Virus record (IMG/VR): IMGVR_UViG_3300025009_000243
Location: 1 to 39,223 of that record
From: a virus
DNA length: 39,223 nucleotides
Strand: one strand, 5' to 3'
In this document: piece by piece, positions 1 through 39,223 of the stretch
Position numbering within the stretch: position 1 is the stretch's first letter
Layout: each line of letters starts with the position of its first letter
Made by a program: the position numbers and the translations under genes
The notes under the pieces: generated by a model
What the model was told of the DNA's origin: nothing
What the model saw: only the letters and a program-made list of their open reading frames with translations
Databases searched by the model: none

Positions 1-2
1 TA

Positions 3-40
3 TATGGAATGCTATGCTTATTTTGGCATAGCATTCCATA
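3..40 (-). terminator. Hairpin terminator after the capsid gene
   Basis: A perfect 15-bp inverted repeat (arms 3-17 and 26-40, 8-nt loop) lies 30 bases beyond the stop codon of the major capsid gene on the minus strand. It is likely to end the head-gene transcript. The window ends two bases past the stem, so the U-tract cannot be checked. Confidence 0.65.
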
Positions 41-70
41 ATTATTGCAAATTATATTAAATTGTGCAAA

Positions 71-1186
71 TTAAACTGTTAAAATTGCCGCGACCGAATT
101 GGTTGCGATTCCGACCCCCCAACTCTTAAGTAAAGTAGAGCGTTGCAGTAGATTAGCATTATCGTAATAATTATCAGTATATGCAACAGTCGAACCTTCG
201 AGAACTAGTTTCAAAAGTTTTTGAGCAGATGGAGAAACAATCCATAGACGATCAGAAGCAAGGCGTAAAGCCCACTCAGTTCCATGATCTGCTACTTGGG
301 GTAAAGCTAGAATATCATAACCAAAAGCCGTGCGAACATAGCCAAGTTTCATGAATTCATCATTTAGGGTATAGCGATAGTTAGCATCGTCAGGTAGAAT
401 ATTAACTAATGCCAGTTGAGTGCCCATGATAATTGGTTTAGCTCCACCATTCCAAGCACCGACTTGTTGGCACAGGCGAACAAGAGAAGCTTGACTATAA
501 CCAGCAACTTGCAAACCAGTTGTGGCAGTAGTAGGAAGTGCGGCCATTGCCGCGGCGAATGCATCATAAGCATCCAGGGTAACTTGTGTTTCCATAGCAC
601 GAACCATTTTGCTAACAAATACTGCTAGAGATTCGTGACCAGAAAGAACACGATATAGAGAAACACCAACGGTTAATTCGCGTGGTTCTGGTACAATAGT
701 AACGTTTCCGCGGAATTGTTTGTGCATTTCAGTAGTGCGTTGATTGCGTCCGGCTTTACTCACAACAAAAATATCTTTTGGGTCTACCTCAAAATTAGCA
801 GAATCACCCCAACCAATAGTACGAACATCAGTATAAATACCAATGCTGTCAATAATGGTTTCGGGAAGAATCATATCAACCATACTCGAAATAACCGCAA
901 AAGTCGCCCAACCGAGAGTCGGGTGAGTTGCCATCTGAGCAAGTGGGAACTCAGTGAAATTTTGAATACCAGAAACGCGAAGAATTTCACGTTTAAGAGC
1001 GGCATTCATAAGTTTCTCTTTATCCTCAAATGTAATCGGCTGACCTTTATCGTCAATAGACGAAAACTCTAATTTTTCCGCGCCCTCGAATTTAGAGCGA
1101 TATTGATTGTAATAATCGCGAAATTGTGCGTAAGGGGCAAGATTAGTTTCTCCTGCAAATTGTAAAACACTAGCGGGAATTTTCAT
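71..1186 (-). CDS. Major capsid protein, HK97 fold (probable)
   Basis: A 371-residue protein that I read as the major head subunit, which assembles the icosahedral shell. Support is its length, position and neighbours: a protease-scaffold gene lies just upstream in transcription order, followed by a decoration-type gene, and portal and terminase genes precede them. The sequence shows an acidic, charged N-terminal part (about residues 20-65) followed by a mixed alpha/beta body rich in Ala and Thr, as expected for the P and A domains of HK97-type subunits. The ATG is preceded by a strong AAGGAGGA site (about 1194-1201 on the opposite strand). It is the last gene before the hairpin at 3-40. Exact capsid family is uncertain; no motif is diagnostic by eye. 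Confidence 0.8.
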   Translation of the reverse strand: MKIPASVLQFAGETNLAPYAQFRDYYNQYRSKFEGAEKLEFSSIDDKGQPITFEDKEKLMNAALKREILRVSGIQNFTEFPLAQMATHPTLGWATFAVISSMVDMILPETIIDSIGIYTDVRTIGWGDSANFEVDPKDIFVVSKAGRNQRTTEMHKQFRGNVTIVPEPRELTVGVSLYRVLSGHESLAVFVSKMVRAMETQVTLDAYDAFAAAMAALPTTATTGLQVAGYSQASLVRLCQQVGAWNGGAKPIIMGTQLALVNILPDDANYRYTLNDEFMKLGYVRTAFGYDILALPQVADHGTEWALRLASDRLWIVSPSAQKLLKLVLEGSTVAYTDNYYDNANLLQRSTLLKSWGVGIATNSVAAILTV

Positions 1187-1253
1187 ATTTTAAGAATCCT
1201 CCTTAATAAAATAACTATAATTAACAAAAACGTATAATAAATGCGAATACAAA

Positions 1254-1796
1254 TTAGTTAGCTAGACAAACTAGTTTATATGCGGCTACACGTTGAGAAG
1301 CAATAGCTGAACCACTAGCAATAGTAATATATTCAGTTGCAAGATATTTAAATGCTAGAGCATCGGCAGGATGATTCGAATTCCAGGCCAGTTGCCAAGT
1401 ACCAGTAGCTAGAGCGGCATAGCCTTCAGCAGTACGCGCACCAGTAAACAGATCAGCAGAAGCAAGAATTAGATCGCCCGGCTGAGGCTTAAATGCATCG
1501 ATCATATCCCCTGCTTTAGTATAGAAATTGCGAGGATCAAGATCAATACCTTTATACGCCGAATTTCCAGCATATAGGGTTACAATTTCTGGACTATAAG
1601 CCATCCAAATATTCACCAATGATCCAGTTGCGGCTTGAGTTACAGAAAAAACTTCACCTTGTCCACTTCCGGTAGAATATGAATCAAGACGAAACACCAT
1701 TCCGTTTTCAATGTCCGAACCACTAACCGCAGTACGATTTAGAGTCTCGACATTGGTTGCCATAATTTTACTAGGGACTAAAACTCCGTATGCCAT
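1254..1796 (-). CDS. Capsid decoration or head accessory protein (probable)
   Basis: A 180-residue protein without transmembrane segments, rich in Ala, Ser, Thr and Gly and predicted mostly beta. Genes of this size and composition directly upstream of the major capsid gene commonly encode outer-head decoration proteins or head fibres. That role is inferred from position. The start is supported by an AGGAGG site seven or eight bases upstream. It is separated from the capsid gene by 67 bases holding only that gene's ribosome site. Related in style, not clearly in sequence, to the small beta-rich proteins at 4350-4736 and 12534-13010. Confidence 0.6.
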   Translation of the reverse strand: MAYGVLVPSKIMATNVETLNRTAVSGSDIENGMVFRLDSYSTGSGQGEVFSVTQAATGSLVNIWMAYSPEIVTLYAGNSAYKGIDLDPRNFYTKAGDMIDAFKPQPGDLILASADLFTGARTAEGYAALATGTWQLAWNSNHPADALAFKYLATEYITIASGSAIASQRVAAYKLVCLAN

Positions 1797-1867
1797 ATTT
1801 TTAAAAACCTCCTATAAATAATAAGTTTACAAATATAAAATCAAAAGCTAAATTCAAAATACTTACT

Positions 1868-3538
1868 TTACTCACGATGCCAAACAGAATTATACGATTT
1901 TTGTTTTTCTGAGTTATTTGGCAAAGCATATCGCTCATAATCTGATTTAGTATTTTCTATTGCAAAATCTAAGGCCGTTGCTTTTGCGTAATTACGCCAA
2001 GCATCAATATCAGCCATAGAAAATTCTTTTGCTTTTTCCCTTAATTCCTCTAATTTTTCAGTAGAAATTTTGGTTTTCTCTTCAATTTCTTTTAATGTAA
2101 AATTTACAGCAAAAGTAAATTGCTCTAATTCTTTTTCAGCCTTAAATTCTTTTAAAGATTCCAATTCGCTTGCAAATGCAGTTAATTTAAGAGACAAATC
2201 TTCTTTTTCTGCTACCAGCAAACGTATTTTCGCAAACATAGTACCCATCATTTTGCCATGCGCATCATCAACAGGCTTAGAACCAGCACGAACTAACTCT
2301 TCGTTAGAATCGGTTTCATTTTGAAGCACAGTTAAAAGAGCAGAAACATCTAAATATTGATCAAGAGACATTTCTTCTTTCTCTTCTTCTTTCTCTTCTT
2401 CTTTCTCTTGTCCTTCTTCTTTTTCCTCTTTCTTCTCTTCTACTTCGCCTTTTTCTTCTGGCTTTTCTTCTGGTTGCGATTCTTGAAATTCTTCTTTTTC
2501 TTTTTCTTTTTCTTTTTCTTTTTCTTCAACTACTTCTTGAAATTCTTCTTTTTCTTTTTCTTCAGAAGTTTTGTTGTCTACCTTTTGTTCTTCATCTTTC
2601 ACAGATAATTCCTCCTTTGCAAAATTGTTATCGGCTATAATGCTATTATTATCAAAATAAGCCATTTCTTGATTATCAATTTCAGTTATTTTTTTCAATA
2701 GCTTCATAGACCAAGTACGCCCCGCACTTCCTCCTCTTAATTGCCAAGCAATCCAGCCATCAGAGGTTTTATCATCTAAATTATCATTTGCGTGACGAGA
2801 AAAATATTTTGCAATATTTCGAATTTTTTCAGGATTTGTAATATCATTCTTCATCAAATGTGTAGCAACTGCTAAATTTTTCCCCGTTCCTCCACGGCCA
2901 TGCTGTTTATATAAAGTCAAACCATCTTCAGCATTGCTTTTTACAGCATGAGGAATTTTAAAATTTAATTCGCCATATCTTCCAAATTCTAATTTTACAA
3001 TTTCTTTATACTCTTCCGCAAATTGTAAAACAGTGGCCTTTGCTAAAGGTACAGCCGGAGTTACAAAAGAACCTAAAATAGTAATTGCTTCAAATTTAAA
3101 ATCTTTTAACTCTTCGATATCTCCCTTTTTTTCTGTTTCAAAAACACTCATTTCTACACTAACGGGTTTATCTCCATCGCGCTTGAAAAAATCTAAAATA
3201 TTTTTAGAATATTTCTTCCACACATATGCAATAACGGAAAGCATAACTCTACCGTCAGGCAATCTAGAATCTTTTATAATTGCAGATTCAGGGATAAACC
3301 CACAAGGAACCTCGTCAGGATCATGAGTATAAATATCATCCAATCTGCTATCATACTTCCAGACCAAGGGAACATTTTTAATAGTATGGGCATTTTTCAT
3401 CAAAGATTCTTCACTAACAAATAAATGATGACGATTATCACCAGATGCAAAAAAATCAATTGATAAAATTGCAAAACTAGAATCTATATTTTCACTAACT
3501 AATTGAACATCATTTACATCAAAATGAATCTTATTCAC
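1868..3538 (-). CDS. Prohead protease-scaffold fusion (XkdF-like)
   Basis: A 556-residue, three-part protein. Residues 1-180 resemble XkdF-like phage serine proteases: a beta-rich domain with His72 (THDPDEVPCGF) and Ser127/Ser131 (PVSVEMSVFE) as candidate catalytic residues. Residues 195-285 match a domain I know from phage prohead proteases, with the hallmarks GLTLYKQHGRGGT and WIAWQLRGGSAGRTW. Residues 305-395 are an extreme Glu/Lys low-complexity linker. Residues 395-556 are predicted coiled coil and would be the scaffold. Such fusions guide shell assembly and then cleave scaffold and capsid N-termini. The start is GTG, with a strong GAAAGGAGG site held in a hairpin at 3551-3569. Catalytic assignments are inference. 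Confidence 0.8.
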   Translation of the reverse strand: MNKIHFDVNDVQLVSENIDSSFAILSIDFFASGDNRHHLFVSEESLMKNAHTIKNVPLVWKYDSRLDDIYTHDPDEVPCGFIPESAIIKDSRLPDGRVMLSVIAYVWKKYSKNILDFFKRDGDKPVSVEMSVFETEKKGDIEELKDFKFEAITILGSFVTPAVPLAKATVLQFAEEYKEIVKLEFGRYGELNFKIPHAVKSNAEDGLTLYKQHGRGGTGKNLAVATHLMKNDITNPEKIRNIAKYFSRHANDNLDDKTSDGWIAWQLRGGSAGRTWSMKLLKKITEIDNQEMAYFDNNSIIADNNFAKEELSVKDEEQKVDNKTSEEKEKEEFQEVVEEKEKEKEKEKEEFQESQPEEKPEEKGEVEEKKEEKEEGQEKEEEKEEEKEEMSLDQYLDVSALLTVLQNETDSNEELVRAGSKPVDDAHGKMMGTMFAKIRLLVAEKEDLSLKLTAFASELESLKEFKAEKELEQFTFAVNFTLKEIEEKTKISTEKLEELREKAKEFSMADIDAWRNYAKATALDFAIENTKSDYERYALPNNSEKQKSYNSVWHRE

Positions 3539-3549
3539 ACAAATATTTT

Positions 3550-3569
3550 CCTCCTTTCTGAGAAAGGAG
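3550..3569 (-). promoter_or_regulatory. Ribosome-site-sequestering hairpin before the protease gene
   Basis: On the minus strand CTCCTTTC (3569-3562) pairs perfectly over 8 bp with GAAAGGAG (3558-3551) across a 3-nt loop. The second arm is the Shine-Dalgarno of the protease-scaffold gene, so the ribosome site should be masked unless opened. Confidence 0.55.
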
Positions 3570-3587
3570 TGTAGTCTTTCTCTAAGT

Positions 3588-3791
3588 TTATCGAAATAAC
3601 TCTAAAAGTTTTATAGAAAAGGGTCTTTCGTCATATGCCTTTTTAAACTTATCTGTTTTTACAAAATAGTAATTCTTACTTTTATCAATATAAATGACAG
3701 GAAAATAATTCATGAAATGTTGGGCGATTCTTTCATTACATTTATACCATTCACTTAATTGATCCTGAGTTGGATTCAAAAAAAACCCCAT
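3588..3791 (-). CDS. Small conserved-context protein, unknown function
   Basis: 67 residues, not recognised. It is rich in aromatic and basic residues (for example FPVIYIDKSKNYYFVKTDKF) and has no transmembrane segment. The ATG has an AAAAGGTG site about seven bases upstream. It sits between the ferritin-like protein and the protease-scaffold gene in the head cluster and is co-directional, so a role in head assembly is possible but unsupported by any motif. Confidence 0.5.
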   Translation of the reverse strand: MGFFLNPTQDQLSEWYKCNERIAQHFMNYFPVIYIDKSKNYYFVKTDKFKKAYDERPFSIKLLELFR

Positions 3792-3814
3792 AATAATTCA
3801 CCTTTTAAGTATCA

Positions 3815-4312
3815 TTATAAAATTATAAAATTTTCAACATCTCGATCAAACTGCATCCAATCTTTATAATTTTCAGCTTTATCTAATAATAATAAACATT
3901 GGGCCGTTACCGGAATTAAATTTCTTGAAAATTCTTGAAGAAAAGAATAAGTTGTAAAATCGTCTTCGTCTTGGGCTAATACCGCCGCTTCTGCCACTAA
4001 ATTTTCAAGATCAATCATATATTGAAACATGATATCAAAAAAATCTAACGGAGAAGTATAATCTGAATTATCAGCCGGAGTTACACCATAGAAAGTAAGA
4101 TTATTACGAAAGCCTTGATAAGAACTAATCTTATCTGCTAACGAAGGATATAAATGAGCCAATTTAGCATGTAAAACATTCTCTGTTTTATTCATAGCAA
4201 ATTTAACACCTAAAACGCTCATTCCCCTATCAGCAATTCTATTACCTTCAAAACATTTTGTTAAAATTTGATCTAAACGGTTATTTAATTGTTGTGGAAT
4301 TAAAGAATGCAT
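3815..4312 (-). CDS. Ferritin-like four-helix protein in the head cluster
   Basis: 165 residues, predicted almost wholly helical. By eye the second half follows the ferritin/Dps pattern: a loop ending near TSPLDFFDIMFQYMIDLENL, then EDDFTTYSFLQEFSRNLIPV, which parallels helices C and D of ferritins (the DYxTxxFLQ signature). The glutamates that bind iron in helix D (EEQVEE in true ferritins) are replaced here (SRNLIPV), so ferroxidase activity is unlikely. I have a weak memory of similar proteins near phage head genes. It could be a structural or connector protein built on this fold. The AAAGGAGATT ribosome site is inside a hairpin (4320-4348). Confidence 0.6.
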   Translation of the reverse strand: MHSLIPQQLNNRLDQILTKCFEGNRIADRGMSVLGVKFAMNKTENVLHAKLAHLYPSLADKISSYQGFRNNLTFYGVTPADNSDYTSPLDFFDIMFQYMIDLENLVAEAAVLAQDEDDFTTYSFLQEFSRNLIPVTAQCLLLLDKAENYKDWMQFDRDVENFIIL

Positions 4313-4319
4313 TTATTTA

Positions 4320-4348
4320 TAATCTCCTTTCTTGAAATTAGGAGATTA
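4320..4348 (-). promoter_or_regulatory. Ribosome-site-sequestering hairpin before the ferritin-like gene
   Basis: A perfect 9-bp inverted repeat (TAATCTCCT at 4320-4328, AGGAGATTA at 4340-4348, 11-nt loop). On the minus strand the 3' arm is the AGGAGA ribosome site of the gene starting at 4312. It may instead help end the transcript of the gene stopping at 4350, but there is no U-tract. Confidence 0.5.
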
Positions 4349-4349
4349 A

Positions 4350-4736
4350 TTAAAATGCAAACCAATGAATAGTATCAGTTGTCATTAAAATACCACTTAA
4401 CATCCCGACAACGGTTATACTTCCGCTAGAGTTAGAAACTTTAATTTCAGAAGCACTTGTAGGAACAAGTAAAGACCCTGATCGTAAGATAGTGAGAACT
4501 TGTCCATAAGAAGTACCAAGACCAGTGTTGATAATCACAGTACTTGCCCCACATTGAGCGGCAGAAACTTGTACACTACCAGCAGTAACTACACTACCAA
4601 CCTCTAAAGCTGTAACTTGACCCTGCAAAGTAGCAATGTTAGTTTGAGCAGTTTGAAATGCAGTACCAAGAACGGCGTCCGCAGATGCACGATTCATTTT
4701 ATTAATTTTTGTAGCAACACTATTTGAAATAGCCAT
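4350..4736 (-). CDS. Small beta-rich structural protein (probable head fibre or decoration)
   Basis: 128 residues. An N-terminal amphipathic helix (about residues 5-45, with TAQTNIATLQGQVTALEVG in coiled-coil register) precedes a Ser/Thr/Val-rich beta domain that ends in IHWFAF. A short coiled coil plus a C-terminal beta knob is the usual layout of head fibres and other trimeric decorations, so I infer a virion surface role. It lies between portal and ferritin-like genes. The ATG is preceded by AGGAGGAAAATTTT. Confidence 0.55.
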   Translation of the reverse strand: MAISNSVATKINKMNRASADAVLGTAFQTAQTNIATLQGQVTALEVGSVVTAGSVQVSAAQCGASTVIINTGLGTSYGQVLTILRSGSLLVPTSASEIKVSNSSGSITVVGMLSGILMTTDTIHWFAF

Positions 4737-4836
4737 AAAATTTTCCTCCTAAATTTAACTAAACTATAATAAGATAATCTTTATTTACGAGGCCAATTAA
4801 ACAATTATTTAATCGTTATAAATAAAGATTTGTTTT

Positions 4837-6432
4837 TTATTTGTTTTTTCCACCTCTTTGAATATTTCCCCCTGCCTGTCTTGTTTGCGCTCCTGAATCT
4901 TCAAGTTCGCTTTCTGATTTTTGGGGTCTGCCTTTACCTTCTTGCGCGCTTTGTTGAAACGATGAAATAATTGGAGTAAGTAAATCCACAAATCCCATTG
5001 CTTTTGATTCTTCAAGCATACGATACAATTCTTGGGGTTTTAAGCCTAAACTACTCGATATTAATTGAGGTAATACAATGCCTTGAGTTGCCAATCCCAT
5101 CGCTTTATCAAATCGCTGTTGACGATCCAAATAATAATCATTGCCTTGAAATTGTATTGAATATCTAAATTTCGTTCGCTTATTTACCCAATATTCCATA
5201 AACAAGGCAAATTGAGGATACAAGGATTGTTCTACAATTTTTGAATCACTTTGAAAACTAAGTTGAGAATCAACTAGATTAGCCTTCAATTGAGATGAAT
5301 AAATTAAAGCAGTATCCATACCCGAAGAACTCATTTCAGAACGAGTCCAATCATCCAGTATTTGGGTTTCACTATTAAATGAAATAGCCTTCATATTTTC
5401 TAGGGGCGCACTAGCTACTTTAATTGCAGATGTAAGACTTGCCTTTATCAATGCTAAAAATTGGCCCAATGTTTTTGGGTCAATGGCAATCATATCTTTT
5501 ACAGAAGCTTTTGATTCTTTAATTAAAGGAACTTCCCCTAACAAAATCTTACTAGCCGCCGCCATATTTGCATCTTTCTGCAAAGTAATCATTGTACTAT
5601 CATGAATTAAATAGCGTAACATGCCAGTAAATAATGGTGTAGCAACCATCTGAGACGTATCTAATTTAAATGCTGTTGCAACATGAGGGGGTAAATCAAC
5701 CCAATATGCAAATTGAGAATTTCCGCGTAATTCAGGAGGCAAAGAAGGTATATATTCTTGTTTTTTATTAAGATTTTTGAATATTTCTCTAAATTTTTCA
5801 GCAAAAAACGGATGATAAAGAGCAATGTCAATTCCCGATTGCAGAAAATAAGAAAAATCAAATGAAACCAAAAGATTATAACTACCCCTAGCTGTTATTT
5901 TACAATACCTTAGTGGTAATTCTTGTAAAACAATTTTATCTTTATCTTCTCTAAGAGAAACTACACAAACTTCATTTCTCAATAGTTGCTTTACAACATT
6001 TCTAAAAAACAATTTATATTCAAATTTATCTAAAAATTCATAAAGAATTTGTTGATCTTTCTTATACTTAGGAGAAGCATAATCTTTAGAATCAGCATTT
6101 GACACAGTATAAAGTAAATCAAACGATAGGTGAGATGCCATATAAGATAAAATTCTTTTAAATGGCATATGTACTGCTTCAAAATATTCAATATAAGAAC
6201 GAATAACTTCTTCACTATCTTTAAGATTAGAAAATGCATTAGATACATCTGTTTCCGTAGGCGATAAAGGAGAATAAGAAACTTCTTTTAATCTGGCATT
6301 TAATAAATCTGGTGTATAAATACCTGGATAAAAACCCGCCAAACTTTGAGCAAAATCTAGTACACTCCAAACTTCCTCTCTCGTTAAAAGAATTTCGTTA
6401 TTGTCTGATACTTTTTTTTTTGATTTAGCCAT
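4837..6432 (-). CDS. Portal protein
   Basis: 531 residues, the expected size for a dodecameric portal at the head vertex through which DNA is packaged. It directly follows the large terminase gene, as in most tailed phages. The helical N-terminal half, central wing-like region and long C-terminal helical part (around DRQQRFDKAMGLATQGIVL) fit portal architecture. The region around QLKANLVDSQLSFQSDSKIVEQ resembles the portal stem and clip area. The C-terminus is a charged Gln/Gly/Lys tail. An AAGGAGG site lies just upstream of the ATG. Confidence 0.85.
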   Translation of the reverse strand: MAKSKKKVSDNNEILLTREEVWSVLDFAQSLAGFYPGIYTPDLLNARLKEVSYSPLSPTETDVSNAFSNLKDSEEVIRSYIEYFEAVHMPFKRILSYMASHLSFDLLYTVSNADSKDYASPKYKKDQQILYEFLDKFEYKLFFRNVVKQLLRNEVCVVSLREDKDKIVLQELPLRYCKITARGSYNLLVSFDFSYFLQSGIDIALYHPFFAEKFREIFKNLNKKQEYIPSLPPELRGNSQFAYWVDLPPHVATAFKLDTSQMVATPLFTGMLRYLIHDSTMITLQKDANMAAASKILLGEVPLIKESKASVKDMIAIDPKTLGQFLALIKASLTSAIKVASAPLENMKAISFNSETQILDDWTRSEMSSSGMDTALIYSSQLKANLVDSQLSFQSDSKIVEQSLYPQFALFMEYWVNKRTKFRYSIQFQGNDYYLDRQQRFDKAMGLATQGIVLPQLISSSLGLKPQELYRMLEESKAMGFVDLLTPIISSFQQSAQEGKGRPQKSESELEDSGAQTRQAGGNIQRGGKNK

Positions 6433-6501
6433 TAAACCTCCTTTCTTTCCTGAAGATTCAATGACTTTTCCTCAAGAATAAAATCCATCTTTTATAATTC
6501 C

Positions 6502-8337
6502 TTAAAAATTAGTTACTGCTAACATTGCCGCTAAATCATCACTTTCTTCTTTTTCTTTCAGCAATTCTATATCAAAAATATCTGAAATAATAGAATTAGC
6601 ATATAAAATAGAACTAAATCTATCTTTGTAACAACCCGGTCTTTCAACTAATTTGACTAAACCGTTTACTAATTTCATATCCAAATTAATACACTCATTA
6701 ATAAACAAAGATGTATTAACATAGGGACTAAGAAAAAAGGATGAAGTTGCAGAATCATTACTGTCTTTTCTAAACTCTTTATTAGTTCTAATTAAGAATT
6801 CTTCTGCATCTATTTCAGATTTTAAAAATTTCCATAATTTTTTCTGTAATGACGCTCTTAATGCCGATGACATAACGCTATTGCTTTGTTGTGATGCTCG
6901 AATAGGATATATTACAGGTAATGCCCCAACTCCTAAAGTACGATCCATTAACTCTATTCTTAAAGTTTCATCTATATAAGAATCATTGGCTACTGTCATA
7001 GGAGGAAAAATTGTTCCTCTTTCATCACAATTGGTATTTTGGCTTAATGAGTCAAAAACTCCAATTCCCGCGTTCTGAAGATCAAGCACTAAAAATGAAC
7101 TTTCGCTATCGAAAAAAATTTCTTTGATTCTTTTTGTTTGCAATAATGTATTGATACCCTTAAAACTCTCTTGATATATTAAATGTCTTTCGTATCCTTT
7201 TCCCTTCAATGGAATAAGTCTTATAACCGAAACAATAGTAAGATCGTTCGCTTTCCCGGCTCTTGTAGCAACATCTACACTAACTATTTTAATTTCGCCT
7301 TCCACTGATTTAAGTTGATAGGGGTTATGTTTTGGATCAAACGTTAATTCTCTTTGAGGATAGAAAGCCAAACTTAATGTTCTAGAAAACATCGACGGTT
7401 TGAAAAATGCTTTACTACTACTTCCGGCAGGAATATTTAAATATTCCATTTGGATAGAAACAGCATCCATATCTGCCATTTCATTCTTTAACATTTCCTT
7501 AGTTTTAATATTATGATAAAGACTTATTAAATAATCAAACGCTAAAAAGTTTGCGGTTTCATCGCCTGAAACCATTCTCCGAATACATGTTTTCACGTAT
7601 TGATACCAATATTCTGCAATATACCAAGAAGATGTAATATAAGAAATAATTCCTTCTTCAATGAGGTCTTTATTCTTAGAATATTCTGGTTTTAAACGAT
7701 AAGGAGGAGTACGTACTTCAAGAAAAGGTTTAATCACCGCTTCCAAAATATCTTTTGCTACCAAGCGAGATTCCTCTACAATAATGTAGTTTGCACGATT
7801 CCCACGGCTAGAATCCGAGCTTGGCACAACTCTGATTGTACTTCCGCAATGCATTATTACTTCATAAGTATTTGCATTATGAGTATATACACGTACTTCT
7901 CTAGCCACATTAGGATGTGTTTCAATTAATCCTTTTATTTTTTCACTAATTAAAATGCCGCCTTGTTTTAATGTTTTAGCGCATACAATTATTTTAATGC
8001 CTGGATATAAAACACCTAATGTTAAAGCCCAAACAGCAATCAACCAAGTTTTAGCACTTGCGCGACTTGCAACAATATAAGCAAGATTACTTCGTTGCAA
8101 AACCCAAATCATAAGAATTTGATAGGGGTGAAGATGTATTCCAAAATATTCTAAAATAAACCTATGAGGATTGCGGCGAAAGAAAGTAATCCATCTGATT
8201 AATCTTGATTTTTCTTCTTCATCGATTACTCCATGAAGAACCATATCTTTTGGCTTTTGAAAATCATTATTGCTTTGAGCATGTTTTTTAAAATCAGATT
8301 TAAGATGTGCTGATTTTGCCATAATATTAACTTTCAT
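6502..8337 (-). CDS. terL: Terminase large subunit (ATPase and nuclease)
   Basis: 611 residues. The motor ATPase shows a Walker A-like ASRASAKTW at residues 90-98 and Walker B YIIVEE at 184-189. The C-terminal RNase H-like nuclease shows Asp355 (VSVDVATRAG) and Asp410/Glu412 (FFDSES) as likely metal ligands. It cuts and pumps phage DNA into the prohead through the portal encoded next. The start at 8337 overlaps the upstream gene by 11 bases. A second ATG at 8322 (MAKSAHL) is equally plausible; neither has a strong ribosome site, which suggests translational coupling. Confidence 0.92.
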   Translation of the reverse strand: MKVNIMAKSAHLKSDFKKHAQSNNDFQKPKDMVLHGVIDEEEKSRLIRWITFFRRNPHRFILEYFGIHLHPYQILMIWVLQRSNLAYIVASRASAKTWLIAVWALTLGVLYPGIKIIVCAKTLKQGGILISEKIKGLIETHPNVAREVRVYTHNANTYEVIMHCGSTIRVVPSSDSSRGNRANYIIVEESRLVAKDILEAVIKPFLEVRTPPYRLKPEYSKNKDLIEEGIISYITSSWYIAEYWYQYVKTCIRRMVSGDETANFLAFDYLISLYHNIKTKEMLKNEMADMDAVSIQMEYLNIPAGSSSKAFFKPSMFSRTLSLAFYPQRELTFDPKHNPYQLKSVEGEIKIVSVDVATRAGKANDLTIVSVIRLIPLKGKGYERHLIYQESFKGINTLLQTKRIKEIFFDSESSFLVLDLQNAGIGVFDSLSQNTNCDERGTIFPPMTVANDSYIDETLRIELMDRTLGVGALPVIYPIRASQQSNSVMSSALRASLQKKLWKFLKSEIDAEEFLIRTNKEFRKDSNDSATSSFFLSPYVNTSLFINECINLDMKLVNGLVKLVERPGCYKDRFSSILYANSIISDIFDIELLKEKEESDDLAAMLAVTNF

Positions 8338-9367
8338 CCATTGACGTTATATCAAAATCTTCTTCGTCACCACCGGAATCATCATCTACATTAAAATCCC
8401 GCGAAAGAGTAATAAAATTTTTCAATGGCCTGGAAACATATTTTTCAAAATACCATTCAATATTATCAAAATCTTTAAATAATTTCTTGTCTTTATAATA
8501 TTCCGCTGGATCATTTTCTTCAATGGTTTTAATAAACGACGAAAAAGTATCTTGACTTTTACCCGCTCCTGCAATTGAAGTTTTAGCGGGATCAACGCTT
8601 GCCGTTTTCATTAACTCTTGAAGCATTTTTACTCCGTTCGACACGGATTTTCCTTCTTGACGCATCTTACGAATATCCAAAGTACAAAAACAAATTTCTC
8701 TTAATAATGACTCTTCTGCCGCGGTATCACATTTATGTGTTTTTTTAAATCGGGAAAGTTCTCTTTCCAGAAAACTATAATCTTCTGGTTCCATTCCTTC
8801 CCCCCAAAAACTAACTAATTTTTCAACAACATCGTCACCATATTCCGTAGGATCAAGAGGGGGAGCATCGTATTTTGTATTTTCTCGAAATGATAAATTG
8901 TCTAAAGATGAAAAACCAAATCCAACACCTGTAGCATTTAAATTTTTTCGATACACACCAAATACATTTTTTGCTATACCACCTTTTGCCTCTATTCCAT
9001 CAACATATTGTCTTGTAACTTCTACTGCCGTAGGTTCATAAAGAACATTTAAATCTTTACAAGCTCTATATATTGCTTTTTCAAAAGACTTTTCGGACGA
9101 AAGATAAGTATGGTAAAGATCATTAACGCAAAATCGACAAACACTCATTCTTCCAGTTCCCATAGCGTCAATTGGGTCTGTAGCAATATAAAAATCTTTC
9201 AGGGGATGACGACTTAAGCATTTTCCGCGACATACCCAACTTTTTAATTCTCTTACGTTTTTGTCATTGTCAAAAAATCCAGAAACCCCCATTTTAATTG
9301 ACTTTTTTTTTAAATCTTTTTTATTACTGTCATCATCATTATCGTTATCATTTAAATTCATACCCAT
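8327..9367 (-). CDS. Terminase-adjacent Zn protein (possible small-terminase role)
   Basis: 346 residues. An Asp/Lys-rich N-terminus is followed by a Zn-ribbon-like cluster (CRGKC at about 46-50 and CRFC further on). Then comes a helical region carrying motifs I recognise from a conserved phage family next to large terminases: WGEGMEPEDYSFLERE, CDTAAEESLLREICF and AEYYKDKKLFKDFDNIEWYF. Members are mostly annotated as hypothetical. Position immediately upstream of terL and the Zn cluster suggest DNA recognition, that is, a small-terminase function (inference). The ATG follows TTAGGAGTACTTAGGT; an in-frame ATG two codons on is an alternative. Confidence 0.7.
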   Translation of the reverse strand: MGMNLNDNDNDDDSNKKDLKKKSIKMGVSGFFDNDKNVRELKSWVCRGKCLSRHPLKDFYIATDPIDAMGTGRMSVCRFCVNDLYHTYLSSEKSFEKAIYRACKDLNVLYEPTAVEVTRQYVDGIEAKGGIAKNVFGVYRKNLNATGVGFGFSSLDNLSFRENTKYDAPPLDPTEYGDDVVEKLVSFWGEGMEPEDYSFLERELSRFKKTHKCDTAAEESLLREICFCTLDIRKMRQEGKSVSNGVKMLQELMKTASVDPAKTSIAGAGKSQDTFSSFIKTIEENDPAEYYKDKKLFKDFDNIEWYFEKYVSRPLKNFITLSRDFNVDDDSGGDEEDFDITSMDES

Positions 9368-9409
9368 ACCTAAGTACTCCTAACGTTCCCAACAATAAAT
9401 AAATATTGT

Positions 9410-10711
9410 TTATACAAAAATATTCAAAGCATCTAAAATTCCTAATTCTCCATCAATAATAAAAACTTGTGTCCTCTGATCATTTTGAACATAACCTTTA
9501 CTGGCACTCCATCTTGAAAAGCCAGAAATAGTAGGCCAGCGAATAATCTCTAAAGAACCTTGATTGTCATACTGCATGGCTCGATGCAAATGCGCTAAAA
9601 ACCAATAATATTTATTACAAAAACTCCAATTTTCTTTTGATTCCGTTGTCATTAAAGAAAGAGCATTTTTAATTACTATGTCATGAGAAAAACCAAGTAG
9701 CACTTTATTGAAACGATAATATTTTCTAGGTAACTGAGATATGTCTACCGTTACATCCTTATTATCTTTAAAATAATATTGAATGGCTTTCATAACGCCA
9801 TACATTGATTGATGATCATGATTAGAAACTACATTAATGATTTTTACTTTAGATATTTCCAATAAACTTAAAGTTCCAGAAATAATTAATTCGATTGCTT
9901 TATCAAACATTTCAAACCAAAATGAATCATTGTCTTGTGCTGTTCCAGCCGTAGTTGTACCGGATAAATTGTCGAAATTCAAAAAGTCGTTTCCGACAAC
10001 AAAAACTATCTCTTGAAATCTTTGATTAGCAACTCGCTCTTTTATTTGAGCAATTGCATCATTAAATGAAAGTTCAGCAATTTCAATGTTATATTCATTA
10101 CCTGTAGAAGCTTGAGTTGCCTTTAATCCTAGATGGAAATCCGCAATTGGAACAACTAAAACCTTATTGTTTGGAGAATAAAAGTTTGGTTTTATCTTAA
10201 TTGGAGATAAATTTTTTATCTTTAAACTTTCAAAAAGCCTATCTACTAATTCGGTAGACCATTCGAGTTGTTTTTTAGGAGCAACAGTAATCTTAGATTG
10301 ATAAAGAATTGTCCGATCTACTCCACCTTTCTGTAAGCCATGCCAAAGGTTGTTACGCGCATAAACAAGATTCCATTTATTAGAATCAAATCCATGTGCC
10401 TTCAATAAAAATTCAGGAGTTTTTTCTTGTGCATTACAAATTTCTATAAGTTTATCCGATGTAATACTACCATCCTTATGATATTCTATAGATTCTCCAT
10501 ATTGATGGTGTGCATATGCACCTTCTTCTTCTAGTTCTTCTTTCCGATCTTCATCGTAAATTTCTTGAATTTTTCTCTTAATTTTTTCTCTACGAAAAGC
10601 AGAACGAATTGCATCTTTTGAAGAATATCCAAATTTCTTAGATAATATTTCCCAAGATTCATCTTTGTTTTTATTTAGACAATATTCAAAAATACGCTGT
10701 TTCAATTTCAC
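9410..10711 (-). CDS. Calcineurin-like metallophosphoesterase with N-terminal helix-turn-helix
   Basis: 433 residues. Residues 1-50 look like a winged or homeodomain-type helix-turn-helix (SWEILSKKFGYSSKDAIRSA). From residue 185 the protein carries the metallophosphoesterase motifs in order: PIADFHLG (Asp191, His193), VVGNDFLNFDN (Gly240-Asn-Asp242), VSNHDHQ (Asn297-His-Asp299), FSHD (His343) and LAHLHR (His374, His376). These bind two metals and cleave phosphodiesters. Phage members next to terminase genes resemble DNA-repair exonucleases. The DNA-binding N-terminus supports a DNA substrate, which is inference. It is the first gene of the head operon after the GC-rich island. Confidence 0.85.
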   Translation of the reverse strand: MKLKQRIFEYCLNKNKDESWEILSKKFGYSSKDAIRSAFRREKIKRKIQEIYDEDRKEELEEEGAYAHHQYGESIEYHKDGSITSDKLIEICNAQEKTPEFLLKAHGFDSNKWNLVYARNNLWHGLQKGGVDRTILYQSKITVAPKKQLEWSTELVDRLFESLKIKNLSPIKIKPNFYSPNNKVLVVPIADFHLGLKATQASTGNEYNIEIAELSFNDAIAQIKERVANQRFQEIVFVVGNDFLNFDNLSGTTTAGTAQDNDSFWFEMFDKAIELIISGTLSLLEISKVKIINVVSNHDHQSMYGVMKAIQYYFKDNKDVTVDISQLPRKYYRFNKVLLGFSHDIVIKNALSLMTTESKENWSFCNKYYWFLAHLHRAMQYDNQGSLEIIRWPTISGFSRWSASKGYVQNDQRTQVFIIDGELGILDALNIFV

Positions 10712-10743
10712 CTCTTATCTAATTATTTTTTATAAATATGCAC

Positions 10744-10898
10744 AGAGAATCCCGCTCATTCTCTGGCACTCTCACAAGCTAATCGCGGGGCTTGCTATTT
10801 GCGCGTATACACGCAAATAAAATGAGATTTTTATTCATTGTATTTAATATTGATATTAATATTAAATAAGGTTTCAGTATCGATAATGCTCCTTATCG
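10744..10898. other. Hairpin-rich junction at the left edge of the GC-rich island
   Basis: Between the metallophosphoesterase start and the island there are three inverted repeats: AGAGAAT/ATTCTCT (10744-10764), ATTTGCG/CGCAAAT (10797-10818) and CGATAA/TTATCG (10881-10898). An AT-only palindromic stretch lies at about 10840-10866. The last hairpin follows the stop of the island's last gene and could help end its transcript, although no U-run follows. No recombinase or terminal repeat pair was found. Confidence 0.4.
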
Positions 10899-10901
10899 GA
10901 C

Positions 10902-11531
10902 CTATTCCACCATCGCCGCCCATACTGCGCTCATATCCACGCCCAGCGCGGTCGCAATACCGGCAATCTGCGCGCCTTCATCGGTTGCAGCGCGCAGGGC
11001 GGTAGTGTTGGTTTTTCCGATGCTCTCCAGGTACGCTGCAATCCGGTCGCGTCTCGCAATGGCCTGGGCCGCGGTCTGCCCAATGGCGGTTCGCACCGCG
11101 GACGGGTAAAACGATGTGCCGAACACGCTGACTACCGCCAGCAGGCCCAGGGTGGATGCAGGTGACATTGCATATAACTCGTTGTGGATTGCCAGCAGGT
11201 TAGCCTGGGCCGCGTCCACCTGATAAATGCTGTATGCGCCAACGTCGGCAAGTTTGTAAGCCGGGCCGTCTACGACGGTTTGCAGGCTCACGATTTGCGG
11301 CGCAACCAGGAGCGCCTTGATTGCGCTTGCGCGGGTGTCTACAATACCGAGCGCGGCGAGAGCTTCGGCGGGTGTCAGGCTGAGATTGGTCATCAGGTTA
11401 TCGACGTGGCGCGAGTCCATGAGTGACATAGCTTCGGTCGTGCGCAGCAGGCCGAGCGCCACGAAACCGGGGGTATCGGCTTCGATTGTGCCGACTAAGT
11501 TGTCGTTGTGAATCAGGTAATAGGTTGTCAT
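10902..11531 (-). CDS. Island protein, unknown function
   Basis: 209 residues, not recognised. The N-terminus is short and polar (TTYYLIHNDNLVGTIEADTPG). The remainder is Ala/Leu-rich and predicted helical, with no clear signal peptide or Zn motif. Codon use is strongly GC-rich, unlike the phage genes around it. It starts nine bases after the stop of the LRR protein, with AGGAGCAG just upstream, so the pair is co-translated. The context (phage structural module, partner with PKD and LRR domains) suggests a tail or appendage component or its chaperone, which is inference. Confidence 0.75.
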   Translation of the reverse strand: MTTYYLIHNDNLVGTIEADTPGFVALGLLRTTEAMSLMDSRHVDNLMTNLSLTPAEALAALGIVDTRASAIKALLVAPQIVSLQTVVDGPAYKLADVGAYSIYQVDAAQANLLAIHNELYAMSPASTLGLLAVVSVFGTSFYPSAVRTAIGQTAAQAIARRDRIAAYLESIGKTNTTALRAATDEGAQIAGIATALGVDMSAVWAAMVE

Positions 11532-11540
11532 CGCTGCTCC

Positions 11541-12476
11541 TTATGAGGTCGTCACCGTCGCCCAATGTTTTGTGGATACGCCCGCGCTATCGTTCACCAA
11601 CTCGTAGGCATACTCTTTGCCCGTGGTGGGCGGGTTGGCCGCCTGGTATGTACCCGAAGGCGCGGCATTGGAACCGCCCGCTACGTCTATCGTGCCGTTC
11701 GTGCCGGTGCGGGTAGGGAAGGCGGCGTAAAGTTGTGCCAGTACACTGTCCACCTGGGCCTGCGATAAAGTGTTCTCGTATTGAACTGTTGTTAGTTTCA
11801 GTAGATTCCCTATCCCGGTCTGGAAAGCAACGTTAGAACTGCCAATAATAATTAACCCGGTCAGGTTGGTGAGACTTCCAATTTCGGTCGCCCCGATAGT
11901 AACTTTGGTAGCGGTATAAACTACTAGTGTTGCCAAATTGAGCAAACCGCCAATCTCGCCTGCCCCAACCGTAACGTTGGCAACCGATCTCAGATAAAGA
12001 TATGTCAGCGAACTTAAGCCGCCAATTTCTCCTGCCCCGGCTGTGATGTTTGCGCTGTTGTACAGATATAGATACGTCAGAGATGTAAGCCCGCCAATCT
12101 CGCCCGCCCCAACCATAATATTTGCTACGAAATCCAGGTGCAAAGCCTGTAGAGACTTAAGTGCTCCGATCTGGCCTGCCACGCAGCTCAATTTTGTGTC
12201 CCGCACGTCAAAGTAGGTTATCAATAGAGGGTTGCTGATCTTAACCGCCCACGTTCCTGCTCCTGCGTATGCGTGGGTAGTCGTGCCAATATTGCCCGCG
12301 GCAATTGTGCTATCCGCGCTCCCATCACCCCAGGACACGGTACACGTCCCCCCGGTCGGGGTGATGCGCTGTAATGTCAGAGTTGCCGCCCCGGTGGTGG
12401 TCGCGGTCAGATTGAAGGTAGCGGCAGTCCCGCGCCGCCCAATCATCAAAGCGCGCATTCGCGGCAAGCTCAACAT
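11541..12476 (-). CDS. PKD-like plus leucine-rich-repeat appendage protein
   Basis: About 311 residues from the chosen ATG; a GTG at 12488 is an alternative. After a basic N-terminus there is a beta domain with the PKD/polycystic signature SWGDGSAD and HAYAGAGTWAVKI. About five leucine-rich repeats of 24 residues follow, with a GEIGGLxxLxxLxL core. The end is a Gly/Ser/Thr-rich segment (GGSNAAPSGTYQAANPPTTG). Both domain types bind surface ligands, so a receptor-binding or tail-decorating role is likely (inference). The LRR units are close to each other in DNA as well as protein, suggesting recent expansion. Codon use is GC-rich and foreign to this genome. Confidence 0.75.
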   Translation of the reverse strand: MLSLPRMRALMIGRRGTAATFNLTATTTGAATLTLQRITPTGGTCTVSWGDGSADSTIAAGNIGTTTHAYAGAGTWAVKISNPLLITYFDVRDTKLSCVAGQIGALKSLQALHLDFVANIMVGAGEIGGLTSLTYLYLYNSANITAGAGEIGGLSSLTYLYLRSVANVTVGAGEIGGLLNLATLVVYTATKVTIGATEIGSLTNLTGLIIIGSSNVAFQTGIGNLLKLTTVQYENTLSQAQVDSVLAQLYAAFPTRTGTNGTIDVAGGSNAAPSGTYQAANPPTTGKEYAYELVNDSAGVSTKHWATVTTS

Positions 12477-12533
12477 GACACACCCCACATCCGATAATAC
12501 AAATTATCACTACCGTACATTATTCTACCAACC

Positions 12534-13010
12534 TTATTTAACTTGTTTAAAATGCTGTAAATGTACCACACTGGAGCCTCCAATTACCGCCAAAGATGTA
12601 TAATTACTCAAAATTGGAATAATATCCATAAAATCTTGTTTTACATATCCCGAACTAGAGCCAGACGCACTACCATTCGTAGGATTGATTTCATAATAAA
12701 TATCCCCTACTCTAGCAAAAATCTTAGTTGCAACCGTTCCAGTAGGTAAAGATACATTTACACTAGTTCCATTTAAAACAATCATTGAACCGCTAATAAA
12801 ATTATACGCTTTTTCAATTACAGATAAAGCAATTTTCTCTACGGTTTTAGCAGCGGTAACTCGATAATATTCATTTGTATCAAGATCAATACCTACCGCA
12901 CCAATATAGCCAACAGGAGTTGTAGTATCATTAATTACTGAACCACTCGTTAAATCGCTTGTTCGAAAAGTATAAGTTGGGGGATTCCCCGGTACAAAAG
13001 TAACCGCCAT
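12534..13010 (-). CDS. Beta-rich structural protein, unknown
   Basis: 158 residues, AT-rich codons like the main genome. Predicted beta throughout, with a Gly/Ser-rich linker (NPTNGSASGSSSGYV at about residues 110-125) before a C-terminal segment ending HLQHFKQVK. Not recognised. Composition and position beside other head genes suggest a virion protein. The ATG has AAAGGAGAATTTTATT upstream. It would have been adjacent to the metallophosphoesterase before the GC-rich island arrived. Confidence 0.65.
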   Translation of the reverse strand: MAVTFVPGNPPTYTFRTSDLTSGSVINDTTTPVGYIGAVGIDLDTNEYYRVTAAKTVEKIALSVIEKAYNFISGSMIVLNGTSVNVSLPTGTVATKIFARVGDIYYEINPTNGSASGSSSGYVKQDFMDIIPILSNYTSLAVIGGSSVVHLQHFKQVK

Positions 13011-13080
13011 AATAAAATTCTCCTTTCATCATCCTCATCATAGGAGGAAATAAAAAATAATAAAAATTAATAAAATAAAT

Positions 13081-13108
13081 AAAATATCGGTCTATTTACC
13101 GATATTTT
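13081..13108 (-). terminator. Rho-independent-type terminator after the HU-like gene
   Basis: A perfect 11-bp stem (13081-13091 with 13098-13108, 6-nt loop) overlaps the stop codon of the HU-like gene. T-rich sequence follows it on the minus strand. A T-run on the other side means it could also work on the plus strand. It separates the polymerase/HU operon from the structural genes. Confidence 0.7.
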
Positions 13109-13595
13109 TTTCTGATTCAAATTTCTCTTTAAATTTTTCAAACTCTTCTTCGTTTTTAATTGATTTCTCTTTTAAAGACGGTAAATAGTATTCTTTACTT
13201 TCTTCCATATCTCGATGTTTTTTAACCAAGTATCTAAAATATCGGCTAAACTTAAAATGCATTTTATCCAATGGTATTAAAAGATCATATTTATATCCTA
13301 TACCATCATAGTGCAATCCACCTTTTTGAGGTTCCATATAGCAAGAAAGAAATCCAACTATAACTAACCTTTTTCCAGAAATTATAATTCTAGCAAAAAC
13401 TTTTATAAACGCTCTTAAAAAAGTAAGACAATCTTTTTGAGTAAATCCTGTTTCGTCTGATAGTAATTTTATAAATGATTCAGTATTAACATCATTTTCA
13501 GTTCTATAATTACCGTTAGTATATTTAGGTTTTGATTTAGGTTTAGGTTCTTGATTAGGTTCTTCCATATCTTTTGCCTTTTTTGTTGAAAACAC
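13092..13595 (-). CDS. HU/IHF-like DNA-binding protein
   Basis: 167 residues from a GTG at 13595; an ATG at 13568 is an alternative. Residues from about 38 to 125 follow the HU pattern: two helices (FIKLLSDETGFTQKDCLTFL), GKRLVIVGF at the beta-sheet entry, an arm containing GGLHYDGIGYKYD, and a return strand with LIPLDKMHFKFS. HU-family proteins bend and compact DNA; phage versions assist replication, transcription or packaging. N- and C-terminal Lys/Glu-rich tails extend beyond the usual 90 residues. The gene's 5' end overlaps the preceding gene by 127 bases in another frame. Confidence 0.75.
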   Translation of the reverse strand: MFSTKKAKDMEEPNQEPKPKSKPKYTNGNYRTENDVNTESFIKLLSDETGFTQKDCLTFLRAFIKVFARIIISGKRLVIVGFLSCYMEPQKGGLHYDGIGYKYDLLIPLDKMHFKFSRYFRYLVKKHRDMEESKEYYLPSLKEKSIKNEEEFEKFKEKFESEKNIGK

Positions 13596-14161
13596 ATTAT
13601 ATATACCGTATTTAAAAAACGTTTTAAATATACGGCATACCTAACTATATTGATATCTTTTACTTCTAAGTTTTCGAAGATTTTTACTTTTTGACATTCA
13701 AGACATATACATTGACTTCTATGAAATTTAATAAATTCTTTTCCACAAGTTTCACAAAATAAAGGATAAAAAGAAATAATATTAGACATATTTTTAACTA
13801 TTATTTTTGTTTCAGAATTATCATCAATATTCGTGAATGTTAATACAAAACAATCTGCTTTTATTATACTATTGATAAAACCCATTTTATAAAGAGTATG
13901 AAAAATATTTTCATTTTTCTTTTTAACTGTATGAGCAAGACGATAAATAGTATCGATACTCTCTTTGATATAATATTCTTTAGATTTATTTTTTGAATTA
14001 ATACACTTGGAATATTTACCTAGCACCAACATTGTAAACAATATTTTTTCATAACGATAATTATTTAAACTTCGAATGCTTTCCAATTCTCGCTCAGTAA
14101 TTAAAATATTTTTGGAAACCTGCGAAAGATATGTTTTTGATTCAACAATAGTTTTTTTCAT
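13469..14161 (-). CDS. Zn-ribbon phage protein, paralogue of the 14287-15048 gene
   Basis: 230 residues, helical, with a C-terminal Zn ribbon (CETCGK and CLECQK). It shares with the neighbouring 253-residue protein the motifs NYRYEKILF (NYKYEKILF there), a YKMGFI-type segment, and NMSNIISFYPLFCETCGK (NMNKIISFYPSYCKICGK there). The two are therefore duplicates. I recall similar helical proteins of unknown function in phages of Gram-positive bacteria. Beyond the Zn ribbon it runs about 60 residues further than its paralogue, and this tail overlaps the HU-like gene; the tail may be a frameshift product. Nucleic-acid binding is a reasonable inference. Confidence 0.6.
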   Translation of the reverse strand: MKKTIVESKTYLSQVSKNILITERELESIRSLNNYRYEKILFTMLVLGKYSKCINSKNKSKEYYIKESIDTIYRLAHTVKKKNENIFHTLYKMGFINSIIKADCFVLTFTNIDDNSETKIIVKNMSNIISFYPLFCETCGKEFIKFHRSQCICLECQKVKIFENLEVKDINIVRYAVYLKRFLNTVYIMCFQQKRQKIWKNLIKNLNLNQNLNILTVIIELKMMLILNHL

Positions 14162-14286
14162 ATTTTTTTACATTTTTTATAGAACATATATTATGTATAA
14201 AACATTTCTATTCGTTTTTCCATTTTTTAACTTCTTATTCATATACCAAGAAACTTGCCAGAGTGCGTAAATCTATACGCAATTAT

Positions 14287-15048
14287 TTAATTTCCTCTTG
14301 CTCGATTTCTTTCCTTTTCCATTCTTACTTCTTTACTGCATTCTTTACACATTTTATATCTGGAACTAATTTTTACTTTTCCACATATTTTACAATAGGA
14401 CGGATAAAAAGAAATAATTTTATTCATATCTGTCACTAAAACTTCCGTATCAGTACTAACGTCATCAACAAATAAAAGTTCAAATGCGCTTCGACAATTC
14501 TTATAATTTGGGGTAAATGCTCGAATGTAATTCTTTCGATAAAAAAAATTTAATAATTCTTTTTGATCTTTTTTATTCATATATACTTTTGATAATTTTA
14601 ATATTGTAGAAAATGTTAAAAATAAACGATGTTCTTTGTTATCTATTTTATCCTTATTTTGTCGTAAATAAGATTGCTTATAGTGTTTAGCACAGCATAA
14701 AAAAACAAATAGTATTTTTTCGTATTTATAATTGTCAATTTCTTTAATTTTATTGATTTCTTGCTTAGTAATAGATATATCAACTGGTAATAATAAATCA
14801 AATTTTTTGCTTTTACGCATAACTCTGTTTATTTTTTCTCGATACATAAATATATCAAAACCAGAATTATATTTTTCACAAAATTCAATTAATTTATTTT
14901 GAATTTCTTTGGGCTTTAAATTTAGATATTTGTAATATTTTGCTAAAATAATTAAGTCTTTTGTAGACATAAATTTTACAAAACCCAATTCCAATAAATC
15001 TTCAGCATATTTCAATTCATTAAAAATAGGAATCATAATTATCCTCAA
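14287..15048 (-). CDS. Zn-ribbon phage protein, paralogue of the 13469-14161 gene
   Basis: 253 residues, basic and helical, ending in a Zn ribbon (CKICGK and CKECSK) and an Arg/Glu-rich tail. The first 100 residues have no counterpart in the paralogue; the rest aligns along its length. The gene overlaps the polymerase stop by 29 bases (alternative ATG at 15036 still overlaps), so the two are probably translationally coupled. That coupling suggests it works with the RNA polymerase, for example as a transcription factor, but no catalytic motif supports this. Confidence 0.6.
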   Translation of the reverse strand: MRIIMIPIFNELKYAEDLLELGFVKFMSTKDLIILAKYYKYLNLKPKEIQNKLIEFCEKYNSGFDIFMYREKINRVMRKSKKFDLLLPVDISITKQEINKIKEIDNYKYEKILFVFLCCAKHYKQSYLRQNKDKIDNKEHRLFLTFSTILKLSKVYMNKKDQKELLNFFYRKNYIRAFTPNYKNCRSAFELLFVDDVSTDTEVLVTDMNKIISFYPSYCKICGKVKISSRYKMCKECSKEVRMEKERNRARGN

Positions 15049-17806
15049 TTTCTGTAATTTCTTTTTCTACTTCAATTTCAATCATCTTATATTTTTTTCC
15101 TAAATATTCGATATCTCCATCTTCTGATAAAAAAGGAATAGAGCAATTTGGTTTCCTATATTTTATTAAACATTTTATAATGCCATCACCAAATATTTGC
15201 CACGCAAATTGTTTATTATCATTTTCATGAACTATATAGCAAATATTTAATGCTAAATATGCTAATTCTTGAATATCAGAACTAATTTCAAGTGCCTCTT
15301 CGCGAATAGATTTATAGTACTGATTTAAAGTTTTAAACATATCTTCATTTCCATCTTCATTACCTCCGTTTCTTGAATTGCTTAAATTTCTTTTTCTAGA
15401 CTTATATTTTAAATATAATGCATTTAATTTTTTTAATTTTTCAACATCCGTATTGTTTTCAACATCTTTGAAAATTTCATTTGTAACAATGGCATTTTTT
15501 GCATCGTTTTTAATTTCTTTAATTTTATTTTCTAAATAAAAACATATTTTATTCGATGTACAATTAGATTCAATCACTGGACTTTGACGATAATATTTTT
15601 CAATAGCTATTAATTCATCTTCTGTACATGTTTCTGGATTTTGATTATATTGATCAAGTAGTTCAAATAAGAATTTATTAAATTGAGTAAAAGTAAACGT
15701 TTCAAACTCTAAATTATGATTAATGTATTTTTGATTTAAGTGCGAATACATATAACGCATAAAAATGGGCCGCTTATTAATTACTAAATTATTATTAAAT
15801 TGTATTTCTAATCTTTCTTTTTCAGACATTTGATCTGTAATTTTTATTTTTCTAGACCAATAATAAGGCATTTTCTTTGAATTTGTATTTTTAGCCGCGT
15901 CAATTGCTTGCCCTTGATAAAAACGACAAAGTTTTAATCTTTCAATTAATTCATTATATTCAAGAGAATCTTTTTCATAATTTTCCAGCATGGCAATCAT
16001 CGTAGTAGAATTATTAGTAATTACTCCAATTGGAGCATCAAAAGATTTATTATCTACTAAATATAATTCTTCTTCTATGATCTTTGATTTTGGAGCTTTT
16101 TCTTTTTCATAAGTAATTGGCAATCCACCAAAAACACTGGTTAATACAATGGGATTATTGGTGGTCATTATTAAGTCACCATCATAATCCGAATCTGCTT
16201 GTAACATAGTGTCTATAGAAAAAATATTATAAATTATTCCACTTTGAATATTTTGATACCAGAAATTTGTTTGATCATTTTTCTTAAAATATAATGGATT
16301 TACCTCGCTCCTCCAAGTTAAAGGAGCGCGCATGGCTACTGCTTTTTTTACATTTTTATTTAACCAATAACTTGAATAATGTTCTTTTTTATTTAATAAT
16401 CCTTTTACTGGTAAATTAAAAAGATGTTCCATTAATGCATAGGGATCAGCAATCATAGTACTATAATTACCCTCTAATAATATGTTGCCAATATAAGACT
16501 CTCGAATTTTTTTATTCAAAGAATGAGTAATATAGTTTTGAATATAGGGATCATTAATAAGATCATTGTTAAGAATAAGGGCTTTTACTACAGGATCATC
16601 AATTTTATAAAAAATATCTTTATCATTTTGATCTTGAGAAAGCTTTCCTAATAAATATAATAGCGTATAAGCAATGTCTTTTTTAATAATTTTATCGAAA
16701 TAATCAATTGTTGATTGGCATAATTTTTCAATTTTTTCATTATTTAAATTTAAATTTTGATTAAATTGATAATTCGAAAAAACATAATCTTGATCTTTTT
16801 CTGGCGCATAGCGACTGATGCCCCAATATAAATAATTAGATTTACAATTTTGTATATATTCAGATAAAGAATTATAAAATGAATGACCTTTAAACATAGA
16901 TTTAGTTAATATTAAATCCATATCTCGAATATTTACCGTATTCCCATATATATCGGTTGCCATGTGTATTCCCATTTCATCTGAAAAACGATGAAAATCC
17001 ATAACTGCAACCATTCCTTTAATAAAAGAATTTCTAACAATGAATGTAGACGGTATATAATTTAATCCAATTTCTTCACTCCATTTTTTTGCTTGTTGTA
17101 TTGAAATCAATCCCATGCCATCGAAAACATTAAAAGTAATTGGCATTTCCTTTTGTTCTATTTTTTCGTATCCGTTTTTTTCAACTACATAATCTATTTG
17201 CTCTTTTCTTGTAATTTCCAAATCTGGAATAACTGTAAAATAAGGATCGCTAACTTTTATTGTTCCCGAAAAGCTTAGAGCAAAATAAGCATTATATTTA
17301 TTTGGAGATATTTCAATTTCAGGATTTCTATTATTATCTAAAATATTTTTTAAAGGCTGAAAAATTTCTTCACTACAAAAAATGACTGTATTTCGTCTAC
17401 TATGCCCTGCCCCACACATTAGACGAACATATTTAATGCCATTTATCCAAAATGAATTTTGAATAATTTTAGAATAATGTCTTTTATTATTTACAACAAC
17501 AGAAATAAATTCTGGAATAAAAAGAATTTCATTTATTCTTTTTTCAATTTCTGATATCTTTTTAATATTCTCAGAAGATGATTTTTTATTTTTTATTTTT
17601 TTCTTTTCTTGAAAAAGATTATCCAATTCTTTTATATCGTAATCGCGATTTTGCAAATGAAATAATGATCGAATAGCTTGATTTTCTGCAATCGATACAA
17701 TCATTCCATTTTTTCGGGCTTGAGAAGTAGTTAAATCTATATTAAAGTTATTACTTATTATTTTTTTGCTTGGCAACTTAAATATATAAAAAGATTGTAT
17801 TTTCAA
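15020..17806 (-). CDS. Single-chain RNA polymerase with DxDGD motif (QDE-1/YonO-like)
   Basis: 928 residues. The catalytic signature DSDYDGD lies at residues 538-544, giving the three Mg-binding aspartates of double-psi beta-barrel RNA polymerases (Asp540, Asp542, Asp544). About 45 residues before it, R493-A-P-x-x-x-R499-S500 matches the RxPxxxRxS element that precedes the same motif in beta-prime subunits. Upstream, DGMGLIS (229-235) and IPSTFIVRNSFIKGMVAV (251-268) resemble the DGxGxIS and PSAFQIRxxxxKGxxxV elements of eukaryotic RNA-dependent RNA polymerases of the QDE-1 type. Known phage relatives (YonO, crAss-like virus polymerases) are DNA-dependent. Start is TTG with AAAAGGA about 12 bases upstream. 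It probably transcribes a class of phage genes (inference). Confidence 0.8.
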   Translation of the reverse strand: MKIQSFYIFKLPSKKIISNNFNIDLTTSQARKNGMIVSIAENQAIRSLFHLQNRDYDIKELDNLFQEKKKIKNKKSSSENIKKISEIEKRINEILFIPEFISVVVNNKRHYSKIIQNSFWINGIKYVRLMCGAGHSRRNTVIFCSEEIFQPLKNILDNNRNPEIEISPNKYNAYFALSFSGTIKVSDPYFTVIPDLEITRKEQIDYVVEKNGYEKIEQKEMPITFNVFDGMGLISIQQAKKWSEEIGLNYIPSTFIVRNSFIKGMVAVMDFHRFSDEMGIHMATDIYGNTVNIRDMDLILTKSMFKGHSFYNSLSEYIQNCKSNYLYWGISRYAPEKDQDYVFSNYQFNQNLNLNNEKIEKLCQSTIDYFDKIIKKDIAYTLLYLLGKLSQDQNDKDIFYKIDDPVVKALILNNDLINDPYIQNYITHSLNKKIRESYIGNILLEGNYSTMIADPYALMEHLFNLPVKGLLNKKEHYSSYWLNKNVKKAVAMRAPLTWRSEVNPLYFKKNDQTNFWYQNIQSGIIYNIFSIDTMLQADSDYDGDLIMTTNNPIVLTSVFGGLPITYEKEKAPKSKIIEEELYLVDNKSFDAPIGVITNNSTTMIAMLENYEKDSLEYNELIERLKLCRFYQGQAIDAAKNTNSKKMPYYWSRKIKITDQMSEKERLEIQFNNNLVINKRPIFMRYMYSHLNQKYINHNLEFETFTFTQFNKFLFELLDQYNQNPETCTEDELIAIEKYYRQSPVIESNCTSNKICFYLENKIKEIKNDAKNAIVTNEIFKDVENNTDVEKLKKLNALYLKYKSRKRNLSNSRNGGNEDGNEDMFKTLNQYYKSIREEALEISSDIQELAYLALNICYIVHENDNKQFAWQIFGDGIIKCLIKYRKPNCSIPFLSEDGDIEYLGKKYKMIEIEVEKEITEIEDNYDSYF

Positions 17807-17838
17807 TGTTTATCGTTTTCCTTTTATATGAAAATTAA

Positions 17839-18546
17839 CTAGGCGCTTATTAGATATTTATTATAATACCAGTCATCAAATTTTTCGAAATCTTTCTCAC
17901 TTATATTTTTAAATGGATTTTTATAATCGTTTATTAAGTTAAAATATTCATTAATAGTTATTTTTATTTTGTCATTATCAGAGAAATAATTATCTGGTAT
18001 AATATCGGGCATATCAATTGGACACTTATTCTTAAAATAACTAAGATTAATATTTCTAGGTATTTCAATTGTTACAGCATTTTTATCTATTTTATCTAAT
18101 TTTATATTATAAGCCATACAACAAAAACGACGTAACGAATTCAAAAGATTCTTTTTTATTTTTAAAAATAATTGTGTTTTTTCTACTTTTAGTCCTTTTT
18201 CTCTTTTATAATTTTGAGTTTCGGTGCTTCCGTTTATAGTGTTGGTTAACTTGTAGTTTAAATTTTTGTAATGATCTATCCAATAAAGTTCTTTCTCATT
18301 TCTGTGTTCATAATCTGTAGCTTCTATAATTTTAATTATTGGTTTTTTGTTTTTTGAATTTAATTTTCTGATCCATCGATTTTTATGAGTATTTGGAGAA
18401 CTACTATATTCAGGATGTAATGCCTCATAAATGTGATATAAATATCTTTTTTTAATATTGTTTGTTTGCCCTATATATCTTATTTGTTCTGTATCAGGAT
18501 CGATTAAAACATAGATATATATTTTAATATCTTTTTTATTTTTCAT
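17839..18546 (-). CDS. GIY-YIG endonuclease
   Basis: 235 residues. The N-terminal 105 residues form a GIY-YIG nuclease domain: YVLIDPDTEQIRYIGQTN carries the variant GIY (here YVL) and the YIG element. The conserved Arg follows in KKRYLYH, and the catalytic Glu in RNEKELYWIDHYK. The C-terminal half is AT-rich, polar and unrecognised, probably for DNA binding. Such genes are often free-standing homing endonucleases that invade sites beside essential phage genes, here the RNA polymerase. No intron was seen in the neighbours. It ends 32 bases before the polymerase start and begins one base after the preceding gene. Confidence 0.85.
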   Translation of the reverse strand: MKNKKDIKIYIYVLIDPDTEQIRYIGQTNNIKKRYLYHIYEALHPEYSSSPNTHKNRWIRKLNSKNKKPIIKIIEATDYEHRNEKELYWIDHYKNLNYKLTNTINGSTETQNYKREKGLKVEKTQLFLKIKKNLLNSLRRFCCMAYNIKLDKIDKNAVTIEIPRNINLSYFKNKCPIDMPDIIPDNYFSDNDKIKITINEYFNLINDYKNPFKNISEKDFEKFDDWYYNKYLISA

Positions 18547-18547
18547 T

Positions 18548-19123
18548 CTATTGATAATTAGATTTAGTATATATTAACTTACCAGTTTCAGAATTTCTTG
18601 TAATGTCAGTTCTTAAAATCTCGTTATTACAGCCAGGACAATAGCATTTTATCCAACCCGTATCGCCAACAATTAATTCTTCGCCACAAGTGCAATTAAA
18701 TTTCATAACTCGATCTAATTCAATTTTTCCAGTAGTTACAATACACATTGGACAATCTTCACCTCCTTCCCACTCAAAATGATTCCCATTGTTATTTTTA
18801 TTTTCATTTTCGGTTTTTTCATCTTCTAAGAAGTGATATACGTTCATGATCTTGATTTCATGTTTAAGGTCAAGTCTTAATATTTCCCAACTATTTTCGC
18901 CTAAACTGTCATCACAATAAAAAACTACATCTTCATAGACTTCGGAAAAACTTCTTCCTAACAAATGAAAAATATAAACGGATTCAGTTATAGCATCGTA
19001 AACTTCAATTTCGTATAATAACGGTAATGGTAAAAAAGATTCATTGTTGTCTGGTGGAGAAGATAAAGGTGGAGATATTTCGTCGTCATTGTTATTATTG
19101 TTGTCATTGTTGTTGTCAGCCAT
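18548..19123 (-). CDS. Zn-ribbon protein at the head of the leftward operon
   Basis: 191 residues from the ATG at 19123; a TTG at 19177 would add 18 hydrophobic residues but has no ribosome site. An Asn/Asp repeat opens the protein. The middle is acidic. The end holds two Zn-ribbon-like pairs (CPMC, then CTC and CYCPGC). Not recognised; Zn ribbons of this kind usually bind nucleic acid or polymerases. As the first gene downstream of the minus-strand promoter at 19295-19323 and in line with the RNA polymerase, a transcription role is possible. An AAAGGAGA lies near 19200, too far upstream to serve either start. Confidence 0.6.
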   Translation of the reverse strand: MADNNNDNNNNNDDEISPPLSSPPDNNESFLPLPLLYEIEVYDAITESVYIFHLLGRSFSEVYEDVVFYCDDSLGENSWEILRLDLKHEIKIMNVYHFLEDEKTENENKNNNGNHFEWEGGEDCPMCIVTTGKIELDRVMKFNCTCGEELIVGDTGWIKCYCPGCNNEILRTDITRNSETGKLIYTKSNYQ

Positions 19124-19177
19124 ATTTTTTAATTTATTGTAATTATAAAGTAAAACGAAATAGCAGTAAAAATACAA

Positions 19178-19523
19178 TTATTAATTACAATATTAAATCT
19201 CCTTTAATGGTATAATTGCAATTGTATGGATATACAATAAATATAAATACCTATGCTTAACTTTAACAAGCACATAGATAGAACAACTTTATTAACTTTA
19301 TCATATTACATAATCCTTGTCAAGACTTATAAGAATGTAAAAATGTAAATATATAGAAATTTGCAATAAATTTTATAATTGTAAAAAGGAAAAATAGAAC
19401 GAGAATGCAATAGCAAAAAATATGTATATATGGTAAAATGTAAGATGGTGTTGGTCTGTGTCTGTATATTTAATTATACGGATTCTTTTTTCTTATAATT
19501 CATAAGGAGAAAATAATTTTATA
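19178..19523. other. Divergent intergenic region between leftward and rightward genes
   Basis: 346 bases without a gene, where transcription diverges. It holds the leftward promoter (19295-19323) and, before the rightward gene, TATAAT near 19495 with no convincing -35. An AAGGAGA ribosome site lies at about 19504-19510. The composition is very AT-rich. Confidence 0.5.
19295..19323 (-). promoter_or_regulatory. Leftward sigma70-type promoter
   Basis: On the minus strand a perfect TTGACA (19323-19318) is followed after 17 bp by TAAAGT (19300-19295), four of six matches to TATAAT. It points into the Zn-ribbon/GIY-YIG/polymerase operon. The weak -10 lowers confidence. Confidence 0.45.
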
Positions 19524-20114
19524 ATGGAAAATGCAAATGCAAATGCAAATGTAAATGTAAATGTAAATGTAAATAATAAAAACAAAAATAAGAATAAAAG
19601 CAGCAATAGCAATAGCAATAATATATTTGGAATTGGCGACGACTCTTTATTTTCCGGTTATTATGTAATAGCATCCGATGTTTTACTCCAAAAAACTACT
19701 CCTGTAATTGCTCTGGTATATGGAAAGATTTGGTTACTTTCTAGATCATCAGGGTATTGTTATATGGCTGTAGGAAAGATTGCTAAACAATTGGGTTTTT
19801 CTAAAAATGCGGTTAGGGATGCAATTGATATACTGTCAGGAAAAGAAATAGTTGGATCGGGAAAAAGTAAGCGTAAGAATATTTACTTTGAACCCAATAC
19901 GTCTTTGATATTAGATGTTACTCCCAAGTCACATATTTCCAAAAAACAAGTTCGATATTATGCCCCACTACAAGAAAGATTTGAAGCATATATTGCAAAA
20001 TATAACTCTATAGAAAATGGTGAATTTGATCTTTCTCTTGAAGAAGAAACAGAAATTGAATTGTTATTAGAAATGGTAAAAAGGGCAAAGACCGAAACGA
20101 AAACACAAGAATAG
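19524..20114 (+). CDS. Winged-helix protein, probable replication initiator
   Basis: 196 residues. The N-terminus is low complexity (alternating Asn-Ala and Asn-Val, then Asn/Lys/Ser). Residues about 45-120 form a winged helix-turn-helix: FSGYYVIASDVLL, a helix ending YGKIWLLSR, then MAVGKIAKQLGFSKNAVRDA as the recognition unit and a basic wing (GKSKRKNIYF). This fold is used by plasmid and phage replication initiators such as the RepA N-terminal domain and phage replisome organisers, but also by transcription regulators. Five 21-bp iterons start 177 bases after its stop, which favours an initiator role. The C-terminus is acidic and helical. Confidence 0.65.
   Translation: MENANANANVNVNVNVNNKNKNKNKSSNSNSNNIFGIGDDSLFSGYYVIASDVLLQKTTPVIALVYGKIWLLSRSSGYCYMAVGKIAKQLGFSKNAVRDAIDILSGKEIVGSGKSKRKNIYFEPNTSLILDVTPKSHISKKQVRYYAPLQERFEAYIAKYNSIENGEFDLSLEEETEIELLLEMVKRAKTETKTQE
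19530..19571 (+). repeat. Hexanucleotide tandem repeat in the initiator gene
   Basis: Seven in-frame units of AATGCA/AATGTA (three, then four) encode Asn-Ala and Asn-Val dipeptides. Slippage would change the tail length without breaking the frame. Confidence 0.8.
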
Positions 20115-20253
20115 TAAGAATGGAAACAATGGGTAAGAATAAAAAGAATAATAAAATTATGAATATTAATAATGGTAGCAAAATGAATAATGGCGATTTA
20201 AAGCAATCTAATAGCAATGTCGGCAAAAGTGCGAGAATATTTCTGGCAACTAG

Positions 20254-20285
20254 AAATGGCAAAAGTCTATATTTTTTTGCCATTT
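20254..20285 (+). other. Hairpin just upstream of the iterons
   Basis: A perfect 11-bp inverted repeat (AAATGGCAAAA at 20254-20264, TTTTGCCATTT at 20275-20285, 10-nt loop) lies six bases before the first iteron. It may be part of the replication origin or a weak terminator for the initiator transcript. Confidence 0.55.
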
Positions 20286-20291
20286 TAAGAG

Positions 20292-20396
20292 TCAGGAGAT
20301 TATCGAAATCGATCAGGAGATTATCATTATTGGTCAGGAGATTATCAATATCGATCAGGAGATTATCGAAATGAGTCAGGAGATTATCGAAATGGG
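20292..20396 (+). repeat. Five 21-bp iterons, candidate replication origin
   Basis: Five contiguous direct repeats start at 20292, 20313, 20334, 20355 and 20376. Each has the invariant 13-mer TCAGGAGATTATC followed by eight variable bases (often GAAATNNN); a sixth start, TCAG, follows at 20397. The 21-bp period equals two helical turns, so sites face the same side of the DNA. Adjacent to a winged-helix gene, this is the classic layout of an iteron origin. The repeats lie partly inside an 84-codon open frame (20120-20374) with no good ribosome site, which I do not call as a gene. Confidence 0.7.
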
Positions 20397-20699
20397 TCAG
20401 CGCCTGGACACAAAGATACTATATAAGAAACTATAAAGAGAAGACTTAAGAAAAAAAGAAGAGACTAAAGAATTATATTCAAAGACATATAACTTTTTTT
20501 TTACCTCCTTTTTGGTGGAAGTTTAGGCATTTTTTTGGTTTTAAAAATTGTGTGGTTTATTATAGTTTATTATAGTTTAGTTGGGTATTTATAGGTTGTG
20601 GGATTCTTCTGGCAATTTGACTGACCATTTGACAGATTCATTTTTCGGATATTCTTAATTTCAATTTCGAACATTTTTTATTTAAACAATGCTCTAAAC

Positions 20700-20735
20700 A
20701 ATACTCCTCCTTGCTGGCAGGGACGGAGTATTTTT
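20700..20735 (+). terminator. Strong rho-independent terminator
   Basis: AATACTCC (20700-20707) pairs with GGAGTATT (20725-20732). The stem continues inward (20708-20713 with 20718-20723, one bulged C) to a CTGG tetraloop, and TTTTTG follows. It should end the rightward initiator/iteron transcript. Confidence 0.8.
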
Positions 20736-20769
20736 GTTTCTTATAGTGTAGTAGGGGTTAGGTTTGAAT

Positions 20770-20804
20770 GTTAGATGTTAGATGTTAGATGCTAGACGTT
20801 AGAT
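20770..20804 (+). repeat. Five 7-bp tandem repeats (GTTAGAT)
   Basis: Units at 20770, 20777, 20784, 20791 and 20798; the fourth is changed to GCTAGAC. They lead into the ATTAGG-rich stretch. Confidence 0.85.
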
Positions 20805-21385
20805 GTAAAGTATTAGGTTAGGGTATTAGGTTGAGATATTAGGTTTATTAGGATCAGGGATTATTAGGATTATTCGAGTTATTGGTTTTATTGACTATTA
20901 GAATTTGTTAGGGGTTATTAGTTTTATTGGAGATTATTAGGGTCTATTGGGATGTATATTGGGATGTATTAGGGATGTATTAGGGTCTATTTAATATTAT
21001 AGCAAATTATTTGAGGGTTAAAATAGTTGGTATTGGGTGGTGTGATGAGGAGGAGTGGGGGTTAGAAGTGGGTGTGTGAGTTGAATAGCTATGGGCATTT
21101 TTTCTGTTTTTTATCATAATAATCATGTAAAATAGGGGCTATTGATAATGATTCTCATTAATAATCACCTGTTATTTGCCATAATGTATATATTATGACA
21201 AATTATCAAGCTTTTTAGGCTATAAATTGAATAATTTTATTCTGTTCTTAAGATCGTCAAGGGGAGGCTTAATTTTCTTAATAATTTTAAGATTCAAACC
21301 AGCGCTAATGTTAAAGAAAAGTCTTACGCTATGCCCTATGTTAAATAATAGACACCTGTTCAATAATAGACACATACCCCCTATC

Positions 21386-21447
21386 TGTTCATTATCTTAC
21401 ACTATGTTCATTATCTTACACTATACTGTCATATGTTCATTATCTTA
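21386..21447 (+). repeat. Direct repeats of TGTTCATTATCTTACACTA
   Basis: Two exact adjacent 19-bp copies (21386-21404 and 21405-21423) and a third, partial copy (21434-21447). Confidence 0.85.
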
Positions 21448-21911
21448 TAATGTTTACATAATAATAGACCATACGTTCTTAGAATACCCGTTCTATCATC
21501 AGTGGATGTGTGCGCTATCCATGCGCTATCCAGTATCCTGCTATCCTACTCCCCTTCCATTGAACCTACCTATACTTAGACCATACGTTCTACCTATACT
21601 CTAATTGTACCCCACTTGTGAAACCTATCACTATATTGTGAAACCCTACACTAATAGGTACAATAGCCCTATTCTGGATGTGCTATCCATTATCTATCAT
21701 CCATCCTAGTTAAACCTACATTACTTATATCACCCTGATATACATATTATATGAATAGACTCTACTCTCATTTCCCCTCATTTCATGCTATCCATGCACT
21801 ATCCATGTGCTATCCATGCTATCCACTGTTATTTATTGTTTGTTCTGATATCCAGGTATCTTCCATCGTTCTATCTATCGTTCGTTCTATCCATTGGCAA
21901 TAGAATAGCAG

Positions 21912-21953
<42 letters not shown>

Positions 21954-22336
21954 ACATAATATAAACTTATCCCACATACCCTATCCATCCTACTAATAAA
22001 ATTGTGTCATTTATTATTATTCCCTGTCACTCACACATGCAATCGATTCTGTCAAATATACACTACCCCCTTATATATGGATGAAACGAGATACATACCC
22101 CTATATATGGTGGTTTAATATCCCACATTGCGAAAAAATTTTGTTCTGACAAATTAGTAATGTTAAAGACTATTATTGTATTTTTAAAACCCTTTTCAAT
22201 AATCATTGAATTCTGATTGTACCTACTTTCACAATAGCCATATATGGGGGTTTGTTCCTACCATACCCCCACATATACTGGTTAAACATATCCAACATAC
22301 CCTAAGAAAAAACGATAAAAAATTGAAAATTTTAAG

Positions 22337-22364
22337 TTGACATACTTTTTTTTACGGGTAAAAT
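22337..22364 (+). promoter_or_regulatory. Rightward promoter of the GHKL gene cluster
   Basis: TTGACA (22337-22342), 16-bp spacer, TAAAAT (22359-22364). A perfect 12-bp inverted repeat (22360-22371 with 22377-22388) overlaps the -10 and the expected start site and could be an operator. Transcription from here gives an untranslated leader of about 450 nt before 22825. Confidence 0.65.
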
Positions 22365-22388
22365 TTGCTTAAGCAATAAGCAAATTTT
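22360..22388 (+). promoter_or_regulatory. Operator-like inverted repeat over the -10 box
   Basis: AAAATTTGCTTA and TAAGCAAATTTT are perfect complements across five bases. Shorter AAAATTT-AAATTTT inverted repeats recur upstream of later genes in this cluster (24869-24885, 26185-26202, 27405-27422). Confidence 0.5.
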
Positions 22389-22411
22389 ATATAAATTTAT
22401 TCGTTTTTCCC

Positions 22412-22765
22412 TTCCGGGTTGGAAACCTGGAAACCGCAAATTTTCAAACCGAATAGGTAGGGTAGGGATATCATCCGATATTGGAAGTGTATACCAGAGG
22501 GGCAAACCTAAGTTATTATCAGATATCATTAGGTAGACTGGTTACACGCTAAATTATTCAGAAACCGAAAAATAGACGGTTATAGTCAAAATTGCGTACT
22601 AATACCCGACTTGCGACTATAAAGGGGACAAACGCCGAAATTCAAATAAACTAAATAAATCACTTTACAGGGATATCCAAAAAAGCCCTACAATTTTCAA
22701 ACCAGAAAAGACAGAAAAGACCATTTAAGCGAAACGATCTGTTTAAATCGTCTTTTGTGTCTTTT
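22412..22765 (+). other. Structured 5' leader of the GHKL cluster
   Basis: Three hairpins precede the first gene: 22412-22432 (9 bp, one G-U), 22580-22622 (TTATAGTC/GACTATAA, 27-nt loop) and 22706-22765 (23-position stem with two mismatches, loop 22729-22742). The last is long, stable and 60 bases before the first start codon. It could be an attenuator or protect the 5' end. No known riboswitch was recognised. Confidence 0.5.
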
Positions 22766-22824
22766 GTGAATAAGACACATCCAACAAACCCATTTCAATT
22801 ATCAGACAAAAAGAGGAGTCTAGA

Positions 22825-23049
22825 ATGACATCAGAAACCTTAGAAATACTCGCTTTGCTAAATAAAATCCCCGAAAGCATAGAATTTATTGCGCCCTCTC
22901 CAACAGCCAATATCGTGTTATCGCTAGATATCAAATTCAGACTTGTGAGAATTGACGATCATAATAATAAAATTTGGAGGCGTATTACCCATAAAGAATA
23001 TCTTGATTACATGAAAAAAATCATCCATCTCAATACACTTTTCAATTAA
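22825..23049 (+). CDS. Small protein with GGAGTCTAGAATG start, unknown
   Basis: 74 residues, not recognised. Leu/Ile-rich N-terminal helix, then a polar, basic C-terminal half (LVRIDDHNNKIWRRITHKEYLDYMKK). No Zn or membrane motif. The stereotyped AAAGAGGAGTCTAGA leader gives confidence that it is translated. First gene of the rightward cluster behind the structured leader, 31 bases before a small membrane protein. Confidence 0.6.
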   Translation: MTSETLEILALLNKIPESIEFIAPSPTANIVLSLDIKFRLVRIDDHNNKIWRRITHKEYLDYMKKIIHLNTLFN

Positions 23050-23080
23050 TCCCAACCCAACCCAAAAAGAGGAGTCTAAA

Positions 23081-23218
23081 ATGTTCGGACTATCACTTTC
23101 CCCTCGTGCAATCGTATTTTTGACGTTCGTTACAATCGTGCTATTGGTCGTCTTTTGTCTAGTTTATCCGGCTGTTCAAACCTTGATCGAAACCGCTAAA
23201 ATTCTCAACACTCTCTAA
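23081..23218 (+). CDS. Small single-pass membrane protein
   Basis: 45 residues. After a short N-terminus (FGLSLSPRA) comes one hydrophobic helix (about residues 11-29, IVFLTFVTIVLLVVF) and a polar tail (ETAKILNTL). AAAGAGGAGTCTAAA stands directly before the ATG, the same leader as its neighbours. It lies between the 74-residue protein and the GHKL-zincin gene. Function unknown; small phage membrane proteins of this form often alter the host envelope or block superinfection. Confidence 0.6.
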   Translation: MFGLSLSPRAIVFLTFVTIVLLVVFCLVYPAVQTLIETAKILNTL

Positions 23219-23281
23219 TTTTCTAATCTAATTAGGGACATAGGAAAACAAACCATATAAGCTTATAGCCTCTTATTGAGG

Positions 23282-23328
23282 GCTCGAATAAAACAATATT
23301 CGAGCACTCTAGAGAGTTTATAAACTCT
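23282..23328 (+). other. Pair of intergenic hairpins before the GHKL gene
   Basis: GCTCGAATA/TATTCGAGC (23282-23305, 6-nt loop) and the 16-bp palindrome AGAGTTTATAAACTCT (23313-23328) lie between the membrane protein and the GHKL gene. No U-run follows, so RNA processing or stability roles are as likely as termination. Confidence 0.5.
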
Positions 23329-23381
23329 AATCCAACCCAAATAAATTCAATTGTCAGACAAACAAAAAGAAGGAGTCTAAA

Positions 23382-24776
23382 ATGTCCACTACGCGCAAGA
23401 CCAAAAAATCTAACATGGATGAAATACCTTATTCAATGATTTATTCTTATGCTGGCAACTGGGGATATAAGGAAATGGCAAGGGAATTAGAAGCGAACGC
23501 GCGAGATACACATACCCCGGTTAAGGTGTACGTGAAAAATAACACGTTGATTATTGAGGATAGCGGAGAAGGGATTAAACCGCATCATCTATTATTAGGT
23601 GAACACGAGAATCGAACGGGGGAAAGTATAGGACAATTCGGAGAAGGATTAAAGCTTGCATTTATGCTATCCATTAAGCTTAACCTCCCCATGATAGTGT
23701 ACTCTCATGACTATATCTATCACACGGAAAAAACCATTACGGCAGGAAAAAACACTTTCAAGATTGTCTATACCTGGGGAAACCCTTCTGTCAATGGTAC
23801 ACGTGTAGAGGTTTCAAATTGGGAGTATCCTACATACTACGATGAATTGTTCTTAGATGAATCTACAATCATTTTTTCCACTCTAAAAGGCAGTATCATT
23901 GCAAAGTCTAGCATAGATGATATTTCTAAAATCTATGTTAAAGGTGTTTTTGTAAAAGAATCAAGCGAATTCGGACTATCCTATAACTTGATTAAAGTAT
24001 CAATGCAAAAAGGCAGAAGCACTCTAGAAAATTGGGAAATAAATAATCAAATTGGGGAAATAATAGCGCAATGTGAAGACTCTAAAATTTGGGAATTATT
24101 TTTTAAGGCTATTGAATCGGGAAAACAGGAAACAAACATTACAATTAGAGAGTGGTATATGTCCGACGCAAGCAAAAAGGCAATGAAATTAGGATTTGAA
24201 AAGGTTTTTGGAGTTAAAACAGTATTACAAACCAGTATTGACAAGTCCGTTGACGCTATTCATAGAGGTGTACACAGTGTTATTTCTGAGGACAAATTTG
24301 GTACTTACATTAGAGAAATTGTATCCTCAGAAATTGGGACGGATGAATCATACCTGAAAGAAGTTTATAAGGAAAAATACCAGAAAACAACTACACATAA
24401 GATATCACCCGAACAAAAAGTAGTATTGGGATATTTGAGAAAAATTTGTAAAAAAGTAGGGTTTAATGCTCATACGTCTTTAAAAATTGCGTCAAAAGAT
24501 GCGCGCCATCCTGGTATTTTTCACCCTAGTACTGGTATTATTGATATTAGAGAGGATATGTTATGGGATTTACAAAAATCCATTGACGTATTAACGCACG
24601 AATTAGGACACTGGTATGATCAAAAAATACATGGGGAAACGAACGATAATAGCGATAATCACGTTAACGCCATTACTGCTATTAGTGCAATGATCATTAC
24701 TGGATATGCTATCCATGACAGGAAAAAAGAAAAATTGGAGGAACAAATCAAAAATAGAAAAGACAACGACGATTAA
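23382..24776 (+). CDS. GHKL ATPase fused to a zincin metallopeptidase-like domain
   Basis: 464 residues. The N-terminal domain has the Bergerat-fold ATP site of gyrase, Hsp90 and MutL: N box ELEANARD (residues 35-42, Glu35 and Asn39), G1 DSGEG (60-64) and G2 GQFGEGLK (84-91). A middle domain of about 230 residues follows. The C-terminal domain carries HELGHWYD (His406, Glu407, His410), the zinc and catalytic motif of zincins; a third ligand is not certain. The pairing suggests an ATP-driven clamp linked to a protease or a structural Zn domain. Phage rIIA proteins are also GHKL ATPases and counter host exclusion, so an anti-defence role is possible. Start: AAGGAGTCTAAAATG. Confidence 0.8.
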   Translation: MSTTRKTKKSNMDEIPYSMIYSYAGNWGYKEMARELEANARDTHTPVKVYVKNNTLIIEDSGEGIKPHHLLLGEHENRTGESIGQFGEGLKLAFMLSIKLNLPMIVYSHDYIYHTEKTITAGKNTFKIVYTWGNPSVNGTRVEVSNWEYPTYYDELFLDESTIIFSTLKGSIIAKSSIDDISKIYVKGVFVKESSEFGLSYNLIKVSMQKGRSTLENWEINNQIGEIIAQCEDSKIWELFFKAIESGKQETNITIREWYMSDASKKAMKLGFEKVFGVKTVLQTSIDKSVDAIHRGVHSVISEDKFGTYIREIVSSEIGTDESYLKEVYKEKYQKTTTHKISPEQKVVLGYLRKICKKVGFNAHTSLKIASKDARHPGIFHPSTGIIDIREDMLWDLQKSIDVLTHELGHWYDQKIHGETNDNSDNHVNAITAISAMIITGYAIHDRKKEKLEEQIKNRKDNDD

Positions 24777-24805
24777 CTTTTATCTCTAAATTTTCCTCTT
24801 TCATG

Positions 24806-24858
24806 CGCTACAGGATATCTCAAAATTATCTCACTCACTCATGAGATATCCTGTAGCG
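24806..24858 (+). terminator. Long perfect hairpin after the GHKL gene
   Basis: A perfect 17-bp stem (24806-24822 with 24842-24858, 19-nt loop). Imperfect outer pairing extends both arms by roughly 15 more bases through a T-rich left flank and an A-rich right flank. It could work as a terminator on the minus strand or as a transcript-stabilising hairpin on the plus strand. Confidence 0.55.
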
Positions 24859-24868
24859 AAAAAAGGGA

Positions 24869-24885
24869 AAAATTTGTAAAATTTT
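24869..24885 (+). repeat. AAAATTT inverted repeat, copy 1
   Basis: AAAATTTGTAAAATTTT, about 45 bases before the next start codon. Same family as 26185-26202 and 27405-27422. Confidence 0.5.
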
Positions 24886-24929
24886 CTCGAAAAATAGTCC
24901 ATTAACAGACAGAAAAGAAGGAGTCTAGA

Positions 24930-26123
24930 ATGTTACCGGAAAAATCAGAGTCTCAAATTTTCGAGATAATGGATTATAAATATCCAGATTTCATTGAAAA
25001 AATTAACTATCTTATCCGCAAGGCCAATAAATTAAACCTACCTCCCATTGTATACAATATCACTGGAAAATTTGAAAAAATTATCAAAATTTGGGATTCA
25101 GAACGGATTAACTCTATAGATTGCAAGGTTACAATTTACACTGTAGAAATATCCGGTTTTCGTCCAACCATTGAAGGATATACCTTAATTGCGAAAATTG
25201 AACACTTGCCAACAGGAAATATTATTAACTCTATATCCTCAACGGATATCCCTGAAATCTATCGTAATACAAGCCCCACATGCGACCATTGTAAAATCAA
25301 CAGACTCCGCAACTTTACTTATATTATCCGCAACAATGACACAAATGAATATAAACAAATCGGCTCAACATGTTTAGCAGACTATCTTAACAACATGAGC
25401 GCGGCCAACATAGCAGAATTTTATGCATCATTCTACCCTACCCTAAACACTGGAGAATCCGAAGAATCTGATTTTGATAATATCAGGCAAGGAAAATTTA
25501 ACTTTTCAATTGTCAAGTATCTTATATATGTCAATCGGGCGATTAAGCAGAATGGTTATTTATCACGTTCAAAAGCTTATGGTAAACCCTCAACATGTGA
25601 TATCGCGCTTGATGATATGATCAATGGCAAAATCCAACCAACAAATGATGAAATATCACACATCGAAAAAATCATAAACACTGTAAAAATTTACCTATCT
25701 GAGAAACCCCAATTAAACGATTATGAATCAAATCTTAACATTCTAATAACCTCTGAATTTATTAGAGTGAATCATATTGGGTATGTTTCTTCCATTATTC
25801 CCTTATACAATCGAATTATGGAAGATAAAATCAAAATTGAATCAGATAATACAGTATTTTTAGGAGAAATTGGAGGTAAATTATCTAATATAATAGTTAA
25901 ACTTTTATCACAATTGAGAATTGACGGCAACTATGGTATTACTTTTCTATATACTTTTCAAGATGCGAACAATAATATTATTATTTGGTTCTCTTCAACA
26001 GATCAATACCTTAATAATGAAGAGGATATTAAAATCTTAAAGTGTACAGTAAAAGACCATAAAATCTATAAATCAACAAAACAAACCATAATTACTAGGG
26101 CCAAATTAGAGAAAATTAGTTAA
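24930..26123 (+). CDS. Conserved phage/plasmid protein with Zn finger and C-terminal OB-like segment
   Basis: 397 residues. A central Zn-binding element, CDHCKINRLRNFTYII (Cys118, Cys121) with GSTCLADYL (Cys148), matches the CxxC-NRxR-GxxCLxDFL signature of a widespread phage and plasmid family without assigned function. The C-terminus (WFSST, LKCTVKDHKIYKSTKQTIITRAKLEKI) matches that family's last domain, which resembles a small OB-type beta barrel. Nucleic-acid binding is the most likely role. The GGAGTCTAGAATG leader, the hairpins on both sides and position next to the GHKL-zincin gene suggest the two are an early-expressed pair. Confidence 0.7.
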   Translation: MLPEKSESQIFEIMDYKYPDFIEKINYLIRKANKLNLPPIVYNITGKFEKIIKIWDSERINSIDCKVTIYTVEISGFRPTIEGYTLIAKIEHLPTGNIINSISSTDIPEIYRNTSPTCDHCKINRLRNFTYIIRNNDTNEYKQIGSTCLADYLNNMSAANIAEFYASFYPTLNTGESEESDFDNIRQGKFNFSIVKYLIYVNRAIKQNGYLSRSKAYGKPSTCDIALDDMINGKIQPTNDEISHIEKIINTVKIYLSEKPQLNDYESNLNILITSEFIRVNHIGYVSSIIPLYNRIMEDKIKIESDNTVFLGEIGGKLSNIIVKLLSQLRIDGNYGITFLYTFQDANNNIIIWFSSTDQYLNNEEDIKILKCTVKDHKIYKSTKQTIITRAKLEKIS

Positions 26124-26139
26124 ATTCTACCCTTTTATA

Positions 26140-26174
26140 GAGTATCTTACCCAAAAAAATTAGGTAGGATACTC
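26140..26174 (+). terminator. Intergenic hairpin
   Basis: 12-bp stem (26140-26151 with 26163-26174, one G-U pair, A-rich 11-nt loop) seventeen bases after the Zn-finger gene. No T-run follows on the plus strand. Confidence 0.45.
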
Positions 26175-26184
26175 GAAAAAGCGT

Positions 26185-26202
26185 AAAATTTCATCAAATT
26201 TT
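26185..26202 (+). repeat. AAAATTT inverted repeat, copy 2
   Basis: AAAATTTCATCAAATTTT, identical over 18 bases to 27405-27422. Both stand upstream of a GGAGTCTAGAATG start. Confidence 0.6.
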
Positions 26203-26255
26203 ATGTTTGAAAACCAACAAACCTTATATAACAGGATTAGAAAAAGGAGTCTAGA

Positions 26256-26525
26256 ATGTACGCTTGTAAAATGGTTTATCCCTCAAACGCTTGCATTAAG
26301 GAAATGGTTAACGGGTATGAAATTTCTATAGCATTTGATGATTCTTGCAATCCTCAAAATACAATAATGCCCCGCTCAGATATTCGAGTTTACAAAATTT
26401 CTAATAATGAGGATATCACTGATTTAATTTGTTCTGATTTGTTTGGAATTGTTACCACTATTGAGGGAACAATTGAAAATTTGATTAAAGTATACGATTG
26501 GGTTAATAATCATTGGACTAAATAG
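26256..26525 (+). CDS. Small protein with GGAGTCTAGAATG start, unknown
   Basis: 89 residues, not recognised. Mixed beta/alpha, with a Cys-containing N-terminus (YACKMVYPSNAC) and an aromatic C-terminus (YDWVNNHW). It has no CxxC pair. The AAAAAGGAGTCTAGA leader is exact. It is followed within ten bases by a nine-codon basic reading frame with the same type of leader and then a strong terminator, so it closes this transcription unit. Confidence 0.6.
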   Translation: MYACKMVYPSNACIKEMVNGYEISIAFDDSCNPQNTIMPRSDIRVYKISNNEDITDLICSDLFGIVTTIEGTIENLIKVYDWVNNHWTK

Positions 26526-26534
26526 GAGTCTATT

Positions 26535-26564
26535 ATGGCGAAAAAGCGCGCAAAAAAGAAGTAA
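26535..26564 (+). CDS. Nine-residue basic micropeptide (candidate)
   Basis: ATG to TAA encodes MAKKRAKKK, six of nine residues Lys or Arg. The stereotyped TAGGAGTCTATT leader directly precedes it, and a strong terminator follows 40 bases later. It could be a real micropeptide that binds nucleic acid, the remnant of a longer basic protein, or a translation-control frame. Only the leader supports translation. Confidence 0.4.
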   Translation: MAKKRAKKK

Positions 26565-26604
26565 AGTCAATAGGGCCAACAAATCTATAACAGAAAAATC
26601 GAAT

Positions 26605-26655
26605 AAAATTAGTGGATTTTTCCCCAAAACAAGCCGGGAAAAATCCACTAATTTT
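26605..26655 (+). terminator. Strong rho-independent terminator closing the GHKL cluster
   Basis: A perfect 20-bp stem (26605-26624 with 26636-26655, 11-nt loop) runs into a T-tract to 26658. It ends the 22825-26564 unit. Confidence 0.85.
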
Positions 26656-27337
26656 TTTATTTAATTTGAAATCGGACAATTCTTATCTTTTATATATTTT
26701 ATACCTAAATTATCATATTCAAATAAGACTAAAAAGGTCTAATTCGGAAAAATACCTAAAATACCTAAAACACCTAAAATATATAAAATGTCTAAAACAG
26801 GATCGCGGTTTTCCAGCTCTTTATTAGAATAAACATTCTACATATTCTTTAACATAATATCTTAAAGAATTCAAGCCCTCTGAACCTATCCAACATTTTT
26901 TAACATTGTTTAAATTTTGTGGGATATTTAACCCCCATATATAGCCAAAAAACCATATTATGTTAAAACCATATCCACATATAGGGGTCTCAAAATTATA
27001 AAAATTTGAGGTTTAATTTTAAGAATCTCACAGAATGCCCCACAATCGTTTAAAAAATGAAATAGGTAGTAGGGTATACCTTTTCAAAAATCGTTGAACC
27101 TTGCCCGATTGCACTGACAAGTATTTTTTTTCACAATTGAATTGTGCTTCTTATTATAGCCTATAAAATACTATTATAATGAAGGAACGCCCCTTCTGAG
27201 AATCCGACCATTTCACAATTCCTATTGAAAAATCTACAAAAATTATAAAAAATATAGCATAAAATAATGCTTTTATTGTGCTTCTTAGTTGGTTCTGAGA
27301 TATAAAAAAAACACAAAATTTTATAAAATATTGCCTA

Positions 27338-27365
27338 TTGCAATTTATAAAAAATAGTATATACT
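27338..27365 (+). promoter_or_regulatory. Promoter for the 27444 gene
   Basis: TTGCAA (27338-27343), 16-bp spacer, TATACT (27360-27365). An AAAATTT inverted repeat follows at 27405-27422 between the start site and the coding region. Confidence 0.5.
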
Positions 27366-27404
27366 GAATATAGGTTAATAGAGATTTAGAGTAAAGATAA
27401 AATC

Positions 27405-27422
27405 AAAATTTCATCAAATTTT
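27405..27422 (+). repeat. AAAATTT inverted repeat, copy 3
   Basis: AAAATTTCATCAAATTTT, exact copy of 26185-26202, 12 bases before the ribosome site of the 27444 gene. Confidence 0.6.
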
Positions 27423-27443
27423 TTCAGAAAACAGGAGTCTAGA

Positions 27444-27623
27444 ATGAACGAAAAATCGCAAGAAATAAGAACACACGTAATTCGGCAAATGGATAATGAA
27501 ACAATGCAAGAATTTTGGACTCGTCTTGCAAATGAAATTCAAATCATGGCTTGTAAAATTCATAGCATGGATGTTAATATCCAGCATGGAAGTGTAGCGG
27601 CGAAAATACTATTTACAGTATAG
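27444..27623 (+). CDS. Small protein with antisense-bearing 3' hairpin, unknown
   Basis: 59 residues, not recognised. An amphipathic helical first half (EIRTHVIRQMDNETMQEFWTRL) precedes a short beta-like end (VAAKILFTV). The exact GGAGTCTAGAATG leader precedes the ATG. Twenty-five bases after the stop comes a hairpin whose 3' arm is the reverse complement of that leader. Its own promoter lies at 27338-27365. Confidence 0.55.
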   Translation: MNEKSQEIRTHVIRQMDNETMQEFWTRLANEIQIMACKIHSMDVNIQHGSVAAKILFTV

Positions 27624-27648
27624 CGAAAGTAAATTTTTCCTTTTACAT

Positions 27649-27672
27649 GGAGTTTAGAGAATTCTAGACTCC
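27649..27672 (+). ncRNA. Hairpin with 12-nt antisense copy of the early-gene leader
   Basis: GGAGTTTAGA (27649-27658) and TCTAGACTCC (27663-27672) pair across GAAT with one G-U. ATTCTAGACTCC (27661-27672) is a perfect complement of GGAGTCTAGAAT, the ribosome site plus start of the genes at 22825, 24930, 26256 and 27444. It could mask those sites in cis or trans. Whether a separate RNA is made is unknown. Confidence 0.35.
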
Positions 27673-27725
27673 AACTAAAAAGAAAAATTTTATAAAAATT
27701 TACAAAATGTAAGGAACAAAAAATC

Positions 27726-27938
27726 ATGAAAAAACCTCAAAAATCCACCTATACATTAGATACCCTCCCCACATGCGAACACTGTAAAAAGTTTACAGCT
27801 TTTTATTATACACTAGATGATTATTTACAACTGGTATATATTTGTGCTGATTGCGCGTATAACCAGGGATTAATTAATGGTCATGGATTTTTTACCAGAA
27901 GCGGGGAATTATCTTTAAATCACTTGATTTTAAAATAA
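27726..27938 (+). CDS. Zn-ribbon microprotein
   Basis: 70 residues with two CxxC pairs (CEHCKKF near residue 17 and CADCAYN near 42), separated by an aromatic beta hairpin: a compact Zn ribbon. A basic N-terminus (MKKPQKS) precedes it. TAAGGAAC lies upstream of the ATG. Such phage proteins often bind host polymerase, ribosome or DNA; no target is visible. The next gene starts with the similar MKKPTKN, probably by chance or shared leader origin. Confidence 0.65.
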   Translation: MKKPQKSTYTLDTLPTCEHCKKFTAFYYTLDDYLQLVYICADCAYNQGLINGHGFFTRSGELSLNHLILK

Positions 27939-27960
27939 TTTAGAAAAGGCCAAAAAAATC

Positions 27961-28167
27961 ATGAAAAAACCCACAAAAAACCCGATTAAATACCCGGCTA
28001 CAATCCGCACGATAGGAATTAATCCTTATACAAATTATCCTTATGTATTATGCTCAGATAATAATGTTTGGTATTGTGGACAACTACGCCGCTCAAATTG
28101 CGGAAATTATGATGATTTTATACAAAATTTAGGGGAATATAAAATCAAGTTAACAGATCAAAAATAA
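27961..28167 (+). CDS. Small unknown protein
   Basis: 68 residues. Basic N-terminus, then a Tyr- and Asn-rich beta-type stretch with three cysteines (VLCSDNNVWYCGQLRRSNCG) that do not form a standard Zn site. An AAAAGGCC precedes the ATG. It lies 22 bases after the Zn-ribbon gene, so they are probably co-transcribed. Confidence 0.55.
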   Translation: MKKPTKNPIKYPATIRTIGINPYTNYPYVLCSDNNVWYCGQLRRSNCGNYDDFIQNLGEYKIKLTDQK

Positions 28168-28210
28168 CAATAAATCCATCATTTTATTAAGACAAAAGGA
28201 GTTTAATACC

Positions 28211-28573
28211 ATGTTACGCAAACCGCTTTATATAATCGATAATGTAGAAATCTATGGAAATAATCAAGCCCGCCCGGTTTATTATTTTGAACAACTACCA
28301 GAAAAATATCAAAAAATTGCAAAAAAGGAATTTGACTGGATTGACTCTAGTGATACGATTACATGGGAAGATGCACAATTTTTTATTTACAAGAAATCCC
28401 TATATTGTTTATCTGATTTTATGGCTGTTTATAACACGTTTTACAATCCAAATCCCCCTCAGTGGATGGATAAATTCGATGGTTACGAATCAGATTCATA
28501 TTTTAGCGGTATTTTGATTAAATTTGATAATGACGATTCTGAATATATCAAGGTTTATACTTATATTTCTTGA
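28211..28573 (+). CDS. Unknown acidic protein
   Basis: 120 residues, acidic and aromatic-rich (YFEQLPEKYQKIAKKEFDWID; PPQWMDKFDGYES), without transmembrane segments or Zn motifs. Not recognised. AAAAGGAGTTTAATACC precedes the ATG. It ends in TGA, and the frame closes again two codons later. Acidic small proteins in phage early regions are sometimes DNA mimics, but the charge pattern here is not strong enough to claim that. Confidence 0.6.
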   Translation: MLRKPLYIIDNVEIYGNNQARPVYYFEQLPEKYQKIAKKEFDWIDSSDTITWEDAQFFIYKKSLYCLSDFMAVYNTFYNPNPPQWMDKFDGYESDSYFSGILIKFDNDDSEYIKVYTYIS

Positions 28574-28634
28574 CAATAAAACAATAATTTCATCAAAAAT
28601 ATTCAAAAATTAACCAAAAAAAGAGGAGTCTAAA

Positions 28635-28988
28635 ATGTCCACATATAATTTTTGTCCTCCCGTTGAATATACCCTAAAGGTATCTTATTCCCGCTTTTCA
28701 TCCGCTTGTGGGTATGGGTACACTGTAAAAACCTATGCTATCAAGTATGATCCTTATTTCGATGAAACAGACAAAATTTGTCTAAAATCAGTCCGCTTAC
28801 ATTGCACTATAGGCGAATCCCCTGATATGTACCCCAAAAGTGATATTGTTATCAATCCTAAAACCCTTCACAAGCTTGCGGATTTTTGCGAAAAAATAGG
28901 CAATTTTTGGGGCGGCGTTTTTGAAAAGAAATTAACCGATGCACAATATTATAAAATGATATCTCGTGTAAATGGGGGTGTAAAATGA
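28635..28988 (+). CDS. Unknown beta-rich protein
   Basis: 117 residues, not recognised. Alternating polar/hydrophobic N-terminal half (VEYTLKVSYSRFSSACGYGY) and a helical C-terminal half (KTLHKLADFCEKIGNFWGG). It has the AAAGAGGAGTCTAAAATG leader shared with the GHKL cluster. Its stop overlaps the next start by four bases (ATGA), a sign of translational coupling. Confidence 0.6.
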   Translation: MSTYNFCPPVEYTLKVSYSRFSSACGYGYTVKTYAIKYDPYFDETDKICLKSVRLHCTIGESPDMYPKSDIVINPKTLHKLADFCEKIGNFWGGVFEKKLTDAQYYKMISRVNGGVK

Positions 28989-29308
28989 GGGCCAAACATA
29001 CCAAAAAAACAAAAGTGAAAATCAATAAAAATTTGCTAAAATATGAGGGACGAACGTATACCCCTTATATGGAGTCAATCACTGGTGGATATACTCTAGC
29101 ACGAACGGGAAACCGCCACAATACCTATTATACGGCGGTTTTCAAGAATTCTAACATTGTATGCCCTCCAATTGAGGGGGATTATATGCTAGAATATTAT
29201 GAGCATAATACTAGACTTTTGGCGGTATTGTATCAGGATGGTATTAGATCATCACAAGCTTATAATCTTTCGTCGCAAGATAACAGGGATAGCAGTATTA
29301 TTATATGA
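28985..29308 (+). CDS. Unknown basic protein coupled to the preceding gene
   Basis: 107 residues. A Lys/Arg-rich N-terminus (MRAKHTKKTKVKINKN) is followed by a Tyr/Thr/Gly-rich beta region. Not recognised. The ATG overlaps the preceding TGA, so translation is probably coupled, and the two products may act together. No ribosome site of its own is clear beyond GGGGGTG just upstream. Confidence 0.55.
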   Translation: MRAKHTKKTKVKINKNLLKYEGRTYTPYMESITGGYTLARTGNRHNTYYTAVFKNSNIVCPPIEGDYMLEYYEHNTRLLAVLYQDGIRSSQAYNLSSQDNRDSSIII

Positions 29309-29370
29309 AGAAACCCTACGCTCATTATTCAATAACAAAAAATCGAATAAAATTAACAATTTATTCCTAA

Positions 29371-29398
29371 TTGACAAATCCGAAAATCAGAGTATACT
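29371..29398 (+). promoter_or_regulatory. Promoter for the 29459 gene
   Basis: TTGACA (29371-29376), 16-bp spacer, TATACT (29393-29398). Confidence 0.7.
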
Positions 29399-29458
29399 AA
29401 TAAATAACAGATTTTTATAATGAGATACTGAGATAACAGAATAAGAAAAGAGGACAAG

Positions 29459-30013
29459 ATGACTCCGAATAACAATACTCTCGCTTTGAATATCCAGAAC
29501 ATGAATAAAATTGTAAATGCTCCTACTGTAAAATCTCTAGTTGCATCCTATCTAATGCAACGCGCATTTACTGAAATTATGCGCGAACGTGTAAATGCTG
29601 TATATGCTGAAATTTTGAATGAGATTCCCGTTTATGAGGATATGCGCGATAATTCCCCCCGCTTTGCAAGTGAAGAGCGAACGCGCATTATTGACCATAA
29701 TCATTTGTATCTTTCAGAAGATGAAGAATCAATACAAAAGATTTATGATCAAATGGACGAAAGACTCAAAAATTTGCAAATTAAACCTGAAAATATGCAT
29801 CATGATTATTGTCCCGCATTAGTTGAAGAAGAAAAGTTAAGGGATATCGAACACTTGATTATTAAGGAAACCGGGAATCCTTTTGGAGTGACAGTTAACA
29901 AGCTTGTTTGTGGCGGTAATGGACTAGAGAATTATAAAAAATGGATTGATTTGATTGTAGGGGCAATCGTTTCTCTTCCAGATTTTGAGAATCCATTGAA
30001 GAAAAATCAGTAA
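29459..30013 (+). CDS. Unknown helical protein
   Basis: 184 residues, predicted largely helical, with charged Arg/Glu segments (MRERVNAVYAEILNEIPVYEDMRD) and one loop with HHDYCP. A C-terminal segment (KKWIDLIVGAIVSLP) is mildly hydrophobic but too short and charged to be a clear membrane helix. Not recognised; among the larger early proteins. AGAGGACAAG precedes the ATG, and it is read from its own promoter 60 bases upstream. Confidence 0.65.
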   Translation: MTPNNNTLALNIQNMNKIVNAPTVKSLVASYLMQRAFTEIMRERVNAVYAEILNEIPVYEDMRDNSPRFASEERTRIIDHNHLYLSEDEESIQKIYDQMDERLKNLQIKPENMHHDYCPALVEEEKLRDIEHLIIKETGNPFGVTVNKLVCGGNGLENYKKWIDLIVGAIVSLPDFENPLKKNQ

Positions 30014-30052
30014 AAAACAAGTAATTTTCTACAAAAATAAAGGAAAAATCTC

Positions 30053-30379
30053 ATGACTACCACTCGAAAATCTCTAGACTTTCTTTCACCCGAACAGATT
30101 AAACCATTTAAAAAAATTAACAGTCTGCTTAATCAAAGTGTGTTGGCATGGGTAACATATAATGATAGTTGCGGAAATGTTGAAGATACATCGAATATTC
30201 ATGATGAAGAAGCTGAGAAAATCGCTCAAGCAGAAGCGGCAAAAAAGGGATATTCTGTAAAATTTAGTTATCCCGGTTTATATCCTACGTTTGAAATTAC
30301 AAACACTAATAACGGGAAAGAATATACCGAATATAATACAGAAGGATTTTTTAAGCGAATTAACGGATTTTGGGACTAA
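30053..30379 (+). CDS. Unknown small protein
   Basis: 108 residues. Helical first half with an acidic/Ala-rich helix (EEAEKIAQAEAAKKG) and an aromatic C-terminal half (YPGLYPTFEIT). Not recognised. AAAGGAAAAATCTC precedes the ATG. It follows the 184-residue gene after 39 bases and probably shares its transcript. Confidence 0.55.
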   Translation: MTTTRKSLDFLSPEQIKPFKKINSLLNQSVLAWVTYNDSCGNVEDTSNIHDEEAEKIAQAEAAKKGYSVKFSYPGLYPTFEITNTNNGKEYTEYNTEGFFKRINGFWD

Positions 30380-30443
30380 AAAACAACAAAAAAACGATAA
30401 AAAATTGATTTTATGGCATAATAGAAAAATAGGAGAAAAAATC

Positions 30444-30680
30444 ATGTTAAAAATTTATGAATTTTATAACGTTCCCGATTCTAACCTTGTTGTGGCAGAA
30501 GATATAAGCGAGGCAAGTACAATTATTAAGAATACCCTATCTTCTGCCTATGAAAAATCAGAACCGATTATAGAAAAATTCGACGGCTATTACTCAGTAA
30601 AAATCTATAATGATATTTATACCTATTATTTACATTATGATGTATATGAATTCGAAATTAAAAAAGGTTTTCTGTCATAA
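30444..30680 (+). CDS. Unknown small protein
   Basis: 78 residues from the ATG at 30444, chosen because AGGAGAAAAAATC precedes it; the open frame extends further upstream without a ribosome site. Pattern is beta-alpha-beta: LKIYEFYNVPDSNLVVAE, a helix with EASTIIKNTLSSAYEKS, then YYSVKIYNDIYTYYLHYDVYEF. Very Tyr-rich. Not recognised. Confidence 0.55.
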   Translation: MLKIYEFYNVPDSNLVVAEDISEASTIIKNTLSSAYEKSEPIIEKFDGYYSVKIYNDIYTYYLHYDVYEFEIKKGFLS

Positions 30681-30720
30681 TAAAACGATTATTTCATGAT
30701 ATAAAATGATTGTTTCATCC

Positions 30721-30748
30721 TTGCATTTTTCAGAAATTTTGTTATAAT
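30721..30748 (+). promoter_or_regulatory. Extended -10 promoter for the HicA-like gene
   Basis: TTGCAT (30721-30726), 16-bp spacer ending in TGT, TATAAT (30743-30748). Coding starts 48 bases later. Confidence 0.7.
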
Positions 30749-30795
30749 ATAGTTAACAAATAATCAATAATTTAGATAATGTAAAAGAGGCTATA

Positions 30796-31029
30796 ATGAA
30801 AAATAATAATAATCATTCTAACAGCCTTATGGGTATTACCAGAACAGATAAATTTATAAAAGTCATTCGAGAAATGGGCTATATAGAAGGGCCAAAAAAC
30901 GGTTCATCACATAGAATTTTTAAATGCAATGGTAAACCCTGCTTATCTATCCCGAACAATCGGGAATTAGCACCGGGAACACGAAGAAATTTAGTCAAGC
31001 TGATTTGTGGTAGTGAATACTACTTATAA
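30796..31029 (+). CDS. HicA-like mRNA interferase family protein (orphan)
   Basis: 77 residues. After a poly-Asn start, the HicA/YcfA double-stranded-RNA-binding-like fold is visible: a helix (KFIKVIREMGYI), the GSSHRIFK element carrying the catalytic His (His39), a strand (KPCLSIPNN) and the closing ELAPGTRRNLVKLI helix. HicA toxins cleave mRNA and are normally paired with a HicB antitoxin. The next gene is not HicB-like, so this may be an orphan used against host mRNA or neutralising host HicB. AAGAGGCTATA precedes the ATG; it has its own promoter. Confidence 0.7.
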   Translation: MKNNNNHSNSLMGITRTDKFIKVIREMGYIEGPKNGSSHRIFKCNGKPCLSIPNNRELAPGTRRNLVKLICGSEYYL

Positions 31030-31073
31030 AAATAACAAATAAATTCATTATTTTATGGAATAAAAGAGGAAAA

Positions 31074-31334
31074 ATGAACATTTCAATTTTGGCAAAGTCT
31101 ATCATTTCAGAAGCACGAGATAATCATTATCCTTTTTCTACAATCTTCGAGCATATCATAACAGGAACACTAACCATTATAGATATTGAGGACAGTAAAT
31201 CTCATGTAGAAAATTATAGGGGCATATGCCCTGAATATGTAAGGATTGTAGCAAATGGAAATCCCGATAATTTGTTAGCGGTAGCTGAAGAGGCACTAAT
31301 AAATTATTTAGTAGTAATGAGCATTGTATTGTAA
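31074..31334 (+). CDS. Unknown small protein next to the HicA-like gene
   Basis: 86 residues, predicted helical ends around a short polar centre (DSKSHVENYRGICPEYV). It lacks the HicB RNase-H-like signature and any DNA-binding helix-turn-helix, so it is not an obvious antitoxin, although position 44 bases after the HicA-like gene would fit one. AAAGAGGAAAA precedes the ATG. Confidence 0.55.
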   Translation: MNISILAKSIISEARDNHYPFSTIFEHIITGTLTIIDIEDSKSHVENYRGICPEYVRIVANGNPDNLLAVAEEALINYLVVMSIVL

Positions 31335-31395
31335 TAAAAATAACAAATAATCTTAAATAATTCTATAAATTATTATTCAATAGGAGGATAATAAA

Positions 31396-31752
31396 ATGGA
31401 ATCGGCGTTAGATAACAGTTATGTCGATTTTGGTAAAATTTTTAAAAATTTCTTTATACTTATGCTCATTGTGTGTATTACAATTGTATTTGTTCTATCC
31501 ATTCACGCGTTAGAAAAGCATAAAACCGACGCTGAGATAGTTGAAGAATGCCTAGATAAAAATGGCCCTATTGCTACATTGACGCGCTCTAGTGATAACA
31601 GAAAGGCGATTATTTGTGAGGTTTTTCCTGGTAAATTCGGAGTTAAAATTGATGAAGAATCAGGAACAAATGTTACAGCGTTTATTAAGAATAAACTTAA
31701 GACATTGGAACAGGTATTCAAATATCTCGATAACACTGGTTATGCCCCATAA
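31396..31752 (+). CDS. Single-pass membrane protein
   Basis: 118 residues. One transmembrane helix at about residues 16-35 (NFFILMLIVCITIVFVLSI) with a short N-terminal cytoplasmic part. The roughly 80-residue soluble domain (acidic/basic, with two Cys residues) is probably outside. Strong AGGAGGATAATAAA site. Not recognised. Possible superinfection-exclusion or envelope protein (inference only). Confidence 0.6.
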   Translation: MESALDNSYVDFGKIFKNFFILMLIVCITIVFVLSIHALEKHKTDAEIVEECLDKNGPIATLTRSSDNRKAIICEVFPGKFGVKIDEESGTNVTAFIKNKLKTLEQVFKYLDNTGYAP

Positions 31753-31783
31753 AAAATTATAAAAATTCATTGTTTATTGCCTC

Positions 31784-31811
31784 TTGACAAATAACAAAAA
31801 TTTGCTATAAT
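31784..31811 (+). promoter_or_regulatory. Consensus extended -10 promoter driving the structured RNA
   Basis: Perfect TTGACA (31784-31789), 16-bp spacer ending in TGC, perfect TATAAT (31806-31811). It is among the strongest promoters in the window, yet no coding region follows for about 280 bases. Confidence 0.85.
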
Positions 31812-31817
31812 AAATAT

Positions 31818-32056
31818 AGAACTATGGGTTTTACTGCTTTACCCTTATAAAGCGGCGTTTGCAAGATAACGAAAACTTGTATGATGCTAGATAATAATGA
31901 TTGTCCTCATTTCTAGCCTTACGAGGACACAAGAAATAATTTCAAAACGCGTGAATCAAATATCGGATATAAAAATTAACCGCCCATTAACTAACACTTG
32001 TAAAGGCAGAGGCGGAAATCAAGGGAAGCTAATCTACCTCCGACGCGTTGTTTTTT
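31818..32056 (+). ncRNA. Candidate structured noncoding RNA, about 240 nt, with interlocked helices
   Basis: Starts about six bases after a consensus promoter and ends in a stem plus T6. Visible helices: 31834-31840/31849-31855 (7 bp, loop ACCC able to pair with GGGT at 31826-31829). GCTAGA 31886-31891 pairs with TCTAGC 31912-31917, and TGTCCTC 31902-31908 with GAGGACA 31923-31929, in A-B-A'-B' order (pseudoknot), enclosed by CTTG/CAAG (31876-31879/31930-31933). CCGCC 31980-31984 pairs with GGCGG 32011-32015, interlocked with CTTG 31997-32000/CAAG 32020-32023. The closing stem is AACGCGT 31946-31952/ACGCGTT 32043-32049. An unpaired ACCTCC (32036-32041) matches the 16S anti-Shine-Dalgarno core. 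No long open frame. It could be free-standing or a leader for 32094. I do not recognise a known class. Confidence 0.7.
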
Positions 32057-32093
32057 CAAAATAAAATTGATTTTTTATCAGGAGATAATAATC

Positions 32094-32492
32094 ATGGTTA
32101 GAACAATTACCCCTGAATTACAAGAAGTTTATGAACAATTGAAAAATGAGGGATTCGAGGTTTATACCTACACTTGTGAATCCAATAAAAATGAAGAAAT
32201 TACTTCTCTTTACTGGTTTGAAAATGGTAGGGTTTTGGATATTCAGCCCTCATCGTGGTATAACAAAAAATATAATTCAGATTGTTTTAATCTGTCGGTT
32301 GCCTATTTCCCATCACGCGAAAATGGATCAGGATATTTATTGTCCCCCTCTGATTGGGGAATGATGGCAAAAGATTTATTGAAATATCGTAAAAATAGAG
32401 CGTTAGTTAATTCAATAAATTATACAAGCATGGAAAATTTTTTGAAACATCAAGGAAAAATTTTGAGATTTCATAAAGTAGAAGAAGAATAA
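32094..32492 (+). CDS. Unknown protein downstream of the structured RNA
   Basis: 132 residues from the ATG at 32094, chosen because CAGGAGATAATAATC precedes it. An N-terminal helix (TPELQEVYEQLKNEGFEVY) suggests an alpha/beta fold; then Trp/Tyr-rich strands and a C-terminal helix (MMAKDLLKYRKNRALVNS). Not recognised. If the upstream RNA terminates only partially, this gene would be the regulated target. Confidence 0.6.
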   Translation: MVRTITPELQEVYEQLKNEGFEVYTYTCESNKNEEITSLYWFENGRVLDIQPSSWYNKKYNSDCFNLSVAYFPSRENGSGYLLSPSDWGMMAKDLLKYRKNRALVNSINYTSMENFLKHQGKILRFHKVEEE

Positions 32493-32532
32493 CAGTCTAT
32501 AAATTAACAATTTCATTTGTGAGAATAACAAA

Positions 32533-32685
32533 ATGGATACAATCAAATTAACTAATGGAAATTATTTACATGGTGTTATATATATTAAATCTGAAATAGA
32601 TAGTTTTGGTAGTCTTTATTTTGCAGTAACGACAAAAAAAAATATATACAAGCTTTATCCTAATGAAATTGATAGTATTATTTAA
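32533..32685 (+). CDS. Small beta-type protein
   Basis: 50 residues (begins DTIKLTNGNYLHGVIYI). The alternating strand pattern resembles a small SH3- or Sm-like barrel, but this is a weak impression. Upstream there is only a poor ribosome site (GTGAGAATAACAAA). It lies 40 bases after the preceding gene. Confidence 0.45.
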   Translation: MDTIKLTNGNYLHGVIYIKSEIDSFGSLYFAVTTKKNIYKLYPNEIDSII

Positions 32686-32702
32686 TTAGGAATATAAATC
32701 TC

Positions 32703-32876
32703 ATGAGCGAATCGCAATCCACAACTATTTTACGAGAAAATTTTCAAAATTATCGGGAATATTTGAAGGTTTATCAGGCACATTGCCGATATTTTGGATA
32801 TAAAGCGAGGGTCTTTGGAGGTTGGAAATTCTTTATATTCGAACAGGATTATCGAATTTGGAAAAATCAGAAATAA
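32703..32876 (+). CDS. Small basic/aromatic protein
   Basis: 57 residues with a Tyr/Phe/Arg-rich body (YREYLKVYQAHCRYFGYKAR; GGWKFFIFEQDYRIW). Predicted helix then beta hairpin. Not recognised. TTAGGAATATAAATCTC precedes the ATG. Confidence 0.5.
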   Translation: MSESQSTTILRENFQNYREYLKVYQAHCRYFGYKARVFGGWKFFIFEQDYRIWKNQK

Positions 32877-32891
32877 CAGGAAAATTGGAAT

Positions 32892-33116
32892 ATGAAAAAT
32901 AACCCGGTTTCTCTTCAAGCCATTTATAATGTTTTCAGGAAATGTACCAAAAAAGAGCTAAGATATCCTAATTATAACGGATGGGTTTTTGTTGGTTGGG
33001 TTTATTGTAATAATGATAATCTTCCAATTAATACAAAAAGTATGAAATATTCCGTAAGTATTAATGGTAATTTTTTTGAAAATTTTCCTACTAAATTAAT
33101 CACAAATAATCAATAA
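32892..33116 (+). CDS. Unknown small protein
   Basis: 74 residues. Basic N-terminal helix (LQAIYNVFRKCTKKELRY), then an aromatic beta part (NGWVFVGWVYCNND). Not recognised. CAGGAAAATTGGAAT precedes the ATG, 15 bases after the preceding stop. Confidence 0.5.
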   Translation: MKNNPVSLQAIYNVFRKCTKKELRYPNYNGWVFVGWVYCNNDNLPINTKSMKYSVSINGNFFENFPTKLITNNQ

Positions 33117-33140
33117 AATTATCTTTTTATGGAGTCTAAA

Positions 33141-33779
33141 ATGAAAAATATTATCATTCTCGCTCATTCCCCTATAACAGAATCTTGTGTAGAAGAAAAT
33201 ACCCTATTTTATACTCAATGGGGTATAAGTGAAATTGAATCCGAACAGGAAAAAGATGATCTAGTTAGTAAATACGCTTGCAGAGAAATTTATGGTTTTT
33301 ATAATGTTTTTGTATCTATGCGGCGTAGAGTAAAAATTCAAAAAAATTGTGCTTACGATAATGAAATCTTCCTAGATTGGAATATTTTAGATTTTTCCCC
33401 TAATCAATTTGAAGCGGCGAAAATGTGGGATACCGCTTATAGAAACGCAAAAAGTTTACATCCTTTGCATAATAGGATTGTCAAATGGTTTGAGAATATT
33501 GCACAAGCAAAGTTAGAATTTGTAGAATTAAATAAAAAAATTACTCCTGCTGGATTTTTCAAGGATATTCCTTTATATGTTGAATATGGGGAAAGATATC
33601 AAGCTGAATTGAAAAAGCGAAAACTTTTTTCTAAAGCACAAAAAGGATTAGTGGACGAAAAGATTTTAGATGAAATTAAAAAACCATTAAAAGAAGCTTA
33701 CAATCAAGAATATGCAAGCATTATCAAGCGAATTGAAGAGTTAGAAAATCAAATCAAATCGCTTGAGGAAGAAGAATAA
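33141..33779 (+). CDS. Unknown protein with C-terminal coiled coil
   Basis: 212 residues. The start at 33141 follows the shared leader TATGGAGTCTAAAATG; an in-frame ATG at 33129 is the one inside that leader. An alpha/beta N-terminal half with MRRRVKIQKN is followed by long helices. The last 30 residues (YASIIKRIEELENQIKSLEEEE) are a coiled coil, suggesting oligomer formation. Not recognised. Confidence 0.65.
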   Translation: MKNIIILAHSPITESCVEENTLFYTQWGISEIESEQEKDDLVSKYACREIYGFYNVFVSMRRRVKIQKNCAYDNEIFLDWNILDFSPNQFEAAKMWDTAYRNAKSLHPLHNRIVKWFENIAQAKLEFVELNKKITPAGFFKDIPLYVEYGERYQAELKKRKLFSKAQKGLVDEKILDEIKKPLKEAYNQEYASIIKRIEELENQIKSLEEEE

Positions 33780-33807
33780 ACAATAAAAATTTGTAAAATA
33801 TTCCCCA

Positions 33808-33835
33808 TTGACATTTCTCTATTTTTTGCTATAAT
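33808..33835 (+). promoter_or_regulatory. Consensus extended -10 promoter
   Basis: Perfect TTGACA (33808-33813), 16-bp spacer ending TGC, perfect TATAAT (33830-33835). It drives the 33886 gene. TTTGCTATAAT is shared with the promoter at 31784-31811. Confidence 0.85.
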
Positions 33836-33885
33836 ATATAAGACGATAAAAAATAATTAGTAGCAATTCGAAAAGGGAGTCTAAA

Positions 33886-34032
33886 ATGAAAACTATTATT
33901 CTCTTTGATCAAGGCGATTCTATGGAGTTTTGGGGAAATATTGAAATTTGTAAAGATGATCTAGCGGATATCTTTATGATTGTTCAGTATGATTTTTCTG
34001 GACGTATGGTAAATAAAACTTTCTTTGCATAA
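33886..34032 (+). CDS. Small acidic protein
   Basis: 48 residues, acidic (EFWGNIEICKDDLADIF). The AAAAGGGAGTCTAAAATG leader is of the shared type, and it has a consensus promoter 50 bases upstream, so strong early expression is expected. Not recognised. Confidence 0.55.
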   Translation: MKTIILFDQGDSMEFWGNIEICKDDLADIFMIVQYDFSGRMVNKTFFA

Positions 34033-34066
34033 TCTCATAACACATACATAAAAGAGAATTTTTATT

Positions 34067-34288
34067 ATGAATACAACTAAGATCAAAACCATTTTTGAAG
34101 AAGTGTTGGAAAAGGGAATCCCCTACGATTTTCACGCCACTGATTTATATATCCCTTTTACTCCTGATAACATTACTTTGGTACGAAAATATAACATTTT
34201 TTCTACTATTTTTATTTCAGGCATAGATGGTAGTTTGTGGTATGATTTGCCTTTTTGCTATAATTTTCAGTTAGTAGAAAAGAGGTAA
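34067..34288 (+). CDS. Unknown small protein
   Basis: 73 residues. Helical N-terminus (KIKTIFEEVLEKGIPYDFHATDLY), then beta-type strands with ITLVRKYNIFSTIFISG. Not recognised. AAAGAGAATTTTTATT precedes the ATG. Read from the promoter at 33808-33835. Confidence 0.5.
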   Translation: MNTTKIKTIFEEVLEKGIPYDFHATDLYIPFTPDNITLVRKYNIFSTIFISGIDGSLWYDLPFCYNFQLVEKR

Positions 34289-34290
34289 AA

Positions 34291-34353
34291 ATGTCTTATT
34301 TCATTGGCATGGGAAAACGAAAATTGTATGTTATCAAGTTGTGGGTATCTTAA
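34291..34353 (+). CDS. Twenty-residue micropeptide (candidate)
   Basis: MSYFIGMGKRKLYVIKLWVS, basic and hydrophobic. GAAAAGAGGTAAAA precedes the ATG at good spacing, two bases after the preceding stop. It may be a real micropeptide or a degraded gene; nothing else supports it. Confidence 0.35.
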   Translation: MSYFIGMGKRKLYVIKLWVS

Positions 34354-34369
34354 TTCTAAAAATTGCTTA

Positions 34370-34398
34370 TTGACTTTAAAAAGATTATCGTTTATAAT
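34370..34398 (+). promoter_or_regulatory. Promoter for the 34440 gene
   Basis: TTGACT (34370-34375), 17-bp spacer, TATAAT (34393-34398). ATG follows 42 bases later. Confidence 0.7.
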
Positions 34399-34439
34399 TT
34401 GAGTATAAGCATAACAGATGCAAAACAGGAGATAACAAA

Positions 34440-34772
34440 ATGTATCCTCAATATAACACTAAAGAAAATTTTGAAAAATTAGTTGAAAAAGGCGACATTG
34501 TTCAATGTCCGAAATGTGGACAATATAACGCTTATGCCTATATGGATGTAAACATTGACACAAATACTGGTTTGCGTTTGACTCCTGAAGATGGAGTCAA
34601 AGATGGGGGAGAATCATATACCGATGATGAAATCTTAACGAATTGGCCTGATGTATATCCTATTTCTGTTTGTTCTGGTATGGGGGAATGGACTTGCGGA
34701 AATTGTACGACTCCCTGGATGGACGTAGATAGTCCGTTGAATAGTCCTTGTTATACTCATTCTGAGGATTAA
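34440..34772 (+). CDS. Zn-ribbon protein
   Basis: 110 residues. Two Cys pairs, CPKCGQ near residue 23 and CGNCTTPW near residue 87, would hold one zinc across a long acidic insertion with many Asp and Glu. Not recognised; the acidic loop may contact a basic host partner. Aligns in style with the other Zn-ribbon proteins of this region. CAGGAGATAACAAA precedes the ATG. Confidence 0.6.
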   Translation: MYPQYNTKENFEKLVEKGDIVQCPKCGQYNAYAYMDVNIDTNTGLRLTPEDGVKDGGESYTDDEILTNWPDVYPISVCSGMGEWTCGNCTTPWMDVDSPLNSPCYTHSED

Positions 34773-34818
34773 TTTATCATAAAAATTGACTTTTATTTGC
34801 AAAGAATAGGAGAATAAA

Positions 34819-35118
34819 ATGCCTACTCGTGATATCAATCAATGGCCCTATAACGGTAATGATGGAATGACGGCAAATTTTAAAGCCAATAATGGACTAT
34901 GGGTAGAAACTACTGAAAAAACTTTTTATGATCAATTGGGGTGTGTTCCTCCTAAGGCTATGAAGGGTAACGCGTTTGCCGTAGGTGAATGTTATTCGGG
35001 AAATTCTTATGCTATGTTCGTAGAAGTTGACGAAAGATTTTTTGGAAAAATTTGTGGAATTTTGACTTTCAATCCTGCTAAGTACACTGAGGAAATTAAA
35101 AATCAGTTTGGAATGTAG
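34819..35118 (+). CDS. Unknown protein
   Basis: 99 residues, mixed fold, with a Gly/Asn-rich N-terminus (QWPYNGNDGMTANFKANNG) and beta-type centre (FAVGECYSGNSYAMFVEVD). Cys residues are single, so there is no Zn ribbon. Not recognised. ATAGGAGAATAAA precedes the ATG. Confidence 0.55.
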   Translation: MPTRDINQWPYNGNDGMTANFKANNGLWVETTEKTFYDQLGCVPPKAMKGNAFAVGECYSGNSYAMFVEVDERFFGKICGILTFNPAKYTEEIKNQFGM

Positions 35119-35154
35119 TAAGAATAAAACCTTGTTTTTATGGAGATAATAACT

Positions 35155-35742
35155 ATGAAATGCCCTTCTTGCAAGTCTGAATTGATTGTATCTGGACAAG
35201 CACGATTAGAAACTGTATGTGAACATGTTTCTAATCCTAATGGAATTCCATCATTGAAGGATAAATATATTTGCTCGGATATTGATTGTGAAACACATAA
35301 CTATGGTGTATGTTGGAATTCTGGTGGTGAAAAATATTCGGAATATCCTGACAATTCTATTTATGCGGATAACAATGACGCTCCTTTTGGCAGTTTTCAA
35401 AGAAAGCTAAACATAGAAATTTACAAGGATGATGAAAATATTTCTTGGAATTTTGGGAAATATTGTTTAGAATTGGATTGAAAATACAGATCAGATGAAG
35501 ATGGAAATATTCTTTCTCGAAAGCCCTCTTTCAAGTTGTGGATTGATCACACTCTTTATGTCTCTGGAATTCGCATGTTATTTTTTACATTGAAACATCA
35601 TTACAATAGATTTTATGATGATCAAGAAAAAGATTTTGAATATCCTCAATACGATTGGCAAAAAAAGGATTGGTGGCGGTGGATTGCACCTTTTATTTTG
35701 AGAATTATTGACAGAAAAAATTATCTAAAGTCTGTTCAATAA
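35155..35742 (+). pseudogene. Zn-ribbon protein interrupted by an in-frame TGA
   Basis: The ATG at 35155 follows the leader TATGGAGATAATAACT and opens a 108-residue product: a Zn ribbon (CPSCKSEL; later CEH and CSDIDCETHNYGVCW). At 35479-35481 a TGA interrupts the frame, which then stays open in the same frame for 87 codons to 35742 with protein-like sequence (KYRSDEDGNILSRKPSF, then DWWRWIAPFILRIID, possibly membrane-associated). No ribosome site precedes the second half; its first usable start is a GTG at 35536. One base change (TGG to TGA) could explain it. Readthrough is the other option. Confidence 0.6.
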
Positions 35743-35762
35743 AAGCACATTTTTATTTACTA

Positions 35763-35790
35763 TTGACAAATTTAAAAATTCTGTTATAAA
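35763..35790 (+). promoter_or_regulatory. Extended -10 promoter
   Basis: TTGACA (35763-35768), 16-bp spacer ending TGT, TATAAA (35785-35790). The ATG of the small membrane protein is only 13 bases further on, so the transcript would be almost leaderless, with AGAGGG as the only ribosome site. Confidence 0.7.
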
Positions 35791-35802
35791 TTTAGAGGGC
35801 AT

Positions 35803-35976
35803 ATGGAAAATAGCATTTCTAATAATAGCACGAACGATAACAGCAAAGTTGAAAACAATCAAGATACAATTATAAATAACAAAAAGGAAGAAAAAACACA
35901 AATATCTTTAGGCATAGTGGATTGGATTTTGATTGGAATCGGATTGCTTCTTATGTTTATACAAATGTTTAAATAA
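35803..35976 (+). CDS. Tail-anchored small membrane protein
   Basis: 57 residues. A polar Asn/Ser/Lys-rich N-terminal half and a C-terminal transmembrane helix (about residues 38-56, VDWILIGIGLLLMFIQMF). The topology is that of a tail-anchored protein with its soluble part in the cytoplasm. Its own promoter sits 13 bases upstream. Function unknown. Confidence 0.55.
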   Translation: MENSISNNSTNDNSKVENNQDTIINNKKEEKTQISLGIVDWILIGIGLLLMFIQMFK

Positions 35977-36015
35977 TGAAATTTGATTTTTATTCTATCA
36001 GAGGATGATTGTAAG

Positions 36016-36255
36016 ATGTTTCAAATTTCTTACTCTTCTCAGAATGGTTTAAAATATGATCGGTCTGTTAAGAAACAAATGACAGAAGAAGAAAAACAAA
36101 TTTTCGAATATGCTTGCGTTGCCTATAGTTTTGTGATTTATAATCAAGGTTGGAAAACCTATAGAGAATTCGCAGAAGAAATTCGAAAATATTATGATGA
36201 AAGTGTTCCTGAGAATAAGCGGGTTTGTGAAGTTTTAGAGAAATATTCTGTATAA
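36016..36255 (+). CDS. Unknown helical protein
   Basis: 79 residues from the ATG at 36016, with CAGAGGATG upstream; an earlier in-frame start at 35983 has no ribosome site. Predicted helical (MTEEEKQIFEYACVAYSFVIY; YREFAEEIRKYYDES). Acidic/basic mix, no Zn motif. Not recognised. Confidence 0.55.
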   Translation: MFQISYSSQNGLKYDRSVKKQMTEEEKQIFEYACVAYSFVIYNQGWKTYREFAEEIRKYYDESVPENKRVCEVLEKYSV

Positions 36256-36263
36256 CGGGAGAA

Positions 36264-36512
36264 ATGAAAATGGACATTCCTAATCTTGTTAAAATTGATT
36301 CTATAATAATTGTTGATTTATCACTTCTGCCTGAAATTATTTATATACCTGAAAATAGAGGGCTATCTAATCAACAATTTATTAATATTGTAAAATCATT
36401 GGGAAAAAATAAAGAAGATTCTATTCCTGCCTTGACTTTCATTAGATTTGTATTAGGCGCAAACCTTGATGAAGCACGAGCGATTCTTAATGAAATTAAA
36501 GGAAGGGAATAA
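36264..36512 (+). CDS. Unknown small protein, weakly L7/L12-like end
   Basis: 82 residues (alternative start at 36270). The C-terminal part, ALTFIRFVLGANLDEARAILNEI, resembles the helix-turn-helix end of ribosomal protein L7/L12-type domains (xLGLxEAKxxVE). This is a faint similarity and could be chance. CGGGAGAA precedes the ATG, eight bases after the preceding stop. Confidence 0.5.
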   Translation: MKMDIPNLVKIDSIIIVDLSLLPEIIYIPENRGLSNQQFINIVKSLGKNKEDSIPALTFIRFVLGANLDEARAILNEIKGRE

Positions 36513-36513
36513 A

Positions 36514-36765
36514 ATGATTATCAAAGTAAATGGTCGTCAATCTAATGAATATTTGATTTTAGGGTTTCAAACAAATCCTGATAAAATTTTCGAAGATATT
36601 ACACGGACAATAAATTTTTGGAAACCCACAAAGGCTAAAAGTTGTACTGTTTTTGACTTGAAGCATACTGATTATCATGGAAATTTAGCAGATCATATAA
36701 CAGGATATGGAGAATTTAAGGTAAGATATTTTACAACTAAAAAAGAGGGCGCAACTTTACTATAA
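36514..36765 (+). CDS. Unknown small protein
   Basis: 83 residues from the ATG at 36514, with GGAAGGGAATAAA upstream, one base after the preceding stop. Beta-rich with basic residues (MIIKVNGRQSNEYLILGF; GEFKVRYFTTKKEG). Not recognised. Probably co-translated with the preceding gene. Confidence 0.55.
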   Translation: MIIKVNGRQSNEYLILGFQTNPDKIFEDITRTINFWKPTKAKSCTVFDLKHTDYHGNLADHITGYGEFKVRYFTTKKEGATLL

Positions 36766-36777
36766 AGGATATAACAG

Positions 36778-36945
36778 ATGAAAAAGACTGTTTGGCAAGT
36801 CTGGAAAGAAGATGAAAAAGGAAATGAAACAGAAGTTTTATTTACTGGTAGTAAAACAAATGCTATGAAATATTATAAGAAAAATGGCGGTAGCAAGGTT
36901 GGATTGCATGTTGGATATGAAATTGATATGAGTGACGACGAATAG
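36778..36945 (+). CDS. Small basic protein, unknown
   Basis: 55 residues: strand (TVWQVWKEDEKGNETEVLF), helix (KTNAMKYYKKNGG) and strand (KVGLHVGYEI), then an acidic tail. AAAGGATATAACAG precedes the ATG. A plausible compact domain, not recognised. Twelve bases after the preceding stop. Confidence 0.5.
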   Translation: MKKTVWQVWKEDEKGNETEVLFTGSKTNAMKYYKKNGGSKVGLHVGYEIDMSDDE

Positions 36946-36957
36946 GAGATTTAAAAC

Positions 36958-37311
36958 ATGTGTACTTGGCATAAAATCAATGTAGAAAAGATAGCTGAAA
37001 TTTCCACTCTTATTATTTCAAATCAAATGGATGAATTTTGGAATTTAATGGAAGAAAATTCTGGAATGAAACAAATTAAAGATGGTGAATGTGAATATTT
37101 TCCAAAAGAATTTCATTGGGAAATGGGATGGAAATGTAATTTTCCTTTAGAAAATCATAAATATTATCTTGGCTATACTCTTGAAGATGATACGGTTTTT
37201 ACATTTTTATACGATGAAGATCAAAATAATGCCCCCGCTTTTTGGCTAGATAACTGGACTTTGGTTGAGCCTGATTATTGGGCAGAAATTGAAAAACCTA
37301 ATATTAAATAA
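36958..37311 (+). CDS. Unknown acidic, Trp-rich protein
   Basis: 117 residues, acidic, with many Trp and Phe (CTWHKINVEK; FHWEMGWKCNFPLENHKYY; DNWTLVEPDYW). Net negative charge is marked. Not recognised. AGGAGATTTAAAAC precedes the ATG. An acidic surface could mimic nucleic acid, but that is speculation. Confidence 0.6.
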   Translation: MCTWHKINVEKIAEISTLIISNQMDEFWNLMEENSGMKQIKDGECEYFPKEFHWEMGWKCNFPLENHKYYLGYTLEDDTVFTFLYDEDQNNAPAFWLDNWTLVEPDYWAEIEKPNIK

Positions 37312-37346
37312 AAGGATATTTTTATTTAGATAACAGTGAGGTTAAA

Positions 37347-37733
37347 ATGACTGATAACATTACTCCATTTGAACGCATGATTAACGCAGTAAAGAAAGTC
37401 GGATATACCCCATTAGAAGAAATTTTTGGTGAAGATGGGGCGCATGGTTTTATGTATTGCAACAAAGATGTTATTTTTTATATCGGTGAACCTACTGGAA
37501 TGGAATGGTACTGGAAATTAGATGGTAAAATCGCCGTAGACAATAATAAAAGTTTTAACAAGTGGAGTCAAGTGCCTTTTTATGTTTGGTTGCCAGAGTC
37601 GGACGATGAAGCAAACAGAATTATTGAAGCAATTTGTTTTCTTTCAACAAATAAAGGATATGAATTATCTAACGAATATGGCGAGTGCCATAAGAAGTTT
37701 GGGTTCGATATACCTAATCCTCAAATAAAATAG
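37347..37733 (+). CDS. Unknown protein
   Basis: 128 residues. N-terminal helix (FERMINAVKKVGYTPLEEIFG), Trp/Tyr-rich centre (GMEWYWKLDGKIAVDN) and C-terminal helix. Not recognised. AGTGAGGTTAAA precedes the ATG. Ends 25 bases before the next promoter. Confidence 0.55.
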   Translation: MTDNITPFERMINAVKKVGYTPLEEIFGEDGAHGFMYCNKDVIFYIGEPTGMEWYWKLDGKIAVDNNKSFNKWSQVPFYVWLPESDDEANRIIEAICFLSTNKGYELSNEYGECHKKFGFDIPNPQIK

Positions 37734-37757
37734 TGAATTTATTCAAAATATTGCCAG

Positions 37758-37786
37758 TTGAAAAATAAACAATAATCGTTTATAAT
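37758..37786 (+). promoter_or_regulatory. Promoter for the 37826 gene
   Basis: TTGAAA (37758-37763), 17-bp spacer, TATAAT (37781-37786). Confidence 0.65.
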
Positions 37787-37825
37787 ATAACAGTAATGAT
37801 CAAACATAGATAAATTCTTGATTTT

Positions 37826-38341
37826 ATGAAACATAACATCTTTACTTTCAAAAATAATATGCTTTACTGTTGGCGATTGGGGCCAATGAATGCACAAAAG
37901 CAAATTCATTACAGTAAAGATGTTGCAACTCCAGCCGGGAGAGGAACACATAAACCCCCTATTGCTCGTGGCATATGGGCTTTTCCTTATCCTCATTATG
38001 ATCTTTTCTTTTGTTGGCATCAATGGAAAAGACATTTGCCAAAGAAGTATCAGAATCCTGAAACCTTAGAAGATTGTGACATTCAAGAAAAATTATTGAA
38101 AGAAATTCGTAAAAAATTCAAACCCTCAACGTTTTATGCAAGCGGATTTTATAGTCATATTTTTCCAAATAAACGTGTGGATTGGGATGAATGGTATTAT
38201 TGGGAATCTGTAAGAGATTGGGCGAATGTGGCAAAAGGCGAATTGATTTCACATTGGAGAGATAGTAATACTGTATGTATAGTAAGTTATGGTAAAGATC
38301 ATCTAGAAATTTTTGTTCCGAATTATGGGATAAAGGGATAA
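37826..38341 (+). CDS. Unknown protein with RGIWAFP motif
   Basis: 171 residues, basic and unusually rich in Trp, His and Tyr. The N-terminal segment GTHKPPIARGIWAFPYPHYD reminds me of a phage/bacterial family with an RRGIYAFP motif of unknown function, without certainty. The C-terminal half has WYYWESVRDWANVAK and a beta end (IVSYGKDHLEIFVP). Ribosome site is poor. Read from the promoter 40 bases upstream. Could be an enzyme-like accessory protein; no catalytic motif known to me. Confidence 0.55.
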   Translation: MKHNIFTFKNNMLYCWRLGPMNAQKQIHYSKDVATPAGRGTHKPPIARGIWAFPYPHYDLFFCWHQWKRHLPKKYQNPETLEDCDIQEKLLKEIRKKFKPSTFYASGFYSHIFPNKRVDWDEWYYWESVRDWANVAKGELISHWRDSNTVCIVSYGKDHLEIFVPNYGIKG

Positions 38342-38366
38342 AATAATTCTTTTATGGAGAAATAAA

Positions 38367-38564
38367 ATGAAAACAGAAAAAGAAATTCGAAAAATGTATG
38401 ATAAAATTCAAGATGAATTTTGTGATCTTGAAGCAACGTCAAGATTTTATGGCTATAACACTCTATCATATTCTTTAAAAGAAGAATATAAACGCTTAGA
38501 ATATGAAATGCTTATTTTACAAGAGATTTTGGAAATAGACGATGACGAAGAAGAGGAAAACTAA
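38367..38564 (+). CDS. Small coiled-coil protein
   Basis: 65 residues, almost entirely helical with heptad-like spacing (EIRKMYDKIQDEFCDLEATS; YKRLEYEMLILQEILE) and an acidic tail (DDDEEEEN). Leader TATGGAGAAATAAA. Probably dimeric or a partner of another protein. Not recognised. Confidence 0.55.
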   Translation: MKTEKEIRKMYDKIQDEFCDLEATSRFYGYNTLSYSLKEEYKRLEYEMLILQEILEIDDDEEEEN

Positions 38565-38565
38565 A

Positions 38566-38799
38566 ATGAAATATACTTTTCATCTAATCGATAACACGAA
38601 AGATCATATTGAATTTCAGGTATGGGATAGCCATACCGCAGAAGTGATTTTTGAATATGAAGATGAAGATTTTGAAGAAGTAGGTTTTTCTCTCTGGCAA
38701 TTAGGCTATATGGATCATGGAGAAGATATCAGAGGATTGAAAAAGTATCTAGTTGCCGCAGGATTTATTAACGAAAGCGATACACTTGCGATTGAATAA
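38566..38799 (+). CDS. Unknown acidic protein
   Basis: 77 residues from the ATG at 38566, one base after the preceding stop, with GAGGAAAACTAAA upstream. Strongly acidic centre (FEYEDEDFEEVGF) between beta-type strands and a C-terminal helix. Not recognised. Confidence 0.5.
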   Translation: MKYTFHLIDNTKDHIEFQVWDSHTAEVIFEYEDEDFEEVGFSLWQLGYMDHGEDIRGLKKYLVAAGFINESDTLAIE

Positions 38800-38809
38800 G
38801 GAGTCAAAA

Positions 38810-39076
38810 ATGGAAACAGAAATTTACTCTTTCGAATTCGACAATAACGATAAAGATAGCATGAACAGTTTTCAAAATTTGATGGATTTCCTTGCGGATG
38901 AAATGAATCAGGAAATTGAAAAATTGGCAAATGAATTAGGAATTTCTATCGATTGTGCTAGTAGTATTCTTTATTTGCGTAGTCGCTCTCGCTGGACGCA
39001 AGAAAATGAAGATATGTTGATTTCTTTAGATAAGAGCGATCAACCTCTTCCAAATGTTTATAGTGGAGAATTATAA
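38810..39076 (+). CDS. Unknown acidic protein
   Basis: 88 residues from the ATG at 38810, preceded by AATAAGGAGTCAAAAATG, a variant of the shared leader. Acidic helical N-terminal half (MDFLADEMNQEIEKLANELG) with a possible short helix-turn-helix (IDCASSILYLRSR). Not recognised. Confidence 0.55.
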   Translation: METEIYSFEFDNNDKDSMNSFQNLMDFLADEMNQEIEKLANELGISIDCASSILYLRSRSRWTQENEDMLISLDKSDQPLPNVYSGEL

Positions 39077-39125
39077 AAGTTTTCTTTTATCGGGATATAA
39101 AATAACTGTTTCATAAGGAATGAAA

Positions 39126-39223
39126 ATGAAGATAGATAAGGCCGAAAAGAGGGATAATAAACGAAATAAACAGCAACATGGTATGCGCGTGGATAATAGA
39201 AGCATTTTTGTTATTCAGGAAAC
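39126..39223 (+). CDS. Basic protein, cut by the window end
   Basis: Only 32 codons are visible: MKIDKAEKRDNKRNKQQHG then MRVDNRSIFVIQE. The start region is Lys/Arg/Asn-rich. AAGGAATGAAA precedes the ATG. Product unknown. Confidence 0.45.
   Translation, partial: MKIDKAEKRDNKRNKQQHGMRVDNRSIFVIQE

Follow-up and report, generated by a model that had tools for sequence, protein, structure and literature searches.

Does the DNA between a perfect promoter and the first of five small phage genes specify a structured RNA, and what might such an RNA do? The locus lies in IMG/VR record IMGVR_UViG_3300025009_000243, whose 39,223 bases we analyzed as a whole (hereafter the window). An earlier note, made from the letters alone, had described positions 31818-32056 as a promoter-to-terminator RNA with two or three interlocked helices, possibly acting either as a separate phage RNA or as a leader of the gene at 32094. 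The source is an uncultivated phage of the SPbeta-terminase group from a groundwater-type metagenome: its terminase shares 97% identity with that of IMGVR_UViG_3300025117_000036 (G001, 121.9 kb), the longest related contig, and 32 to 37% with those of SPbeta-group and Thomasclavelia phages. The nearest collinear relative, IMGVR_UViG_3300025010_000178 (G004), aligns in order with a large part of the window, and its contig stops at window position 30421, 1.4 kb short of the locus. Genes point leftward in the first 19.2 kb or so of the window and rightward from about 19.5 kb, and the right half of the window is made up of small genes, mostly orphans, as in phage early regions. Among them, 30796-31029 encodes a domain resembling HicA toxins (Pfam PF07927, score 28.7 bits, cut-off 27), next to which no HicB partner was recognized. 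Elsewhere, GC content rises to 45-57% around 11-13 kb, compared to mostly 24-35% in the rest of the phage; relatives do not align over this stretch (10712-12600), which is possibly a recent acquisition or a gene of biased composition.

The consensus promoter claimed for 31784-31811 (plus strand) was confirmed. It is an extended -10 promoter of the sigma-70 type (TTGACA-16-TATAAT with TG) that matches the consensus at 12 of 12 positions, and from it transcription is predicted to start at about 31818. Scanning both strands of the 39 kb revealed two perfect extended -10 sites, at 31784 and 33808, compared to 0.085 perfect sites expected, and two such sites occurred in none of 200 shuffles of the window. 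The second promoter (33808-33835) lies 52 nt ahead of the gene at 33887, which illustrates the short leader normal for this phage. At the locus, by comparison, 282 nt separate the promoter from its first gene, whereas in the phage group most promoters matching at least 11 of 12 positions and followed by a gene lie less than 110 nt from that gene.

The resulting leader, of about 276 nt up to the start codon (31818-32093, plus strand), has a GC content of 0.38 versus about 0.30 in its surroundings. As the earlier note had stated, it appears free of genes: no open reading frame of at least 60 amino acids was found within 31753-32066. A small protein of 55 amino acids (31897-32064) was considered and rejected, since its frame lacks a Shine-Dalgarno sequence and its codon usage is non-coding (-0.147 bits per codon, whereas 25 genes of the window taken as reference score +0.03 to +0.43). 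Downstream follow five small genes (32094-33779). The first (32094-32492, plus strand) has an AGGAG ribosome site and encodes an orphan protein of 132 amino acids, for which no relatives were found in PHROGs, Pfam (above cut-off), NCBIfam or PADLOC, nor among phages, plasmids and related contigs; its AlphaFold model (pLDDT 48) was too poor for comparison. No plus-strand promoter matching at least 10 of 12 positions was found within 31900-33490, indicating that the gene run depends on the promoter at 31784 or on read-through from upstream.

Every helix listed in the earlier note was present in the leader at the letters given there. The strongest candidate is pseudoknot 2 (31886-31929, plus strand), of the H type, in which GCTAGA (31886-91) pairs with TCTAGC (31912-17) over 6 bp and is crossed by the 7-bp pairing of TGTCCTC (31902-08) with GAGGACA (31923-29). 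Interlocked perfect stems of 6 and 7 bp in an H-type arrangement arose in 0.8% of dinucleotide shuffles, or in 1.2% with the stems in either order. Candidate pseudoknot 1 (31826-31853, plus strand) consists of GGGU (31826-29) paired with ACCC (31841-44) and crossed by GCUUU/AAAGC; the helix list also holds an alternative hairpin, CUGCUUUA/UAAAGCGG, at 31834-31855. Between these two elements, a small candidate hairpin, UGCAAG/CUUGUA (31860-31881), competes with a long-range pairing of UUUGCAAG (31858-65) with CUUGUAAA (31997-32004). The weakest candidate, pseudoknot 3 (31980-32023, plus strand), combines CCGCC (31980-84) and GGCGG (32011-15) with CTTG (31997-32000) and CAAG (32020-23).

A blind scan of 31818-32056 for the best three non-overlapping H-type pseudoknots, which made no use of the coordinates in the earlier note, returned exactly the same three: 31886-31929 (-15.9), 31826-31855 (-10.9, extending pseudoknot 1 to 31855) and 31980-32023 (-7.8). 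These energies were computed by simple stacking plus a fixed penalty and are fit for ranking only. Their sum, -34.7, was reached in 1 of 6000 shuffles. To calibrate this null, the same test was applied to 326 segments, that is, to 163 non-overlapping window positions on both strands. At p <= 0.005 we obtained 13 control segments instead of the 1.6 expected; the shuffle null is thus anti-conservative, too lenient in its tail by a factor of about eight. On this calibration, the locus ranks about third of 163 positions, with an empirical p of about 0.02 (top 2%), which is suggestive and not proof. The segments 24648-24886 and about 26560-26800 have a pseudoknot and inverted-repeat potential as high as that of the locus. 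Furthermore, the nested minimum free energy (MFE) fold showed no excess stability over shuffles, either for the whole region (z -0.16) or for 31940-32056 (z 0.17), and the minus strand scored equally high, since perfect Watson-Crick stems fail to tell the strands apart. The interlocked layouts of the earlier note therefore stand as pairings. The 6 + 7 bp pseudoknot is unusual among shuffles (p about 0.01), the contact between GGGT and the ACCC loop ranks second in the blind scan and the CCGCC/GGCGG layout with CTTG/CAAG ranks last, but calibrated support for all three is modest.

The 3' end of the leader was said to be a 7-bp stem followed by T6. These letters are present: AACGCGT (31946-52) and ACGCGTT (32043-49) form 7 bp, followed by one G and six T's (32051-32056, plus strand). 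However, the stem closes a loop of 90 bases, its quality is borderline (4.8% of shuffles were as good, p 0.048), and a standard terminator scan made no call at 32051-32056. Folding the isolated 3' part by MFE predicted a larger domain (31946-32049, plus strand), in which AACGCG (31946-51) and UCGGA (31963-67) both pair with the arm UCCGACGCGUU (32039-49). The helix UCGGA/UCCGA (31963-67/32039-43) is absent from the earlier list; since it joins the terminator stem, the 3' arm becomes contiguous, and the isolated part folds as one branched stem next to U6 that encloses CCGCC/GGCGG. Only 0.02% of shuffles gave an equally good two-part layout, in a post hoc test done after the layout had been seen. 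The stem ranks third among those preceding the 86 plus-strand T6 runs of the window; of the terminator-like stems that precede T runs, the strongest lies at 26652. We consider 32051-32056 a possible weak or conditional terminator. A pairing that could compete as a classical antiterminator, GCGUUU/AAACGC, exists but is not above chance, a fraction of 0.26 of shuffles being as good. The same domain bears on ACCTCC (32035-40), which had been proposed to be exposed and to touch ribosome sites. It is not clearly exposed, since in the predicted domain TCGGA (31963-67) is the partner of TCCGA (32039-43), and its complementarity to the ribosome sites of the phage was no higher than in shuffles (fraction 0.33).

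To determine whether the locus is shared with other genomes, we searched for homologues at several levels. Rfam 15, searched at curated thresholds and permissively up to E <= 10, gave nothing except chance matches far below threshold, in agreement with the earlier statement that no known RNA class was recognizable. A passing likeness to twister or another self-cleaving ribozyme (CCGCC...UAACAC) had no Rfam support and was dismissed. BLASTN against 50,697 phage records and 72,556 plasmids recovered promoter-like or AT-rich fragments only. In IMG/VR, an exact 28-mer had no match, and a gapped pseudoknot pattern had 15 chance matches, all lacking the fourth strand. A credible homologue was found neither by BLASTN in 34 related phage records nor by nhmmer in 1.1 Mb of sequence from relatives, and no relatives were found by using the neighboring proteins as anchors. 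Two single-sequence covariance models, run on up to 35 records, gave one weak match, which we discarded because it does not have the pseudoknot layout and falls, in another phage, within what is apparently a structural gene. With no homologue found in these collections, from which records very close to the window may be missing, there is no covariation for the helices of the locus. A similar search recovered another RNA of the window (22365-22720) in both G001 and G004, indicating that such searches work on this phage group; the absence of any match in G001 to any part of 31818-32056 is therefore informative for that contig.

This other element (22337-22691, core 22457-22691) is better supported than the locus itself. 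A promoter-like TTGACA-16-TAAAAT (11/12) is followed by about 235 nt, and the core is closed by GUAGGG/CCCUAC and GGAUAUC/GAUAUCC. The core is conserved in G001 (L015 18072-18306) and G004 (L017 4160-4393) with paired changes in three helices (CCGGGTT/AACCTGG versus CTGGATT/AATCCAG, CCUA/UAGG versus UCUA/UAGA and AGUC/GACU versus AGAC/GUCU); it matched no Rfam family at threshold and no phage or plasmid. Directly before it, beyond the point where gene direction changes from leftward to rightward, lie about 2 kb of non-coding, low-complexity and strongly skewed DNA (20375-22336) with TTATTAGG-type and TATC repeats, possibly a replication origin region. Promoter-driven stretches also occur in two related phages, G016 (L129 2772-3060) and G027 (L146 near 1371, minus strand); in these, copies of a 'AGTTCCTT' element interrupt or flank tRNA-like sequence.

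Taken as a whole, these data lead us, tentatively and at somewhat less than an even chance, to read the locus as a 5' leader whose termination is leaky or conditional, rather than as a separate small RNA. It would stand at the head of an operon of accessory phage genes, probably an early one. From the strong sigma-70-type promoter, transcription would start near 31818, and the first 240 nt or so are predicted to fold into a compact RNA in which up to three consecutive H-type pseudoknots, of which the middle one (31886-31929) is the best supported part of the fold, would co-exist with a long 3' stem that ends in U6, a short way ahead of the ribosome site serving the gene at 32094. This stem may halt some polymerases, yielding a short leader RNA and a read-through mRNA for 32094-33779. 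The pseudoknots, in turn, might set or sense the balance of termination, whether by way of an alternative fold that competes, of a factor that binds or of the stability of the RNA. Leaky or conditional termination is the economical assumption here, because a strong terminator at 32056 would starve the gene run of transcription from 31784 or from upstream. The reading is favored by the long gap between promoter and gene, by a perfect promoter far above chance expectation, by the non-coding character of the 55-aa frame, by the three tandem pseudoknots of the blind scan and by the branched 3' stem beside U6. It is weakened by the lack of homologues, including in G001, by a nested fold no better than shuffles, by the 90-nt terminator loop with its borderline stem and chance-level antiterminator and by stems equally good on the minus strand. 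We regard the promoter and the non-coding leader as genuine and a pseudoknotted RNA candidate as plausible, and the function we infer. The claim is kept modest because no relative of the locus has been found: it is at present an orphan candidate whose structure comparison cannot confirm.

Two other explanations deserve consideration. The leader could be ordinary or leftover sequence behind a real promoter, its helices being functionless chance pairings in a GC-richer stretch. The ordinary nested folding energy, the lenient shuffle test, the equally scoring segments elsewhere in the window and the lack of conservation, shared by the orphan gene downstream, would all fit such an origin. Nevertheless, three tandem pseudoknots, of which two have perfect, GC-rich stems, immediately following one of the two perfect promoters would then be a coincidence, and the locus still ranks among the top 2% of segments in the window, so that we consider this explanation somewhat unlikely, though to be taken seriously. 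Alternatively, the locus could encode a small RNA in its own right, about 235 nt long, that ends at 32056 and acts in trans on targets in the host or the phage, the downstream genes being reached by read-through. Such an RNA would have its own promoter, a non-coding sequence, a U6 end and possible pseudoknots. Moreover, 31886-31930, one of six segments tested, by itself exceeded all 60 shuffles in complementarity to ribosome sites, and the start regions at 32533 and 37347 paired better than 100 of 100 shuffles. However, the complementarity of the whole RNA to 47 start regions was ordinary (fraction 0.24), the best segment itself sits in predicted stems, and the terminator on which a separate RNA depends is weak, and up to 33490 no further good promoter is available to the genes downstream. 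Of the two roles considered in the earlier note, the leader of 32094 is thus the better supported, and a separate RNA appears unlikely to us.

The order of parts also recalls type III toxin-antitoxin loci, in which a single promoter is followed by a pseudoknotted RNA, a terminator and a protein, and of which phages can carry pseudo-ToxI decoys (PMC5086642). On this model, the RNA would be an antitoxin to a toxin encoded at 32094, or a decoy against a host module. Like the ToxI, CptI and TenpI RNAs, the locus combines a promoter with a candidate H-type pseudoknot RNA and a small downstream protein, although its terminator is weak and was not called by the standard scan. Unlike type III antitoxins, which consist of tandem near-identical repeats (PMC5086642), it has no direct repeat array, it matched no Rfam antitoxin, and the 132-aa protein matched no ToxN-, CptN- or TenpN-type toxin family in Pfam, PADLOC or NCBIfam, its low-confidence model offering no comparison. 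We therefore hold a module or decoy of this kind to be very improbable.

Tandem pseudoknots are likewise known from the STAXI motif, mainly one pseudoknot in two or three tandem copies, often with UUCG loops and near DNA-handling genes (PMC2864571). The candidate pseudoknots of the locus are also arranged in tandem but differ from each other in sequence and spacing, form no regular repeat, have no UUCG and stand next to orphan genes, and a cmscan of 31700-32150 gave no STAXI match up to E=10. We thus assign the locus to neither STAXI nor the type III family. A tmRNA, which also contains a chain of pseudoknots, was rejected, since ARAGORN found no tRNA-like domain or tag frame in the window and Rfam gave no match. 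GOLLD and ROOL are large, phage-associated structured non-coding RNAs; the locus would share with them a long structured phage RNA but is much shorter, and the window had no Rfam match. A leader RNA of a new class, unrelated to described families, in which three different tandem H-type pseudoknots gate polymerase into a phage accessory operon, seems doubtful to us at this stage. Control by RNA structure is poorly catalogued in phages because pseudoknots escape standard searches and phage sequences diverge fast, and if the tandem pseudoknots are real, the locus would provide a compact, testable example of an RNA switch heading a phage operon. In layout it also resembles, as a general class, the transcription-attenuation leaders of phages and bacteria. 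The locus departs from these in that its stem closes 90 nt rather than a short loop, no antiterminator is significant, and no ligand, leader peptide or protein site was recognized, but it has in common with them a strong promoter, a long untranslated leader that is predicted to be structured and a stem with a U tract before the gene.
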